Assembly: GCA_012842395.1 (NCBI GenBank)
Contig: DUSX01000001.1
Coordinates: 1 to 64,000, forward strand
Source: Bacillota bacterium
GTDB taxonomy: Bacteria; Bacillota; SHA-98; UBA4971
Direction: 5' to 3'
DNA length: 64,000 nucleotides
The translations under genes and the position numbers were made by a program. The notes beneath the pieces were generated by a model that searched no databases, had not been told where the DNA came from, and was given only the letters and a program-made list of their open reading frames with translations. This document shows positions 1 to 64,000 of the stretch, piece after piece. How positions within the stretch are numbered: position 1 is the stretch's first letter; the number at the start of each line of letters is the position of its first letter.

Positions 1-94
1 ACCAAGGATCCCAATGAATTCGACTGCGAATCCCTCTGACCCAGTAAGAAGGTTGGCCCTCCCACCGGGCATCTCCTCCTGGTTCCAAGATACA

Positions 95-170
95 GGTGAA
101 TTCCGTGATTGTCCCGTGGGTGAATTCCTTGACGCTTTTGCGTCTCAGATGGGGGAATTACTTGATTGTC
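95..170. repeat. Imperfect direct repeats left of the CRISPR array
   Basis: Three related 17-19 bp units lie at 95-113 (GGTGAATTCCGTGATTGTC), 119-135 (GGTGAATTCCTTGACGC) and 152-170 (GGGGAATTACTTGATTGTC). A small hairpin, GACGC-TTTT-GCGTC, sits between them at 131-144. The array is oriented so that its leader should lie here, so these could be leader motifs. Spaced direct repeats are also typical of IS21-family ends, and an istB remnant lies on the other side of the array. I cannot choose between the two. The rest of 1-185 holds no gene I recognise. Confidence 0.5.
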
Positions 171-185
171 GACACGGCCCGGAGC

Positions 186-1559
186 GTTCTTAGCCTACCT
201 ATGAGGAATGGAAACTAGACCGGCCTGAGGACCAGAAGCCCTATGCGGAGACTCGTTCTTAGCCTACCTATGAGGAATGGAAACATGCAGGAAGCGGAAG
301 AGAGCAAAACAGGAGAGCACGTTCTTAGCCTACCTATGAGGAATGGAAACCCGCCCTGGAAGCCGCGGGCGTGTCATACGATGAGGGTTCTTAGCCTACC
401 TATGAGGAATGGAAACTGTTGTTCTGCAATATCTGATACTGCTGGCTCTCCGGTTCTTAGCCTACCTATGAGGAATGGAAACTACCGGAAGGTCGCGACA
501 TTGAGCTTGCCAGGGTCAAGTTCTTAGCCTACCTATGAGGAATGGAAACACACCCAGGTCGAAGGCAAGAGCACCGGGACGATGCAGGGTTCTTAGCCTA
601 CCTATGAGGAATGGAAACTCCGAAGTCCGGAAAGGGTAGGTTCGTGCTGCACGAGTTCTTAGCCTACCTATGAGGAATGGAAACCGAATTCCGCGCTTCG
701 GTGGGACATCGAGCAGGCCATACAGGTTCTTAGCCTACCTATGAGGAATGGAAACCCTTGGTCGGGAGTGCAGGACCCCACGCCGCGACCCATAGTTCTT
801 AGCCTACCTATGAGGAATGGAAACACGCGCCACACTACATACCTGGGGGCAACCTCAAGACCGGTTCTTAGCCTACCTATGAGGAATGGAAACGCGCCGG
901 TGCGAGGTTGCGAACCGGTCCGGCGCGGCGTTCTTAGCCTACCTATGAGGAATGGAAACCAGGACATAATCCGGGGGATCCTCCAGGACGAAGAGGGTTC
1001 TTAGCCTACCTATGAGGAATGGAAACAGCTGCTCCCCGCGGCGATAAACGAGCGACCCGAAGGGTTCTTAGCCTACCTATGAGGAATGGAAACTGCGCCC
1101 TCACCGTCTTCGCCCTCGGCTGCCTTGCGGGTTCTTAGCCTACCTATGAGGAATGGAAACCCTGATCCACGGCGTGGGACTCTATCTCACCTGCCAGTTC
1201 TTAGCCTACCTATGAGGAATGGAAACATTCCCGCCTCGCGTCCGGACTGCGGGCGGGCGGCCGGTTCTTAGCCTACCTATGAGGAATGGAAACTCATCAC
1301 GGGCGACCCTTACGCGGACGATCTTGACCGTTCTTAGCCTACCTATGAGGAATGGAAACTACGGCCCGCCGCCGGAGCCGGAGGCGAAGGCCGACGGTTC
1401 TTAGCCTACCTATGAGGAATGGAAACAAGGCGACGGGCCGGACGGCGCTCGTGGAAGTCAAGGTTCTTAGCCTACCTATGAGGAATGGAAACGCAGCATC
1501 CTCAGCCCTCCTCTCCCGCACCCATCTCGGTTCTTAGCCTACCTATGAGGAATGGAAAC
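186..1559 (+). CRISPR. CRISPR array, 21 repeats and 20 spacers
   Basis: A 30-bp repeat beginning GTTCTTAGCC and ending GAATGGAAAC occurs 21 times, starting at 186, 255, 321, 387, 453, 520, 589, 655, 726, 795, 864, 930, 997, 1064, 1131, 1197, 1264, 1330, 1397, 1463 and 1530. All copies read identical. Spacers are unique and 36-41 bp long. The GAAAC 3' end is the usual crRNA-handle end of type I-B and III repeats in thermophilic clostridia, so the array is probably read left to right with the leader at 1-185. No cas gene is in the window; they may lie to the left, or the array may be used in trans. The distal repeat shows no decay, which is unusual for the oldest end. Confidence 0.98.
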
Positions 1560-1584
1560 TTCTTCCCCGAAGATGTCCTCCACC

Positions 1585-1737
1585 CTACACTGCAAGGGTT
1601 CTCTTGTTGGAGGTGAGGATGATGCTCCCGCGGGTGTATCGCGCGCTGACGAGTCGGAAGGACAGCGTTGCCCCCAGCGAGTCCATTGTAAGGTAGCCCA
1701 GCTCGTCGATGATGAGAAGCTTCGGTGCCGTGGAGAG
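1585..1737 (-). pseudogene. IS21-family istB ATPase remnant
   Basis: On the minus strand, codons from 1725 down to 1587 read [12 protein letters not shown] followed by a segment ending SIILTSNK. These are the Walker B region and the downstream conserved strand of the IstB/DnaC-like transposition helper ATPase. The frame is broken at both ends: a stop follows at 1585-1587, another lies just upstream, and the next conserved piece (VEDIFGEE, compare WGEIFGD) continues in a different frame towards the array. Only about 50 of the usual 250 residues survive. The remnant ends about 25 bp from the last CRISPR repeat. Confidence 0.8.
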
Positions 1738-1813
1738 TCAACCGTGCGGAGGCGAAACTCGCAACCTCGCAACAAAAGCTCCGCGTGGGGAATCATAGAG
1801 GAGGTGATCTAGA

Positions 1814-2098
1814 ATGCTGAAAACCATGAACAAGATCCTCGACCTCAGCCTCGGGGCTCTCCTGCTGACAAAAGAGAAGATCCAAAAGGTCGCGGACGAG
1901 TGCGTAAAGCGTGGCGAGCTCGGTCGCGCCGAGGCAGAGAGACTCGTCTCCGAGCTCACGACAAAGGGCGAAGAGGGGCGCGCGCGTCTCAGCGAGCTGG
2001 TCTATGGCGAGGTTCGCAAGATAGTCGATGACCTCGGCCTCGCTACGAAAAAGGACCTCGCCGATCTCGAAGCACGGCTGCGCCACCCGCAAGGCTGA
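1814..2098 (+). CDS. Phasin-like small helical protein
   Basis: A 94-residue protein with no signal peptide, made of amphipathic, highly charged helices, likely coiled coil. The N-terminal part (MNKILDLSLGALLLTKEKIQK) and the C-terminal DLGLATKKDLADLEARL resemble the PhaF/phasin-related family, small proteins that coat polyhydroxyalkanoate granules or act as helical partners. A very strong Shine-Dalgarno (AGAGGAGGTGAT) sits just upstream of the ATG. It precedes the UbiB-like gene by 142 bp in the same direction, a pairing I recall from other Bacillota, so the two may be one unit. A granule role is not shown by the sequence; no PHA synthase is in the window. Confidence 0.7.
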   Translation: MLKTMNKILDLSLGALLLTKEKIQKVADECVKRGELGRAEAERLVSELTTKGEEGRARLSELVYGEVRKIVDDLGLATKKDLADLEARLRHPQG

Positions 2099-2240
2099 CC
2101 CTGCCTTGGGCCCAAACCGGGAGAGCAGGCTCAGGCCGCCGAGGCACGCGAACCGCCCCGGTCGCCCGGGGACACACCACAAGCGGAGCACGCGCGCCGG
2201 CGCCGCTTGAGCCTCACCTCCTCCGGGGGGTCTCGACCTG

Positions 2241-4016
2241 ATGGGAATTCTTCGGAGCTACGCGCATCTGGTTCGCTACCGCGAGATAGCCCGCGTCGCT
2301 GCACGCTATGGGTTTGGCTTTCTGGCCGACCTTGTGGGGCAGGCCGCTGGCTTCGCCTTCCCGCGGCAGCGGCTCGAGCCTGCCCGCCCCGGCGTGTACC
2401 GACTGTCACGCTGGGGACGTGTGCGCTGCGCGCTGGAAGAGCTCGGTCCAACCTTCGTCAAGATCGGGCAGATCCTAAGCACCCGCCCGGACATTGTGCC
2501 GCCCGCCCTCGCCGCAGAGCTTGAGAAGCTCCAGGATCAGGCAACGCCTTTCTCGTTTTCCAAAGTGGAATCGGTTGTAGCCAGCGAGCTGGGAGCAGTC
2601 CCTGACGAGGTTTTCTCCACCTTTGATCCGGAGCCTATCGCCGCCGCGTCCCTCGGTCAAGTCCACACGGCCCGCCTGAGAACCGGTGAAGAGGTTGTAG
2701 TGAAGGTCCAAAGGCCGGGTGTGGAACGCGTGGTCCGCACCGACATTGAGATCCTCAGGGAAGTGGCGTCCGTGGCTACCCGCCGCTCCCGGCTAGGACG
2801 CGTGTATGACCTCGTGGAGATCGTCGATGAGCTGGCAGCCACGCTCTTTCAGGAGCTCGATTACACAGCCGAAGCCGCCAATGCGGACCGCCTCGCCCGC
2901 GCCTTGAGCACGGACCCGCGCATCGTCATACCTCGATTATACTGGGAATACACCACGAGGCGCGTCCTCACTATGGAGCGAATTCACGGGACGAGGCTCA
3001 CGGAATTGGGCGCAGCGAAACATGCGGCGAAGCCCGGTGCCGACACCGAGGCCGCCGAGGCCGCCGGTCCGCCGGAGGCCGCCCGCACGGGACCCAAGAC
3101 GGCGGGTGCGCCGAGGAGGGCCGGGGAACCGCAACTCGACACGCGTGCCATATCCAGAGCGCTTGCCAATACCATCCTTGAGCAAATCCTGGTCCACGGG
3201 GTGTTCCACGCGGACCTGCACCCTGGGAACGTGGTAGCGCTCCCTGACGCGCGAATCGCCCTCCTCGACTTCGGGATGGTGGGAGTTGTCCCGGACGATT
3301 TGAAGGAACAGTTCGGCGGCTTTCTCCTCGCCGTCGCGGCCCGCTCACCCGCGCGCCTTGTGGCGGTCCTCCTGAAGCTGGGTCTCGCGCCGGCCGGAGT
3401 AGACACAGGGTCGCTCACACGTGACGTGGACGCGCTCTTGCGAAGGTATTACGGTGTGCCCGTCTCCCAGCTCTCAGTCGCCGAGCTCACAAAGGACGTG
3501 CTCGATGTATGCGCCAGGCATCACATCAGAGTCCGACGTGACTTCGCTTTAGTCCTGAAGGCCCTGACCGCAGTTGAAGGAACCGTTCGCTACATCGACC
3601 CATCGTTCAACCTGGTGGAGGCGGCCGAGCCTTTCGCGAAGCGTCTCGTGCGCGAGCGGATGAAGCCTGCATCTGTTCTGAAAACCCTCGGTAAGGCGGG
3701 TGCCGACTACGCAGAATTCCTGGCGCACCTGCCCACAAGACTTGATCGAGTGCTGGACCTTGCGGCAAGCGGACAGCTCAAGGTCAAGTGGGAGTTGGAG
3801 GGCGCGCGCAGGGTTTTCAAAGAACTGACCCTCCTGGTCAACCGGCTCGCCCTGAGCGTGGTGCTGGCGAGCATCATCGTCAGCACCGCTCTCATCGCCC
3901 AGTCCGCGCCTGCGGTGCTGATATGGCGATTTCCTTTGGCCGAGGCAAGTTTCGTGCTCGCTCTAGTCTTCGGGGTTTGGCTTGTTGTGTCCATCCTGCG
4001 GTCGAGACGATTCTGA
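2241..4016 (+). CDS. ubiB: UbiB/ABC1 (AarF) atypical kinase-like protein
   Basis: A 591-residue member of the ABC1/ADCK/UbiB family. Visible hallmarks are the KIGQ motif (residues 74-77), the alanine-rich loop AAASLGQ (134-140), the VKVQRP lysine (155), the ELD of the ExD motif (205-207), HADLHPGN (323-330) and the DFG metal site (343-345). Two hydrophobic helices end the protein (about 535-560 and 570-586), which would anchor it in the membrane. Family members support isoprenoid quinone or lipid homeostasis, probably as ATPases rather than protein kinases. Residues 258-298 are an Ala/Pro/Gly/Lys-rich insertion before the catalytic loop. It follows the phasin-like gene. Confidence 0.92.
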   Translation: MGILRSYAHLVRYREIARVAARYGFGFLADLVGQAAGFAFPRQRLEPARPGVYRLSRWGRVRCALEELGPTFVKIGQILSTRPDIVPPALAAELEKLQDQATPFSFSKVESVVASELGAVPDEVFSTFDPEPIAAASLGQVHTARLRTGEEVVVKVQRPGVERVVRTDIEILREVASVATRRSRLGRVYDLVEIVDELAATLFQELDYTAEAANADRLARALSTDPRIVIPRLYWEYTTRRVLTMERIHGTRLTELGAAKHAAKPGADTEAAEAAGPPEAARTGPKTAGAPRRAGEPQLDTRAISRALANTILEQILVHGVFHADLHPGNVVALPDARIALLDFGMVGVVPDDLKEQFGGFLLAVAARSPARLVAVLLKLGLAPAGVDTGSLTRDVDALLRRYYGVPVSQLSVAELTKDVLDVCARHHIRVRRDFALVLKALTAVEGTVRYIDPSFNLVEAAEPFAKRLVRERMKPASVLKTLGKAGADYAEFLAHLPTRLDRVLDLAASGQLKVKWELEGARRVFKELTLLVNRLALSVVLASIIVSTALIAQSAPAVLIWRFPLAEASFVLALVFGVWLVVSILRSRRF

Positions 4017-4358
4017 TGCCTGTCCCCCTCTGCCCTCGCTCCTCGTCCGCTTCTCATGCGCTCATGACGCTCTCCTCAGGGTCTGGGATGAGTTTCCGGG
4101 CGAAACATCCGATAATCCATGTCAATTCCCCTGGACATAAAGAGTATAATCTTATATATTTATATTGTAGCCGTTCTCTCATTCAGCGATGACGGCATGG
4201 CACTCTTGAGTTTTCCCACATCGTTCATGTGGACCCGGACCGGTTGAGACTCCAAAGAGCGTCGCCGCGCCGCCGCCGCTGCAGGAATTGACGGCTGCTC
4301 TTAACCGGCGTGCCTCTCGCCACAACGAGAGTCCTTGCTTGACAGAGGGGGTTCCAGT
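4017..4358 (+). promoter_or_regulatory. Intergenic region with AT-rich island and candidate promoter
   Basis: A gap between ubiB and the GntR gene. It contains a strikingly AT-rich stretch at about 4137-4170 in an otherwise GC-rich region, including a perfect TATAAT at 4145-4150. A -35 element at 17 bp spacing (TCAATT, 4122-4127) is poor, so the promoter call is tentative. It would drive the GntR-ECF operon. I see no riboswitch fold; in particular I do not see a cobalamin box. Confidence 0.35.
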
Positions 4359-5201
4359 GTGGTTCACCCGGGCATCGACAGGGCAAAGCCCGTGCCCCTA
4401 TATCATCAGTTGAAAGAGTCTCTTCGCGAGCGAATAGAGGCCGGGGAGTGGTCTCCGGGGTCGCAAATCCCCACGGAGAAAGAACTTGCCGCCGAGTATG
4501 GCGTGAGCCAGATAACTGTGAGGCAAGCCCTCGCGCGCCTCGTCACGGAAGGCCTGGTGGAGAGGTGTCAGGGGCGGGGCACATTTGTGTCACAGCCTTC
4601 GCTCGTGCAAGACATCCTGGACCTTGGAGGTTTCTCGGCGGGATTTGCCAGCGCCGGCGTAGGGATCGAGACCCGGTTGCTCGGTGCCGGCATCGTTCCT
4701 GCAAGCGAGGGCGTCGCCAAGCACCTGAAGCTGAACCAGGGCAGCCCCGTCATCGAGGTCCGTCGCCTCCGGCTCACGGGCAACGGTGTGCCCATATCCC
4801 TCCAAACGTCTTACATGCCCAGCGACCTCTGTCGCCCCGTCCTGGAGCGCGACCTTGCGCGTGAGTCTCTCTTCACCCTTCTCACCGACGTGTGCGGTCT
4901 TGAGCTTGCGCGGGCAGAAGAGGTGCTCAGCGCGGTCGCGGTCGACGAGTACGAGGCGAAGATCTTGCTCGTGGCCCCTGGGAGCCCCGCCTTCTTAGTG
5001 CGAAGGACGACGTTCGACAAGAACGGAACCCCGGTTGAGTTCGTAAAATCCGTGCTGCGAGGTGATAGATGCAAGTTTACAGCGACGCTGACTCCGAGGG
5101 CAAACGGACGAGCAAGCGGAATGCGGGTGGAAACGGGGATGAGCGCGAGCCCCGCGGAAAGAGGAGAGCAGACGATCGGGATCAAGACGCAGGTATCCTG
5201 A
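4359..5201 (+). CDS. GntR-family regulator with UTRA domain (HutC subfamily)
   Basis: A 280-residue repressor-type regulator. Residues about 8-75 form the winged helix (PLYHQLKESLRERIEAG, then EKELAAEYGVSQITVRQAL and the wing EGLVERCQGRGTF). The rest is a UTRA effector-binding domain. I start it at GTG 4359 because AGAGGGGG at 4344-4351 gives a proper spacing; a TTG 24 bp upstream is in frame but has no ribosome site. UTRA domains usually bind small phosphorylated or polar metabolites. It stands first in the ECF transporter operon, 76 bp before the S component, so it probably controls that operon in response to the imported or phosphorylated compound. Confidence 0.9.
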   Translation: MVHPGIDRAKPVPLYHQLKESLRERIEAGEWSPGSQIPTEKELAAEYGVSQITVRQALARLVTEGLVERCQGRGTFVSQPSLVQDILDLGGFSAGFASAGVGIETRLLGAGIVPASEGVAKHLKLNQGSPVIEVRRLRLTGNGVPISLQTSYMPSDLCRPVLERDLARESLFTLLTDVCGLELARAEEVLSAVAVDEYEAKILLVAPGSPAFLVRRTTFDKNGTPVEFVKSVLRGDRCKFTATLTPRANGRASGMRVETGMSASPAERGEQTIGIKTQVS

Positions 5202-5277
5202 CAGTATTCACGTTTCGGCATGTTAACCTTTCGGTCGGTTCTGACGCAATGCCCACAAGGACAAGGAGGAAAGGCCA

Positions 5278-5793
5278 ATGGGAACGAACCCCAAAGTTGA
5301 AGGTGACCTGCGCAAGACTTACTGGACTCCTAGGCGTGTCGCTCGGATGGCAATATTCGTGGCGCTGAGCGCCGTAGGCTCAATCATCAAGATTCCGAGC
5401 CCGACCGGCACGGTAGCGCTTGACTCATGCCCCGGCTACTTCAGCGCAGTGTCTTTCGGCTGGCTCGAAGGCGGGATCGTCGCCGCGATCGGGCACATCT
5501 TCACGGCAGCCACGACCGGCTTCCCGCTCAGCGTGCCCGTTCACATCCTGGTCGCCGTTGAAATGGCCGTCTTCGCCGCAGCCTTCTGGTGGATCAACAA
5601 GAGGCTTGGCATCATACCTGCGATAATCGCGGCCACGTTCCTGAACGGGGTGGTGGCTGCCTTCGTGATGGTCCCGATCGGCGGCATGGGGCTTGCGGTC
5701 GGGCTCCTAGCACCGCTCACGGTGGGGTCCGCCGTCAACATCATCATCGCAGCCGTGGCGTACGCGATCGTCAAGCGCAGCAACATGATCTGA
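5278..5793 (+). CDS. ECF transporter substrate-binding S component, possibly alpha-ribazole type
   Basis: A 171-residue, very hydrophobic protein with about five or six membrane helices and the compact size of ECF S components. The N-terminal ARMAIFVALSAVGS region has the small-residue helix expected to contact EcfT. The central LDSCPGYFSAVSFGWLEG and GFPLSVPVHILVAVEM segments resemble S components found next to PurM-like kinases in other Bacillota, of the CblT (alpha-ribazole) group. That assignment is from memory and context, not a search. A strong site (AAGGAGGAAAGG) precedes the ATG. It is the specificity subunit for the EcfA-A' and EcfT proteins encoded downstream. Confidence 0.8.
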   Translation: MGTNPKVEGDLRKTYWTPRRVARMAIFVALSAVGSIIKIPSPTGTVALDSCPGYFSAVSFGWLEGGIVAAIGHIFTAATTGFPLSVPVHILVAVEMAVFAAAFWWINKRLGIIPAIIAATFLNGVVAAFVMVPIGGMGLAVGLLAPLTVGSAVNIIIAAVAYAIVKRSNMI

Positions 5794-5889
5794 CGAAGCA
5801 TTCGGCCACAAAACGAAATACGTAACGGCGACAAGCACGATGCAATTAGCGGTACTCGAACTAGCGGTATTCGTAGGTGACAAGAAGTC

Positions 5890-6888
5890 ATGCCAGAATC
5901 AAGTCCGCGTGAATTCGAAATGTCTCAGATAGAGCGAGAGCTGGCAGAACTGGCAGGGTTCGCCGGGGCAGGCCCGAGAGACATCGACCTGCCCCCGGAT
6001 TCTTCGCCCGAAGCGGCAGGAACGATCCTTCGGCACCGCGTCGCGAAGTGTCGCGACCTGACGCTGGTTCGGCTTGCAGGTCCTTATTACATGGTGATCG
6101 CGTGCGACTCGGACGGCGGGATAGGCCCGAAACCGCACGACACGGTGAAGGTACCGGGCTACCTCGTCGGGCGGTTCGCGGCGCGCGTGCCACTCATGGA
6201 GATGCTCGCCAGCGGCGCGCGCCCGCTGGTGATTGTGGATGCCCTGAGCGTAGAATTGGAGCCTACAGGCAGGGAGATCATCGGAGGCGTGAGGTTCGAA
6301 GCTAGTCTTGCAGGAATCGAAGGCGATGGAGCGGTCACCGGTAGCACAGAAGACAACGTGCCCACGGTCGCAACAGGCGTCGGGGTTACGGTCATAGGAC
6401 TTGCCGAGGAGCGCCGCTTGAGGCCAGGCACTGGTCTCCCAGGCGACATCGTCGCAGCTGTCGGGATCCCTAAGAGTGCACCCGGAGATGCCGTGACGGT
6501 CGATGATCCTGAGATCGCAGACGTCCCCACAGTGATGAAGTTGGCACGCTTGGCGCAGGTTCACGACATCCTGCCTGTCGGCTCCAAGGGAATTGAGTAT
6601 GAGGCGCGCCAGATGGCGGCATCGGCCGGCCTTTCCTTGGTCATGACCCCAGACCCCGGCCTGAATACAAAGAAATCCGCGGGTCCCTCCACGTGCGTCC
6701 TGGTATCAGTCGCCGCCAGCCGTGGCGGGTACGCGCAGATGAATACGGACATGGATACGGACGCGCACGCGGAGGCGGAAGCGGAGGCAGAGGCAGAAGA
6801 GGCGGACGCGGAACGCGCGGCGCTCCGTGAGATCGCCCGGGCGGTGGGGAAGCCCGTGGCCCTTGTCGGCCGTCTCGTTCGTACCTGA
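5890..6888 (+). CDS. PurM/AIR-synthase-related protein, candidate alpha-ribazole kinase
   Basis: A 332-residue protein of the PurM-like ATP-binding superfamily. The motif ACDSDGGIGPKPHD (residues 71-84) matches the metal and ATP loop of AIR synthase-related proteins, and VATGVGVTVIG and LPGDIVAAVGIPK are further family blocks. CblS, the alpha-ribazole kinase of Listeria and Geobacillus, belongs as I recall to this group and is encoded near its ECF transporter CblT. The position directly after an S component supports trapping of an imported nucleoside by phosphorylation. Before the C-terminus there is a low-complexity Asp/Ala/Glu run (about residues 283-300) of alternating AE. The ribosome site is weak; an alternative ATG lies at 5920. 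Confidence 0.7.
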   Translation: MPESSPREFEMSQIERELAELAGFAGAGPRDIDLPPDSSPEAAGTILRHRVAKCRDLTLVRLAGPYYMVIACDSDGGIGPKPHDTVKVPGYLVGRFAARVPLMEMLASGARPLVIVDALSVELEPTGREIIGGVRFEASLAGIEGDGAVTGSTEDNVPTVATGVGVTVIGLAEERRLRPGTGLPGDIVAAVGIPKSAPGDAVTVDDPEIADVPTVMKLARLAQVHDILPVGSKGIEYEARQMAASAGLSLVMTPDPGLNTKKSAGPSTCVLVSVAASRGGYAQMNTDMDTDAHAEAEAEAEAEEADAERAALREIARAVGKPVALVGRLVRT

Positions 6889-7143
6889 CCGCGCGTGAGC
6901 GTCCCTGAGTGCACACGAGTGTGCCGTCGTGCTCCAAGGTGCGTCTCAGTACGGCACAGCGCGCGCCAGAGCGCCGGCGGCAAGGCGGCAGGGCCGACGC
7001 GCCGACGGCATCCGAGGGCTCGGCGGGCCCGGCCCGGGGAATCCACCCGGCCTCCACGCAAACTCACACCAGGCTGGGCTTGCCCGGGGCGTAGCACGGC
7101 AGGTCGCCGCCCAACACGAGGATTGGGGAGTGTATTGCAGCAC

Positions 7144-9057
7144 ATGCCAGAAGCAACGATCACGCAAAGCTCAGGGTCAGGGATCGTCCAGGTCGAATCC
7201 CTTTCGTACAAGTATCCGAAGGGCAAGGCCCCTACTCTCAAGGGCATAACTTACGGAATCGATTCCCCGCGCTTCGTCGCCATCATGGGCCCGACAGGCG
7301 CGGGCAAGACCACGTTCGCCATGACGCTGAACGGCCTGGTCCCCCAGCTCTTTGAGGGCGACATGTCAGGCCGCGTCGCGGTAATGGGCATGGACACGCA
7401 GAGATTCCGCATCCAGACGCTGGTCTCAAAGATCGGGCTCGTTATGCAAGACCCCGAGACACAGATCTTCGGTATCACGGTACGAGAGGATGTGGCCTTT
7501 GGCCCAGGCAACATGGGGCTTCCTCCCGCCGAGATCGAAGCGCGGATAGCTGAGTCTCTCGGCGCTGTCCGCCTCGCCGGGTACGAGGGCCGATTCACGA
7601 GCGAGCTCTCGGGAGGCGAGAAGCAAAGGCTCGCGATAGCCGGGGTGCTTGCGATGCGTCCGCAAGTGCTCGTGCTGGACGAGCCCACGTCAGAGCTTGA
7701 CCCGCTGGGTCGGGACGAGATCTACGCAGCCGTCGACCGGCTGCGCCGCGAGCGACACCTTACCATCCTAGCGGTGGAGCACTCCAGCGAGGATATAGCC
7801 GAACGTGCGGACGAGGTAATCGTCATTAACAAGGGCGAGGTGGTCTGGCGCGGGCGACCGCGCGACCTTTTCTGCGACGTGCCGCTCACGATGCGCTTGG
7901 GCATCAGGCCGCCCCAGGTATGCGAGTTCGGGTGGCGCCTGCATGAGGCGGGGCTCATAGGCGCGGGCGACGTCCCTCTCACCGTCCGGGAGGCGGCGGG
8001 CCTCGCAAGACGCATCCTGCGAGGGCGAAGGATTCCCGCGGCGCATAAGGCCTCGAGCACGCGCAAGACGTCGAGCGACGACGGCAAGGCGCCAGTAAGC
8101 CCGCCACCGTCGACGTCGAGCCCGGACGTTGCGCATAGCGGGCCAGACGCCGCGTCTGCATCTCCCATCGCGATCAAGGTCGTGGGGCTCGAGCACAGCT
8201 ACGGCCCGGGCACCCAGGCCCTTCGAGGCGTGGACCTCGAGATACGTCGCGGCGAGTTCGTGGCCCTCGTCGGACAGAACGGGGCAGGCAAAACCACCCT
8301 CGTCAAGCACTTCAACAACCTTCTCAAGCCCACGAAGGGCCGCGTCGAGATCGATGGCGTCGATACCAGGGGCGAGACCGTGAGCAGCCTCTCGCATCGC
8401 GTGGGATACGTGTTCCAGAACCCTGACCACCAGATATTCTGCTCCACGGTGGAAGAGGAAGTAGGGTATGGCCTGCGCAACCTCGGGCTTGCGCCCGACG
8501 CGGCACGCGAGCGCGTTCGCGAGGTGCTGAGCTTCGTGGGCCTCGAGGATGTGGCAGACCGCCACCCGTTCATGCTGGGCAAGGGAGAACGCCAGCGTGT
8601 GGCGGTGGCGTCCGTACTGGTCATGAAGCCGAACATCCTCGTCATCGACGAGCCCACCACAGGTCAAGACTGGGCCGGAGCTGAACAGATGATGCACCTC
8701 GTCCGCGACCTCCATCGGGCGGGACATACCATCGTCATGATCACGCACGACATGCGGATCGTTGCAGAATACGCCGAGCGGGTCGTCGTCATGCACAAGG
8801 GGAGGATCGTGGCGGATGGCACGCCGCGAGAGGTCTTCCGCCAGCGTGACGTGTTGCGCTCAGCATATCTCGCGCCGCCGCAAATATCGCTGCTTGCGGA
8901 GGAACTGGGCGACGTGGGCATGCCTGCCGAGGTGACCACGGTAGACGAAGCGGTTGGGCTCGTCATGGCGGCTCTGGGACCGCTGGGACCGGCGCCTGCG
9001 AATACCGCAAGCCCGGACGACCGCAGCCGCGACCGCGCCTGCGACCGCAGGCCGTAG
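7144..9057 (+). CDS. Fused ECF transporter ATPases (EcfA-EcfA' in one chain)
   Basis: A 637-residue protein carrying two complete ABC ATPase domains. The first has GPTGAGKTT (49-57), LSGGEKQR, VLVLDEPTSELDP and an EHS switch. The second has GQNGAGKTT, ILVIDEPTTGQD and ITHD, but its signature reads LGKGERQR instead of LSGGE. A linker rich in Lys, Ser and Pro joins them. These power the ECF importer whose S and T subunits flank the gene. The start is uncertain: ATG 7144 fits homologue length, while TTG 7135 sits closer to GGGGAG at 7125-7130. A long open extension upstream to about 6895 is compositionally unlike protein and is not included. Confidence 0.9.
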   Translation: MPEATITQSSGSGIVQVESLSYKYPKGKAPTLKGITYGIDSPRFVAIMGPTGAGKTTFAMTLNGLVPQLFEGDMSGRVAVMGMDTQRFRIQTLVSKIGLVMQDPETQIFGITVREDVAFGPGNMGLPPAEIEARIAESLGAVRLAGYEGRFTSELSGGEKQRLAIAGVLAMRPQVLVLDEPTSELDPLGRDEIYAAVDRLRRERHLTILAVEHSSEDIAERADEVIVINKGEVVWRGRPRDLFCDVPLTMRLGIRPPQVCEFGWRLHEAGLIGAGDVPLTVREAAGLARRILRGRRIPAAHKASSTRKTSSDDGKAPVSPPPSTSSPDVAHSGPDAASASPIAIKVVGLEHSYGPGTQALRGVDLEIRRGEFVALVGQNGAGKTTLVKHFNNLLKPTKGRVEIDGVDTRGETVSSLSHRVGYVFQNPDHQIFCSTVEEEVGYGLRNLGLAPDAARERVREVLSFVGLEDVADRHPFMLGKGERQRVAVASVLVMKPNILVIDEPTTGQDWAGAEQMMHLVRDLHRAGHTIVMITHDMRIVAEYAERVVVMHKGRIVADGTPREVFRQRDVLRSAYLAPPQISLLAEELGDVGMPAEVTTVDEAVGLVMAALGPLGPAPANTASPDDRSRDRACDRRP

Positions 9058-9211
9058 TCCAGCGGTCCGTGCGAAACGCTTCAAGGCACCCGATGCTCGT
9101 CTGATTCCGAGGTTGGCCATCGATAAGGACCCACATTCACCCTTTCGATGGCGGCGGCAGCCGGCCGCACCTAAAGAACACACCTAAAGAACACATCGCA
9201 GGAGGAATCAC

Positions 9212-10021
9212 ATGTTTCTCGAGTACATCCCGGGCCAATCAATCGTCCACCGCCTCGACGTCCGAACCAAGGTCGTGGCGTTCATATGCCTGATGGTAGT
9301 GCTGTTCCTATTCAGGAGCCCTATATACAACGCTGCTCTCGTGCTCGTCGTGGCAGGCGTCGCGGTCGCAGCGCGCCTTCCCGCGCGGAGACTCTGGGGG
9401 GTGCTGGGCCCGCTCATGCCGGTGTTCGTCATAGTGATGGTCATTACCGGCTACACGTACCCGGTCTCGGCCTTCACTACCGATGCCGCGCGCAGGGTCC
9501 TGTTTTACTCGTGGCCCGGAGGCCACCTGCCCGTGTCCGTGGGGGGCGTCCTGTACGGCGTGACCCTGCTCCTCCGGATCCTTACGATGGTGGTTGCATC
9601 GTCAGTTCTCACGCTCACGACGCCGTTGGACGACTTCCTTCAGCTTCTTCGGGCCATGCGGGTTCCGTATGAGATGTCGTTCATAATCACAACCGGGATC
9701 CGTTTCGTGCCCACGATGGAAAAGAAGGCGGCGATGGTCCTCGACGCGCAGAAAGCACGCGGCGCAATGGTGGAGACAGGCGGCATGATACAGCGCATCA
9801 AAGCATACGTTCCGGTCATGGTGCCGATGATCGTCGACTCGATCCGGATGTCAGAAAACCTCGCGTGCGCCATGCTCAACCGTGGTTACGGAGCCACGCG
9901 CAGCTGGACGACCTTGCGCAAGATGATGATGCGCCCACGCGATTACGTCGTCCTCGCAGTGTGCATCGCCCTCACCGCGGCCGCCGTCGCGGCAGCGCGA
10001 GCCGGTTATGGAGCACTTTGA
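9212..10021 (+). CDS. ecfT: ECF transporter transmembrane T component
   Basis: A 269-residue membrane protein with five to six helices and the cytoplasmic coupling segment typical of EcfT. The two diagnostic Ala-Arg-Gly-type motifs are seen as DAQKARGA and AMLNRGYG; these helices dock into the grooves of the two ATPase domains. The start is ATG preceded by GCAGGAGGAATC. It completes the S-kinase-AA'-T set, so this locus encodes a dedicated (group I type) ECF importer rather than an S component relying on a shared module. The next gene begins 36 bp downstream. Confidence 0.93.
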   Translation: MFLEYIPGQSIVHRLDVRTKVVAFICLMVVLFLFRSPIYNAALVLVVAGVAVAARLPARRLWGVLGPLMPVFVIVMVITGYTYPVSAFTTDAARRVLFYSWPGGHLPVSVGGVLYGVTLLLRILTMVVASSVLTLTTPLDDFLQLLRAMRVPYEMSFIITTGIRFVPTMEKKAAMVLDAQKARGAMVETGGMIQRIKAYVPVMVPMIVDSIRMSENLACAMLNRGYGATRSWTTLRKMMMRPRDYVVLAVCIALTAAAVAAARAGYGAL

Positions 10022-10056
10022 ACTTGGAGCCGATAACTACACAGGAGGTTACTTCG

Positions 10057-11064
10057 ATGAATCACGCTCTATTCGAACGCGCATACGGATGCCTCATGGG
10101 GGTCGCTGTAGGCGATGCGATGGGAATGCCCTCCTCGCTGATGACACCGCAAGAGATCGCAAGCCAGATAGGCCGCATAGACCGCTTCCTTCCTGCCCCG
10201 CGCGGCCACGTCATCCACGACGGTCTCCCGGCCGGAAGCACGACCGACGATACCGCGCAGACCGTTGCGGTGGCTCGTGCCATCATCGGCGATGGCGGCA
10301 AGGTGGTGCCTGAGAGCGTGGCACGGGAGATCCTCGCCTGGGCTGAGTCCGTCGGGGCCCTCGACGAAGGAGCCATGGTGCTCGGTCCCAGCTCGCGGGC
10401 GGCCCTGGCGCTTCTGCGCGCTGGCGTTCCTCCCGCAGAGGCCGGGAAGTCCGGTGAGACCAACGGCGCGCCCATGCGAATTAGCCCGGTCGGCATCATT
10501 CATCCGGGCGACCCCTACGGCGCGGTCGCCGACACCGAGCTGGCCTGCCTACCGACCCACGGGACGAGCATCGCCATCTCGGGTGCGGCCGCGATAAGCT
10601 GCGCCATTGCGTGCGCCATGGGTGGCGAAACCACGCTCGAAAACGTGGTCCGCGCGGCGATGTGGGGAGCCGATCTCGGGGCTGCCCGCGGGCGGCTCGT
10701 GGCTGCGCCATCTATCGCGAGGAGGATTGAGTGGGCCGTGGACCTCGTTCTTTCAGCACGTGACGAGTCGCGGGCGTGCCGCGACCTGTACGAGCTCGTG
10801 GGAACCTCCGTCGCCACCGCGGAGACTGTGCCGGCCGCGATCGCACTCTTCGTGCTTGCCGGAGGCGACCCGATGAAGACCGCCATCCTCGCCGCGAACA
10901 CCGGCGGAGATTGCGATACCGTGGGTGCCATCGCAGGCTCGGTGGCCGGCGCGTTCGCGGGAATCGCGGCTTTCCCAAGCGATGTGATCGAGACCATCGA
11001 GCGCGTGAACAGGCACAACCTGAAAGCAGTCGCAGCCAGCCTCGTCGAGACCATGAGGTCCTGA
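10057..11064 (+). CDS. ADP-ribosylglycohydrolase-family protein
   Basis: A 335-residue all-helical hydrolase of the DraG/ARH family. Metal-binding signatures are present: GDAMGMPSS near the N-terminus, STTDDTAQ, NGAPMRISPVG and NTGGDCDTVGAIAGSVAGA. Characterised members use two Mg or Mn ions to cleave N- or O-glycosidic bonds to ADP-ribose or related ribosides. The start is ATG 10057 behind ACAGGAGGTTAC; frame upstream of it overlaps ecfT and is not coding. As the last gene of the ECF operon it probably acts on a ribosyl compound brought in by the transporter, for example releasing a base from a riboside. That substrate is inference. Confidence 0.88.
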   Translation: MNHALFERAYGCLMGVAVGDAMGMPSSLMTPQEIASQIGRIDRFLPAPRGHVIHDGLPAGSTTDDTAQTVAVARAIIGDGGKVVPESVAREILAWAESVGALDEGAMVLGPSSRAALALLRAGVPPAEAGKSGETNGAPMRISPVGIIHPGDPYGAVADTELACLPTHGTSIAISGAAAISCAIACAMGGETTLENVVRAAMWGADLGAARGRLVAAPSIARRIEWAVDLVLSARDESRACRDLYELVGTSVATAETVPAAIALFVLAGGDPMKTAILAANTGGDCDTVGAIAGSVAGAFAGIAAFPSDVIETIERVNRHNLKAVAASLVETMRS

Positions 11065-11329
11065 CCGACGCTCCCGCCCGCATGGGTGTCATCCTCGCAC
11101 GGACCTCGTGCCAGCCACGCGCCAAGCCAGGCGGCAGCTCTTCGACAGACGGAGGCAACTGCTGCTTGGAGACCTCGCGCCGGCCATACCCCAAGCCACA
11201 CCACGGCCACATCTGCCGCGCGGCCCCTGCCGAACGGGGCCGTAGCGGCTCTGCGGCGCCGTGACCACGCTGTGCCTGCACAATACGTCACAAGTGCGGG
11301 CGGCCGCGCTTCAGGCCTTTAGCCCTCTT

Positions 11330-12883
11330 TTAGTCCTTTCGGGAGACCACTCGGGAGACCACCCCGGCAAGCCGCTCGAATGCCGGCTTGAGCCACGGAT
11401 AAAGCGCCCGGTACAGGTCATGGTACTCGTCATAAACGGCTACCACCGGCGGGTTGGGCTCGGTTACGCCGTCGGTCTCTATTGCCAGGTCACATGCCTC
11501 GGGCACGCTGGTGAAAACGCCCGTTCCCACCCCGGCCAAGAGTGCTGCGCCGTACGCGGGGCCTTCAGCGACCTTCAGCATTACGAGAGGTGTCCCGAGC
11601 ACGTCAGCGATGATCTGCCTCCACAGCGCGCTTCTCGCTCCGCCGCCGGAGACCCGTACCTCCCCCATGGAAACACCGAGGGCCTTCACAAGCTCGAGGC
11701 AATCCCGCAGGCTGAAGGCCACGCCCTCCATGACTGCCCGCGCCATATGGGCCTTCGTGTGCCGCAGCGAAAGCCCGAAGAACACACCCCGCGCATTTGG
11801 GTCAGGATATGGCGTCCTCTCGCCAGCCAAGTACGGAAGGAACACGAGTCCCTCGCATCCGGGCTCTGCCTGTGCGGCTTCGGCCGTGATGAGCTCATAG
11901 GGGTCGATGCCAGCACACCGGCCCACCTCCATTTCGGATTCGCACAGCATGTCACGGAACCACCGCATCGAACCGCCGGCCCCGAGCGTGACCCCCATCG
12001 CATGCCACTTGCTTGGGACGGCGTGGCAGAACGTGTGGAGCCGCCCCTCGGTGTCGAGGGCGGCCTCGTCCATATATGCAAACACGACGCCGGAAGTGCC
12101 CACAGTCACGGAAATCGCTCCGGGCCTGACTATGCCGCTGCCGACGGCCCCGGCAGCCTGGTCGCCGGCTCCCCCAACCACCGGCGTGCCCTCGGCAAGG
12201 CCGGTTTCGCATGCTGCCTCCCGCGTGACCCGCCCCGTGACTTCCGGGGATTCGTAGCATCGCGGGAGCCAGTCCTCGGGGATCCAGAGCGTGTTGAGGA
12301 CATCCCGCGACCACCTGCGGCCCCTCACGTCAAACAGGAGGGTGCCCGAAGCGTCCGAAACCTCAGTTGCATATTCCCCGGTAAGCTTGAACCTGATGTA
12401 GTCCTTGGGGAGAAGGATCTTGCGGATCTTCCCGTACAGCTCGGGCTCGTGGTCTCTTACCCAAATAACCTTCGGCGCCGTGAAGCCGGTCAGGGCGGGG
12501 TTGCACGTAAGCTCGCGAAGACGCGCCGCCCCACCAACCGCCTCGGTGATCCGTCGACACTCATCCGCCGTCCGCTGGTCGCACCAAAGGATGGCCGGGC
12601 GAAGGACTTTCCCTTCCCTGTCGAGCAGCACGAGACCGTGCATCTGTCCGGTGAGCCCCACGCACCCGATGTCGGCCGGCCTCACGCCACCGCTCGCGCA
12701 TGCGCCGCGTATGGCGGCGCAAGTGGCGGCCCACCAGTCGTGCGGGTCCTGCTCAGCCCAGTTGGGATGCGGGGTCTGAAGGGGGTAAGTTTCCGTCGCC
12801 GAGGCCACGACGCGCCCAGCCTCGTCCGTGATGATGACCTTCGTGGCGGAAGTCCCGATGTCGATGCCCAGCAACAGGGGCAA
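11330..12883 (-). CDS. xylB: Xylulokinase (FGGY family)
   Basis: A 517-residue carbohydrate kinase. The N-terminus LLLGIDIGTSATKVIITDEAG is the FGGY phosphate-1 motif, followed by NWAEQDPHDWW, GLTGQMHGLVLLD, ILWCDQRT and the C-terminal VSGGGARSALWRQIIADV, all typical of XylB. It phosphorylates D-xylulose to xylulose 5-phosphate. The start is TTG 12883 with GGGGGTG upstream. It is the last gene in the minus-strand xylose cluster, separated from the preceding gene by 354 bp. The opposite strand carries a long open frame that is only a composition shadow. Convergent with the ADP-ribosylglycohydrolase gene; the 265 bp between them hold nothing I recognise apart from two imperfect GC-rich direct repeats. 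Confidence 0.93.
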   Translation of the reverse strand: MPLLLGIDIGTSATKVIITDEAGRVVASATETYPLQTPHPNWAEQDPHDWWAATCAAIRGACASGGVRPADIGCVGLTGQMHGLVLLDREGKVLRPAILWCDQRTADECRRITEAVGGAARLRELTCNPALTGFTAPKVIWVRDHEPELYGKIRKILLPKDYIRFKLTGEYATEVSDASGTLLFDVRGRRWSRDVLNTLWIPEDWLPRCYESPEVTGRVTREAACETGLAEGTPVVGGAGDQAAGAVGSGIVRPGAISVTVGTSGVVFAYMDEAALDTEGRLHTFCHAVPSKWHAMGVTLGAGGSMRWFRDMLCESEMEVGRCAGIDPYELITAEAAQAEPGCEGLVFLPYLAGERTPYPDPNARGVFFGLSLRHTKAHMARAVMEGVAFSLRDCLELVKALGVSMGEVRVSGGGARSALWRQIIADVLGTPLVMLKVAEGPAYGAALLAGVGTGVFTSVPEACDLAIETDGVTEPNPPVVAVYDEYHDLYRALYPWLKPAFERLAGVVSRVVSRKD

Positions 12884-13237
12884 GACTCACACCCCCATCC
12901 TCTAAGCAGCATTACGTTTGAGTTTGGTTCTCATGAGTTCAGTCCAGTTACCACTCAGCAGTTCATTTCTGCCGGCACAGTCTCACAGGCTCTCTCAGGC
13001 GCTCCATGGTTGGCCTTGTGACGGCCCTCCGCTTGCCGGCTTTGGCACACCAACCATCCCACGTCGTCCGATCGGCCCAAGCCCGTACCACTGGGGGCAT
13101 GGCGATCCCCCGCACCTCCGGCTACCTGGGGTGACGACGCTTGTGTCCCGCAGGGAGAAATCGCCCACCTGCTCTTGAAGACCAACGGAGCTTCGAGATG
13201 AAAACCAGGTCCAGCGTGATAAGCCCGAAGCTTATAG
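12884..13237. other. Intergenic region upstream of xylB
   Basis: The gap between the M24-like gene and xylB on the minus strand. I see the Shine-Dalgarno of xylB and a stretch with repeated TTTGAGTTTGG-like words near 12915-12935, but no clean XylR operator, terminator or promoter. It holds no gene I can support. Confidence 0.4.
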
Positions 13238-14659
13238 CTACCTGATGGCAAAAGCGCTCGTTTTGTTCAGTAGGAACGGCCTGTAATAGCCTAGTATGTC
13301 GGACATTGGCAAGACATCGTCAGCCAGCCCAATCCCCAATACGTCCTGCAGGTAGTGCCGGCGGCGCTCAAACCGCGTCCATACACTCGGGAACTTGGCC
13401 TTGAGGACTGCTCGTAGTTCCTCATCAGCCAAAACAACACCATCTTCAAGGTTTGCTCCGAAATACGGAGGTTTGGGACAGATGATCAAGTCATACTGAA
13501 TGTAGTTGCCGCTTTGCAGCCTTACACTAGACCCTTCCATAAACGGCGTTGACACCCATTCGTCGGCTGCAATGAAGTGGCCAGGATTTAAACTCCATCC
13601 AAACTTGGACCTAGGCAAATGAGTTTCGACCATATCCCAAATTCGGCTGCCTTCAATGCCGATCCGCACGGTTTGAAACCATCTGACCGCTGTAGCAAAA
13701 TAGGGTATTGCTATCTTCTCCAGCCAATCATGAGCATGAGGTGGAATATCCCTCTCATCACGGGCGATGTACGCGGCCCTACACGAGAGTGCGCCTTCGA
13801 TCCCGTATGCTGCTGTCAGAAACTCTCCCAGTTTCACCTGCCTGTCCGTGGGACTGACAAGTCCGAAACGTGCTTTTTCTCCCGTGGAAAGCATTGGATG
13901 AACAGAAAGGGGCACTCCTCGATTCTGAAACTGGGCGGCAAGTTCTAGCTCTGTCTTCCCTAAGTCTACGCAATCCATAAGGGCCAACATCGAGCGGGCA
14001 ACGAGACACGCCGCGTACTCAAAGACGACGATCTGTTCTGGCTCCAGCACTACCCGCAATCCACCATAGGGCGACATAAACAGTGATGTGGCATTTTTGA
14101 CCCGGCTACCTCTATCTGCTCCACAGCTGTCGCACGAATCCTCTCCCACCACTTCCCATATAGCTTCAACTACGTAATGGGGTATCTCTATAAGGTCAGC
14201 GCCGCGCCCTTCGTCCGCCTCAAAGCACTTCCAGCCCACGGTTCCTACTGTCATCCCGTGTTGCAAACCAGCGGCCCTTAGGATTTCCGTGAGTGACTTA
14301 ACGTCCTCCCGTGGTTGACCAATTAGGCTAAAGCTCGGGAAATGAACGCCTTCTAGGTCTACCACTGTGTATCTGATCATGTCGATGTTTTCGTTTCCCA
14401 AGACTGCTTGGGGCGTGCCGGACAGACCCACGATGAGTAGTGCCTCTTCAAACCGGGGGCCAAATCCTGCCAGATAGGCGAAATTGGCCGCATGCTCCCG
14501 GTCGGCATAGACAATGACCTTATCAAGCCCCAAGTCTTTCATTTTCCCTCGTAACCGCTGAAGCCTTGCTTCATAGACCTCTGGACGCAACTGAGGAAAC
14601 CCGACGGGGATTGCACTGACCGGTGGCTTCAATTCAAGTAGCTTTACCTCAGTCAACAC
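13238..14659 (-). CDS. M24-fold (creatinase/prolidase-like) protein lacking metal ligands
   Basis: About 473 residues. The N-terminal part (RLQRLRGKMKDLGLDKVIVYADREHAANFAYLAGF broken across residues 30-65) is the creatinase N-domain seen in Xaa-Pro peptidase-like proteins. The C-terminal part follows the pita-bread pattern (HPMLSTGEKARFG, SPTDRQVKLGEFLTAAYG, LNPGHFIAADE, NLEDGVVLADE), but the positions that normally hold the two metal-binding aspartates read LTAAYGIEG and LSCRA, so catalysis as a metallopeptidase is unlikely. I start it at GTG 14659; frame is open to 14761. It lies between xylH and xylB, so a sugar-related role is possible but unknown. Its base composition is more AT-rich than the flanks. 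Confidence 0.65.
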   Translation of the reverse strand: MLTEVKLLELKPPVSAIPVGFPQLRPEVYEARLQRLRGKMKDLGLDKVIVYADREHAANFAYLAGFGPRFEEALLIVGLSGTPQAVLGNENIDMIRYTVVDLEGVHFPSFSLIGQPREDVKSLTEILRAAGLQHGMTVGTVGWKCFEADEGRGADLIEIPHYVVEAIWEVVGEDSCDSCGADRGSRVKNATSLFMSPYGGLRVVLEPEQIVVFEYAACLVARSMLALMDCVDLGKTELELAAQFQNRGVPLSVHPMLSTGEKARFGLVSPTDRQVKLGEFLTAAYGIEGALSCRAAYIARDERDIPPHAHDWLEKIAIPYFATAVRWFQTVRIGIEGSRIWDMVETHLPRSKFGWSLNPGHFIAADEWVSTPFMEGSSVRLQSGNYIQYDLIICPKPPYFGANLEDGVVLADEELRAVLKAKFPSVWTRFERRRHYLQDVLGIGLADDVLPMSDILGYYRPFLLNKTSAFAIR

Positions 14660-14826
14660 GCTGTACCACACCCCATAGTACAGTCCATGGTATGTCCACG
14701 CGTGACTAACGCAGCCAAAGTTCGCTGTACGTGCTAAGGAGAGCCGCACGCCAACCCGCAAGCTGGGCTTCCCGCCACAGACTCGTCGTGCTTTACCATT
14801 CGAATTGAAACAACCGCCTGGATTTC

Positions 14827-16056
14827 CTATCTGGATTTGACATCCATCAAGACCGCTACCATTAAAATGAGACCCTTGATGATCTGTTGCCAGAACGCCT
14901 CGACATTGAGCATACTCAACCCATTATCTATACTTGCCATGACAAGCGCCCCCAGCAAGGCGCCGGGAATGCTGCCGGAGCCTCCTTGAAGGCTCGTTCC
15001 GCCAATAACACAGGCGGCTATGGCATTGAGTTCAAACTGGTTTCCTGCATTGGCGGTAGCTGCATTGAGTCGCGCAGTCAATATGACCCCTGCTATGCCG
15101 CTCAAGGCTCCCATCAAGGCAAAGATCTGTACTATTACACGCCGCACATTGACACCTGATAGACGTGCAGCTTCTAGATTGCCTCCGATGGCGCAGGTAT
15201 AGCGGCCCAATTGGGTCCTCTTGAAAACGAACGAACACAACGCCGCCATGATGATCAAGAATATCACCGGAAGTGGTACCCCACGATAGCGATGCATAAT
15301 AACGACAAATCCGACAACCAGTACGCAATAGATCGCTGTAAGCAGGGCCTCTGACCACAATGGCCTCGCCGGGAACCCATACTTGATCTTGTTTCTCCTC
15401 GATGCAACGGTGAACCAGACGATCAGGGCCACGGCCACAGCAGCCAAGGCTATACCGGCGGTGTGTGAGAGATACGCCTGACCAAGGCTTTGAAAGCTTG
15501 GGTCCATGGGCCCGATGTTGATCCCTTTCGTGATACCCAGAATAGAGCCCCGGAAGACCAGAAGCCCCCCTAAGGTGACAATAAATGCCGGAACCTGGCC
15601 GTGGGCGACCCATACCCCTTGCCATATGCCAATCATCGTACCTATTATCAGGGCAGCCGCAACGGCAATGAGCGTTGAGGGCCAGCCCGGCTGCAACCAT
15701 GCAACTCGAACATGTGCGCTCAATGCCGGTAGCCACTTGATCTGCAGCATTGCAGCGATTGCACCCGTCAGCCCTGCCAGTGCCCCCACGGATAAGTCTA
15801 TGTGGCCAGCGGTAATAACGAAAACCATCCCGATAGCCAGATATCCGTTGATGGCTGTCTGCCGAAAAAGATTCGACAGGTTGCGCGGTTCCAAAAAAGT
15901 ACCCTGTGTGGCAATAGCCAGGGTCACCCAGATGGCTAGGAGTGCAAAGACCATAGTATATGCCCGGAGATTGTCTTTGATCTTGCGTCTAGCAAGCTGC
16001 TCCGAAAGAGTCACGCCTACACCGATCTGAGCTCTCTCTAACTGCGCCCTTTCCAC
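14827..16056 (-). CDS. xylH: Xylose-type ABC transporter permease
   Basis: A 409-residue, about ten-helix permease of the ribose/xylose/galactose class (carbohydrate uptake family 2). VITAGHIDLSVGALAGLTGAIAAM and the later coupling region with ALLGALVMASIDNGLSML are characteristic; length fits XylH rather than the shorter RbsC. I place the start at GTG 16056 behind GGGGGCGGTGG; an in-frame GTG at 16077 has no ribosome site. It follows xylG closely, forms a homodimeric channel with it, and receives sugar from XylF. Confidence 0.9.
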   Translation of the reverse strand: MERAQLERAQIGVGVTLSEQLARRKIKDNLRAYTMVFALLAIWVTLAIATQGTFLEPRNLSNLFRQTAINGYLAIGMVFVITAGHIDLSVGALAGLTGAIAAMLQIKWLPALSAHVRVAWLQPGWPSTLIAVAAALIIGTMIGIWQGVWVAHGQVPAFIVTLGGLLVFRGSILGITKGINIGPMDPSFQSLGQAYLSHTAGIALAAVAVALIVWFTVASRRNKIKYGFPARPLWSEALLTAIYCVLVVGFVVIMHRYRGVPLPVIFLIIMAALCSFVFKRTQLGRYTCAIGGNLEAARLSGVNVRRVIVQIFALMGALSGIAGVILTARLNAATANAGNQFELNAIAACVIGGTSLQGGSGSIPGALLGALVMASIDNGLSMLNVEAFWQQIIKGLILMVAVLMDVKSR

Positions 16057-16083
16057 TCTACCACCGCCCCCTGTCACGAACTG

Positions 16084-17625
16084 CTAGTTTACACTTGCCC
16101 TAGCTCCCATGGTGGCCAGCGACATAATCTTCTCAGGACTAGCTTCTCTCGCCTCTACTATCCCCGCCATTCTACCTTCATGCATCACTAGGATTCGATC
16201 ACTCATCCCTAGGATCTCCGGCAGCTCAGATGAAACCATGATAATCGCCATCCCAGCAGCGGCGAGTTGGTCCATAAGCTCGTATATTTGATACTTAGTA
16301 CCTACATCGATCCCTCTAGTAGGTTCATCGAGCATAAGTATGCGTGGATTCGTCATTAGCCATTTGGCGACGGAGACTTTCTGTTGATTGCCACCACTTA
16401 GGGTCTCGACCTTAGCCTCGATCGATGGCGTCCTGATGTTCAGCTTCTCGACTAATTCCAGAGCAGAAGCGAGCTCTAGACTTGCGTTGACAACAGGACC
16501 GTTGCTGAGGTTTGGTAATGACGGGAGTGTCATGTTATGGCTGACAGAATGGATTGTGATCAGGCCCGTGTTCTTCCTGTCTTCCGTGACAAGACCCATT
16601 CCCAAAGCAATCGCGTCACGGGAGGAACTAATCCTACATTTTCTCCCTTCGATAATGATTTCGCCTGACGGCTGAAACCCATATTCACCGAACAGACTCT
16701 GCAGAAGCTCCGTTCTGCCAGAGCCCATCAGACCAGATATGCCTAGGATTTCCCCGGCCCTGACATCGAACGAGATATCACGAACTGCATAGAGATACTT
16801 CTTGTCGGGCTTTCTCACTGTCCAGTTTCTGACGGAAAGAACTACCTTGCCGGCTCTCCTAGTTTTCGGAGGAAACCTGCCGGTCTGGGCGCGGCCTACC
16901 ATCATAGCTATGACTTCATCCTCGGTCAAATCGCTGGTTGGCTTTGTCCCAACGCACCTGCCGTCCCTAAGAACGGTGATCCGGTCAGCAATCTCAAAAA
17001 GCTCCCTGAGCTTATGGGATATATATATGCACGTTACACCGCTGTTTTTCAGCTCTCGTAACGTGCGCATGAGGTTCGCGACCTCCGCATCGTTCAAAGC
17101 TGAAGTGGGCTCATCTAGGATTAGAAGTCTGACGTGCCCCCGCAAGGCTTTAGCAATTTCTACCATCTGTTGCTGTCCTACCCCTAGGCTTCCCAACACA
17201 GCACTCCCAGGGATGTTCGCTCCTATCCTGTTAAGCAGCTGTCGAGTTTCGCGATGCAGTTTCATTTCATCGACGATTCCGTATTTAGCCGGTTCAGCGC
17301 CCAGGCAAATGTTCTCGGCCACGGTCAACTGCTTAACCAAGGCCAATTCCTGATGAATGATACGTATGCCTTCCGCCTCTGAGTCCCGTGTCCCCAAGAA
17401 CCTGACCGGCTTGCCCTGGAAAAACACTTGACCTTCATAGGTTCCGTACGGATAGCTGCCGCTGAGTATCTTCATGAGTGTGGTCTTGCCCGCCCCGTTC
17501 TCGCCACAAAGCCCATGGATCTCTCCCTCCCATACTTCCATGGAGACGTTGTCAAGGGCTCTGGTCCCAGGGAAATCTTTGGTTACACTGCGGACTTCGA
17601 GAAGCGTGCTGGGTCGTTGTTGCAC
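16084..17625 (-). CDS. xylG: Xylose-type ABC transporter ATPase (two domains)
   Basis: A 513-residue ATPase with tandem ABC domains as in XylG, RbsA and MglA. The first half has GENGAGKTTLMKIL, LGVGQQQMVEIAKAL and LLILDEPTSALND. The second half has a divergent Walker A (GLMGSGRTELLQ), the LSGGNQQKVSVAKWL signature and ILMLDEPTRGIDVG, which is the usual asymmetry in this class. GTG start behind GGGGGGAGAG. It is preceded by a 429-bp gap carrying a strong hairpin after xylF, so its level is probably lower than that of the binding protein. Confidence 0.93.
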   Translation of the reverse strand: MQQRPSTLLEVRSVTKDFPGTRALDNVSMEVWEGEIHGLCGENGAGKTTLMKILSGSYPYGTYEGQVFFQGKPVRFLGTRDSEAEGIRIIHQELALVKQLTVAENICLGAEPAKYGIVDEMKLHRETRQLLNRIGANIPGSAVLGSLGVGQQQMVEIAKALRGHVRLLILDEPTSALNDAEVANLMRTLRELKNSGVTCIYISHKLRELFEIADRITVLRDGRCVGTKPTSDLTEDEVIAMMVGRAQTGRFPPKTRRAGKVVLSVRNWTVRKPDKKYLYAVRDISFDVRAGEILGISGLMGSGRTELLQSLFGEYGFQPSGEIIIEGRKCRISSSRDAIALGMGLVTEDRKNTGLITIHSVSHNMTLPSLPNLSNGPVVNASLELASALELVEKLNIRTPSIEAKVETLSGGNQQKVSVAKWLMTNPRILMLDEPTRGIDVGTKYQIYELMDQLAAAGMAIIMVSSELPEILGMSDRILVMHEGRMAGIVEAREASPEKIMSLATMGARASVN

Positions 17626-18054
17626 CGCTCTCCCCCCATTCCCAAAACGCCCCTACGAATCACCCCACATGAACCACTGGCTGCTCAGGCCACCTGTCAA
17701 GACAAAGACCGACTAGGGCCCGCCCTGTCGTCCACGGCAGGCTCCTAGCGACCCTCAAACAATCCTCACCCTCGGCCCGTCGCACGGGTCAGCCAAATCA
17801 CAGACCACTGCTACGACGCCAGGGGTGTGGCACAGGTACCCGCAAGCCTTTGGCCGCGTTTCGAAGTGCTTTCAGGTACGCCTTTCAGTCGATCGTGGGG
17901 CGGCTCCTTGACGGCTGCCTCTTTCCGTATCCATCTCAGGGAAGTCGCCTGCTTCAACTCCGCGCTCATCTATCTTTGGGTTGCCGCGCCTTTCCCTCAC
18001 ATAGCCTACGAATCGGATTCGCGAGGAAAGGCGCGGCACCCCTTCTAGAACGTC
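17626..18054 (-). other. xylF-xylG intercistronic gap with stem-loop
   Basis: No gene is visible. The notable element is a compound inverted repeat: arm GGGTTGCCGCGCCTTTCC at 17978-17995 against 18025-18042, with 14 contiguous pairs plus three after one mismatch. A nested small hairpin CGAAT-CGG-ATTCG lies at 18009-18021. It begins 13 bp after the xylF stop on the minus strand and has no U-tract. Such hairpins after the binding-protein gene commonly protect or attenuate the message, giving binding protein in excess of the membrane subunits. Confidence 0.8.
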
Positions 18055-19119
18055 TTATCCTTTCGGCCACTGATCCTTAGGGATATTGCGGTAGACATCC
18101 TCTAGCTTGTGGAAACCACCTTTGACGATGACTTCATACAGGTTGTCTTTTGTAACAGGCACCACGTCTACAAAGATGGCATCCTGTTCAATACCCTTCT
18201 TCTCATTGACATACTTACCATTGATTTTGGAAGGACGCTTCCCCTGTGCTAGCTCCATGGCGGCCTCTATGGCAGTAGAGGCCAATATCCGTACATCCTT
18301 GAATATCGTTACGGTCTGAGTTCCTTCTGCGATTCTCTGACAAGCTACGAGGTCAGCATCCTGACCACAGGTGGGCACCTTACCGGCAAGCCCCTGTTCC
18401 TTGAGTGCCTGTACAGCACCGCCGGCCGTGCCATCATTGGAGCATATGATAGCATCTATCCGGTTACCATGGGCAGTAAGGGCGTTTTCCACATGCTTGA
18501 GGGCTTCCTCCGGGCTCCATGCGTCGCACCACTGCTCTCCCAATAGCTGAATATCTCCCCTATCGATCAGAGGCTGCAGCACTTGGAAATGGCCCTTGCG
18601 GACAAGATAGGCGTTGTCGTCTGTAGGAGAGCCACCTATCCAGAAATACCGGCCTTTGGGGACGCGCTCTACAACAGCCTTGGCCATCTCATAGCCGACT
18701 CTCACACTGTCGAAGGAAACGTATATAGCATGAGGATGGTAAATTGCGACATCATATGCAATGCAGGGAATGCCCTCTTTGGCCGCCATCTCGACACCGT
18801 TGGCTGCCACATCACTATTTCTAGCGATGATGATCAGGACATCAACACCCCGGGCAATCAAGTTTTCGATCTGGGAGTTCTGCACGAATTCATCGTTATT
18901 GGCATCGGTGAAGATGATGTCTGCCCCGAGTTTTTTCGCTTTCTCCTCCATGAGTACTTTCTCTCTTGCCCAGCGCTCCTCAGAAAGACTTCGGATAGAA
19001 ACCCCAATGGTCACCTTCTTGGCAGCAAACGCCGACCCGGTGTTGACCAACATCATTGAGAGCAAGAAGACGAGTGCCAAGCCACCAGTTACCAGTCGCA
19101 AACCTCGCCTAACCGTCAT
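18055..19119 (-). CDS. xylF: Xylose-type periplasmic/surface sugar-binding protein
   Basis: A 354-residue type I periplasmic binding protein. A signal peptide (RRGLRLVTGGLALVFLLSMM..GSAFAA) is followed by KKVTIGVSIRSLSEERWAREK, the XylF-type start of the mature domain, then DVLIIIARNSDVAANGVEMAAKEGIPCIAYD, the ribose/xylose-binding core, and CSNDGTAGGAVQALKEQGLAGKVPTCGQDAD. I start at ATG 19119 with GGGAGGGAAC upstream rather than at the longer frame. No lipobox cysteine follows the signal peptide, which fits a soluble periplasmic protein of a diderm. It feeds XylG-XylH. Substrate is xylose by family and neighbours. Confidence 0.92.
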   Translation of the reverse strand: MTVRRGLRLVTGGLALVFLLSMMLVNTGSAFAAKKVTIGVSIRSLSEERWAREKVLMEEKAKKLGADIIFTDANNDEFVQNSQIENLIARGVDVLIIIARNSDVAANGVEMAAKEGIPCIAYDVAIYHPHAIYVSFDSVRVGYEMAKAVVERVPKGRYFWIGGSPTDDNAYLVRKGHFQVLQPLIDRGDIQLLGEQWCDAWSPEEALKHVENALTAHGNRIDAIICSNDGTAGGAVQALKEQGLAGKVPTCGQDADLVACQRIAEGTQTVTIFKDVRILASTAIEAAMELAQGKRPSKINGKYVNEKKGIEQDAIFVDVVPVTKDNLYEVIVKGGFHKLEDVYRNIPKDQWPKG

Positions 19120-19561
19120 TCTTGTTCCCTCCCCATATTGGGATTTAGACTGACCGTTTTCTCCCACCGGAATGCTCACGACCACCACCTGACCATCTGG
19201 AAGCCGGCATGGACGACTCGTATGAAGGCGGCCTCACCTCCTTATCAGCCCGCACCTACCAGGCTGCAACAGCCACCCGTGAGAGTCTCCGAAGTTACCC
19301 AGGCCATCATAGGATACGTGGCACATCATGAGCTCTTTGACACACCGTCTCCGGGCTCAACGCTGCTTTGTGGGACAGTAGTGCTTTCGCTGCAGCTAAG
19401 TTCACGTTCCGCAACCCAATGCCGGTGTCTTGGCCTCGGCAGTTCTCGGTTTGCAGATCGTTCCCATCTATCGCAGTCGGGCCGGGAGCCGTTATCCCAT
19501 ATCCCACGAACTCCTAGGCATTCTCAGCGTTCTAGGATGCGCGCGCCCAAGAAACTGTGGC
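19120..19561. other. Intergenic region between isomerase and xylF genes
   Basis: A 442-bp gap. A 66-codon open frame on the minus strand (19307-19507) shows no family I recognise and no ribosome site, so I do not call it a gene; it could be debris. I see no clean operator of the XylR type here, and no terminator. Confidence 0.4.
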
Positions 19562-20638
19562 CTAGCACGTTCTTGCCCTCTCCACCTTACGCAGCCCGAC
19601 CAGTCTTTCCTCAAACTCCTTGTCAAGGCCGAGCGCCTCGAATACCAGCTCGTAGCACGTCACAGCGTCATTCCGGCACTGAGCCTCTCGCAGCCTCCCT
19701 GAGTCGATTCTCTCGGCCAGTGAACAGATGAACTCCCAGTGCAGAATGCTCCGGCGTACCGCCGCAACTTGGTCCTCAGTATAGGGGAAGAGGTCAAAGC
19801 CTATTCGTTCGCCATTCCTGCCATAACCCACACGTTGCAGCTCCTTGGCAGCCGCAAGAGTTTCAATAAACACGAGTGCTCCGACCATGTTGTCATCGTC
19901 GAACGTGCCCCAACCACTGTTGGCATGCTGATGCCCGAGAAGGCCTTCCTTTGCAAGTATCGCAACGTACTCAGCCAGGTTTTCCCCGTTCATGATCAAG
20001 TGCTGCCAGTCCATGTTCAACTGAAGGAGAGAGGTATTGTAACCCATCTCTCTCAGCTTGTTGACCACATATATGGCCATCCCCATATTGCGCATGAGGA
20101 TCTTCATTGCCGGCTCGCTATTCTTGTGCTCAAGAAACACCTTCACACCCTTCTGGGCTGCATAGTCAACGACTTCGCCAACTCCCTCCAGGAAATGCTG
20201 CCACAACTCATCGTACGCAGCCTGAAACGGGTAGTTATAGCCGTCGCCTCCTGGCCAGATTATGAAATGAGCACCAATGTCCGCCGCGAGATCAACGCCT
20301 GCCTTGGTGATTCGGATTACCTCCCTGCGTTTCGCAGGATCGGGATTTGTGAACGTTCCGAGAGCAAATCGCGGCTCTGAAAAGAGGCCCAGTGCGAGCG
20401 CGTAGATATCTTTCTCGCCAAGAGCGGCTTGGATTTGGGAGACATTCTGTTCGTTGAGCTCGCCGGGATAGTGGTACTCGAAACCGTCAACAAGATCGCC
20501 TAGCCCATCCACAGCGCGCCTGGTCTTGTCGACCATTGTCTCAGTAACCGCGTCAGGATGGTAGCCTCGGGGCATGAAGCGGGTCGCATTTCCTCCAAAG
20601 GCCCAAATTCCTACGCTGTTCTTGACCCTCGTGCCCAT
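19562..20638 (-). CDS. TIM-barrel sugar isomerase (xylose-isomerase-like)
   Basis: A 358-residue AP-endonuclease/xylose isomerase-like TIM barrel. Candidate metal ligands appear in order: the glutamate of VFLEHKNSEPAMK, the aspartate and histidine of LNMDWQHLIMNGE, the histidines of LGHQHANSGWG and the aspartate of IGFDLFPYTED. The sequence resembles the L-rhamnose/D-xylose isomerase-like group rather than classical XylA (GGREGY block absent). It starts at ATG 20638 with GGAGGCG upstream. Located between xylR and xylF, it most likely converts xylose to xylulose for XylB, replacing a classical XylA that is absent from the cluster. Substrate is inferred. Confidence 0.82.
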   Translation of the reverse strand: MGTRVKNSVGIWAFGGNATRFMPRGYHPDAVTETMVDKTRRAVDGLGDLVDGFEYHYPGELNEQNVSQIQAALGEKDIYALALGLFSEPRFALGTFTNPDPAKRREVIRITKAGVDLAADIGAHFIIWPGGDGYNYPFQAAYDELWQHFLEGVGEVVDYAAQKGVKVFLEHKNSEPAMKILMRNMGMAIYVVNKLREMGYNTSLLQLNMDWQHLIMNGENLAEYVAILAKEGLLGHQHANSGWGTFDDDNMVGALVFIETLAAAKELQRVGYGRNGERIGFDLFPYTEDQVAAVRRSILHWEFICSLAERIDSGRLREAQCRNDAVTCYELVFEALGLDKEFEERLVGLRKVERARTC

Positions 20639-20985
20639 ACCACAAACGCCTCCGTCCCATAGTTCTGTTCGCGAACCTCATCCGCAGACGTCAGACTTCA
20701 TGATTTGGACTGTGCGGTCTACGTGGCCCGGCTCCACCCCGTGCCGACGCGCCGTCCCCTCCCCAACGTCCACTGCCATTCCCCAAGTATGGCTTTACAA
20801 GTTCTCGTCTCCTTCTTGGTGGCAGCGGGGTTGCCGGTGCTTGCACGACGGGGCGCGGAGAATCCGGCTGTCTCTCGCGTGGAATTCAAACGAAGCGTGC
20901 CGCAAGTGCACCGTCCTCGGGGCGCAACACCGACAACCAGCATGACCTTGCCGCCGAAAAGCAGCACGAGTTCTTGGCGATATGC
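20639..20985. other. Intergenic region with palindrome upstream of the isomerase gene
   Basis: This gap on the 5' side of the isomerase gene contains a 10-bp palindrome, GTTCGCGAAC at 20667-20676, 29 bp from the start codon, a possible operator. It also contains one copy of a dispersed repeat (20816-20885). No gene is seen. Confidence 0.5.
20816..20885 (+). repeat. Dispersed ~70-bp repeat, copy 1
   Basis: This copy shares the core GTTGCCGGTGCTTGCACGAC, then GGGGCGCGGAG, then a CGGCTGTCTC block with the second copy at 30381-30450; identity is about 85 percent by eye over 70 bp. The 3' part can fold with imperfect GAATCC/GGAATTC arms. Both copies lie in the gap between a ROK-family regulator gene and a TIM-barrel isomerase gene. 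Orientation relative to those genes differs, so it looks like a mobile or extragenic palindromic-type repeat rather than an operator. Confidence 0.75.
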
Positions 20986-22386
20986 TCAAAACGTTATCCT
21001 CGGCAAACTAAGAAAGTCGCTCAAAACAAGCGATACCCCCCCGATTGCGCACGCATCGGAGCCAAGCATGGCAGGCACAATCCTGACACCCCTAACAAGC
21101 TGAGACAGCCCCCGAGCCTGCATCTCCTTAGCGGCTTCGTCGAGTACCCATCGACCGCACTGCCCGATAGTGTTTCCGATGATAAGAACCTCAGGGTTGA
21201 ACGCATTCACCAGGCCTGCAATTCCTATTCCGAGATACCGTCCTGTCTCCCTGAGCACACGCTGCGCTGCGGGATCGCCTCGTTCGCACGCTTCCACCAC
21301 TAAGCTCACAGACAGCCACGCGCTTACGGCCCCCATGTCTCCTGAGATGTCGTTCGCTGTGGCACATTGCCTCGCTATGTCCGCTTCATCTTCGGCACCG
21401 GTTGCGCCAGCGCTGTCCGCGCCGAACCCAGAGTCACCCGCAGTGGCAGCAGAAGTATCTCGGGTACCAGCCTGGCGGCACTTTGTCTCAAGCAGTTCCC
21501 GGAGTATCGCTGCTTCGCCGCGTTCCACCGCTTCTCTGGCCCGGCGCAACGTGGCGAGCTCTGACGCGAATGTCTCCCAGCAGCCCCGGTTCCCGCAACC
21601 ACAAACAGGCCCGTCCGGGTCAATGGTGAAGTGTCCGAGCTCTCCCGCGTAACCCGTGGCACCACGATAGAGCTCTCCGTTCAGAACTATCCCTGCTCCG
21701 AGGCCGATACCTACGCTCAGGTAGACCATGTGGCGTATCCCTTGGCCCGCCCCAAACCATTTCTCGCCGAGCGCACCCACATTGGCCTCGTTGTCCACAT
21801 ACACCGGGACATCGAACCGATCTTGCAGTATGTCTCTGAGGGGCACGTTTTTCCACCTGAGGTTTGGAGCGAACTTGAGAACGCCGTGCCCCGTTTCCAC
21901 TAGCCCAGGGACGCCGACACCTACACCCAGAAGGCCACGGGGTGTTGCTGGGGCTGAGACCACGATATCGGCGATCCCGTCCAGCATCGCCTCAATGATC
22001 CGCTTCTCTCCCATGTCCGGCCTGATGCTCAGTCTCTTGCGAGCGAGCACCTGCGCCCTCAGATCGGCAAGGATGATCAAAATGTAATTGACACCGAGAT
22101 CGACCCCGACGATTACGCCAGCCCCGCCGTTGAGTTGCAGCATTATGGGCTTGCGGCCCATGGCCGAAGTGCCAGTGCCTATCTCCTTCACCAAGCTGTC
22201 GCGGATAAGCTCGTCCACCAGCGACGACACCGTGCCCCGGGTCAACCCCGACACCCGCGCGATCTCAGCCCGTGAGATGGGCGCATGCCTCCATATTATG
22301 TTGAGGATGACCGCTTTGTTGAGCTCCTTTACAAGGTCCTGATTCCCTCTTGTGGGGCCTGTTTCTTCACCGAACGCCGTGTTTAT
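20986..22386 (-). CDS. xylR: ROK-family xylose repressor
   Basis: About 466 residues. The N-terminal winged helix is encoded from near 22350 (VKELNKAVILNIIWRHAPI, then SRAEIARVSGLTRGTVSSLVDEL), followed by a ROK sugar-binding domain (VGVDLGVNYILIILADL, GLVETGHG, VDNEANVGALGEKWFG) and the zinc site CGCGNRGCWE. No ATG, GTG or TTG exists in frame upstream of the helix-turn-helix before a stop; the first standard codon (GTG 22254) would delete most of the DNA-binding helix. I extend to ATA 22386, which follows AGGAAAGGAAAG; ATT 22398 is an alternative, as is a sequence error. Residues about 270-350 contain a long insertion rich in Ala, Asp and Gly. A XylR-type operator lies immediately upstream. 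Confidence 0.88.
   Translation of the reverse strand: MNTAFGEETGPTRGNQDLVKELNKAVILNIIWRHAPISRAEIARVSGLTRGTVSSLVDELIRDSLVKEIGTGTSAMGRKPIMLQLNGGAGVIVGVDLGVNYILIILADLRAQVLARKRLSIRPDMGEKRIIEAMLDGIADIVVSAPATPRGLLGVGVGVPGLVETGHGVLKFAPNLRWKNVPLRDILQDRFDVPVYVDNEANVGALGEKWFGAGQGIRHMVYLSVGIGLGAGIVLNGELYRGATGYAGELGHFTIDPDGPVCGCGNRGCWETFASELATLRRAREAVERGEAAILRELLETKCRQAGTRDTSAATAGDSGFGADSAGATGAEDEADIARQCATANDISGDMGAVSAWLSVSLVVEACERGDPAAQRVLRETGRYLGIGIAGLVNAFNPEVLIIGNTIGQCGRWVLDEAAKEMQARGLSQLVRGVRIVPAMLGSDACAIGGVSLVLSDFLSLPRITF
22384..22386 (-). promoter_or_regulatory. Unusual start-codon candidate and ribosome site of xylR
   Basis: The codon ATA follows the purine-rich AGGAAAGGAAAG on the minus strand. 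It is the best placed start for a full XylR helix-turn-helix, but is non-canonical. A 12-codon frame beginning ATG behind GGGAGGGA (MTAESLGIEQTN) ends in TAG exactly at this ribosome site, in another frame, suggesting translational coupling. Confidence 0.35.
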
Positions 22387-22402
22387 CTTTCCTTTCCTAA
22401 TT

Positions 22403-22423
22403 AGTTTGTTCGATGCCCAAACT
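22403..22423 (-). promoter_or_regulatory. XylR operator
   Basis: A perfect inverted repeat AGTTTG-N9-CAAACT, with the left half extended to TTAGTTTGTT, at 22401-22423. This is the arrangement known for Bacillus XylR operators (TTAGTTTGTT half site, nine-base centre). It sits 17 bp upstream of the proposed xylR start, fitting autoregulation, and supports both the regulator's identity and xylose as the effector. I found no second copy before the isomerase, xylF or xylB genes. Confidence 0.85.
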
Positions 22424-23135
22424 TTCTGCTGTCATAATTCGCTGTCCCTCCCACAATTCCTTCTTTCCCTCCATACATTTTTGCGATTTTCCGGCAACAC
22501 GGAGAAAAACCGCCCATTGCTCACAGGACTCCTGAACGGCTGTCAAGCCTACCTGTCTTGCCCAGCACCCGTCTTGAGCCGATGAGCTCGCGCCCGACGT
22601 TCCTGGGAGCCCAGGATTGCGACTGTTTGCATAGTGGGTGGTAAGACTTGGTCTCTCGTACACGGGGCCAATCTCGCCAAGCGCCCTCGGGAATACCGAG
22701 CCCAGAGACAGCATTGGTAGCCCGCTCGGGAATGTGCGGACCGTCGTCATTGCTTCAGGCCTTCCGGCCCATCGGCCCTCTGGCATTGCCTACACCGCAG
22801 ACCGACAGACGTGTAGACCGGCAAGCTCAAAGCTGAACTCATGCGCGTCAACGGGCCCAGGACAAGCACTTGAAGCCTGACAGGAGCGGTAGTTGGCCAC
22901 ATTTCGGCCTGGCCGTTCATGACTTCGAGGTTTGTCGTTTATGCATGAGTTCGTTGAGCATCTCGCGGGACCGCCCGGATGGTGCCCGAAACTTCGACGT
23001 TCTCGGTACGCCCGTGCAGGAATGCTTGGTGTAGTGTGCGAATTCATAGTTCCAGGGATGGGACGGCGCCTGCTCCCGAGGGCCCGCGCCATCCTCGCCA
23101 GAGCGTCCTAAAGCTTTCCGAGGAGGTCCTCTCTT
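22424..23135. other. Intergenic region between divergent xylR and pgmB
   Basis: About 700 bp. On the minus strand TTGCCG (16-bp spacer) TATGGA near 22480-22505 could be a weak promoter for xylR. A 129-codon minus frame ends in the MTAESLGIEQTN peptide, but its body has no recognised homology. The remainder up to the pgmB ribosome site (GAGGAGGT) shows nothing I can assign. Confidence 0.35.
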
Positions 23136-23843
23136 GTGACAGCGTCGGCGTCGAACCCTGCTCCAACGGTTGAAGCAGCCATATTTGATCTGGATGGCGT
23201 TGTGGTGGACACAGCGAAGTACCACTACCTGGCATGGAAGCGCCTCGCGAATGAGCTCGGATTCGACTTCTCGCCCGAAGACAACGAGAGGCTCAAAGGT
23301 GTCAGCAGGATGAGGTCTCTCGAAATCCTGCTTGAAATCGGCGGTCTCACTCTGGACGAAAGGGAAAAAGTCGAGCTAGCCGAGAAGAAGAACCGCTGGT
23401 ACGTGGAATACATAAGCAGGCTCTCGCCCTCGGAGATCTTGCCCGGGGCTTCCGAGTTCATCTGTGGCCTGAGAAGACTGGGGGTAAAAACCGCCTTGGC
23501 TTCGGCCAGCAAGAACGCGCCCATCATCCTCAAGGGTCTCGGCATCGAAGCGCTCTTTGACACGGTCGTGGACGGCAACACCGCGTCCAAAGCCAAGCCC
23601 GACCCCGAGGTCTTCTTGCTGGCCGCCGCGCGACTCGACGCTGACCCGCGCCGATGCGTGGTGTTCGAGGACGCAGAAGCCGGCATCGAGGCCGCCCACA
23701 GAGCGGGGATGTTCGCTGTGGGGGTAGGCAAGCCGGACGTTCTCTGCCAAGCAGACCACGTGATCCCGGGGTTCGCTGGGCTGGATCCGGCGGCGATCAT
23801 CGAACTTGCATCGCGGCGTCACGCCCACCGCGAGTCGTGGTAA
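23136..23843 (+). CDS. pgmB: Beta-phosphoglucomutase-like HAD hydrolase
   Basis: A 235-residue HAD-superfamily protein with the beta-phosphoglucomutase layout. FDLDGVVVDT carries the nucleophile aspartate and the general acid two residues later. A helical cap follows with RLKGVSRMRSLEILL (the substrate-specific RLKG-SRxxSL block of beta-PGM), then ALASASKNAP (motif II), KAKPDPEVF (motif III) and VVFEDAEAGIEAA (motif IV). It interconverts beta-glucose 1-phosphate and glucose 6-phosphate downstream of disaccharide phosphorylases. GTG start behind CGAGGAGGTCC. No phosphorylase is adjacent; the nearby GH and ABC sugar genes are the likely context. Confidence 0.9.
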   Translation: MTASASNPAPTVEAAIFDLDGVVVDTAKYHYLAWKRLANELGFDFSPEDNERLKGVSRMRSLEILLEIGGLTLDEREKVELAEKKNRWYVEYISRLSPSEILPGASEFICGLRRLGVKTALASASKNAPIILKGLGIEALFDTVVDGNTASKAKPDPEVFLLAAARLDADPRRCVVFEDAEAGIEAAHRAGMFAVGVGKPDVLCQADHVIPGFAGLDPAAIIELASRRHAHRESW

Positions 23844-23955
23844 GCCAGATGCGGGATGCAGTCGCGGCCGCCCGCCTCGCCGGGATCGCGGAGGAAACCG
23901 GCCCGCTTGCGGCGCGCCCCGTTCGAATAGGATCGGCGCTGGTCTCGGGCCGCTT

Positions 23956-24903
23956 TCAGAATTTGGGCTCCTTCAGGGCGCGCCGACGCAGGAATATCCA
24001 AAGCGCTACCAGCGCCCAGGGCACGGAGGCGATGACGCCGACCGGCATGGGTCCTAGTAGTGGGTTCGAGTTGCCTCTCGCAAACAGCGCCCCGATTCCT
24101 GCTATCCCGTTTATCGCGCCGTGTCCGATAACGGCGGGCCAGACGTTCCCGGCGCGGAGCGTCAACCATCCCAGGAACGTCCCCACCACGAGGGTAAACC
24201 ACACCATTGCCAGCATCCCGAGCCAGGGCGCGCCGCGGTAGCTCAAACCGTAGTTGTGCCCCATCGCAATCACGGGCCAGTGCCAGACACCCCAGATGAG
24301 GCCCATGAGAAAGAGCGCCTTTCTGCCACCGAGCGGCATCAGCTTGGGCTGCAGGTACGCGCGCCAGCCGAACTCCTCACCGAACGTGAAGAGACCGTTG
24401 ATGACAGGCGCTATGATTATCGCTTGAATCGTCTGGATCACCACGAAGGCCCAGGGGCTGAGGGGCACGGGGTGCCCGGATACGCTCTCAGCCTCTTGAA
24501 GAATCGCCTTGACCGCGGAAAGGGATCGGTCGAAGTAACCGGGAAAGAGCACGAAAAAGAGAGCGGCCCCAAGCAAGGTGAGGACGCCCGGACCCACCCA
24601 CGCCGCTACCCAGTAGGGCCATGATCGCCTAAAGTGGGGCATCAGAGACGTGTCTTTCCAGCCCTCGCGCGTGAGCGCACGGGTCAATATGTGCGCGACG
24701 GCTGGCGCCCACATGTAGCCAGTCGAAAGAAGCACCACCGCAAGGGTGAATGGGGTGCCCGTTATAAGCTGCGGGCTGTTGTAGAGACCGCCCGTGAGGT
24801 AGATCACGAGCGCGACAGCCCAGGCTATCCCGAACGAGAACGCCAGGTAGATCGCAATCCGCCTTGTGTCGAGTCTCCCTCCGTCGCGCGCCACTCCAGT
24901 CAT
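23956..24903 (-). CDS. CPBP-family intramembrane glutamic protease
   Basis: A 315-residue integral membrane protein with about eight helices. The CPBP (CAAX protease/bacteriocin-processing) motifs are all visible: FGEEFGWRAYL (paired glutamates plus arginine), GLIWGVWHWPVI (second histidine motif) and VIGHGAINGIAG (HxxxN). Homologues cleave membrane substrates or process peptides; the bacterial substrate here is unknown. I start at ATG 24903 because a GAGGGGGCGG site precedes it; an in-frame start 13 codons upstream is less likely. It converges on pgmB with a 112-bp gap and is not obviously part of a sugar operon. Confidence 0.9.
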   Translation of the reverse strand: MTGVARDGGRLDTRRIAIYLAFSFGIAWAVALVIYLTGGLYNSPQLITGTPFTLAVVLLSTGYMWAPAVAHILTRALTREGWKDTSLMPHFRRSWPYWVAAWVGPGVLTLLGAALFFVLFPGYFDRSLSAVKAILQEAESVSGHPVPLSPWAFVVIQTIQAIIIAPVINGLFTFGEEFGWRAYLQPKLMPLGGRKALFLMGLIWGVWHWPVIAMGHNYGLSYRGAPWLGMLAMVWFTLVVGTFLGWLTLRAGNVWPAVIGHGAINGIAGIGALFARGNSNPLLGPMPVGVIASVPWALVALWIFLRRRALKEPKF

Positions 24904-25308
24904 CTCCCTACCGCCCCCTCGGTCCTTCCATCGTGGCCCCATCTGTCATCCTATCATCCGGTCTGTCCCAGCTCGTGCCCGGAGGTTTCGCGCCGTGGCC
25001 GCTGCACCCGCATGCCGGTCCGCCTCGCCATCCCTCCGCCCAGCCTCGTCCGCCGACACATGCGCCCTGCGCATGCGCCCTGCGCATGCGTCGCCCGGGC
25101 GTGTTCGCGCCCGGGCATCCGTTCCTGGGAGTTCGCCGCATTTGTCGCTGTTCCTTCATTATTAGTTGCTTCCGGTAATTGCTTTCGATTCGTAATTGCC
25201 TCCTGTTCTTCGCCGCGTCCGCCCGGCTCCTCCCTGGATCACCGTAGCCGTGGTGGTTGTTTGCGCCGTCCCATCCTTTCTCACTCTCTCCCGCGCCCTT
25301 CACGCTCC
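24904..25308. other. Intergenic region with tandem repeat and hairpin
   Basis: The gap between the protease gene and the end of the MalEFG-type operon. It contains a 13-bp tandem repeat (TGCGCCCTGCGCA, two copies plus four bases, 25061-25090). A perfect 9-bp hairpin GCCCGGGCG-N6-CGCCCGGGC follows at 25093-25116. The hairpin lies downstream of the operon's last gene and could help end transcription, though no T-tract follows. No gene is seen. Confidence 0.6.
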
Positions 25309-26235
25309 TCAGCCCTTTACCGCCCCCGCGGTCAGCCCTTTGATGAACTGCTGAGACATGAGGAGGTAAAGAACCAGCAGCGGGACGCTTGCGAGGAGCA
25401 TGCCTGCGAACACCACGCCCCAGTCCGTCTCGTATTGCCCGAAGAACACCGTCATCCCGAGGGGGATCGTCTTCAAGGAGTCGCTCCGCAGGAAAATCAG
25501 GGGGAAGAAGAAGTCGTTCCACAGAGGAACGAAATTGATCAGCACCACTGTGGCAAGCGCGGGCCTCACCAGGCGCAGCATGACCCTGTAAAACACCTGG
25601 AATTCCGTGCAGCCATCGATCCTTGCGGCGAACTCGAGCTCTTGTGGGAGCGCGCGAAAAAAGCCGGTGAGGATGAAGACCGACATCGGCATGCCGCTCG
25701 CCACGTACGTCAACACGAGCGAGCAATGGGTGTCCAGGAGGCCGAGATCCCTCATGAGCAGGAAAAGCGGGAGCACACCGAGGCGGATGGGCACCATCAA
25801 CCCTACCAGAAAGTAGACGTAGAGAGCGGCGTTCCCCCTGAATCGATAGCGGGCAAGCGCGTAAGCAGCGAGAGAGGCAATGCATGCGATGAGCGTAACC
25901 GACGTGCCCGTGACCAGGAGGCTGTTCTTCATGTAGACCGGGAATTCGGCCCGTTGCCACACAACGGCGAAGTTGGCCAGGCTCCACCTGGACGGCAGCG
26001 CAAAGGGCGCAAAGAAGATCTCCCTGGTTGTCTTGAACGCCGTGATGACCATGAGGAAGAGAGGGTATGACACCACGAGCGCGTACAGGCCCATGAAGCT
26101 GTGCAAGGCCCACAACCCGAGCCCCTGCGCCTTGGAGGCTTTGAACGGTTTGGGTGTCCCGGATGCTTTAGCTGCTTTAGGTGCTTTAGATGCTTTGGAT
26201 GAGTCCGCCGCTGCGGTCGGCGCGTTCACGGTCAC
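25309..26235 (-). CDS. Carbohydrate ABC transporter permease (MalG type)
   Basis: A 308-residue permease with six membrane helices and the EAA coupling loop ELEFAARIDGCTEFQVFYRVMLRLVRPAL (split here across the cytoplasmic loop). The C-terminal QQFIKGLTAGAVKG is typical of the MalG/UgpE class. GTG 26235 overlaps the stop of the MalF-type gene by four bases and follows AGGAGGTG, so the two are translationally coupled. Residues about 5-35 are an unusual Lys/Ala/Ser tail made of KAxKAS-like repeats, reflecting a 9-bp DNA tandem repeat at 26162-26200. Substrate unknown. Confidence 0.92.
   Translation of the reverse strand: MTVNAPTAAADSSKASKAPKAAKASGTPKPFKASKAQGLGLWALHSFMGLYALVVSYPLFLMVITAFKTTREIFFAPFALPSRWSLANFAVVWQRAEFPVYMKNSLLVTGTSVTLIACIASLAAYALARYRFRGNAALYVYFLVGLMVPIRLGVLPLFLLMRDLGLLDTHCSLVLTYVASGMPMSVFILTGFFRALPQELEFAARIDGCTEFQVFYRVMLRLVRPALATVVLINFVPLWNDFFFPLIFLRSDSLKTIPLGMTVFFGQYETDWGVVFAGMLLASVPLLVLYLLMSQQFIKGLTAGAVKG
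26162..26200 (-). repeat. 9-bp tandem repeat inside the MalG-type gene
   Basis: Four degenerate copies of a nonamer (GATGCTTTA, GCTGCTTTA, GGTGCTTTA, GATGCTTTG on the plus strand) encode the Lys-Ala/Ser repeats in the cytoplasmic N-terminus of the permease. In-frame slippage here would alter tail length without breaking the protein. Confidence 0.75.
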
Positions 26236-27152
26236 ATTTGCACCTCCTGCCGCCGCATGAGCGAGACCCCTATGACAGAGGCCGCGCACACGAGCAGGAA
26301 CATGAGCACCGCGATGGCTGAGCCAAGTCCTACCTGGCCCACTTCGCCACCTGTCGTGGAGTCGCCGAATGCGGTGCGATAGAAGAATGTGCCCAGCACG
26401 TCAGTGGCGTAGAATGGGCTTCCGTTCGAGCCCTGCATAACGAAGATCAGCTCGAAGGCGTTGAAATCATAGATGAACGTCAGAACGCTCACCATGCCGA
26501 TGGTGGGCGCGAGGAGCGGAAGGGTTACGTTCCTGAACACCTGCCACGGCGTGGCGCCGTCGACGCGAGCCGCCTCGTGAAGCTCCTCGGGGATCCCTTT
26601 GAGCCCCGCCAGGTACACGGTTATCGGAAACCCCAGCCATCTCCATGCGTTCACCAAGATTATCGCCGGAAGGGCCGTCGCCATGTCGCCAAGCCACGGT
26701 CGGGCGAAGCGGCCGAGGCCGGCGGCCGCGAGGATCTTGTTGACCTGCCCCCAGGTGGGATTGAGGAGGAGCAGCCACAGGAACCCGACTACCACTAAGG
26801 ACAGGGTATACGGGGCGAAATAGGCTACCTGGCACGCGCGGAGGAACCTCCCGCCCCGGTTCAGCATGACGGCAAGGAAGAGGCCAAGAGTGGTCTGAAT
26901 CGTGAAGGTGAGCGTAAAGAACACCACGTTGTGCTTGAGAGCTCCGACGAGCCTCTCGCTGTACGGGCGTTCAAAGAGGACCTTCTGGTAATTCGCCAAC
27001 CCCGCGAAGCCCTTTCTAATGTACCCGTCCCATTCGAAGAAGCTGTAACCGAACGAGGACAAAAGTGGGTACACCATGAAGACTGTGTACACTATCAGGG
27101 CCGGCGCCAGAAAGAGCCACTGAGTCCTGCGGCGAAACAATCGTTGCAGCAT
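26232..27152 (-). CDS. Carbohydrate ABC transporter permease (MalF type)
   Basis: A 306-residue permease with six helices. The N-terminus WLFLAPALIVYTVFMVYPLLSSF is the class signature, and the EAA loop reads EELHEAARVDGATPWQVFRNVTLPLLAP. ATG start behind GGGGGAATCC. It forms a heterodimer with the MalG-type protein encoded next. No ATPase gene is in the operon, so a shared MsmK/UgpC-type ATPase encoded elsewhere is expected. Confidence 0.93.
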   Translation of the reverse strand: MLQRLFRRRTQWLFLAPALIVYTVFMVYPLLSSFGYSFFEWDGYIRKGFAGLANYQKVLFERPYSERLVGALKHNVVFFTLTFTIQTTLGLFLAVMLNRGGRFLRACQVAYFAPYTLSLVVVGFLWLLLLNPTWGQVNKILAAAGLGRFARPWLGDMATALPAIILVNAWRWLGFPITVYLAGLKGIPEELHEAARVDGATPWQVFRNVTLPLLAPTIGMVSVLTFIYDFNAFELIFVMQGSNGSPFYATDVLGTFFYRTAFGDSTTGGEVGQVGLGSAIAVLMFLLVCAASVIGVSLMRRQEVQM

Positions 27153-27355
27153 GCGGATTCCCCCAGAAGCCTGCCCTCCGGTTCCGCGAATCCTCTAGCC
27201 GGGGCCCGGCGCCGGCGCGCCGCCGCCGGGCCGGGGAGAAGACACGTCGCTCCGTGCGCCGCCGGCCGCGCCCACAGATGGCACGGGTGGCAGGTGGCAC
27301 CTACCCACCGGAGGTTCGCTCCGTCCTGATCCTTATCCTTCGCAGCCTACGCAGC

Positions 27356-28621
27356 CTACTTCTGGAACGGCCCGTACCATTTGGCGAGCCCGCTCTGAAT
27401 CTCCTCAGCCACCTGCTCCGGGGTGAGTTTGTCTGAGAACATCCCCTGCAGGGTCGTCTGAAGCAGCGTCGACCCGCTAGGTTGCTCGAACCTGAATCCC
27501 ACCAGCATGAGATGGGGGGTTGATTTCTTGTCCGCGAGAGCCAGCATCTCGGCCAGAACCGGGTGCTTCGGCTTCACCCCCGGCACCGCCGACGGTTGGG
27601 AGAGTTCGTCAGCGAACATCTGGCCGAACTCGACGCTTGCGAGGAAATTGATGAACCGCAAAGCCTGCTCCTTGTGCTTGGACGCGGCGTTTATGCCGTA
27701 GGAGCCGTCGACGTAGACCGCGACGTACCCGCCCTCCCCCGCCTTCTCGCCCGGGACCGGGAACACTCCTATTTTGATGTTTGGGTTGAGACGCTCGAAC
27801 GTGCCAACCTCATACGAACCGGCTACCATCATCGCCGCCATTTCTTGGGCGAACATCATCTGCATGTCCGTATACCCAACGCCCATGAAGTTCGGGGGCA
27901 TGTACGGCCTCAGCTCGAGCATCTTCCTTAGGGAGTATATGAAACGCGGATCATTGAACGTGGTGCGGCCCGCGATCACGGCGTCGGCAAAGTCGTTGCC
28001 CCCGTAGAAACTGGGCGCCACCCCGCCGAACAAAGTCTCGAGGGTCCAGCCGTCCTTGCCGCCATTGGCAAGCGGGATGTACCCGTGTTGCTTCAGGGCC
28101 GCCCCGAGCTTCAGAAACTCGTCCCAGGTCGCGGGCTCGTTGAGCCCAAGCTTGTCGAAGATGGTCTTGTTGTACAGCACCTGAATCGTCTGGATGGCGA
28201 ATGGCACCCCGTACACCTTGCCGTCGCGACGGTTCGTGGCTCCCTTGAGAAGGTCCTCCGGAAACTTCGCCAGTCCTGGGACGCTGGTGGTGTCCAGTGG
28301 AACGAGATACCCCGCGTTTGCGAGGGCTTCCATGCCACCGTAAGACCGGAGTTGCACGATATCCGGGCCCGTGCCACCTTGAAGCGCGGTGGCGAGTATC
28401 GTGTTGTACTCCGTGTTTTTGAAGGCCGTGAACCTAACGCTGATGTCAGGGTTGCTCGCCTGGAACACCCTGATGAACTTGGCGTAAGCATCGATGTCCT
28501 CGGTCCGCCAGCTCCAAAACGTGAGCTCCGTCTTCTCGGCCGCTCCCGCGACCGGACTGACGAGAATGGTCAGAAACACCGCGCACGCCAAACATACGAC
28601 TAGAAGTCTCGACGTCCTCAT
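27356..28621 (-). CDS. Carbohydrate ABC transporter substrate-binding protein
   Basis: A 421-residue extracellular solute-binding protein family 1 member. A signal peptide (RTSRLLVVCLACAVFLTILVS..AGA) leads into KTELTFWSWRTEDIDAYAKF and the NPDISVRFTAF, GGTGPDIVQLRSYGGMEALANAGYLVPLD and FPVPGEKAGEGGYVAVYVDGSYGI blocks. ATG 28621 has GCGAGGAGGCG upstream; the frame is open further but without support. First gene of the minus-strand importer operon, divergent from a ROK regulator that probably controls it. There is no lipobox cysteine, again compatible with a periplasm. Confidence 0.92.
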   Translation of the reverse strand: MRTSRLLVVCLACAVFLTILVSPVAGAAEKTELTFWSWRTEDIDAYAKFIRVFQASNPDISVRFTAFKNTEYNTILATALQGGTGPDIVQLRSYGGMEALANAGYLVPLDTTSVPGLAKFPEDLLKGATNRRDGKVYGVPFAIQTIQVLYNKTIFDKLGLNEPATWDEFLKLGAALKQHGYIPLANGGKDGWTLETLFGGVAPSFYGGNDFADAVIAGRTTFNDPRFIYSLRKMLELRPYMPPNFMGVGYTDMQMMFAQEMAAMMVAGSYEVGTFERLNPNIKIGVFPVPGEKAGEGGYVAVYVDGSYGINAASKHKEQALRFINFLASVEFGQMFADELSQPSAVPGVKPKHPVLAEMLALADKKSTPHLMLVGFRFEQPSGSTLLQTTLQGMFSDKLTPEQVAEEIQSGLAKWYGPFQK

Positions 28622-29063
28622 GGGTCTTCGCCTCCTCGCCATGTCGCATACGGTGTCTTTGCGAACGCCGAACACGCCCCTCCCCGTGTCCATCCGCATC
28701 CCGCCTACGAACCGCGTGCGCGAATTACATGCGCCCAAACGGGGCAAAGGGGGCAACCAGACGGGCGTCGCCCGCAGACACCGCTCCTATTATGCAATCC
28801 GCTCACCCGATTTCCTTCATACCGGGCTAGTCCTCTAGCGGGCCCGATTCGGCATCATGCTTTGCGGCCAAGTCCGTCACACTTATGGGTCTGTCGTTCG
28901 CGTCCAGACCGCACGCGACGACCGCGATGGTCGCACAGAGCTGCCCGTCGGAATGGCGAGAGAACGTACTTTTTCCGTGCCAGGGCAGGAGGAATTCCGC
29001 CGCCAACGTCAAACAGATGACTTAGTCAATCGCTTTAACATAGCACTTAGCAAAGTGGTGGCT
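28622..29063. promoter_or_regulatory. Divergent control region between importer operon and ROK regulator
   Basis: Expected to hold promoters for both directions. Visible elements are GCTAG-TCCT-CTAGC at 28826-28839, a minus-strand CATAAT near 28795, and CACTT-AGCA-AAGTG at 29044-29057 immediately before the regulator start, a candidate ROK operator. None of the promoter hexamers is convincing. Confidence 0.35.
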
Positions 29064-30227
29064 ATGAATTCTGCACCAGCACCCGGAGGTAACTCGATCG
29101 AGGTCGGCAGGCGCAACCGATGTCTTGTGCTGGACGCCGTTCGTGTCCATGAGCCGATCTCCCGCCCTGAACTAGCAAGGCTCACCGGGCTCACAACGGC
29201 GACCATAGCAAACATCGTGGGCAAACTCCAGAGGGACCACCTCGTAGAGGAGGTGGGGTCCGGCCGGTCGACGGGTGGTCGAAAGCCGGGACTATTGCAG
29301 CTCGAACGGACCTCGCGTCTTGCGATCGCAGTCGACCTTGCCGCTACGGACCTCATGGTCGCCTTGACTAACGTGAAGGGCGAGGTACTGCGGCGGTCCA
29401 AGAGGGAGATCGCGACTGATGTTGACCTGATGATAACGCGAATGGTGGACGCCATCCGGGAGATGATGGGCTGCCCCGAAGTCGGCGGGGCTTCGATAGT
29501 CGGGATAGGCGTGACCGCACCAGGGCTCATCGATCACGCGGCCGGGACTATCGTCAAATCCGTGAGGCTCGGATGGTACCAGGTCCCGCTCAAATCGCTC
29601 CTTCAGCGACACTTCGAAGTCCCGGTGTTCGTGGGTAAGGACACGACTTCGGCACTCCTCGGCGAGCAATGGTACGGCACCGCAAGAGACGCCAACAACC
29701 TGATCTACGTGTGGGTGGGCACAGGAATCGCCGTGGGGCTCCTCGTCGACGGGCGAGTCTACACGGGTGCCACCGGTATGGCTGGCGAGCTCGGCCACAC
29801 GAGCATAGAGTGCAACGGCACTCCCTGCAGGTGCGGGAATCAGGGCTGCCTGGAGGGTCTCGCAAGCCTCGAGGCGATAGCCAGCAAGGTCTCCTCCCGG
29901 GTTTCCCCCGGTGAGGGCGAGGCTACGCTTGACGCCGCGCGCGCAGTCGACCTTCGAGCCCGCGAGATAGTGAGGGAAGCGGGGAAATACCTGGGCGTCG
30001 GCATAGCCAACCTCATCAACTTGTTCAATCCCGAGCGCATAATCATCGGCGGCCAGATCACGCAGGAAGATAAGGAATTCGTTGATGCGGCCATCGAGAC
30101 GGCAAAGCGTCGTGCCCTCTCGGAACCCGCCAACAGTGTGACGATAACCATGGCTAGCTTCGGGCAGGACGCAGGACTGATAGGAGCGGCAGCCTTGGTC
30201 TGGCGCGAGCTGCTTCGCACCCTGTGA
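29064..30227 (+). CDS. ROK-family transcriptional regulator
   Basis: A 387-residue regulator. The N-terminal winged helix covers SIEVGRRNRCLVLDAVRVHEPI, SRPELARLTGLTTATIANIV and the wing GRSTGGRKPGLL. The ROK domain follows (AIAVDLAATDLMVALTNVKG, GVTAPGLIDHAAG, VGKDTTSALLGEQWYG, GELGHTSIECNGTPCRCGNQGCLEG), including the cysteine-rich zinc motif. I choose ATG 29064, which matches family length; open frame extends to 28857. It is divergent from the solute-binding protein gene and precedes two sugar-modifying enzymes, so it likely represses both until a sugar is bound. Confidence 0.9.
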   Translation: MNSAPAPGGNSIEVGRRNRCLVLDAVRVHEPISRPELARLTGLTTATIANIVGKLQRDHLVEEVGSGRSTGGRKPGLLQLERTSRLAIAVDLAATDLMVALTNVKGEVLRRSKREIATDVDLMITRMVDAIREMMGCPEVGGASIVGIGVTAPGLIDHAAGTIVKSVRLGWYQVPLKSLLQRHFEVPVFVGKDTTSALLGEQWYGTARDANNLIYVWVGTGIAVGLLVDGRVYTGATGMAGELGHTSIECNGTPCRCGNQGCLEGLASLEAIASKVSSRVSPGEGEATLDAARAVDLRAREIVREAGKYLGVGIANLINLFNPERIIIGGQITQEDKEFVDAAIETAKRRALSEPANSVTITMASFGQDAGLIGAAALVWRELLRTL

Positions 30228-30380
30228 CCGCGCCCCGCGACGGCGCGGCACAATTGGGGCGGCTGAGCACGAGGTCGTCAGCGTTCTCTCGTTTTCCGAG
30301 GCCGCGGGCTCCTAGTGCTCCACTCGGGGATGGGGACTCGGGGATGGCGACCCGACCGGGGCGTGTTGACGGAATCCGGT

Positions 30381-30450
30381 CTTGGTGGCGCTAGGGTTGC
30401 CGGTGCTTGCACGACGGGGTGCGGAGGATTCGGCTGTCTCGCGCGCCGAA
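30381..30450 (+). repeat. Dispersed ~70-bp repeat, copy 2
   Basis: The second copy of the element at 20816-20885. Here its 3' half forms a perfect hairpin, GGATTCGG-N12-CCGAATCC (30425-30452), ending about 55 bp before the isomerase start codon. The surrounding gap (30228-30507) otherwise shows only the GGAGGG ribosome site. Confidence 0.75.
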
Positions 30451-30507
30451 TCCGAGCAAAACCGGGGCACAGTCTGCTTGATTCTCCGAAAGTTAGGAGG
30501 GTTTGAG

Positions 30508-31383
30508 GTGAAAAAGGGCATAAACCAGTGGTCCTTTCCGTCTTCGTACACGGTCGAAGAGTGCGTGAGACTGGCGTCCGCCGCGGGTTTCGACGGCATC
30601 GAACTGTGTCTTTCGGAAACGGGCGAGCTCTCTCTCGACTCATCAACCCAAGACATCTCCAGAATCGCGCAGGCAGCGAGACAGGCCGGGATCGAGATAC
30701 CGTCGCTTGCCACCGGGCTTTATTGGAAGTACTCGCCCACGGCTTCGGACCCGTCCGTCCGCTCGAAGGCGCAGGAGATAGCGAGAAAGCAACTCGAATT
30801 CGCTTCGCTGCTCGGGGCGGATACGATCTTGTACGTCCCGGGCGCGGTGAACGTGCCGTGGGATCCAGGTTCAGAGATCGTTGATTACGAGACCGCGTAC
30901 CTGCGAGCAAAGGAGTCGCTGCTGTGCCTGGTGGGACACGCGGAGAGAGCGGGAGTGACTATTGCAGTTGAGAACGTTTGGAACAAGTTCCTCCTCTCGC
31001 CCTTGGAAATGCGAGCCTTCATCGACGAGGTCAACCACCCAAGGGTGGGCTCTTACATGGACGTGGGGAACGTGCTCGTTTCGGGCTACCCGGAGCATTG
31101 GATCAGGATCCTCGGCCCAAGGATACGCAAGGTCCACGTGAAGGACTTCAAGCTTGAGATCGGCAACATCCAAGGGTTCACCGACCTGCTCCGCGGCGAT
31201 GTCAACTGGCCTGGAGTCATCTCGGCGCTCAGGGACGTCGGGTACGACGATTATCTCATTGCCGAGATCATGCCGCCGTACCGCTATTATGCCGAGAAGA
31301 TGATCTACGACATCTCGTCGAGCCTGGACAGGATCATGGCCAAAGGCCCGGCGACCTCGCACCGGACTCGCGCTGAAAAGTGA
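30508..31383 (+). CDS. Sugar phosphate isomerase/epimerase-like TIM barrel
   Basis: A 291-residue AP-endonuclease-2-like TIM barrel. Typical strand ends are visible: KKGINQWSFP, GFDGIELCLSE, GADTILYVPG, VTIAVENVWNKF (ligand Glu), VGSYMDVGNVL (Asp), IRKVHVKDFK (His, Asp) and DYLIAEIMPP (Glu). Such proteins isomerise or epimerise keto sugars or act with Gfo/Idh dehydrogenases on keto-intermediates. The start is GTG 30508 behind TTAGGAGGG. It is followed 76 bp later by a Gfo/Idh/MocA dehydrogenase gene, a pairing typical of inositol-like or sugar-acid pathways. Confidence 0.9.
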   Translation: MKKGINQWSFPSSYTVEECVRLASAAGFDGIELCLSETGELSLDSSTQDISRIAQAARQAGIEIPSLATGLYWKYSPTASDPSVRSKAQEIARKQLEFASLLGADTILYVPGAVNVPWDPGSEIVDYETAYLRAKESLLCLVGHAERAGVTIAVENVWNKFLLSPLEMRAFIDEVNHPRVGSYMDVGNVLVSGYPEHWIRILGPRIRKVHVKDFKLEIGNIQGFTDLLRGDVNWPGVISALRDVGYDDYLIAEIMPPYRYYAEKMIYDISSSLDRIMAKGPATSHRTRAEK

Positions 31384-31459
31384 AAGTATCGGAGATTCGT
31401 GGCGGTCTACCTGGAGCCCTTTTGGGTCCACATGCTAAGCATACAAGGGAGGGTTGAAC

Positions 31460-32467
31460 TTGGTACGGATTGGGATTCTGGGATGCGGTTTCATCGGCAA
31501 GGTCCATGCCAAAGCATTCGCACACATACCCAACGCGAAAGTCGTAGCGGTGGCGGATCACGACAGCGGCCGCGCGAGGGAAGTGGCAGACGGGCTCGGC
31601 GCTGAGGTGGTCGCGACCGCGGATGATGTCCTGCATAGGCAAGACATCGATATGGTGGATGTGTGTCTTCCCACTTACCTCCACGCTCGTCACGTGATCG
31701 CCGCGGCTCGAGCCGGAAAGCACGTGCTCTGCGAGAAACCAATGGCTATGAACCTCGAGGAGGCCGACGCCATGATAGAGGCCGCCGAGCGTGCGGACGT
31801 CGCGTTCATGGTGGGCCACACGCTCCGGTTCTGGCCAGAGTACGTCACTATACGGGATCTCATACGTCAGGGTGAACTGGGACGGCCTGTCGCACTCGCG
31901 GCCGCGCGCCTCGGAACACAGCCGATGTATTCGTGGGACGGATGGCTTCTGGACCCCGGCCGCGGCGGAGGGGCGGTCCCGGACCTCCACATCCACGACA
32001 TCGACTATATCGCGTGGCTCCTTGGGCGTCCCAAATCGGTCGTGGCCCGAGGAAGACGCTCAGCGAATGGGTGCTGGAACCATGTGTTTACCACACTGGA
32101 TTACGGAGGCGGCGTCGCAGCGTTCGCTGAGGCAACCTTCCTCGTCCCGCCGAGCTTCCCGTTCACAATGATGCTCCGGGCCGTCTGCGAGAGCGGGACG
32201 GCGGAGTTCATGTCGAGGTCAGGCGTCAACATCGAAGCCCGTGAAGGGTCCGCAAAGACGCTTACGGTGTACCGCAAGGACGGCACGGTGCTCCGTCCGG
32301 ACGTGGCGCGGCAAGACGCATATGAAGCGGAACTCGCGTACTTCCTCCGGTGCATCGAGGATGGCAGACGACCAGAGACAACAACCCCGGCGGATGCAAG
32401 GCTCTCACTAGAGATCGTGCTTGCTGCCATCCGTTCCCTGGAGACTGGTGATGTAGTGGGCATGTAA
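31460..32467 (+). CDS. Gfo/Idh/MocA-family NAD(P)-dependent sugar dehydrogenase
   Basis: A 335-residue oxidoreductase. The Rossmann fold begins with RIGILGCGFIGKVHAKAF (GxGxxG), then VDVCLPTYLHARHV, GKHVLCEKPMAMN with the catalytic-site lysine of the EKP motif, and the C-terminal alpha/beta domain with GGGAVPDLHIHDID carrying the conserved DxxxH pair. I prefer TTG 31460 over TTG 31454 because the GGGAGGG site abuts the earlier codon. It oxidises a hydroxyl of an unidentified sugar or cyclitol, probably using the product of the isomerase encoded just upstream and sugar taken up by the divergent importer. Confidence 0.92.
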   Translation: MVRIGILGCGFIGKVHAKAFAHIPNAKVVAVADHDSGRAREVADGLGAEVVATADDVLHRQDIDMVDVCLPTYLHARHVIAAARAGKHVLCEKPMAMNLEEADAMIEAAERADVAFMVGHTLRFWPEYVTIRDLIRQGELGRPVALAAARLGTQPMYSWDGWLLDPGRGGGAVPDLHIHDIDYIAWLLGRPKSVVARGRRSANGCWNHVFTTLDYGGGVAAFAEATFLVPPSFPFTMMLRAVCESGTAEFMSRSGVNIEAREGSAKTLTVYRKDGTVLRPDVARQDAYEAELAYFLRCIEDGRRPETTTPADARLSLEIVLAAIRSLETGDVVGM

Positions 32468-32519
32468 TGCCCCGCAGAGCAGACAGGTGGTTCTCGGACC
32501 GTTGCACCTACGCAACACG

Positions 32520-32570
32520 CGGTACCCTGAAGCTAGGTAGGCTCGAAATGGCCGAAGCTTCAGGGTACCG
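32520..32570. terminator. Perfect 15-bp inverted repeat between convergent genes
   Basis: Arm CGGTACCCTGAAGCT (32520-32534) is perfectly complementary to 32556-32570 with a 21-base loop. It lies between the ends of two convergent genes (stops at 32467 and 32680), the usual place for a bidirectional terminator, but there is no T-tract on either side and the loop is long. It could instead be an extragenic palindrome or recombination site. Confidence 0.6.
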
Positions 32571-32679
32571 ACAATCAGGTCGCAAAGCTCCTCCCGAGTC
32601 CCAAAGGGCACGACGGTCTGCTTGTTCGCCGGCATCCTCTTTCGTCTTCGCAGAACGCTGCTCGCAAGACTCCGGCGGA

Positions 32680-33831
32680 TCAGGCTCCTGGCCCGCACGC
32701 AAGCTCTATGACTGATAGTCCCAGCACGGCCACCCCGAGTGCAAGAGCCTTCAGGTTGAATTCACACCGGGGATCGTGAAGACCAGGGGTGAGATCGGCC
32801 CCGAGGCCGACGTAGGCCGTCTTGAGTTGAGGCTTGTACTGCCTGTAAGAATGGAAGTCCTCAGCTCCGGGCGTGGTTATTCGATCGATCACCCCGGGCT
32901 CGCCTAAGATCTTGGAGATCGCTCTCTTCACCGCTGCCACGGTTCCCGGGTCGTAGGCAGCCCCAGGGGTATGTTTGACTGATACCTTCTCCGCCACGGC
33001 TCCGCTAGCCGAGGCCGCGTGCAGCACAGCGCTGTCTACCCTCTTTAGCAGCTCGAACGCTACACCGTCATGCTCGGCCCTTATGTTTACGACCATCGTC
33101 CCAGACTCCGGGATTATCCCCGCCGGGCCGAGTCCTGCCTCGAGACTCACGACGTTTACGGTGGCGCACAGCAGCGGGTCTGGCTTGACGCTGTTGACCG
33201 CGAGGACCGACGCCGCGACAGCATCTGCCGCGTTCACGCCGAGGTGTGGTCTCCCGCTGTGAGCGGCCTTGCCCGTCACCTTGTATCGAACGGTAAGGCT
33301 TGCCGAGTGCTGGAGGCATGGGGTTGCCTTGCCCAAGGGGCACTCACTCGCGGGCCGCAGGTGTATCCCCAGCAACACCGCCACGTCGTCCACCGCGCCG
33401 GCCTCAGCCATCCTTCTGGCCCCCAGCCCCGTCTCCTCGGCGGGCTGGAATATAAGTTTCAGGTGTTCCCGGGCTTGCGGATAGCACCTGGCAAGGATTT
33501 CGCCCGCCCACAGAACCATCGTCGAGTGCGCGTCGTGGCCACACGAGTGGATGAAAACCTTCTTGCCGTCGACTTCGTGTTCCAGCGCATCCATGTCAGC
33601 CCGCAAAGCGACTACGGGCTCCGTGAGTCGGCCCAGTGTAGCTACGATACCGGTTTCCGCGACGCCAGACTCCACCCGGAAGCCGGCAGCGACAAGCCTG
33701 TCGGCTATGTACGCGGAAGTCTTGTGCTCCTCGAACGGCCCTTCGGGCATGGAGTGGAGGGTTCGATACGTTTTCACGATCTCGTTTTCGCATGCCCGGA
33801 TCTCCTCGAGGATCCTGCTTTCGTCCATCAT
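32680..33831 (-). CDS. M20-family amidohydrolase (deacylase)
   Basis: A 383-residue metal-dependent amidohydrolase of the M20D (AbgB/HipO/N-acetyl-amino-acid deacetylase) type. MPEGPFEEHKTSAYIADRL, VALRADMDALE, HSCGHDAHSTMVL (metal Cys/His), LIFQPAEETGLGARRM (catalytic and ligand Glu) and TTPGAEDFHSY (His) are present. It removes an acyl group from an N-acylated small molecule. The ATG overlaps the stop of the upstream kinase gene (TAATG), so they are translationally coupled; the shared context suggests deacylation of an N-acetylated sugar or amino-acid product. Confidence 0.9.
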   Translation of the reverse strand: MMDESRILEEIRACENEIVKTYRTLHSMPEGPFEEHKTSAYIADRLVAAGFRVESGVAETGIVATLGRLTEPVVALRADMDALEHEVDGKKVFIHSCGHDAHSTMVLWAGEILARCYPQAREHLKLIFQPAEETGLGARRMAEAGAVDDVAVLLGIHLRPASECPLGKATPCLQHSASLTVRYKVTGKAAHSGRPHLGVNAADAVAASVLAVNSVKPDPLLCATVNVVSLEAGLGPAGIIPESGTMVVNIRAEHDGVAFELLKRVDSAVLHAASASGAVAEKVSVKHTPGAAYDPGTVAAVKRAISKILGEPGVIDRITTPGAEDFHSYRQYKPQLKTAYVGLGADLTPGLHDPRCEFNLKALALGVAVLGLSVIELACGPGA

Positions 33832-34859
33832 TAGTCCTTCCCCTCGCACGTCGCTTCCCCCACATCCCCCACTGGAAGCCCGCATTCGAGGCAGCCCCTT
33901 GCCATGTTCGACAGCACCGCACCGTCCACGACGCGGCCGGACCTCCGAAGCGCGATCATCAAGGCCCCTATCACCGCCGGAAAGCGTGGGCTCACTATCC
34001 TCGCCGACGGAGCTGCCCGGAGTAGCTCAGACCTAAAGGGACCGACCACGAGTTGGCCTGCCTTGAAGACGCTCCCGCAGGGCGCCACGTCGAATTCCTC
34101 GTCTTCCAATCCAAGCGCCTTCACCACGGCAACGGCAGATAGGCCGAGTTCCCTCCCAGCAGTCTGGAGGATGTCCACCGACGCAGCGTCACCTTCACAT
34201 GCTGCCGCGACCACAAGCGGCGCGAAAGACGCGATGTCCTTCGCCTTCGTCTCAGAGCGATACAGCACGCTTCTGAGTCCGTCGAGCGTGTCCAGGCGAT
34301 AGTGGGCGAGCGCCTTCTCCACGAGGATGGTGTAGTTCCCCCGCCCGTCGTGTGCCCTCGCAACCGCTGTGAGCCCCCTCCTTCCGATGTCGTAGCCGCT
34401 GCCCTCGTCCCCTATGAGGTAGCCCCAGCCTCCCGCTCTTGCCCTTCGCCCCTCGCGGTCGATCCCCACCGCAATGCTCCCCGTCCCGGATATGACGACT
34501 ACTCCCCAGTCTTTCGCGGTGGCGCCGACCAGCGCAGCAACCGCATCGTTTTCGAGCACGATGTCGTCCGCCGGCACAACCTCGCATGCCACCCTCGCGG
34601 CGACCGGGCTCCGCCCGTCAAGCCCGACTCCCGCCAACGCGAGACAGGCCGCGCTTAGCCTCGGGCGCCCGATCCCCGCCCGCGAAAAAGCGTCTTCCAC
34701 CACGTCCCTCAGGGCCTCTCGGAGAGCCTCCTCGCCGCGCGCAAGTGAAAGATGATTTGACGGCCCCCCAACGGAAAAGCCGACGATGAGACCATCCTCA
34801 TCGCACAGCGCGCACGCGGTTTTCGTGCCCCCGCCATCCAGTCCAAGGAAAAAGCGCAT
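33831..34859 (-). CDS. BadF/BadG-type ATPase, likely N-acetylhexosamine kinase
   Basis: A 342-residue ASKHA-fold kinase. MRFFLGLDGGGTKTACALCDEDG is the phosphate-1 motif, VISGTGSIAVGIDREGRRARAGGWGYLIGDEGSGYDIGRRGL is the extended GTGS/GDEGS region seen in N-acetylglucosamine and N-acetylmuramic acid kinases (MurK, NAGK), split here into sub-motifs, and CGSVFKAGQLV is phosphate-2. I choose ATG 34859; two earlier in-frame codons exist. It would phosphorylate an amino sugar in the cytoplasm. It heads a two-gene unit with the amidohydrolase. The 200 bp upstream hold no clear promoter. Confidence 0.88.
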   Translation of the reverse strand: MRFFLGLDGGGTKTACALCDEDGLIVGFSVGGPSNHLSLARGEEALREALRDVVEDAFSRAGIGRPRLSAACLALAGVGLDGRSPVAARVACEVVPADDIVLENDAVAALVGATAKDWGVVVISGTGSIAVGIDREGRRARAGGWGYLIGDEGSGYDIGRRGLTAVARAHDGRGNYTILVEKALAHYRLDTLDGLRSVLYRSETKAKDIASFAPLVVAAACEGDAASVDILQTAGRELGLSAVAVVKALGLEDEEFDVAPCGSVFKAGQLVVGPFRSELLRAAPSARIVSPRFPAVIGALMIALRRSGRVVDGAVLSNMARGCLECGLPVGDVGEATCEGKD

Positions 34860-35061
34860 ATCTGCAGCCCCCATGCCCACGATTCATTCCGCTTCGGGGT
34901 ATACCCTCCAAGTGCCAGGTGCGACATCCGCCCGGGTGTGACACCACAGAAGAAGGTGGCACGTTGCGAGCGCGCCGTCCCCGGAGGGTAACACCGGTAG
35001 CCTTAGCTAGGACCCGTGCGCCGACTCCGCCGAAAAGTGGCGCGGAGTCTCGGTGATTCAC

Positions 35062-36312
35062 CTAAACGTAGTTCAACCCCGGCACCGGGAGCGGCACGGG
35101 GAAGGCCTGCTCCAGGAAACGCCTTGCCGCGGTTCCGCCACGCGGGACAATGCTCTCGAGGTCTTGCGGGGTCATCCCACCGAAAACCAGCCGGGTCAGA
35201 TGCTGACGGCTCGGTATTTCCACTAGTTCGCCACCCACACGCAGGTTCCAACGCGTTTCCTGACCCTCGGATACGCCAGGGGCCTCCGCGATGAGTACTT
35301 CCTTGCCGACCTCCATGCCGGTTCGCTCTTGGATGTATGAGGACAGCTTTGCGAGGAGGGTTCCCGGGTCGGTTATGTAGAGCGTGTGTCCGGGCAGTGT
35401 GCATCGCGTTCCGGAAAGCCCGTCCGCGGTCAGGAGGTCGAGCAACTGCCCGTCGTTCGCTGGCACAGTAAACGTGATGACCGAAGGAGAGGTCTCGCCA
35501 ATGATAGTGCCGATCGTGTCAATCACCGCGTCGCGGACGCCCGCGTACTCGACGATGTGCAGCCTGGTGAGGCCGGCTTGGACAGCCCGCACCCGCGTAA
35601 TGACGTAAGCCGACACCCGCTCCGGACGCTCTCTGTATGCTACAACGATCCGCTCATCTCCAAGCAGCCGCTTCAATCGGGGGTGTTTCCAGACAAGCTT
35701 GTCAAACTGCTCCAGGCTGCGGAAGAACCTCACGGGCTCTCTGCGGTACAGCTCATGCAGGACGGGCAAGTCGCGTTCCTCAAAGGGGCGGCACGATACC
35801 TCATCCCGCAATGTCCTTCTCCGCTCACGACTCGTCAGGAACCTGGCCCAATCGTCGCCGGTGAGCTCGAACCGCTCGAAGCACCCTGCCTCGACGCACC
35901 CGAGCTGCTTGTAGAGACCTCGGTCCCCGGATATCAACGCCACGGGAATCCCTGCTGCCCGGAGCCGCCCAAACACGTCAGAGACCAGCCTCCGCGCTAG
36001 CCCATGACCTTGGTACTCGGGCCGCGTGCATACCGACCCTATTGACCCGACTGGCAGTGGATGACCCTCTACCAGGATCGTCTGGTGGAGGCATCCCACG
36101 AGCGAAACAAGCCTTCCGCCCTCAGAAAACACCCGCAGCTGCCCGACGTTATCCGGGGCAAACAGCAGCGGGAACTGGAGCCCCATGCTTGTGCCACCCG
36201 GATAGAAGACCTCGGTTGAGAGCTCAACTGCTTGCGCCAACTCCTCGATCATAAGGCTCCGAGGGCCGTCGAGCCTCGGGATGCCGCCTTCCGAAGCCGA
36301 AGCGTCTGCCAC
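35062..36312 (-). CDS. Eis-like GNAT acetyltransferase with SCP2-like domain
   Basis: A 416-residue protein in the Eis/enhanced-intracellular-survival architecture: an N-terminal GNAT domain with the acetyl-CoA loop VCTRPEYQGHGLARRLV (residues about 93-110), a second degenerate GNAT-like domain, and a C-terminal sterol-carrier-like fold (TRWNLRVGGELVEIP). It ends with a free C-terminus, as Eis uses for catalysis. Relatives acetylate amines such as aminoglycosides or peptide lysines; the substrate here is unknown. GTG start behind GAGGGAGTGATG. An exact palindrome lies 20 bp upstream. Confidence 0.85.
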   Translation of the reverse strand: MADASASEGGIPRLDGPRSLMIEELAQAVELSTEVFYPGGTSMGLQFPLLFAPDNVGQLRVFSEGGRLVSLVGCLHQTILVEGHPLPVGSIGSVCTRPEYQGHGLARRLVSDVFGRLRAAGIPVALISGDRGLYKQLGCVEAGCFERFELTGDDWARFLTSRERRRTLRDEVSCRPFEERDLPVLHELYRREPVRFFRSLEQFDKLVWKHPRLKRLLGDERIVVAYRERPERVSAYVITRVRAVQAGLTRLHIVEYAGVRDAVIDTIGTIIGETSPSVITFTVPANDGQLLDLLTADGLSGTRCTLPGHTLYITDPGTLLAKLSSYIQERTGMEVGKEVLIAEAPGVSEGQETRWNLRVGGELVEIPSRQHLTRLVFGGMTPQDLESIVPRGGTAARRFLEQAFPVPLPVPGLNYV

Positions 36313-36331
36313 GGACTCATCACTCCCTCAT

Positions 36332-36350
36332 GTGCACGCAGCGCGTGCAC
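36332..36350. promoter_or_regulatory. 19-bp palindrome upstream of the acetyltransferase gene
   Basis: GTGCACGC-AGC-GCGTGCAC is a perfect 8-bp inverted repeat 20 bp before the acetyltransferase start. It is placed to act as an operator or as a hairpin near the ribosome site. The rest of 36313-36636 shows nothing further. Confidence 0.5.
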
Positions 36351-36636
36351 GCAACTTGGCTAGGACATTCTGCAAATCAGCCCAGGCTCCTCCTCGACCG
36401 CACCCTCATTCACGCCCGTGCGCGCGGAGGAGCCCGGGTTTAAGGAGCCTGAGCGTGGCGAGCTCGATCGTTTACGCCGTGTCTGAAAGAGCCCGCAAAT
36501 GTGGACAGGTCGCCAGATCTCAGCAATTCTGTCCTGGTAGCCTTATCGGAAGGCCCAACAAAACGCGACCAGCGCGGCCCTGCTCTTCCCGAAATCCATT
36601 AACCGAGGCACGTCTGTGATGCTTGCTCAGAGTCAC

Positions 36637-37506
36637 TCAGAATCGTATTGCCAATGACAGGCGATGCACATCGGGCAACACCTCATGGGTCTGGTACGCG
36701 TAGTCGAACGCGAAGGCCCCTGACCTGACCCCAAGGCCAGCAGTTAGGCAGGTTTCACCGTCCCTGAACATCGCGCCACCGCGGAACGTGAGATTATCCA
36801 GGACATACTCAGTACCAACCCGGGTTGTTCCGTCACTCTCGTAGTCCGCCGCGACTCGGAAGTTCTTAAGGACATCCGTAGATGCTCCGATAACGAAGCT
36901 CCTCTCGAATGCATCGTAGCTTCCATCGGAGTAGCCAACGCCCCCCGCAAGGTTGCGCCCAACCGCTGCAAGCCTTACTTTGTTACCCACGTACAAAGCC
37001 CCCACGTCCGCTGTAAGTCCGGACCCGCTGACGTCGGCAAACCGCTGAGAGTACTGCTTCAGGGTCACACCAACCGCAAGCCCCTGAAACCTAGTAGCGC
37101 CGGCCAGTAGGATAGCTCCCTCTGACGCGCGAAAGAGCTCAGTGGGATTGCCAAACTCGTCAGTGCCCTGTATATCGCCGGATGAAAGCGCGAGGATGGC
37201 CGCTCCGAGGTTGTGCTTTGCATAGCCAATGCCGAAATAGCCCGCAACGCCAGATTGAACGTGATAAGCTGATACGAGGCCTGAAGTACTAAGGTACGCG
37301 AGACCGGCCGGGTTGTAGTAGACTGCCGTTGCATCGTCTGCGAGACTTACAAAAGCGTCAGCCATCCCGGCAGCACGGGCTCCAAGCCCTAGCTTGAGAG
37401 ATGCGCCCGTCCCTTCATAGCCACTGCTCTGGGCCGCCGCATGGACTGTGGAACCCACGACGAGAAGACACGTTAAGAGGATAGCCGGAACCCATCTGGT
37501 TTTCAT
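36637..37506 (-). CDS. PorV/PorQ-like outer-membrane beta-barrel protein
   Basis: A 289-residue secreted protein. A signal peptide (TRWVPAILLTCLLVVGSTVHAAAQ) is followed by GASLKLGLGARAAGMADAFVSLADDATAVYYNPAGLAYL (two overlapping blocks), the hallmark of the PorV/PorQ/UPF0164 branch of the FadL-like barrels. Alternating strands of 8-10 residues follow, and the chain ends RLSLAIRF, a C-terminal aromatic beta-signal as used by BAM. This implies an outer membrane. In Bacteroidetes PorV carries type IX substrates; in Spirochaetes and Thermotogae such proteins occur without that system. ATG 37506 follows GGTGCGAGG. The neighbouring upstream gene encodes a secreted enzyme with a T9SS-like tail. Confidence 0.85.
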   Translation of the reverse strand: MKTRWVPAILLTCLLVVGSTVHAAAQSSGYEGTGASLKLGLGARAAGMADAFVSLADDATAVYYNPAGLAYLSTSGLVSAYHVQSGVAGYFGIGYAKHNLGAAILALSSGDIQGTDEFGNPTELFRASEGAILLAGATRFQGLAVGVTLKQYSQRFADVSGSGLTADVGALYVGNKVRLAAVGRNLAGGVGYSDGSYDAFERSFVIGASTDVLKNFRVAADYESDGTTRVGTEYVLDNLTFRGGAMFRDGETCLTAGLGVRSGAFAFDYAYQTHEVLPDVHRLSLAIRF

Positions 37507-37599
37507 CCTCGCACCCCCAGACCAGTTATGATAAGCACATATCCGCTGCTCGTGGCGAACCGTTGTGGACAAAACGCAGCTTCCACTACGATGGCCGTG

Positions 37600-39072
37600 C
37601 TACGGGCGGATCGCCAGACGCTGCGGCCTCGACGGCGCCTCACCAGGGACCACAACAGTGAACACGTAGACCCCAGGCGCAAGCCGCGCCCCGCTTGACG
37701 TAGTCAGATTCCACTCGATGGATCCCTTGCCCGATGCGAGCTCGGCGCTGTATACAAGCCGACCAGCGATGTCATAGATACATAGAGTGCCGGCTTCGGG
37801 GATGTCGTACCAAAACGTGACCCGTTCCGATGCCGGGTTCGGACCAACGGTGATCCTTTCATCCAAGGTCACCCAGGGGCCGATTTCACCTAGCGCCTGA
37901 TTCACGGCGTTCCACTCTTCGCCGCTGATATCCCCATACTTGAAGAGCACGAAGCCATCTGCTCCCGACAGGCGGGCGGCCTTCACAGCCTCAGCCAGGT
38001 CCTGAGCTGTGACCTTGCCGTAGGCCTGAACGCCGGCATAGACTCTCGGTTTTCCGTTGCTCTCCGTAATGGCTCCCTGAGTCACGGTCCCCACCCAGGC
38101 AGGTGTTTTGCCGTAGTCAACGTGATAGGCCATGGGACAAATGAAATCGTAGAGCTCCGCGTCGCAGTACCGCTGCCCGTAGTGGCACAGCGCAAACGTC
38201 TTGGAATCAGCAAGCGCGCCTTCAGGCATGAGGCTTGCCGAGAACGCAGCGTTCGGCTTGACCTCTTTCACAATATTCCGCATGCTTTCTACGGCTGCCC
38301 TGATCTCGTCGGCGCGCATGTCAATCCACGCCTTGACGTCGCGATGCTCCGGGTAAGCCTCGTTTTCGTACGCGTCGAATATGTATTGAGGATCGGGGGC
38401 CCCCCATGGACCGCTATAAAACGTCTTGCCGAGGGCTTGTCTCACACGCTCGATGTCGATGCCCAGAGCCGCGGCCTTCTCGTAATGGTGGGGGCAGAAA
38501 CAGTACACCGCGTGTCCATACCGTATGTAGTCCAAATGGATGCCGTCCACATCGTAGTTCTCGAGGACTTCTCGGATCATCGCCTCGGTGTATTCGAGGT
38601 GGTCTTGAGAAGCGGGACACACTTTCCCATCGGTCATCTCATAGGGCTTATCCCCTGAATCAGGTTTTCCCCGGTGCCAGGCGCGATCCTCGGGATGCGC
38701 ATCTGTGTATGCCTTATCCTGGTTGAAGACAAACCATGCGTGGACCTCGATCCCTCTGGGATGGCACGCAGCTATCATCTCCGCAAGCACATCTCTAGAG
38801 GGATCAACCATCGGGGCAAGGCCGCTATTATAACCCGCCGTCCCAGCGGTCCCTCTCACCAGCAGAAACACCACGTTCACATGGTTTGCTTCCAGATCCC
38901 TCGCTATAGTCTCGGCGCCCACGTCTCGCACAGTGCTTCCCCACAGCCACACCCCTCTGACCCCATATTCCTGATGGCTTCCGGCAGCGGATGCGGTCAT
39001 GCCTCCACCCAACACCACAGCCAAGAGAACCGCCACGAGGATCACAGAGCCTCTCCGAAGAACCCCTGTCAT
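37600..39072 (-). CDS. Secreted GHL10-like glycosidase with FlgD/T9SS-like C-terminal domain
   Basis: A 490-residue protein with a signal peptide (about 1-30). The catalytic TIM barrel resembles the GHL10/DUF187 family: EYGVRGVWLWGSTV, NVVFLLVRGTAG, GIEVHAWFVFNQ, NYDVDGIHLDYIRYG and YDFICPMAYHVDYG. The last 85 residues are a beta-sandwich: ITVGPNPASERVTFWYDIPEAG, LCIYDIAGRLVYS, IEWNLTTSSGARLAPGVYVF. That pattern (PNP start, YDxxGRLV, W-x, SGxxLAPGVY) is shared by FlgD Ig-like and type IX sorting (type A) domains. It probably cleaves an extracellular polysaccharide or peptidoglycan-related glycan. ATG is preceded by AAGGGAGGG. Its neighbour encodes a PorV/PorQ-like barrel. Confidence 0.82.
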   Translation of the reverse strand: MTGVLRRGSVILVAVLLAVVLGGGMTASAAGSHQEYGVRGVWLWGSTVRDVGAETIARDLEANHVNVVFLLVRGTAGTAGYNSGLAPMVDPSRDVLAEMIAACHPRGIEVHAWFVFNQDKAYTDAHPEDRAWHRGKPDSGDKPYEMTDGKVCPASQDHLEYTEAMIREVLENYDVDGIHLDYIRYGHAVYCFCPHHYEKAAALGIDIERVRQALGKTFYSGPWGAPDPQYIFDAYENEAYPEHRDVKAWIDMRADEIRAAVESMRNIVKEVKPNAAFSASLMPEGALADSKTFALCHYGQRYCDAELYDFICPMAYHVDYGKTPAWVGTVTQGAITESNGKPRVYAGVQAYGKVTAQDLAEAVKAARLSGADGFVLFKYGDISGEEWNAVNQALGEIGPWVTLDERITVGPNPASERVTFWYDIPEAGTLCIYDIAGRLVYSAELASGKGSIEWNLTTSSGARLAPGVYVFTVVVPGEAPSRPQRLAIRP

Positions 39073-39231
39073 AGCATAGCACCCTCCCTTTCAGAAGTAT
39101 GGTGTCGATGAATGTGCGCCACGCGCAATCTTGTGTGGAGGAACCTGGCTTCTACACTACCCTCAGGCTCATGCGTCATCCTGAGGACACGCCTGACTAT
39201 GTGAACATGACCCCGTCCGGACGACGGCGCA

Positions 39232-40914
39232 TCAGAACCGCATTCCATGCCCTCTTGGGTACAGCCCCGGGATTGCCACCGGAAGCCTGCCCTGGGGGCG
39301 TATCTCACCGAACATGACTTCCGCAGCTGCCCGTATTGAGCAATCGCGATAACCGTACGTGACCAGGTAGGTCTCCACCTCGGGATATGCTCGCAAGTCG
39401 TATGGGTTTCTGATGGCGAGAGCCACAATGGGTTTACCGGTCTCCATGAGAGCCTTCACCAAAGCTCCCTGAGCCATCTCGTCAGCCGGGGTCTTGCACG
39501 ACGTTGCCACGATGACCACGTCAGCCTCAAGTGCCGCGTCCACAGCGCGACGGATATCCTCGGCGGCAGGCCGTAGAGGAACGTCCACCTCTCTCGTCCG
39601 AGGACAACGGGTTCTGATAGCTTCCCCAAGCACGCTTACCTTGTCCCGAGCGTCTTCTTTTCGGAAGAGCGGCATCGTTGAAGGGTACACGACTGCGTAT
39701 GCGTTGCTGGTGGACGGGGCTAGAGGCAATATGCCCCGGTGATCTCTGACAACTGTGATGGACGCCCGAGCAACTTCCTGCTCTATGAGCCTGTGCTCCC
39801 TGCAGCCAACCATCTCCAGCCCCTTGCCGTACCCGGCCTCGGCCCTCTCGAAATCGCCGAGCCAGGCCGCCTTGGCACGGAGGATCCTGCGCACGGATTC
39901 GTCGATCCGCGCCCTCGGGATGGTACCGTCTTCGACGGCCGTTATGAGAGCATCGATTGCCTGTCTCTGAAGAGCCAACGTGTGACACATCAGGACGATG
40001 TCGGCGCCAGCGTTCACAGCTGCCACGGCAGCCTGCCCGGGCCCGTAGTTGTCTTTGATCGCCCGCATCTCCAAGCAGTCCGTTATGACGACCCCCTCAA
40101 ACAGGAGCTTGCGGCGGAGAAGCCCTGTCAGGATGTCCCACGACAGCGTCGCAGGAACACCGCGAGGGGCGCCGAGTGCAGGGTATGCGATGTGGGCAGT
40201 CATTATGGCCGGCACTCCGGCCTTGATGGCTGCGGCGAATGGCGCGAGCTCCACTCTTGCCAGGTCTTCGCCGGGGAAATCTATCGTCGGCAGGTCCTCG
40301 TGGGTATCGTACCTCGTCCTTCCGTGACCTGGAAAGTGCTTGGCCTCACAGACCACACCCGCGTCTCGGAATCCGCGGATCATCGCCTCCGCGAGCCGCG
40401 ACACCTCGTCGGGGTCATCCCCGAACGAGCGGACCCCGATTATCGGGTTGTCCGGTTCCGCGTTCACGTCCACAACGGGCGCCGATACAATGTTCATGCC
40501 CATAGCGAGAGCCTCGCAGCCCATCGCATATGCCGCTTCATAGGCGTGCCGCGTGCTGCCCGTTGCACCGATAGCCATGGCGCCTGGAAACGTGCAAGCG
40601 CCCTCGGTCACCTGCATGACTATACCGCCTTCGCTGTCCCCGTGGACGAATAAAGGCGCAGCGGCTCCTGCGGCACGGGCTGCTCTTTGCAGCTCGGTAG
40701 TGAGAGCTCTCATCGACTCCGGGGTCCTTGCGTTTCTTGCAAGGACCGCAACTCCGCCTATGCCGGGATCCCTAAGGAGTCCGGTGACCCCCGGCGGCAG
40801 CTCCCCGTGAAAGGGCTCCGGGAAGCCAACCATCATCATCTGGCCGATTTTCTGCTTGAGGTCCATGGAGTCCAGGACCGACTCAATGTTTGTGCAATTG
40901 CTTGCGCTCTCCAC
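39232..40914 (-). CDS. nagZ: GH3 beta-N-acetylhexosaminidase (NagZ-like)
   Basis: A 560-residue family 3 glycosidase. KHFPGHGRTRYDTHEDLP (residues 192-209) is the NagZ-type loop whose Asp203-His205 dyad acts as general acid/base, and VVITDCLEMRAI supplies the nucleophile (Asp279). The C-terminal third is the second alpha/beta domain (LPLAPSTSNAYAVVYPS, then VVIVATSC), as in two-domain Gram-positive hexosaminidases. There is no signal peptide, so it acts in the cytoplasm on imported GlcNAc-containing saccharides, possibly GlcNAc-MurNAc fragments. GTG start. It precedes the importer genes' 3' end by 36 bp and belongs to the amino-sugar operon. Confidence 0.92.
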   Translation of the reverse strand: MESASNCTNIESVLDSMDLKQKIGQMMMVGFPEPFHGELPPGVTGLLRDPGIGGVAVLARNARTPESMRALTTELQRAARAAGAAAPLFVHGDSEGGIVMQVTEGACTFPGAMAIGATGSTRHAYEAAYAMGCEALAMGMNIVSAPVVDVNAEPDNPIIGVRSFGDDPDEVSRLAEAMIRGFRDAGVVCEAKHFPGHGRTRYDTHEDLPTIDFPGEDLARVELAPFAAAIKAGVPAIMTAHIAYPALGAPRGVPATLSWDILTGLLRRKLLFEGVVITDCLEMRAIKDNYGPGQAAVAAVNAGADIVLMCHTLALQRQAIDALITAVEDGTIPRARIDESVRRILRAKAAWLGDFERAEAGYGKGLEMVGCREHRLIEQEVARASITVVRDHRGILPLAPSTSNAYAVVYPSTMPLFRKEDARDKVSVLGEAIRTRCPRTREVDVPLRPAAEDIRRAVDAALEADVVIVATSCKTPADEMAQGALVKALMETGKPIVALAIRNPYDLRAYPEVETYLVTYGYRDCSIRAAAEVMFGEIRPQGRLPVAIPGLYPRGHGMRF

Positions 40915-40949
40915 AGGTCTCAGCTTCCACCTTTCTCACATGTTGAGGC

Positions 40950-41810
40950 TCAACCCTTTATCGAGCCGATCATAATGCCCTTTTGGAACAAGTTTTGCAT
41001 CGACAGGTACACGATGACTATCGGCAGAGTTGCAAGAGTCATCCCGGCACACAGCGTCCCCCATTGTGTCACATTCAAGCCCCTGAACATCGTCAGAGCT
41101 AGCGGCAGCGTCTTGAGCCTGATGTTGTTGATGATGAGAAGGGGCCAGAAGAAGAGGTTCCATGACCACATTGCCTTGAATATTGCCATGGTGGCCGTGA
41201 CCGGCTTCGCGAGAGGAAGCATTATGGACATGTATGTACGAAACGCAGAGCAGCCGTCCACTCGTGCCGCATCCTCGAGGTCCTGAGGGATCGTCTGAAA
41301 GAACTGCTTGAACATGAAGATGCCGAAACCGCTGGCCAGGAACGGCACGATCATGCCTTGATATGAATCCAGCCACCCTAATCTCCGCACGACCAGGTAC
41401 AACGGGATGGCGATCACGTAAAACGGAACCATCATAGTTCCCAGGGCAAGGTAGAACAGAAGATTCTTCCCGGGGACCCTCCTTCTGGCTAGGACGTAGC
41501 CTGCAAGAGAGTCTATTATCAGCGCCGGCCCTGTGATGAGCACGCTTACGATGAGGCTGTTCCAGAAGAACGTTCCGAGGCTTACGGATTCATCGAAGCT
41601 GCGGGAGAAGTTCCATGCCTTCACGTAATTGGCCAACGTGACATCTGTCGGGATCAGCTGGTACGATATGATAACCGAATCAGGAGCAAGTGAAGTCGAG
41701 ATCATCCAAAGAAACGGTGCCGCCATCACAAGTGCGCCGAGTATCAAGGCTGCATACTTGAGTACTCCCAAGATGTATCCCTGAATTCGTCCGCTGCGTC
41801 CTCTAGTCAA
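40950..41810 (-). CDS. Carbohydrate ABC transporter permease (MalG/UgpE type)
   Basis: A 286-residue permease with six helices; EAA loop DLEDAARVDGCSAFRTYMSIMLPLAKP and the C-terminal LFQKGIMIGSIKG place it in the MalG class. TTG start at the correct spacing from GGAGGTG. It pairs with the MalF-type permease encoded 31 bp upstream and serves the same substrate-binding protein. No ATPase gene is present in this operon either. Confidence 0.92.
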   Translation of the reverse strand: MTRGRSGRIQGYILGVLKYAALILGALVMAAPFLWMISTSLAPDSVIISYQLIPTDVTLANYVKAWNFSRSFDESVSLGTFFWNSLIVSVLITGPALIIDSLAGYVLARRRVPGKNLLFYLALGTMMVPFYVIAIPLYLVVRRLGWLDSYQGMIVPFLASGFGIFMFKQFFQTIPQDLEDAARVDGCSAFRTYMSIMLPLAKPVTATMAIFKAMWSWNLFFWPLLIINNIRLKTLPLALTMFRGLNVTQWGTLCAGMTLATLPIVIVYLSMQNLFQKGIMIGSIKG

Positions 41811-41841
41811 AGCATTTCACCTCCGACCTATTACCGGAAAG

Positions 41842-42816
41842 CTAATACACGATCTCCTCCGCCCGGAAGGCTCGGCGCATCACCCAGCTCAGCAGCAGCA
41901 GCCCGAGAAACAACGTAACCGCGAGCGCGCTCGCGTACCCCATATCGAACTCGAAGAACCCCTTTGTGTACAGCAGGTTAATCAGCGTTGTAGTGCTGTA
42001 ACCTGGCCCGCCGCCCGTCATGACGTACGTTTGTGTAAATACCTGGAAAGAACCGATAACCTCGGTGACCAGGATGAAGAAGGTCGTCGGTTTGAGCAGG
42101 GGGATGGTTATGAACCGGATCCTCTGCCACCCCGTTGCGCCGTCGATCGCCGCGGCCTCATGCAATTCTGGCGGGATCCCCTGAAGGCCCGCAAGGAAGA
42201 TGGTCATGACGTATCCTAATTCCTTCCACACGCTCATTATGCATACGGAAAACATTGCAAGTCTGGAATCTGCAAGCCACCCCTTCGGAGGAAAGCCCAA
42301 CGCCTTGAGCATCTGGTTTGCGAGGCCGGCCTCGCTTGCGTTGAAGACCAGCGACCACACGATCGAGGCCGCAACCATCGAGGTGACAACGGGCAGGAAG
42401 TAAATCGTCCGGAGGAAGTTCTTGCCGAACAAATGCTTCTGGTCTAGCAGAAGCGCAAGAGCAAGACCCAACACCAGGCGTGCAGGCACGGTGCCCAGGC
42501 TGTAACGCAGGGTGTTCCAGATTGCGACCCTGAAAACGCTGTCTTTGAACATTTTAATGAAATTAGCGAGCCCGGCAAATTGGGGCTGCCTTAGAGACAA
42601 GATGCTGTAGTTGAACAGGCTCAGGTAGAAGCTCCACGCCACTGGTATGAATATGAACACAAGGAAGACCATGTAGGCGGGAGCGATCATGGAGTATGAC
42701 TCCAGGAGCTCGCCAACTCTGTACACCACTGCCCTAATTCTTCTCTTTCGCCTAGCCATATCATGAGCCACCGTTGTCTGAACGCTGCCACCTGGCGTTG
42801 TCGCCGTCTGCTTCAC
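41842..42816 (-). CDS. Carbohydrate ABC transporter permease (MalF/UgpA type)
   Basis: A 324-residue permease with six predicted helices after a basic N-terminus (MARRKRRIRA region). The EAA loop reads ELHEAAAIDGATGWQRIRFITIPLLKP. I place the start at GTG 42816 after GGGGGATACC; an internal ATG is possible 19 codons later. Together with the MalG-type protein it forms the channel of the presumed amino-sugar importer. Confidence 0.9.
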   Translation of the reverse strand: MKQTATTPGGSVQTTVAHDMARRKRRIRAVVYRVGELLESYSMIAPAYMVFLVFIFIPVAWSFYLSLFNYSILSLRQPQFAGLANFIKMFKDSVFRVAIWNTLRYSLGTVPARLVLGLALALLLDQKHLFGKNFLRTIYFLPVVTSMVAASIVWSLVFNASEAGLANQMLKALGFPPKGWLADSRLAMFSVCIMSVWKELGYVMTIFLAGLQGIPPELHEAAAIDGATGWQRIRFITIPLLKPTTFFILVTEVIGSFQVFTQTYVMTGGGPGYSTTTLINLLYTKGFFEFDMGYASALAVTLFLGLLLLSWVMRRAFRAEEIVY

Positions 42817-42908
42817 CCGGTATCCCCCGCTTTCTGGGCTACCGCCTCCGCCGGGCCCAAGCCCGGCGGAGGCTCCACACACCAACGGTTATTCGAGCCT
42901 ATCGAATC

Positions 42909-44192
42909 TCAGGGCTGTTTCAGTATCTCTTCCAGCTTCTTCTGGAGGTCATCCATGGCCTGTTTTACCGTCTTCTTGCCTTCCATCGCCTCTTGAACCT
43001 CTGCGCGTATCGCGCTTGAGAAGCTCGAAGCTTTGGGATGCTTGAAGTAGAAATACCCGCCCACCTCAAGCTGCTTGGCAAACGCCTGCTTGATGGGATC
43101 CTTGAAGTACTCGTGACCCACGAGAGACTTCCTCGCCGGTGAGAATCCGGAGAGCTTGCAATACTCAGCCATCCACTTCGGCGAGAGGAAGAACTCGATG
43201 AACTTCCACGCGGCTTCTTTGTTTTTGGACTGCTTCGACATAACGAGCACGTCAGCTCCTGCATAAGCCGCGTGCCCTTTCTTGTGCGGCAGCAAGCCGA
43301 TCCCGAACTTCCCTGCAAGCGCAGGCTCCTTGGAGAAGGTGGCGGCAGTGTCCTCGCCGTCGAAGAAGAGGGCCACCTTGCCTTCGGCGAACATCTTCTG
43401 GATCTCTTGCAGGTTTATCGTGGTTATGCCGGGTGGTGTAACCTTGTGCGTTCTGATGAGGTCCACGTAGAACTGCATGGCCTCGATCACAGCAGGATTG
43501 TTCGCAGTGGCCACGTTCCGCTCTTCGTCAACGAAGTCGACGCCATTCTGACGCACGAACGGCTGGTACTGGGAAACGTAGCGCCCGGAGGTCCCGAACC
43601 CGTACTGATCGATCACCCCGTCGCCGTTGAGGTCGCGTGTCAGCTTTTTGGCATATGTCAAGAACTCTTCCCACGTCCAGCTGGTCGTCGGCTCAGGGAC
43701 GCCAGCGGCCGCCAAGAGGTCCTTCCGATAGAACATCGCGCGCACAGTGCCAAACCACGGGAGGGCATACAGCTTTCCGTTATACGTGCATCTCTCAATG
43801 AACTGCGGGTAAAAGTCGTTTTTCACCGCCTGCGGTATATATGCGTCAAGAGGTTCCAGCGCGCCCGCCGCTGCCAGCACATGCTCGAAGGGATCACCAA
43901 CGGTGAACACGTCCGCGATGGTGCCCCCTACTATGGCAGCTTGGAACTTGGTGTGGGGGTCTTCAGCCCACGGGATCGCCTGGAAATTTACCTGTATGTC
44001 CGGATTCGCAGCTTCAAACTCGTCGATTAGCTGGCGCACAAGTGCACTGGTCTCAGGGGTACCACCAGCCTGCCAGAAAGTGATGGTAACCTTCTTGGCA
44101 GCGCTCGCTAGCGGAACAGCTATCAGCATGATCGCGAGACACGCAACGGAGACCAAGGCAAATCGCTTTAGTACTCTCGAAAACCGAGGCAT
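42909..44192 (-). CDS. Carbohydrate ABC transporter substrate-binding protein
   Basis: A 427-residue family 1 extracellular binding protein. Signal peptide SRVLKRFALVSVACLAIML..ASA, then KKVTITFWQAGGTPETSALV, NPDIQVNFQAIPWAEDPH, VGGTIADVFTVGDPFEHVLAAAGALEPLD, YALPWFGTVRAMFYRKDL and TWEEFLTYAKKLTRDLNGDGVIDQYGFG, the conserved landmarks of UgpB/MalE-like proteins. ATG behind GAGGTAAATAGGAG. It is followed by the two permease genes and preceded by the GH84 gene, suggesting uptake of N-acetylhexosamine oligomers. Confidence 0.92.
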   Translation of the reverse strand: MPRFSRVLKRFALVSVACLAIMLIAVPLASAAKKVTITFWQAGGTPETSALVRQLIDEFEAANPDIQVNFQAIPWAEDPHTKFQAAIVGGTIADVFTVGDPFEHVLAAAGALEPLDAYIPQAVKNDFYPQFIERCTYNGKLYALPWFGTVRAMFYRKDLLAAAGVPEPTTSWTWEEFLTYAKKLTRDLNGDGVIDQYGFGTSGRYVSQYQPFVRQNGVDFVDEERNVATANNPAVIEAMQFYVDLIRTHKVTPPGITTINLQEIQKMFAEGKVALFFDGEDTAATFSKEPALAGKFGIGLLPHKKGHAAYAGADVLVMSKQSKNKEAAWKFIEFFLSPKWMAEYCKLSGFSPARKSLVGHEYFKDPIKQAFAKQLEVGGYFYFKHPKASSFSSAIRAEVQEAMEGKKTVKQAMDDLQKKLEEILKQP

Positions 44193-44327
44193 CTCCTATT
44201 TACCTCCTCGTATTCATGATTAGGTCCCGGCAAGAACAGCACACCAAAAGACCCGTCTCCTACCTTTCCTAACCTCGCCTACCTCGCCTGAGTCACCCGA
44301 GTCCGTCCCATCCGTCCGATCCCGTGA

Positions 44328-46154
44328 TCACCCCCCATCTCCTGGCACTTGGCGCAAGTTAACGGAAGACTCAGTCTGTCTAACCATGGCCTCGATCTCT
44401 TGCAGGTACCACGCGGCGTCCGAAAGCGTGCTGTCATCCCAGTCGCACCATGCGAGATCTGCCGTGCGAAGGAACCTTTTCATGGCGTCCAGGGCACGCG
44501 CGTCGGAGGTATCGTACCCTTGCGTTGCCGCTTCTGAAGGACGCAGTCCGCACCCGCAGCGCCCGTAGCGCCAGGCGTTGTACGCCTCGCAGAACGCCAA
44601 GAACCTGTTGAAGCCCTCTTCCAGCTCCGAGGCAAGGCGCTCGTTCTGCAGTAGCCTCTTGACGACAGGAATGAGGGTTCTTATGATTCCTGCGGCCATG
44701 AGAAGGTCCTCGGAAGCTCGCTGTGAGCTGGGGTTCGCCGCCACATCGCAAGCATAGTCGCGGGTATCTCTAAGCGCGTCATAGTACCTCGTGTAGGCCT
44801 CGACCAGCAACTTGAGCGGCTCCCGTGCCTCAGCCCCCGCGACGACTGCAACTGCCTCTTGCAGCGCCGCTTCAGGTCGGTACGAGGCAGGGTCCCAACA
44901 GTACTTTCCGATGGTCCACAGAGGAATCTTGGACGCCTCCACCTGCCGCATCGGGTTAGACACAAGACCCTCGATCCAACGGGGCAGCTCCGTGCATGAT
45001 AGCCTCACGGGCTCGAGCAACAAACGCCAGGGGTACGGCGCGAGGTAGTCATTCACCGGGTAGTTCAGCCACAGAAACGGCTTTCTGCCCACCAAGGAGG
45101 AGAAGAACCGGGCATCTTCCCCGGTGACGATCGTTGAATTCCACTCGGGGCCCGTCCAAAAGACATCTACATCCTCTGGCAGACCGTGCACCAATGCTTC
45201 TGTGTAATCCTTCCTTTCAAGTGCATAGCGGGTGAAATACGTAGTCGGACAGAATATGAGCTTGTTCTCAGAGTCGAGACTCCTCAACGCATCGTCGAGG
45301 CGCCTTACGAGATCTACATGCGCGTGGCCCAGCCCCGCATATGCGCGCCTGTCCTCCGGGTGTGTCATCTCGAAGTTGATGTCATCAAGGGCAAGCGCGA
45401 AGGTCCTCACCCCGAGGTCGTATGAAGCCCGGAATTTCGCAACAAGAAGCGCCAGGTCCTGTTCGCTTGAGTAACATATTGGAGGCTCACTTCGAAGGGA
45501 AGGATTGACAGCAACGCATACACGAATGTACCTCTCATTGCAGCGCTGCACTATTTCTGAAATCGCCTGCAGATGTTCGTCTGAATACGGCATCCGCCAC
45601 TCGCGGCAGTGCTCTGGCACCATTCCGTAGCACATCATCAGGAAATTGAACCGACACGCAGGCAGGAAATCTATGATCGATAGGTAATCCGATGGGTTCC
45701 ACCGCAGTCCTTTTATCCCGCGCACAGCCATGGCAGGAGAGGACGAGATGTCGAGCACCGGGACCTCAAGCACACCGTTTTCGAACCTTGACCGCATCTT
45801 CAGTTCCTGGACGCCGTAGAGCAGGCCGGCTGGCGACGCTGCAACGAGCCTGGCCTCGACGTGCGGCCCCTCGCCCCCCGGTGAGACGGTCAAACGGTAG
45901 CCTTCCTCCGACGCCTGCCCGAGCGCCTCAGGATTCAAAGCCAGCGAGATTATATCTCCCTCGCCTCTCTCGACGGACGCACCTTGGCGGCGGTCAGGCC
46001 TGTCAAGCGCTACAGGGATATCCACCCCGAAGACCATCCGCAGGAAATCCTTGAGATCTCGGACGGCTGCGGAGCGCTTCCGCTCGGGGGAATCCACCAA
46101 AATGGAGCATGTCCTATGAATACTGGCCTGGCCAGTACTGCCTGCACCAGTCAA
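44328..46154 (-). CDS. GH84 beta-N-acetylglucosaminidase (O-GlcNAcase-like)
   Basis: A 608-residue protein. The N-terminal domain (residues 1-135) is the GH20b/GH84 alpha/beta fold (DLKDFLRMVFGVDIPVAL, GLLYGVQELK). The TIM barrel carries the tandem aspartates in TFALALDDINFE (Asp257-Asp258), the substrate-assisted catalytic pair of GH84, and RGIKGLRWNPSDYLSIIDFL and WTGPEWNSTI fit the family. A helical domain follows. No signal peptide is seen, so it may act on imported saccharides. The start is tentative (TTG 46154); a 17-bp palindrome overlaps the first codons. It is the first gene after the SIS gene in the operon. Confidence 0.88.
   Translation of the reverse strand: MTGAGSTGQASIHRTCSILVDSPERKRSAAVRDLKDFLRMVFGVDIPVALDRPDRRQGASVERGEGDIISLALNPEALGQASEEGYRLTVSPGGEGPHVEARLVAASPAGLLYGVQELKMRSRFENGVLEVPVLDISSSPAMAVRGIKGLRWNPSDYLSIIDFLPACRFNFLMMCYGMVPEHCREWRMPYSDEHLQAISEIVQRCNERYIRVCVAVNPSLRSEPPICYSSEQDLALLVAKFRASYDLGVRTFALALDDINFEMTHPEDRRAYAGLGHAHVDLVRRLDDALRSLDSENKLIFCPTTYFTRYALERKDYTEALVHGLPEDVDVFWTGPEWNSTIVTGEDARFFSSLVGRKPFLWLNYPVNDYLAPYPWRLLLEPVRLSCTELPRWIEGLVSNPMRQVEASKIPLWTIGKYCWDPASYRPEAALQEAVAVVAGAEAREPLKLLVEAYTRYYDALRDTRDYACDVAANPSSQRASEDLLMAAGIIRTLIPVVKRLLQNERLASELEEGFNRFLAFCEAYNAWRYGRCGCGLRPSEAATQGYDTSDARALDAMKRFLRTADLAWCDWDDSTLSDAAWYLQEIEAMVRQTESSVNLRQVPGDGG
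46121..46137. promoter_or_regulatory. 17-bp perfect palindrome at the GH84 gene start
   Basis: TACTGGCC-T-GGCCAGTA spans codons 6-11 of the called GH84 frame. If translation really starts further downstream, it would lie in the leader and could be the binding site of the RpiR-type regulator encoded in the same operon. No other copy was noticed. Confidence 0.4.
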
Positions 46155-46240
46155 TGTCCTCAGCCCTCACCTGTCGTTGGTCGTTGCCGCACCTTCCCGC
46201 TCGGCCCCACGCGGGCCGAGCGCTGATCCATGCCTGGTCC

Positions 46241-46978
46241 TCACCTTCTGGTCCCGTATCCACCCGCAAACCTCGGCTCCCATTGCTGGTTGTGCTCGTC
46301 TCCGCCCTCCACGTTGGAGCTTATGAAGACAGGCGGCTTTATCCCCGCCCGAAGCAGCCTCTCCACGACTTCCGCGACAAGTGTGTTGATGATCGCGGCT
46401 CCTGTGACAGTTGATGTGGGACTTACCTTGGTCGAGAGCCCACCCACCTCAAGGATGGCGTCCCCGAACACCCCGCAGTTGTCTATGACTATGTCGGCGA
46501 CCTCGAATAGCCGCTTACCGCTGCTGTGGCGCGACGCAACCTTGCTCGAGTGAGCCAGCGACGTGAGGGCGATAACCAGTGCACCGCGGCCCTTCGAGGT
46601 AAGCGCCACTTCCACAGGCACGACGTTTCTCCCGGAGTTGGAGATCACCATGACCGTGTCGCCCTCTTCGATACCCGCGTGTTCAACGATGATCTCTGCG
46701 TAACCCTCGAGGCGCTCCATCGCAGTCGCCTTAAAAGGTCCTTCGTGCAGCATTAACGCGGGTTCCAGGATCGCATTGACCGGCACGAGCCCTCCGGCCC
46801 GACAAAAGGCCTCTTCAGCCATCATGTGCGAATGACCTGTGCCGAAGAGGTGAAATGTCTTGCCCCTGCTGATCGACTCGGCCACAGCATCCGCAGCCTT
46901 GCATATCGCCTCAAACTGCGTTTTCTCCACTGCGTCCAGGAGTTCACGGATGCTTTCGAAGTATCTCTTGCCTAACAC
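46241..46978 (-). CDS. SIS-domain sugar isomerase-like protein (UPF0309 type)
   Basis: A 245-residue single SIS domain. FHLFGTGHSHMMAEEAFCRAGGL and DTVMVISNSGRNVVPVEVAL are the phosphosugar-binding loops; the glycine/serine-rich second loop is that of SIS proteins such as GmhA and MurQ, but the length and GTGHSHM block match the uncharacterised UPF0309 group. It probably isomerises or cleaves an amino-sugar phosphate made by the kinase of this region. GTG start lies seven bases inside the end of the ceramidase-like gene, so the genes are coupled. Confidence 0.85.
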   Translation of the reverse strand: MLGKRYFESIRELLDAVEKTQFEAICKAADAVAESISRGKTFHLFGTGHSHMMAEEAFCRAGGLVPVNAILEPALMLHEGPFKATAMERLEGYAEIIVEHAGIEEGDTVMVISNSGRNVVPVEVALTSKGRGALVIALTSLAHSSKVASRHSSGKRLFEVADIVIDNCGVFGDAILEVGGLSTKVSPTSTVTGAAIINTLVAEVVERLLRAGIKPPVFISSNVEGGDEHNQQWEPRFAGGYGTRR

Positions 46979-48399
46979 CTATCCGACATCCCCTTCACCA
47001 CCAGATTCGCGATCTCTTCTTCGATCAAGCGCGCTGCCTCAGGCGTGACGCGGCTCATCAGCGCTTCGTATGAAGAAGGGTCGGCCCCCCGCGCCTCGTC
47101 GGTGTCCGCAATGTACCCGAGATGGCCGTTGGCGTAGCCTATCAGCCAGACCCGGTCTGTCGCAAGCCCTCTGATCTCGGCGATCCTCTGCGTTACGCGG
47201 CTTCCTGTTCGTGCGGTCGCCTCCCCGGGGACAAAAGCCATAATGGCAGACTCCAGATCCAGCACACACACCTCGCATGTAAGGCCCTCACACGCGCTTT
47301 CGACGAGCTTGACGCCTTCGCGCTCAGCAAAGTTTGCAGGGCTCACGGGAACCACGGGGTCCGGACGAGCCACGGGCTCGGATGCCTCAAGCCCTTCTTT
47401 CTTCCTCCTAGGGTCCCGGCTTCTCTCCACGACTATCTGCCACGCCAGCACGGCCGATTCCGCGCGCCTCACCTCGGCAGGCGACGCGTCAGCCCTCGCC
47501 TTGAGTTCCGCCAGTTCCTCCTCGGCTTCTCTGAGAGCCTGAGAAGCGGATTCGGGCGATACGGGCGGTTTACGAGGTAGCGTGACCCTCTTGCGCAGCA
47601 CGCGTATCTCATGCGTCGGTACGTACTCGATCTGGCGGGCGGCACCAAGCGCGCCGTCGGCCACGATCCGGCCGAGCCGCTGTGCTTCGTCAAAACTCGA
47701 GGCGCGTCTCGTGTAGCGAGTGCTCACGTCGGCAGACGCACCGTTGAGAAACAACACCATGCCTATGGGGTCGCGTGAGGCCTCCATCATGTCTTGGGTG
47801 TACCCAGGCCAATCACGAGAGAAGAGAAGGTTCTCCGGACCCAGGACCGTCGGATGGCACCCGTAATTGATGACGCACGCAATGGGGCTCCCGCTCACGT
47901 CCTCGAGCTTCATCAGCCTCAATAGTGGGTCGAAGCTGGACGATGAATCTGCCCTGTTGCACGCGACCCCTTGAATCCTGCACGAGCCGAATCCGATGCG
48001 CCCTAGGCGGCGAGTCTCCCAGGCGACAGCCGCAGCCTCTGCGGCCTTGCACACGATCGCGCCCACGAGCTCGCGGTCGTGGTTTTCGGAATTGGAGAGA
48101 ATCCCGGCCGGCCCCGCGTGCGTGTGCGTGGCGCAAACGATCACATCTGCGCCTCCTGCGGGCATTCCGCGAAGGCGCGACATAGTCTCCCGCCTTATGG
48201 CGGCGACGAGGTCCTCGCCCGCCGCCAACAAGTCTAGAGCGACCAACACAAGCCCGCGCCCGCCATCGTCAAGCGTGACCGCCCGCGCAAACAGAGGGTC
48301 GTGGACGCCTTTGGCCACTCCAACCCGTGCTCGATAGCCTGCCATCGGGATCCGGGGAGCAGGAGTTATCTCCGTTTTGGCTGCGCCGACGTAAAGCAT
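46972..48399 (-). CDS. Neutral/alkaline ceramidase N-terminal-like hydrolase
   Basis: A 475-residue protein aligned with the N-terminal catalytic domain of neutral ceramidases: AAKTEITPAPRIPMAGYRAR at the start, CATHTHAGPAG (zinc histidines), NYGCHPTVLGPENLLFSRDWPGYTQDM (further His and the conserved DxPG block, split here) and FLNGASADVSTRY in the region of the catalytic serine. The usual C-terminal domain is shortened. There is no signal peptide, unlike secreted ceramidases, and no sphingolipid is expected, so it more likely cleaves an amide of an N-acyl sugar. Its ATG follows the regulator's stop directly (TGAATG). Confidence 0.82.
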   Translation of the reverse strand: MLYVGAAKTEITPAPRIPMAGYRARVGVAKGVHDPLFARAVTLDDGGRGLVLVALDLLAAGEDLVAAIRRETMSRLRGMPAGGADVIVCATHTHAGPAGILSNSENHDRELVGAIVCKAAEAAAVAWETRRLGRIGFGSCRIQGVACNRADSSSSFDPLLRLMKLEDVSGSPIACVINYGCHPTVLGPENLLFSRDWPGYTQDMMEASRDPIGMVLFLNGASADVSTRYTRRASSFDEAQRLGRIVADGALGAARQIEYVPTHEIRVLRKRVTLPRKPPVSPESASQALREAEEELAELKARADASPAEVRRAESAVLAWQIVVERSRDPRRKKEGLEASEPVARPDPVVPVSPANFAEREGVKLVESACEGLTCEVCVLDLESAIMAFVPGEATARTGSRVTQRIAEIRGLATDRVWLIGYANGHLGYIADTDEARGADPSSYEALMSRVTPEAARLIEEEIANLVVKGMSDRC

Positions 48400-49290
48400 T
48401 CAGTACTTCTTTCCCTTTACCGCTTCGCCGGTCCGCTCGATGAACCGGACCGCGCGGTCGTAGATCTTAAGAGCAACTCCAACAAACAAAGCGTCTACGA
48501 CGCTGAGCTGTGCCATCATGGACGGCATGCCGCCGCTGCCGAAGGGTGTCTCCTCCGATGCGGTGAGCAGAAGGATGTCTGCAAGCTTTGCCGCCGGAGA
48601 CCTTCCGCGGTTGGTTATGCAAATGACGCGAGCGCCTTGCGCCTTGGCAAGTGACAGCGCGTCCACAACATCCTTCGTGCTCCCCGAGTGCGAGAAGCCG
48701 ATGGCCACGTCTTTATCTCCCGTGAGGACGGTGGAAATAGCCTGCATATGAGGGTCCGCGAAGAAGTTAGCCGGGATCCCGACTCTTACCAACTTGTAGT
48801 ACGCGTCCTGAGCCGCCAAGGCGGAGGTGCCAACTCCGTAGAGGTACACTTGCCGGGCAGCAGCGACAGCGTCGACCGCCTTCGCCAGGGACTCCATGTT
48901 AAGGAGGTCTAGCGTATCGTTGATCGCCTGGGCGTTCGCTTGAAAGGCCTTCCTGACAGCCGTTGCCAGATCATCGCCGGGGCCGATATCTTCGTGAATG
49001 TTCTTGCTTGGGGATACGAGCTCCCTAGCAAGCGCGATCTTGAGCTCTTGATAACCGCTGTAGCCCAGGCGGTTGCACAAACGTATCACTGTGGCATCAC
49101 TAGCACCCGAGTTAGCGGAAAGCTCGGTGATGGACTGGTAGATAACCTGCGCCGCGTTATTGAGGATGTAGGATGCAACCTTCTTCTCTGATGGACGGAG
49201 CGTTCCAAACATCTTTCTAAGCTTCGGAAGGCAGCCCCCAGAAGGCATAACGTTTTCGACTGGGTTTACGTGCTCCAGCACTTTCGACAA
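48400..49290 (-). CDS. RpiR/MurR-family regulator with SIS domain
   Basis: A 296-residue regulator: N-terminal helix-turn-helix of the RpiR type (LRPSEKKVASYILNNAAQVI, ITELSANSGASDATVIRLCNRLGY) and a C-terminal SIS domain (VYLYGVGTSALAAQDAYYKL, VAIGFSHSGSTKDVVDAL) that senses phosphosugars. I start at TTG 49290, which follows GCGGAGGTG at good spacing. It heads the minus-strand amino-sugar operon and probably represses or activates it in response to an amino-sugar phosphate, as MurR does for MurNAc-6-phosphate. Confidence 0.92.
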   Translation of the reverse strand: MSKVLEHVNPVENVMPSGGCLPKLRKMFGTLRPSEKKVASYILNNAAQVIYQSITELSANSGASDATVIRLCNRLGYSGYQELKIALARELVSPSKNIHEDIGPGDDLATAVRKAFQANAQAINDTLDLLNMESLAKAVDAVAAARQVYLYGVGTSALAAQDAYYKLVRVGIPANFFADPHMQAISTVLTGDKDVAIGFSHSGSTKDVVDALSLAKAQGARVICITNRGRSPAAKLADILLLTASEETPFGSGGMPSMMAQLSVVDALFVGVALKIYDRAVRFIERTGEAVKGKKY

Positions 49291-50044
49291 AGTTGAAGCA
49301 CCTCCGCTCGCTGCGCCGAATGCCGCCGCCAGATGCATGACGCATGTCGCAGGCATCTGTTGGACCTACACCTGTAGAGCAGGTAGGGAACCTTCACGCT
49401 TTTGCCCGCCGCATGGAAGTTTTTCGACATGAAAGGGAGAATTCCTTCATACTTGAAGGGATGTACAAAGAGATTCTCTTCACATTGGTCGCGCGTTACC
49501 TGGCACCCATGGATATCCGTTCGAGCAGCCATGGGAGGATGCGATAATCCTTACCCCATTGGCAGCAATTGTCAGTCTACCCCTGTTGTAATTGACGACG
49601 ACCAAACGGGGCCCACTTCACCAGAACCCGGTCCGGCAATCCGCTCGCCGGATTTCCACACCTCTCTCGTGATCGCCGCCACCTACCAAGGGCCCGGAGC
49701 ATTTCTGCACGACACCCGCGACATTGCTGAGATTCAGGTAACCTTAGCGCCGTCAAACGACGAGACAAAACCTATGGTGCCACACCCAGACATGTCAAGA
49801 TCGGTAGCCGGTACCTGCCGCGCCACACCCGGTGAATTCCCCACAACCGAAGAAGGATTTCGGGTAAAGACGGAGAATATGTGTGTTGACACGTGAATGT
49901 GTGTACACGTACAGTGCCGTTTAGCAGGCACTACGCTGCGAGCGCCGAGGCGGACACCCTTTACAACAAGTCCTTAGTTGGACCAGGTCGACGAACGTTC
50001 GTGGTCACTCAGGAGCACGACTCAAAGGTATGCAGGAGGGCGCT
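49291..50044. promoter_or_regulatory. Divergent control region between RpiR and GntR genes
   Basis: This 754-bp region separates the amino-sugar operon from the phosphoglycerate-like operon. Near its left side an inverted repeat ATGAAAGG..CCTTCAT (49429-49450) is a plausible RpiR operator, since RpiR sites are often TGAAA-type palindromes. Near its right side lies the promoter described separately. Between them I see no gene; a 67-codon plus frame at 49344 has no recognised homology. Confidence 0.45.
49883..49915 (+). promoter_or_regulatory. Promoter with twin GTGT/ACAC palindromes upstream of the GntR gene
   Basis: TTGACA (49886-49891) and TACAGT (49910-49915) are separated by 18 bp. Two palindromes overlap the elements: GTGTTGACAC (49883-49892) covers the -35 hexamer and GTGTACAC (49901-49908) fills the spacer; their centres are 17 bp apart. 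The GntR/UTRA gene begins 130 bp downstream, so this is a likely autoregulated promoter for the whole operon to 57714. Confidence 0.7.
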
Positions 50045-50827
50045 ATGCTTCAAAAAGAGAGCTTTGTTCCACTTTACTACCAGCTCAAAGAGGCAATCAA
50101 AGAGAAGATAACTTCGGGCGAATGGAGGCCGCACACTTGCATCCCGTCAGTCCGCGAGCTGTGCGCCACGTATGGAATCAGCACAACCACCGCAAAGCAG
50201 GCGATATCCGAGCTTGTCCACGAAGGGTTGCTTTATTGCTTGCAGGGCAAGGGCACGTTCGTGGCATGCCCGCAGTTTCCCATGGAGTACAAGGAGACTA
50301 CCTACATTACGGACGAAATGAGACTTGCGTCCCGTATCCGGGCGCTTGGGCACCACTTCGCGGCAGAGGTGCTTTCAGTGGACCACGTTAAGGCATCGAA
50401 ACTCGTGGGGTCGTACCTTGCCGTCAAAGAGGGTGCCGACATCTTGCGTGTGCGCCGACTCAAACGAGTCGACCAACGCCCAATGCTCGTAGAAACCACG
50501 TTCATCTCGACAGACACGGCGCCTGAGCTCGAGAAGTCTGACCTCTCACAGTCGCTTTTCAGGATACTCGCTTCAACATACGGCATTGTTCTCAAGAGAA
50601 GCGATGAAACCTTCAGACCGGTTTTCCTGGATTCGCTCGAAGCAGAGCTTCTTGAACAACCCATGGGTGCACTTGCTCTCCTGAACGACCGAATATCGTA
50701 TGCTGACGGCCCACGGCCGGTGCTGTACGCCAAGTCTCTCATACGAGGTGATATGTGCAAGACCTACATTGATCTTACCAACATGCGGTCCGTGAAGGAA
50801 GCGGTGACGAACGCTTCATCCTTCTAG
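50045..50827 (+). CDS. GntR-family regulator with UTRA domain
   Basis: A 260-residue HutC-subfamily regulator. The winged helix runs from PLYYQLKEAIKEKITSGEW through SVRELCATYGISTTTAKQAI to the wing EGLLYCLQGKGTF, followed by a UTRA domain (LRVRRLKRVDQRPMLVETT, PVLYAKSLIRGD). ATG 50045 follows GCAGGAGGGC. It opens a colinear six-gene set (regulator, cyclic-DPG-synthetase-like, binding protein, permease, ATPase, mutase-like) with short gaps, so the effector is probably the phosphorylated compound handled by that set. Confidence 0.92.
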   Translation: MLQKESFVPLYYQLKEAIKEKITSGEWRPHTCIPSVRELCATYGISTTTAKQAISELVHEGLLYCLQGKGTFVACPQFPMEYKETTYITDEMRLASRIRALGHHFAAEVLSVDHVKASKLVGSYLAVKEGADILRVRRLKRVDQRPMLVETTFISTDTAPELEKSDLSQSLFRILASTYGIVLKRSDETFRPVFLDSLEAELLEQPMGALALLNDRISYADGPRPVLYAKSLIRGDMCKTYIDLTNMRSVKEAVTNASSF

Positions 50828-50862
50828 TTCTGTAATCCGCCTGCAAATAAGGAGGTAGCAGC

Positions 50863-52206
50863 ATGACCAAGCCGAAAACCGTGGTCTTGACAGACGGGGA
50901 GCACTACCCAGCGGTCACTCACGATGCGCTCGCAGAGCTCGGGGTGGACCGCGACATCGTGGCAGCGGTATTCATCGGGGGGACCGAGAAGATCGGCTCA
51001 GATGCCGATCTGGCGAAGCTGGGAGTGCCAGTCATCAAGAAACCCGATTACCTTCAGGCAATATGCGAGGCCATAGACACGTACCGGCCCGATGAAATCG
51101 TGGACCTGAGCGACGAGCCTGTTGTAGGTTACCGGGAGCGTTTCGCCATAGCCAGCACTGTTCTTGCACGAGGGGTGGTGTACGAAGGCGCGGACTTCAG
51201 GTTTGCTCCGCCCAGGGAGGCGGCGCGCGTCTCCCGCCCGTCCATCTCTGTGGTGGGCACAGGCAAGCGGATAGGTAAGACAGCCGTTGGAGGATTCGTG
51301 GCACGAACTCTTTCAAGAGAATTCCGGCCTGTGATTGTCACTATGGGCCGGGGAGGGCCTGCAGAGCCCGAGCTCATCCGAGGTGCGGAGATCGAGATAA
51401 CCCCAGAGTACCTGCTTTCTGTAGCAAAGCAGGGCCGCCATGCCTCCTCGGACCATTTCGAAGATGCGCTGACCTCTCGAGTCACGACCATAGGCTGTCG
51501 AAGGTGCGGCGGAGGAATGTCAGGGCAGACATTCACCTCGAATGTGGAGAAGGGAGCAAGGCTCTCCGAGACAGTGGACGCCGACATAGTAGTCTTTGAG
51601 GGAAGCGGGTCCACCATCCCGTCAGTGCACACAGACGCTAGAATCCTCGTTGTCGGCGCGAATCAGCCTCGCGAATACCTGTCATCCTACCTGGGCCCGT
51701 ACAGGGTACTCACTTCAGACCTGATAATCCTCACGATGTGCGAAAGCCCCATAGCTGACCAGACCAAGGTGACGGAGATGGCGGACACAATCTCCAAGCT
51801 TAACCCAGAAGCTAGGGTAATCAGGACTGTCTTCCGGCCCCGTCCTCTGGGTGAGATCTCAGGCAAGAAGATTGTGCTTACTCTCACGACTCCGCCGTCC
51901 ATGGCCAGAACGGTGGCCGAACACCTTGAAGCGAATTACGGGTGCTACATAGCGGGAATTAGCTGTCATCTTTCGAACAGGCCTCTTCTTAGAGGAGATC
52001 TCGCCTCGTTTGAGAGGCTAGCACCGGAGGTGGTGGTCACAGAGCTCAAGGCAGCCGCGGTGGATGTTGTCACGGCCTGGGGAATCGAAAAGGGTTGCAG
52101 AGTCGTCTACATGGACAACGAGCCGGTACCGTTGGATCCCTCCGAGCGTTTGGACGAAGAGGTGCTCTCTCTGGCACGACGCGCGTCAAGCAATCGAAAG
52201 CGATAG
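50863..52206 (+). CDS. Cyclic 2,3-diphosphoglycerate synthetase-like ATPase
   Basis: A 447-residue homologue of the methanogen enzyme (about 460 residues) that uses ATP to close 2,3-diphosphoglycerate into its cyclic pyrophosphate. The N-terminus VVLTDGEHYPAVTHDAL is the family start. SVVGTGKRIGKTAVGG (residues 129-144) is the P-loop, VTMGRGGP follows, and GCRRCGGGMSGQTF is a cysteine-containing family block. DIVVFEGSGSTIP carries the Walker B region. ATG has AAGGAGGTAGC upstream. Cyclic DPG is established only in methanogens, so the bacterial product is unproven. No 2-phosphoglycerate kinase is beside it; the neighbours are an importer and a phosphoglycerate-mutase-like protein. Confidence 0.82.
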   Translation: MTKPKTVVLTDGEHYPAVTHDALAELGVDRDIVAAVFIGGTEKIGSDADLAKLGVPVIKKPDYLQAICEAIDTYRPDEIVDLSDEPVVGYRERFAIASTVLARGVVYEGADFRFAPPREAARVSRPSISVVGTGKRIGKTAVGGFVARTLSREFRPVIVTMGRGGPAEPELIRGAEIEITPEYLLSVAKQGRHASSDHFEDALTSRVTTIGCRRCGGGMSGQTFTSNVEKGARLSETVDADIVVFEGSGSTIPSVHTDARILVVGANQPREYLSSYLGPYRVLTSDLIILTMCESPIADQTKVTEMADTISKLNPEARVIRTVFRPRPLGEISGKKIVLTLTTPPSMARTVAEHLEANYGCYIAGISCHLSNRPLLRGDLASFERLAPEVVVTELKAAAVDVVTAWGIEKGCRVVYMDNEPVPLDPSERLDEEVLSLARRASSNRKR

Positions 52207-52252
52207 GTCTTGTGAGAGGTAACCGATTCAAAACTAAGGAGGCGTTTCGGCA

Positions 52253-53233
52253 ATGCATAGGACTGTGACCTGTCTTCTGGCTCTGGTGGTTCTCCTCTCC
52301 ATTGCGACACAGGTATCAGCTCAGTCGAGACTCCTGCTCTACACCTCAGTTCCGCTTGAGCTCGCAACCAAGTTCGTAGACGAATTCACGCGCACGAACA
52401 AAGACATCAAGGTCGAAGTGTTTCGGGCAGGCAGTACGGATGTAGTGAACAAGATCTGGGCGGAGAACGAGGCAGGCGGCGTCAAGGCTGACGTGGTGTG
52501 GCTCGCTGACGCAGCCAGCTACCACTCCTTTAAGGCCAAGGGACTCTTATACCCATACAAGTCTCCCGAGGCGGCCAAGGTACCTGCCGAGCTCAGGGAT
52601 CCTGATGGCTATTTCACCGCCGCCCGGCTGATCAACATGGTGATCGGAATCAATACCTCTCTCGTCAAGCCGGACTCAGTTCCACGGACGTGGAACGACC
52701 TGCTTGCCATGGGCCCGAAGGCTGCTATGGCCAACCCGCTTTACTCCGGTTCGAACTTCATGGTGACCGCAGCTTTCGTGAACAAGTATGGGGGCTGGGG
52801 CTGGCTCGAGCAGGCGCGGAAGAACGGGGTGCAAGTGCTGCGGGGGAACTCAGACGTCTCGCGCGGGCTTGGAGCCGGTGAGTTCGCTGCGTGTATGGTC
52901 CTGGATTACATGGTCTACGAACTCAAGAAAGCGGGGGCGCCCGTTGACGTAGTATGGCCGGAAGACGGCACTGTCTCCATCCCAAGCCCGGTTGCCATAA
53001 TATCCGGCACTAAGAACCTCGCCGCCGCAAAAGCGTTCATCGACTTCGCACTGTCCAAAACGGGACAGGAGTTCATGGTACGCGACGGCGTCATGCCTGT
53101 GAGGCCCGACGTAGCGCCCCCGCCCGGCATGCCTACGCCCGACCGAATCAAGGTCATGCCGATCCCGTACGAGTGGGCAGCGGATCACACCTCGGAGATA
53201 AGGGAAACGTTTGAGAAACTGATGCTCAAGTAG
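52253..53233 (+). CDS. ABC transporter substrate-binding protein (AfuA/iron-phosphonate type)
   Basis: A 326-residue type II binding protein. Signal peptide to about residue 23 (ending TQVSAQ), then SRLLLYTSVPLELATKFVDEF, IKVEVFRAGSTDVVNKIWAE, ADVVWLADAASYHSFKAKGLL and MANPLYSGSNFMVTAAFVNKYG, the landmarks of the AfuA/FbpA/PhnS group (COG1840). Members bind ferric iron, 2-aminoethylphosphonate or sugar phosphates; AfuA takes hexose phosphates. The iron-binding paired tyrosines are not evident. Context favours a phosphorylated three-carbon acid or similar. Strong ribosome site AAGGAGGCG. Confidence 0.88.
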   Translation: MHRTVTCLLALVVLLSIATQVSAQSRLLLYTSVPLELATKFVDEFTRTNKDIKVEVFRAGSTDVVNKIWAENEAGGVKADVVWLADAASYHSFKAKGLLYPYKSPEAAKVPAELRDPDGYFTAARLINMVIGINTSLVKPDSVPRTWNDLLAMGPKAAMANPLYSGSNFMVTAAFVNKYGGWGWLEQARKNGVQVLRGNSDVSRGLGAGEFAACMVLDYMVYELKKAGAPVDVVWPEDGTVSIPSPVAIISGTKNLAAAKAFIDFALSKTGQEFMVRDGVMPVRPDVAPPPGMPTPDRIKVMPIPYEWAADHTSEIRETFEKLMLK

Positions 53234-53363
53234 CGAATGGCGCCCGCATGGGAGGCACGCACGGGGACATGTACAATCAAGTGCGCCCCCGTGTGTGCCC
53301 CTGTCAGAACGTTCGGCCGCGGACGCGCCATCATGCACACGGACAGGAGAGAGGAGGGTACGT

Positions 53364-55034
53364 TTGAACAGCGTAGTTCGACGCTCCTTTGACGCGAGGT
53401 ACGCGATCACAGCCGCGATCGGCCTCTTTTTCGCAGTTGTGATCATCTACCCATTGTCCCTTGTGATCGCGAAGAGCTTCAGCTCAGATTCGGGCCTGAG
53501 CTTGGCGCACTATGCTCGGGTATTCAGCGACGCCGCGAACCTGAAGGCGTTGTGGAATTCCGTGTGGGTGTCTGTGCTCAGCACGATCATGTGTGTCGCG
53601 GCGGGAGCCCTCCTGGCGATGCTGGTGGTCAGGACCGACATCCCGGCGAAGTCGTTCCTCCGTTTGCTGTTATTGCTGCCCTATGGAATACCGCCGTTCA
53701 TAGGTGCGATCGCCTGGGCTCAGCTGTTCGGGCCCGCGGGCTACGTGACGAAGCTTTACATGAGCGCCACGGGCGCCGGCTCGGCACCATGGAACGTGTA
53801 TAGCCCTTCAGGAGTTGTCCTCGTCCTTTCGATATACCAGCTTCCCGTGGTGTTCATTACGGTGAGTGGCGCTCTAGGTCGGATAGACACATCGCTTGAG
53901 GAAGCCGCACGAATGTCGGGAGCAAGCCCATTCAGGACCCTTCTCGACGTTACACTCCCCCTAGTCACTCCCGCCATCGCCGCGGGAGGGCTTCTCGCGT
54001 TCGTCGGCTCCATATGCAACTTCGGCATCCCAGCGCTTCTCGGGTTTCGGGCGAGATTCTTCGTTCTTACCACAAAGATATACTCAGCACTGTCCATACC
54101 GGACATGCCCGTGGCAGCTGCCATGTCTGTTATACTGGCCCTCGTTTCAGGTGTTGCACTTATACTCCAGCGAAGACTTGAGCGGAAGCAGCACAGGTAT
54201 GCCGTAATCTCAGGTAAGAGTGTGCGACCGCAGACAATGAGGTTGGGCCCTGCAAGGGTACCTCTATTCGTCGTGGTGATCGCTGCAGCTCTTTTCGCTG
54301 GCGTCGTACCGATAGCTTCGATGATCCTAACGTCGTTCATCAAATACTGGGGTGCTCCGCTGACTTTCAAGAGCATGACTCTAGACCATTACAAGTACGT
54401 TTTGCGCATTCCGATTGCAGCGCGCGCCTTCAGGAATAGCCTTTTCCTTGGTGTTTGCACCGCGACCATCACTATGACAGCAGGGGCCTTCGTCTCATAC
54501 ATGTGTATCAGAGCCAAGTTTGCTGCGGCTCGTGTGCTAGACTTTCTTGGGACCATCCCATATGCGGTCCCGCACACAATGATCGCCATAGCGATGATAT
54601 TGGCCTGGTCGCGTCCGCCTGTTGTCCTTTACGGCACAATCTGGGTGTTACTCGCTGCCTATCTGGTTACTTACATGCCCTTCTCCATCCGCACGACCAA
54701 CGCCACCCTCCAGCAGGTGCACATATCGCTGGAAGAGGCCGCAAGGATGTCGGGGGCGAGATGGAGCGACACGGTGCGCGATATAGTCCTACCACTGATT
54801 AAGCCCGGACTTGTATCCGGCTGGGTCCTGGTATTCATGCCTGCCTTTCGTGAACTTACCATGTCTGTGCTCCTTTGGTCGCAGGGAGCAGAGACGCTTG
54901 GTGTCGCGATCTACAATATGCAAGACGCCGGTTATAGCCAGATAGCGGCTGCGCTCTCAACAGTTGTCCTTTTGATCATTTTTGCTGGTAACGCCCTGGT
55001 CCGCAGACTGTCGCGGGGTGAAATCGGATTCTAA
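53364..55034 (+). CDS. Fused two-domain ABC transporter permease (AfuB/FbpB type)
   Basis: A 556-residue permease containing two homologous six-helix halves in one chain. Each half has its EAA coupling loop: EEAARMSGASPFRTLLDVTLP and EEAARMSGARWSDTVRDIVLP. This duplicated layout is typical of the iron/phosphonate/sugar-phosphate class, distinct from the separate MalF/MalG permeases elsewhere in the window. I place the start at TTG 53364 after GAGGAGGGTACG. It sits between the binding protein (130 bp) and the ATPase (17 bp) genes. Confidence 0.92.
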   Translation: MNSVVRRSFDARYAITAAIGLFFAVVIIYPLSLVIAKSFSSDSGLSLAHYARVFSDAANLKALWNSVWVSVLSTIMCVAAGALLAMLVVRTDIPAKSFLRLLLLLPYGIPPFIGAIAWAQLFGPAGYVTKLYMSATGAGSAPWNVYSPSGVVLVLSIYQLPVVFITVSGALGRIDTSLEEAARMSGASPFRTLLDVTLPLVTPAIAAGGLLAFVGSICNFGIPALLGFRARFFVLTTKIYSALSIPDMPVAAAMSVILALVSGVALILQRRLERKQHRYAVISGKSVRPQTMRLGPARVPLFVVVIAAALFAGVVPIASMILTSFIKYWGAPLTFKSMTLDHYKYVLRIPIAARAFRNSLFLGVCTATITMTAGAFVSYMCIRAKFAAARVLDFLGTIPYAVPHTMIAIAMILAWSRPPVVLYGTIWVLLAAYLVTYMPFSIRTTNATLQQVHISLEEAARMSGARWSDTVRDIVLPLIKPGLVSGWVLVFMPAFRELTMSVLLWSQGAETLGVAIYNMQDAGYSQIAAALSTVVLLIIFAGNALVRRLSRGEIGF

Positions 55035-55051
55035 GCGGAGGTGGCGCTAGA

Positions 55052-56113
55052 TTGGCAGATCGGCTCGAAGGAATACGAGTGCTGAAGCTTACGAAGAGAT
55101 TCGGCTCTTATGCCGCTGTGGACGGCGTGACCTTCACGGTACGCAAGAACGAGTTCTTTTCCCTCCTCGGCCCGTCGGGCTGCGGGAAGACTACGACGCT
55201 TCGGTGTATCGCCGGGCTTGAGCAACCGACGTTCGGTGAGGTCTATGTGGGTGGACGCCTTGTCTCGTCGGTTGAAAAGGGTGTCATGGTGCCCCCTGAA
55301 CGCCGTGGTATAGGGATGGTCTTCCAAAACTATGCGGTATGGCCGCACATGACAGTGGAGCAGAACATAGTCTATCCCCTCAAAATAGCGCGGGCTTCAA
55401 AGGCGAGAATCCGGTCAACGTTGTCGAACATCGTAGACCTCCTGAAGCTCTCTGGCCTTGAGAAGAGATACCCCGCGGAACTGTCCGGTGGCCAACAGCA
55501 AAGGGTGGCACTCGGGCGGGCGCTTGCCATGGACCCTGAGGTCATGCTGCTGGACGAGCCGCTTTCAAACCTTGATGCCAAGTTGCGTGAACAGATGAGG
55601 TTCGAGCTGAAAGATCTTCAACGGAAGACGGGAATAGCCATCCTATACGTGACGCACGACCAAGTAGAAGCCATGGCTATGTCCGACAGGGTAGCAGTAA
55701 TGAATTCCGGCATGATTGTCCAGGAGGGAACGCCCTATGAGATCTACAAATCTCCTGCCGACAAGTTCGTCGCGGACTTCATAGGCACAATGAATTTCCT
55801 GCCATGCGAGGTCCTAGAGTGGCGAGACGGCCTCGCCACCCTGCGCCTTCGCAACGGCTCGGTGGTGAGGATCAACAGCCCCGAGGTGGGTCGCGGTACT
55901 TACAGCTTTGCCGTGAGACCGGAGGACTTGCTCTTGAACCGAGAGGAAGGTGTCGAGTGTCAGGTTGACGTAGCCGTCTTCCTTGGAAATGTTGTCGACT
56001 ACAGGGTCAGACTTGGCGACGACGTCCTGCGTGTTCAGACCAGCGCTGACAACAGATTCGAGCCGGGCGAGGGCGCAAGACTCGCAGTGCAAAGAGGTGT
56101 TCTTTTCCCATGA
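55052..56113 (+). CDS. ABC transporter ATPase (AfuC/PotA type)
   Basis: A 353-residue ATPase: GPSGCGKTTTLRCIAGLE (Walker A), QNYAVWPHMTVEQN (Q-loop), LSGGQQQRVALGRAL (signature), VMLLDEPLSNLDAKLR (Walker B) and VTHDQVEAMAM (H-loop), followed by a TOBE-like C-terminal domain. TTG start behind GCGGAGGTGGCG. Its stop overlaps an upstream ATG of the next frame, keeping the mutase-like gene in the same transcript. It energises the import by the two preceding gene products. Confidence 0.94.
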   Translation: MADRLEGIRVLKLTKRFGSYAAVDGVTFTVRKNEFFSLLGPSGCGKTTTLRCIAGLEQPTFGEVYVGGRLVSSVEKGVMVPPERRGIGMVFQNYAVWPHMTVEQNIVYPLKIARASKARIRSTLSNIVDLLKLSGLEKRYPAELSGGQQQRVALGRALAMDPEVMLLDEPLSNLDAKLREQMRFELKDLQRKTGIAILYVTHDQVEAMAMSDRVAVMNSGMIVQEGTPYEIYKSPADKFVADFIGTMNFLPCEVLEWRDGLATLRLRNGSVVRINSPEVGRGTYSFAVRPEDLLLNREEGVECQVDVAVFLGNVVDYRVRLGDDVLRVQTSADNRFEPGEGARLAVQRGVLFP

Positions 56114-56139
56114 CTTTCCCGGCGAAGGAGGAACGCACC

Positions 56140-57714
56140 ATGAAGACCACGGAGCTGTTGGCCAAAGCTCTTAGGAGACGCTACGAAGCAGGTGCTGTAG
56201 ACTATTGGATGAACCCGCTGGTGCGGGGGCAGGGCGGCGTCCCCGTCGGACGAATACGCGATGGAGACTGCGTAGTGTTCTGCTGTAGGCGGGGAGACCG
56301 AGAGGCCCAGCTTACTGACGCTTTCACCGACCCTTCTTTCGACAAGTTTGCGGTGGAGCGTATGCCAAATCTCGCTTTCATACCATTCGTTCAGTATCAT
56401 GAGCGCTTCTCGCACCTTCCCACTGTCTTCCCCCTTTTGCGCCCCGAAATGACTCTAGGGGAGGTCATAAGCCGGGCTGGCCTCTCACAGCTCCGGGTGG
56501 CAGAGTCCGAGAAGTCCGCTCATGTAGGCTTCTTCTTCAACGGGCGAAGGGCCGAGCCGTTCCCTGGTGAGGAGCGAATGGTGGTACCGAGCCCCCCTTC
56601 TTCTCAGCTCACCAACACTCCGGAAACAAGCACCTGGGAAGTCTCGCAAGCAGTGGCCGATGCGATGCGGGATGGCAGGTTTAGCTTCATTCTCGCGAAC
56701 CTTGCAGCAGGGGATATGATCGGGCACCTAGATGACTGGAATGCGAACGTCAAATGCGCGGAAGCGGTTGACAGAGCACTCGGTGCCATATGCAGCGCTG
56801 CAGCAGAAACGGGGTACACGGTGGTTGTAACTGCAGACCACGGCCTTCTGGAGCAATTCCGAAATGAAGATGGCAGCCCCAGCCTGGGACACACCACTGC
56901 CCGGGTGCCGTTCGCCATTGTGCCACCTCGTGAGGGGCAGTTTCGGGCGAGCACGGTCGCATGTGACGCGTCTCTCGCCGACGTCGCTCCAACAGTCCTC
57001 GAGTTGCTCGGGCTGAGAGTGCCAGGCGAGATGACGGGAAGGCCGCTTTTCGTGAGCGGTGGAAGTAACGCCCCACGCAAGTGCGCGCTGGTGGTGCTTG
57101 ACGGATGGGGTGTGGGAAAAGCAGACCCATCCGCGAATCCTATCGCCGCCGCAAGAACGCCCACCATGGACAGGATAAGGAAAGGATGTCCCTATACCAC
57201 ACTCTTGGCTGCCGGGCTGGCCGTCGGGCTCCCGGAGGGACGTCCGGGAAACTCTGAGACGGGGCATCTCACCATCGGCGCCGGCAGAACGATCCCCCAG
57301 GATGAACTGAGGATAGCCAAAGCAGTCGAGTCTGGCAACTTCTTGGACAACCCTGCGCTCATATGCGGGTTCAAGAGAGCGTCGGCCTTTGGAGGTAGAG
57401 TCCATATCATCATGATGTTGTCGGAAAAGAGCTCCCACGGGAACATCAATGAAGGAGTTGCCGTGCTGGAGGCCGCGCGCGCCCACGGGGTTACGCCGGT
57501 CGAGCTTCACCTAGTCCTGGACGGCAGGAGCAGCCCGCCTCAGGGAGCGGCGGACTTGCTGCAGGTGCTCGAGAGGCAAGCCTCTGACAGAGCGGACTGG
57601 GATGTGGCGACCGCCATTGGCAGGGGGCTGGTCCTTGATAGGAGCGGGAGCTACGTGGAGAAGACCCGCGTGGCCTACATGGCTCTCACGCGCGGGCAGG
57701 GCGAGATCTTCTGA
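56140..57714 (+). CDS. Circularly permuted phosphoglycerate-mutase (iPGM)-like enzyme
   Basis: A 524-residue homologue of cofactor-independent phosphoglycerate mutase with the two halves swapped. Residues 1-305 match the GpmI C-terminal part: DGDCVVFCCRRGDREAQLT (Arg51, Arg54), AESEKSAHVGFFFNG (Lys125), LAAGDMIGH (Asp192, His196), VTADHG (Asp233, His234), GHTTARVP (His251) and EMTGRPLF, the normal C-terminus. A short linker then leads to residues 312-524, which match the GpmI N-terminal part: VVLDGWG (Asp321), GNSETGHLTIGAGR (nucleophile Ser372), SSH (His433), LDGRSSPP and IGRGLVLDR. All seven metal and nucleophile residues are kept. In the transferase pocket the aspartate of the DGRD motif is Ser464. 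ATG follows AAGGAGGAACG; last gene of the operon. Confidence 0.92.
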   Translation: MKTTELLAKALRRRYEAGAVDYWMNPLVRGQGGVPVGRIRDGDCVVFCCRRGDREAQLTDAFTDPSFDKFAVERMPNLAFIPFVQYHERFSHLPTVFPLLRPEMTLGEVISRAGLSQLRVAESEKSAHVGFFFNGRRAEPFPGEERMVVPSPPSSQLTNTPETSTWEVSQAVADAMRDGRFSFILANLAAGDMIGHLDDWNANVKCAEAVDRALGAICSAAAETGYTVVVTADHGLLEQFRNEDGSPSLGHTTARVPFAIVPPREGQFRASTVACDASLADVAPTVLELLGLRVPGEMTGRPLFVSGGSNAPRKCALVVLDGWGVGKADPSANPIAAARTPTMDRIRKGCPYTTLLAAGLAVGLPEGRPGNSETGHLTIGAGRTIPQDELRIAKAVESGNFLDNPALICGFKRASAFGGRVHIIMMLSEKSSHGNINEGVAVLEAARAHGVTPVELHLVLDGRSSPPQGAADLLQVLERQASDRADWDVATAIGRGLVLDRSGSYVEKTRVAYMALTRGQGEIF

Positions 57715-57835
57715 CGGCGCATGAGGATATAGCCTGACCTCCCGGTCTTTCGGTCCACTTGCTCCCCGGGACGCGAAGGGCTGCGGAGGGATAAAGGTCC
57801 CATACAACTCCGCGCTGGTGAGCCTCCGTTGTACA

Positions 57836-60394
57836 TCAATCCCCTCCCCGTTCCGCCTCGCCGGGCTCGACCCTCCACCCGGTCCTGTCGACGACTACGC
57901 GTACGGGCCGTGCCTCGTCCGGGATGTCTATCTCGATGACCTCACGTTCTGGCGGCGACCCCGCATCGGCTCTTCCGTCGGCCGCACGCTCAAGCCCGCC
58001 CTCCTCGCCCGCCCCCGCGCTGGCGCGCCGGGCCTTTCCCAGACATGCCCTGCCCCCCGGCACGCCGACCTCCGGTGGAGCGCCGTGGAAACGGAGGCGA
58101 TAGCTTTTCCTGCCGCTGCGGTATTCCGATACTACGGGAGTGATTTGAAAAACGATCTCTTTCTCCGTGGCGCTGCAACGGAACTCGGTGAGGCTGTATT
58201 CCCCATCCTCGTGCCTGCGGGTGAGGCCGTCATCTTCATAGAGGGTGTACCGGGCCTCTGAGCCGCTAGATGCGTCGAGGTACACGTCGAGACGCATGGT
58301 CTCTGCCCGCGCCTCACCCACGTAGTTTACGGGGGCAACAGAGGGAATCACCGAGCCCGCCTTGACGAAGAGAGGCAGGGTATCGAGAGGCGCGTCCACG
58401 AGATAATCTGTCTTGCCGGGGTACCTGCGGTCGGTCCAGTAATCGAACCAGGTCCCCTCCGGCAAGTACACGCATCGCTTGACGGCCGCCGGCTCGGTTA
58501 CGGGCGCGACCAGGAACGATTCACCCCACAAGAACTCGGTGTTCAAGTTGTGCGTTCGCTCGTCATCGGGATAGTCCAGGACGAGCGGACGCATGACAGG
58601 CAGACCGGTCTGGCTCGCCTTGTAGAACTCATTGTAGGTGTATGGAAGCAGCGCGTACCGAAGTTTGATATACCTGCGACAGATCTCTTCCACCTCGGGT
58701 CCCCACGCCCAAGGCTCGTGAGGGCGCGTGTCGTGCATGGAGTGCGCCCTGAAGAATGGGGTGAAAGCACCGAGTTGCATCCACCGCACGAAAAGCTCTG
58801 GCGTGGCGTTTCCCTGAAACCCGCCGACATCGCTTCCGACGAACGGCACGCCTGAAAGGCCGATGTTCATGCACAAAGGAAGCGACATCGCCAGATGTTC
58901 CCACCAGCTGCAATTGTCGCCAGTCCAGACCGCCGCATACCGCTGTATGCCCGCATAGGCGGCCCTGGTGAGGATGAACGGGCGGGCTTCGGGCTTAAGC
59001 AACCGGAACGCCTCGCACGTGCTCCGGCACATCTCCAGGGCGTATGCATTATGGATGCGGCCGAACGTGCACGGGTCGCCATCGTTCTCAGCCATCAACT
59101 CGTCCGGCACGGTGGCCTTCGTGCGGTCCTGGGCAGGAGATCCTTGCGCGGTAGACCTCTGCGTGGAAGGCGTGGGAGGCAACGAGAAATCGCTGGGTTC
59201 GTTCATGTCGTTCCATATGCCTGCCACTCCCTTGCCGAGCAGCGCGTCGTGTTTCTCCGCCCACCACCTGCGAGCCTCCTTCTTCGTGAAATCCGGGAAA
59301 GCGGCTTCACCCGGCCAGACACGGCCGTGGTAGACCTCGCCAGTCAACCATCGACAAAACAAGTGCCTCTGCACGCCTTCGACGTACACACCGTAATTCG
59401 GATCCCTCTTCACACCTGGGTTCACGATCGTCACGACCTTGAACCCCTGCGCGCCGAGGTCGGCCAACATGCGCTCGGGGTCCGGGAAGCGCTCCCGGTC
59501 CCAGGTGAAGACCCGGTAACCGTCCATGTAGTCGATGTCAAGGTAGATGACGTCGCAGGGGATGTCTTTTTCGCGGAACGTATCGGCCAGGTCCCGCACG
59601 ACGGCCTCCGGGTAATAGCTCCAACGGCACTGCTGGTAACCGAGGGCCCAAAGGGGCGGCAGGGGCATTCTCCCTGTGAGGTCGGTGTACGTGCCGAGAA
59701 CCCGCTTCAGATCGGGGCCGTAGATGAAGTAGTAGTCCAGTTCGTGGTCGTCCACCTTGAAGCTATAGCTTCCGTCGGACGCCACGCCAAGATCGAACCA
59801 GATCCTCCCGGCATAGTCCACGAGCGTGCCGGTAGCCCATTCCCCGTTGAAAGTCAGGAGCAAAGGGATGGACTTGTAAAGCGGGTCCTTGGTGGGCGTG
59901 TGCAGTGGATCGTCAGTGTTCCACATGAGGTACTCCCTGCCCCGCTTGTCCAGGAAGCCCGTCTTTTCTCCCAGGCCGTAGAAATGCGTTTCACCGTCCA
60001 TGGCCTTGGAACACATCACGGTGTGGCGGTTCCAGGTCAGGCCGTCGCCCGCGTCCTCGCACACAACGCGGCCGACTGAATCGCACATCCTTATCCTAGC
60101 GTCCGCTTTGACAACCTCGACGGCCAGCTCGGCGGTGCGAAGCACGACCGCGACGGCAGTGTCCTGGACGGTGAAGGCCTCGCAAGAGGACGCGTTCACC
60201 ACCGCGAAGGAACGCCTGCCCGTGAAACGGTAGTCGCGATTGAAGGTCACGCGCACCGAGTTGCTGTGCAGCACGGCAATGCGCAAGATGCCCCCCTCGC
60301 AGTGGAAGATGACGCAATCCCTTTCTCGCTGAAAGCTCTTCACGCGACCGGCACGTTGTCTGCCATTCGAGACAGTTTTCCACAAGGAAGCCAC
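57836..60394 (-). CDS. GH31 alpha-glucosidase
   Basis: An 852-residue family 31 glycoside hydrolase. N-terminal beta-sandwich (residues 1-240), then the barrel: DVIYLDIDYMDGYRVFTWD, GIWNDMNEP with nucleophile Asp396, and WTGDNCSWWEHL with acid/base Asp493; GVPFVGSDVGGF and the C-terminal beta domains (PLFVKAGSVIP, YTLYEDDGLT) complete it. An unusual Ser/Thr/Pro/Gln-rich insertion (about 404-440) follows the nucleophile loop. The C-terminus has an Ala/Gly/Glu-rich stretch before a last beta segment. No signal peptide, so it cleaves imported alpha-glucosides. GTG 60394 follows GAGGAGGGG. It converges on the mutase-like gene. Confidence 0.93.
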   Translation of the reverse strand: MASLWKTVSNGRQRAGRVKSFQRERDCVIFHCEGGILRIAVLHSNSVRVTFNRDYRFTGRRSFAVVNASSCEAFTVQDTAVAVVLRTAELAVEVVKADARIRMCDSVGRVVCEDAGDGLTWNRHTVMCSKAMDGETHFYGLGEKTGFLDKRGREYLMWNTDDPLHTPTKDPLYKSIPLLLTFNGEWATGTLVDYAGRIWFDLGVASDGSYSFKVDDHELDYYFIYGPDLKRVLGTYTDLTGRMPLPPLWALGYQQCRWSYYPEAVVRDLADTFREKDIPCDVIYLDIDYMDGYRVFTWDRERFPDPERMLADLGAQGFKVVTIVNPGVKRDPNYGVYVEGVQRHLFCRWLTGEVYHGRVWPGEAAFPDFTKKEARRWWAEKHDALLGKGVAGIWNDMNEPSDFSLPPTPSTQRSTAQGSPAQDRTKATVPDELMAENDGDPCTFGRIHNAYALEMCRSTCEAFRLLKPEARPFILTRAAYAGIQRYAAVWTGDNCSWWEHLAMSLPLCMNIGLSGVPFVGSDVGGFQGNATPELFVRWMQLGAFTPFFRAHSMHDTRPHEPWAWGPEVEEICRRYIKLRYALLPYTYNEFYKASQTGLPVMRPLVLDYPDDERTHNLNTEFLWGESFLVAPVTEPAAVKRCVYLPEGTWFDYWTDRRYPGKTDYLVDAPLDTLPLFVKAGSVIPSVAPVNYVGEARAETMRLDVYLDASSGSEARYTLYEDDGLTRRHEDGEYSLTEFRCSATEKEIVFQITPVVSEYRSGRKSYRLRFHGAPPEVGVPGGRACLGKARRASAGAGEEGGLERAADGRADAGSPPEREVIEIDIPDEARPVRVVVDRTGWRVEPGEAERGGD

Positions 60395-60792
60395 GCTCCA
60401 CCCCTCCTCAAAGGTGCATGCAGACGCGCGGAAGGGGCTCCCGAGGACGGGGGGCCAAGTCCGTCCCGCCGCCCCCCGCCGCGCCGCCCGGCCCCCGGGC
60501 CTTTCATCTAGGTTCCCCGGCCAGGGCGATGAGTTCGCGCTTGCCACGAGGAGCCTGACAAGAACAGGTGATCTCTCCAAGACCGCGCACTGCTATTCAC
60601 AAAGGTGCAGGATTGACAACTTCCGGTATAGTATGCCATCATCATAAGGGCCCGCGAGGACAGCTGTGCCGACGGCTCCCTTGTCTTGCCAGCTTCCCCG
60701 GCCTCCGATTCGACCGGGCGGCGGCGTGCGGCGGAGCCGGGCGGAGCGCCGGCTGACCGCTTGCGGAGAACGTCGAGAAGGGAGTCGGTGAC
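60395..60792. other. Divergent gap upstream of GH31 and the LiaF-like gene
   Basis: A very GC-rich left half (60430-60500) and an AT-richer patch at 60590-60650. The patch has a perfect TTGACA at 60612-60617 on the plus strand, but no matching -10 at 16-18 bp (TATAGT lies only 8 bp away). It may still hold the promoter of the downstream gene. No gene is seen. Confidence 0.3.
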
Positions 60793-61539
60793 ATGGGCCA
60801 CCCCCGGATTCATTCAGTCCTGCTGGGCCTTCTCATAATCGCGCTCGGTGCTGTATGGCTTCTTCGCAACCTCGGCATCGTCAACACGGATATCGGCAAG
60901 CTCATAGCGACGTACTGGCCCCTCTTGCTCATCGTCTGGGGCCTAGATTCTATGTACTGCGCGCTATCTCCTCCACGCCAAGATGGCCACGGCCGGTCAC
61001 ACGCCTTCCCGAGCGTGTCCGTCGTCTTCGGGCTGATCCTCGTCGCCCTTGGAGTCAGCCTGATCGGTCGCAATCTCGGCCTGTACAGTATCGACCTTGA
61101 CATCATCTGGCGCCTTCTGTGGCCGATCTTGATCATTCTCATTGGGTGGAGCCTCATTCGCGGGCCGCTCGCCGCCGGTGGCACGCACTGGGCGGTCATG
61201 AGCGGCATCGAGTGCAAGGCCCCTGGATGGAGCCTTGAGAACGGCAGCTACGTCGCGTTCATGGGCGGAATCAACCTCGACCTCACCAAGGCGAACATCC
61301 CGGATGGCACCACCACCCTCAGCCTCACGGCCATCATGGGCGGAATAGACGTCAAGGTCCCCGCGGACCTTGCGTTAGAGTGCCAGGGCACCGCCGTCCT
61401 GGGCGGCGTCACATTCCTGGGTGAGGAGAGCGCTGGCATCGTGTCCTCCCGTGTCTACAGCCGGCCGGGTGCGAACGGCACAGGCAAGAAGCTCGTCATA
61501 GACGCCTGGACCATCATGGGCGGCATCGGGGTCAAGTAG
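60793..61539 (+). CDS. LiaF/LiaI-like membrane protein
   Basis: A 248-residue protein with four short hydrophobic segments in two repeated pairs (GLLIIALGAVWLLRNLGIV, YWPLLLIVWGLDSMY, GLILVALGVSLIGRNLGL, LLWPILIILIGWSLIRG). A C-terminal beta-solenoid-like domain follows, with repeated FMGGINLDLTKA, IMGGIDVKVPAD and IMGGIGVK motifs, the DUF2154/LiaF C-terminal fold. LiaF proteins modulate cell-envelope stress two-component systems; here no kinase or response regulator is adjacent, so it may act alone or elsewhere. ATG behind GAGAAGGGAG. Confidence 0.85.
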   Translation: MGHPRIHSVLLGLLIIALGAVWLLRNLGIVNTDIGKLIATYWPLLLIVWGLDSMYCALSPPRQDGHGRSHAFPSVSVVFGLILVALGVSLIGRNLGLYSIDLDIIWRLLWPILIILIGWSLIRGPLAAGGTHWAVMSGIECKAPGWSLENGSYVAFMGGINLDLTKANIPDGTTTLSLTAIMGGIDVKVPADLALECQGTAVLGGVTFLGEESAGIVSSRVYSRPGANGTGKKLVIDAWTIMGGIGVK

Positions 61540-61762
61540 GTCGGCCGCTGCTGGGACCGGGGCGGGGCAAAGCCAAGATCAAGCGAAGGCGGCCCGTCGG
61601 GCCTTCTTGCCCTCGCGAGAACGTGGACGTCGGTGGGGCATGGACGGGCGCCGGACGGGTCGTTCGATGACCTGGGATGTGAGGACCCTGTCACACGAGG
61701 ACCCCGTCATAACAGGAGTCTTGCATGTAGAGAAGTGAAGAAAAAGGAAAGAACGGGGCCTA

Positions 61763-61791
61763 TTGACACGTAGTGGCACACGTGGTAACAT
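61763..61791 (+). promoter_or_regulatory. Promoter of the metN-metI operon
   Basis: TTGACA (61763-61768), a 17-bp spacer and TAACAT (61786-61791) form a good vegetative promoter. Transcription would start near 61798, about 40 bp before the SAM riboswitch. The rest of 61540-61762 holds only two short GAGGACCC direct repeats and no gene. Confidence 0.8.
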
Positions 61792-61835
61792 GCAGCTAAA
61801 ATCGAATATCGACCGCGCCTGACGGCTTATGCTTG

Positions 61836-61991
61836 CTCTTATCAAGAGAGGTGGAGGGACTGGCCCGATGAAACCCGGCAACCTTCCCCTGTCGCGGCTG
61901 ACTTATGTAGGCTGCGCTACGGGAAAGGTGCCAAGTCCAGCGGGTGAATCCGGCAGCGGGTGAATCCAGCGGATTGAACCGGCAGATGAGG
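61836..61991 (+). ncRNA. SAM-I (S-box) riboswitch aptamer
   Basis: The conserved S-box core is present: CTTATCaagagaGGTGGAG, GGGACTGGCCCGATGAAACC followed by CGGCAACC, later AAGGTGCCAAGTCCAGC, and the closing P1 strand GATGAG pairing with CTTATC. The P3 region reads TCGCGGCTGACTTATGTAG with its partner. It precedes an intrinsic terminator and the methionine importer genes, the classical target; S-adenosylmethionine binding would favour the terminator and switch the operon off. Confidence 0.95.
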
Positions 61992-62012
61992 GAAGTAGGA
62001 CGAAATGATATT

Positions 62013-62044
62013 GGGCCCTTTCCCACTGCGGAAAGGGCCCTTCT
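62013..62044 (+). terminator. Riboswitch-controlled intrinsic terminator
   Basis: A perfect 11-bp stem GGGCCCTTTCC (62013-62023) and 62030-62040 with loop CACTGC, followed by TTCTCATT. It lies between the S-box and metN. The T-tract is short and interrupted. An alternative pairing with the 3' part of the aptamer would form the antiterminator when SAM is low. Confidence 0.85.
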
Positions 62045-62183
62045 CATTGCGGGAAACCGGCGCGGAGAAGAGACTCGCGCTCTGCAACGAGAGGCCTTCC
62101 GCCGGAGATTCCTCATGAACTGAACTGAACCGAACTGAACTGGACGCGCATCTCGTTTGCGACGATGAAAGGAACATGCCCAG

Positions 62184-63317
62184 ATGGTTCAACTGGAGTC
62201 CGTGTGCAAGACATTCAGGGTGGGCCCCACCACCGTCGTGGCCCTGGACAACGTGAGCCTCGCAATCCCACGGGGTGAAATCTACGGAGTCATCGGGCTG
62301 TCAGGAGCCGGAAAGAGCACCCTGGTGCGGTGCATTAACATGCTTGAAAGTCCCGACTCAGGCCGCATCTTCGTGGACGGAGTCGAGCTCACCGCGCTGC
62401 GCGGCAGGGCGCTTCGCGAAGCGCGGAAGAAGATAGGCATGGTCTTCCAGCATTTTAACTTACTATCATCGCGGACCGTCTTCGAAAACGTCAGCTTGCC
62501 GCTGGAGATCGCCCGCGCGCCGAGGCGCGAAAGAGCGGAAAAGGTCCGTTCACTCCTCCGGCTGGTGGGACTGGACGACAAGGCGGACGCCTACCCCAGC
62601 GAGCTCAGCGGTGGGCAGAAGCAGAGGGTGGGGATAGCGCGGGCCCTCGCGAATGATCCGAAGGTCCTGCTCTGCGACGAGCCCACCTCATCGCTGGACC
62701 CCGAGACCACCAGGACCATCCTGAGGCTCCTAAAGAGAATCAACGCCGATCTCGGGATCACCGTCGTTCTTATCACCCATGAGATGAACGCCGTCAAAGA
62801 GATATGCGGGTCTGTGGCAGTCATCGAGAGCGGGCGGCTGATCGAGGCCGGCCCGGTGCTGGACGTGTTCACCCGGCCCAAGCACAGGACCACGCAGGCC
62901 CTGGTCTGGGGGCTGACGCGCCTTGCCGCTCCTCCGGATTGGGCGCTTGAGATCCTTGCAGCGGCAACGAAATCACCTCGCAAGAGGGTCGTGCGGCTTT
63001 CGTTCGTCGGCAAGGCTACGGGAAACCCTGTGATCTCGTCGGTCGTCCGTGACTTCGGGGTGGACGTGAACATCCTCACGGCTCACATCGATCACATCGG
63101 CGGTGTCCCGTTTGGAACCATGCTCGTGGAGCTGTCGGGTGAGCCGGCGAAAATGGACGCAGCGCTGGCGTTCTTGGGCGATGCGGGTGCCCGCGTTGAG
63201 GTGGTTAAGGACAGTCGCGAGCTCTCCGGTGAGACGTGGACATCCGGCGAACCGACCGACGCCTGCACCTCGGGCGAGGCCGAGGGCTCTCGCGCACACG
63301 GACGGGGATGGGAGTGA
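62184..63317 (+). CDS. metN: Methionine ABC transporter ATPase
   Basis: A 377-residue ATPase. GLSGAGKSTLVRCINMLE (Walker A), QHFNLLSSRTVFENV (Q-loop), LSGGQKQRVGIARAL (signature) and VLLCDEPTSSLDPETT (Walker B) match MetN. The C-terminal NIL domain (about 270-345; RLSFVGKATGNPVISSVVRDFGVDVNIL in two strands) is the regulatory methionine-sensing domain that inhibits transport when methionine is high. An extra polar tail of about 25 residues (SGETWTSGEPTDACTSGEA) follows. It sits behind the S-box riboswitch, giving both RNA- and protein-level control. Confidence 0.95.
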   Translation: MVQLESVCKTFRVGPTTVVALDNVSLAIPRGEIYGVIGLSGAGKSTLVRCINMLESPDSGRIFVDGVELTALRGRALREARKKIGMVFQHFNLLSSRTVFENVSLPLEIARAPRRERAEKVRSLLRLVGLDDKADAYPSELSGGQKQRVGIARALANDPKVLLCDEPTSSLDPETTRTILRLLKRINADLGITVVLITHEMNAVKEICGSVAVIESGRLIEAGPVLDVFTRPKHRTTQALVWGLTRLAAPPDWALEILAAATKSPRKRVVRLSFVGKATGNPVISSVVRDFGVDVNILTAHIDHIGGVPFGTMLVELSGEPAKMDAALAFLGDAGARVEVVKDSRELSGETWTSGEPTDACTSGEAEGSRAHGRGWE

Positions 63318-63323
63318 TGTCAC

Positions 63324-63986
63324 TTGTCTAGCACGCTGTTGTTCAACGTGGTTCTCGCCAGCCTCGGTGAAACCCTCTACATGGTAGGCGCCTCCGCAGC
63401 GCTTTCCATCGTCATCGGCCTGCCGCTCGGGGTCGCGCTCGTGGTTACCGAGAGAAATCACATAATGGCCAACGCGCCCGTGAACCAGGTCCTTTCAGCG
63501 CTTGTAAACGTCGGGCGGTCGATCCCGTTCGTCATCCTCATGGTCGGGATCATGCCGTTCACGCGGCTCGTCACCGGCACGTCCATAGGCACCACCGCGG
63601 CGATCGTGCCGCTCACAGTCGCGGCGGTCCCGTTCGTTGCGCGGGTGGTCGAGACCTCCCTCAAAGAGGTGGATGGCGGCGTGGTCGAGGCCGCCCAGGC
63701 CATGGGCGCGTCCCCCTGGGAGATCATCATGAAGGTCCTCCTGCCCGAGGCGATGCCCTCTCTCATCCTCGGGGCGACGTTGACCGCTATCAACCTAGTG
63801 GGCTACTCCACGATGGCTGGCGCCATTGGCGGCGGTGGGCTGGGGGATCTGGCGGTGCGGTACGGATACCAGCGCTTCCGCGGAGACGTGATGCTCATCA
63901 CCGTCGTGGTGCTCGTGCTTCTCGTCCAGGCCGTCCAAATGGCAGGAGGAGCCATCGCCCGGAAGGTCGGGGCCCGGAGGGGCTGA
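63324..63986 (+). CDS. metI: Methionine ABC transporter permease
   Basis: A 220-residue permease with five helices, the usual MetI size. NVGRSIPFVILMVGIMPFTRLVTG and EAAQAMGASPWEIIMKVLLPEA (EAA loop) with GYSTMAGAIGGGGLGDLAVRYGYQRF are characteristic. TTG start with GGAGTGATG upstream, six bases after the metN stop. It dimerises in the membrane and couples to MetN; the binding lipoprotein gene metQ should follow but the window ends 14 bp later. Confidence 0.95.
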   Translation: MSSTLLFNVVLASLGETLYMVGASAALSIVIGLPLGVALVVTERNHIMANAPVNQVLSALVNVGRSIPFVILMVGIMPFTRLVTGTSIGTTAAIVPLTVAAVPFVARVVETSLKEVDGGVVEAAQAMGASPWEIIMKVLLPEAMPSLILGATLTAINLVGYSTMAGAIGGGGLGDLAVRYGYQRFRGDVMLITVVVLVLLVQAVQMAGGAIARKVGARRG

Positions 63987-64000
63987 GTGGGGGTGCGAAA

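Follow-up and report, generated by a model that had tools for sequence, protein, structure and literature searches.

A circularly permuted iPGM with an altered substrate pocket

We asked what reaction is catalysed by the iPGM paralogue encoded at positions 56140-57714 of the window (the whole 64,000-nucleotide stretch of DNA analysed here), whose substrate pocket is altered; this gene and all features of the window described below lie on the forward strand. The 524-residue product matched TIGR01307 at 414.7 bits in two swapped stretches, with residues 8-304 falling on model positions 214-504, and iPGM_N was likewise split into two swapped stretches. Rather than the phosphatase N - transferase - phosphatase C order of iPGMs, the protein runs from transferase C-half through phosphatase C-part and phosphatase N-part to transferase N-half, and is circularly permuted. 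Its relatives aligned with it as a single segment (residues 10-523). An AlphaFold prediction from the single sequence, with no alignment, gave a pLDDT of 35. A literature search for a published permuted PGM returned nothing on topic, and plasmid records held only weaker matches (<60% identity), the annotated ones being named as ordinary gpmI.

Residue equivalences to the G. stearothermophilus iPGM were assigned by motif and spacing. The original prediction that the DGRD motif reads DGRS proved correct to the residue on translation from position 56140: D461-G-R-S464 (57520-57531; codons GAC GGC AGG AGC) places Ser464, encoded by AGC at 57529-57531, at the position of Asp154. We take Asp154 to be the general base for re-phosphorylation in iPGM, where it activates the acceptor hydroxyl. 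Replacement of the GGVHSH loop by KSSHGN with one histidine kept, also predicted, was seen at residues 430-435 (K430-S-S-H433-G-N435, 57427-57444), in which H433 is the retained equivalent of H123 and Asn stands at the H125 position. Where canonical enzymes have NFRADR, residues 49-54 read CRRGDR (56284-56301), with an extra Arg50 and both RxxR arginines kept (R51/R54, equivalent to R261/R264). The phosphatase-side residues and these two arginines had been described as intact, and all were present in the translation. The catalytic Ser372 (57253-57255; S62) lies in the motif [NGD]SExGH common to the permuted and canonical groups, and this serine and the metal ligands D321 (D12), D192/H196 (D403/H407), D233/H234 (D444/H445) and H251 (H462) were invariant in both. 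Nine residues of the G. stearothermophilus enzyme have been reported to contact 2PG or 3PG (S62, H123, R153, D154, R185, R191, R261, R264 and K336; PMC3886921). Eight of them are kept in the permuted protein, as S372, H433, R463, R495, R501, R51, R54 and K125, and D154 is the only one changed.

Of 399 genomes of the phylum, 12 yielded a permuted relative, the window's genome counted among them, and more turned up in the class of G076. The comparison set comprised 21 ordinary iPGMs, of which nine come from genomes with a permuted copy. Position 464 was Ser in 11/11 permuted sequences and Asp in 21/21 canonical ones, including those from the same genomes as permuted copies. Five permuted copies added later carried four Ser and one Asn, for a total of 15 Ser and one Asn among 16 copies from four or more families; the comparison across homologues proposed in the original prediction thus gave no case of Asp being restored. 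The loop read SSHG in 12/12 permuted and GVH[ST] in 21/21 canonical sequences, and position 50 was Arg in 12/12 and Phe in 21/21, respectively. At 17 positions the permuted and canonical sets were each fixed for a different residue (for instance Phe to Arg50 and Gly to Arg136), and the permuted sequences formed one clade (support 100/100), which is most simply explained by one permutation event. The signature pocket is common to this whole clade. One member, in G092 (L052:9083-10828), has additional sequence inserted in its phosphatase part, following the VPF-type strand.

The dN/dS between the window's permuted gene and two same-genus copies was ~0.12, indicating that the protein is under purifying selection. 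Since the change from Asp to AGC takes two base changes, a single sequencing error cannot explain Ser464; this codon change, the dN/dS of 0.12 and a comparable substitution in each of 16 copies rule out a sequencing error or pseudogene. Relative to iPGM/GpmI (TIGR01307; PDB 1ejj, 5vpu and 5kgl), the permuted enzyme shares both domains, the catalytic serine, all metal ligands and eight of the nine substrate residues, but differs in its circular permutation, in Asp154 to Ser, in GGVHSH to xSSHG, at the 17 fixed positions and in forming its own clade.

The permuted enzyme is accompanied by other PGMs

Outside the window's genus, nine genomes with the permuted gene were tested, and every one encodes a full canonical iPGM as well; in G249 this iPGM is located with triosephosphate isomerase (TPI) and enolase. 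The window's genome has no second iPGM_N match and encodes an aPGM (612.8 bits to PRK04135, whose cut-off is 468) as well as DeoB. The permuted gene is absent from two same-genus genomes, and a third, G002, holds a truncated, frame-broken piece of it that still reads DGRS (L068:2352-3086), which may reflect operon decay or an assembly fault. The permuted iPGM is an accessory gene and, because other PGMs are present in these nine genomes and in the window's genome, gene content indicates that it is not the glycolytic PGM of its genome. Taken together, genome content and selection define a functional, single-origin paralogue distinct from the glycolytic mutase. The proposal that the changed pocket signals a new function consequently stands in part: the change is real, fixed and never back to Asp, and the role is other than that of glycolytic mutase; which new function it serves is graded among the readings below.

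A conserved six-gene operon with a cPGS homologue

The permuted iPGM gene is the last of a six-gene operon in which a GntR/UTRA regulator is followed by a homologue of archaeal cyclic 2,3-diphosphoglycerate synthetase (cPGS/cDPGS), a solute-binding protein, a fused permease and an ATPase, with intergenic gaps of 17-61 bases. The identical order occurs in families f1, f38 and f63, and wherever a gene is missing the contig ends. cPGS was found in eight of the 399 phylum genomes and the permuted gene in seven of these eight; the one exception is G325, a 72%-complete genome in which the contig stops inside the ATPase gene. The regulator (50030-50827) matched Pfam GntR at 65 bits and UTRA at 107 bits, and a homologue lies immediately upstream of the cPGS gene in L011, L034, L045, L052, L066 and L067. 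No description of this gene set was found in a literature search.

The product of 50863-52206 matched no Pfam or NCBIfam family, though it is a close homologue of archaeal cPGS in a Bacillota genome (449 bits to PDB 8ork/8oru over residues 5-441). Cyclic 2,3-diphosphoglycerate is an archaeal heat-protectant solute. To our knowledge, it has been described as a solute only from hyperthermophilic methanogens, and we know of cyclic or linear 2,3-diphosphoglycerate metabolism of this kind only from methanogenic archaea. The M. fervidus cPGS residues reported to hold 2,3-diphosphoglycerate (2,3-DPG) and Mg-ATP (PMC10690619) were compared with the window homologue, in which E45, K46, K145, R146, K149, T150 and D208 are conserved; Walker A and the 2,3-DPG contacts E45, K145, R146 and D208 are all present. 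The motifs GGTEK, GTGKRIGKT and SDH occur in all eight operon copies, and a TELKAA motif was unmatched in three of them. The homologue thus shares with the methanogen enzyme (M. fervidus, PDB 8ork/8oru) a full-length match and the 2,3-DPG and Mg-ATP residues, but differs in belonging to Bacillota and being encoded alongside an importer in one operon, and in that the partner 2-phosphoglycerate kinase was not found: across nine genomes, nothing exceeded the NF003259 cut-off of 343 bits, the best match scoring 19.6 bits. The cPGS reaction favours synthesis by about 10 kJ/mol (PMC12136491).

The solute-binding protein (52253-53233) is nearest to the organophosphate binders AfuA and P5PA (72.6 bits to PDB 4r72-4r75 and 70.1 bits to 6wce), which bind phosphate esters (PMC4546632 and PMC8427247, respectively). 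In an alignment of the eight operon copies, Ser stood at the AfuA phosphate residue Ser37 and SGS at the SGT loop, and of the AfuA hexose determinants H205 was replaced by Leu, D206 was matched by Asp and E229 was replaced by Asp. The fused two-domain permease (53295-55034) matched BPD_transp_1 and, under the cut-off, PhnU2 (209 bits), and the ATPase (55052-56113), which carries a TOBE domain, matched ABC_tran and TOBE_2. Compared with AfuABC/P5PAB, the operon system shares the binding-protein fold and the phosphate-loop residues (Ser37, SGT/SGS), but has Leu for His205, Asp at Glu229 and a fused permease, and the match is at about 70 bits. The operon, which had not entered the original prediction, suggests an importer for organophosphates and chemistry involving 2,3-diphosphoglycerate, and its conservation gives the changed pocket a concrete, testable candidate substrate.

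Permuted copies outside the operon

A sister lineage has the same pocket without the six-gene operon; this pocket was seen in the f56 lineage and in G444, G416, G445 and G433. Since cPGS was seen neither in the f56 genomes nor in the fetched flanks of these four, the pocket does not by itself imply a cDPG-linked substrate. By reading, the neighbours of the f56 copies are RapZ, PgcA and chromate-transporter-like genes, which gave no substrate; permuted PGM without cPGS lies near RapZ and a PgcA-type phosphohexomutase in L048-L050 and L085. GDPD and phosphodiesterase genes surround the G444 copy. In G416, the permuted PGM, a fructosamine-kinase-like gene and a gene for a divergent enolase, in which the customary SHRS and GDEGG loops are absent, stand side by side.

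Divergent enolase paralogues without parts of the usual active-site loops were observed at L083:3560-4840, L094:7617-8918 and L095:4157-5443, two adjoining glycerate-kinase-like genes and one adjoining permuted PGM. A second P-loop protein (L094:1914-3251), which looks like a distant cPGS relative and which we take to be COG2403-like, was seen beside an agmatine/arginine-deiminase-like gene.

A candidate role in diphosphoglycerate metabolism

The reading we favour, tentatively and at somewhat less than an even chance, is that the permuted enzyme works on 2,3-diphosphoglycerate, or something closely analogous, as a Mn-dependent phosphatase or phosphotransferase in a pathway for uptake of cyclic or linear diphosphoglycerate. 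In more general terms, its substrate is probably not the normal phosphoglycerate but one that carries two phosphates or some other modification. Since the two-metal site and phosphoserine nucleophile are kept, the enzyme should still take phosphate from a phosphoglycerate-like substrate, and it would still form phosphoserine. At the site of the second half-reaction, loss of Asp154 and gain of R50 and R136 would fit a more acidic substrate, e.g. 2,3-diphosphoglycerate. Uptake would be by an AfuA-type importer, whose cargo would be a glycerate organophosphate and most likely 2,3-diphosphoglycerate in cyclic or linear form, a specificity that we infer from 70-bit homology. The cPGS homologue would then interconvert the cyclic and linear forms, and 2PG or 3PG for central metabolism would arise once the permuted enzyme had taken off or passed on one of the phosphates. 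Such a pathway could run in either direction, degrading cDPG or 2,3-DPG that the cell has taken up or making cDPG. Because cPGS favours synthesis, running it in reverse needs strong product removal, so the permuted enzyme would have to pull the reaction. A more specific proposal, which we consider somewhat unlikely, is that the bacteria use this operon to salvage cyclic 2,3-diphosphoglycerate, coupling import to ring opening by the cPGS homologue, possibly recovering ATP, and to phosphate stripping by a re-purposed permuted iPGM.

The retention of eight of nine substrate residues would also suit a phosphoglycerate mutase of the ordinary kind in which Ser is accepted in place of Asp, with permutation and pocket change as neutral drift. 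However, Asp is never restored across the families sampled, canonical iPGM is kept in all nine genomes tested outside the genus (with TPI and enolase in G249), and the window's genome has a high-scoring aPGM, with the permuted gene absent from two of its same-genus genomes, making this explanation quite unlikely. It is possible, if doubtful, that the enzyme is instead a mutase, or part of a mutase and enolase branch, for a modified phosphoglycerate other than 2,3-DPG, such as a glycerate phosphate substituted at position 2 or 3 and derived from a solute that the cell takes up, with the substrate supplying the part of Asp154; a mutase for a modified phosphoglycerate was the second of the two options in the original prediction. 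Occurrence of the same pocket in lineages without cPGS and the G416 gene neighbourhood keep such a mutase among the candidates, as does the G444 copy; the G416 enolase neighbour would suit it better than the 2,3-diphosphoglycerate reading. In contrast, the most conserved context is the operon with cPGS, the divergent enolase adjoins one copy only, and no gene names a specific substrate.

Alternatively, the enzyme could pass the phosphate of its phosphoserine to a second phosphoglycerate and so take over from the missing 2-phosphoglycerate kinase in supplying 2,3-DPG for cDPG synthesis, with cPGS closing the ring and the importer bringing in phosphoglycerates. This would agree with the favoured synthetic direction of cPGS (PMC12136491) and with the failure to find the kinase in nine genomes, and the extra arginines could hold a phosphorylated acceptor. 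The importer and UTRA regulator, however, look catabolic. If Asp154 activates the acceptor hydroxyl, as we presume, its loss also disfavours phosphorylation of a hydroxyl, and we regard the scheme as unlikely. Members of the PGM superfamily act on phosphonates, and annotation of the transporter as PhnS2/T2/U2-like (128 bits for PhnS2, 209 for PhnU2 and 352 for PhnT2) raises the question of a phosphonate-metabolism enzyme. All three scores nevertheless fall under the curated cut-offs of the PhnSTUV NCBIfam equivalogs (393, 593 and 458, respectively), the conserved cPGS partner retains its 2,3-DPG residues and the operon contains no phosphonate enzyme, so a phosphonate role is very unlikely.

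If the 2,3-diphosphoglycerate reading is true, a glycolytic enzyme was circularly permuted once and then re-purposed, and cyclic or linear 2,3-diphosphoglycerate metabolism would be placed in bacteria, with its own importer and regulator. The six genes would then constitute a directly testable pathway, and the permuted clade a natural experiment on the role of Asp154 in iPGM.
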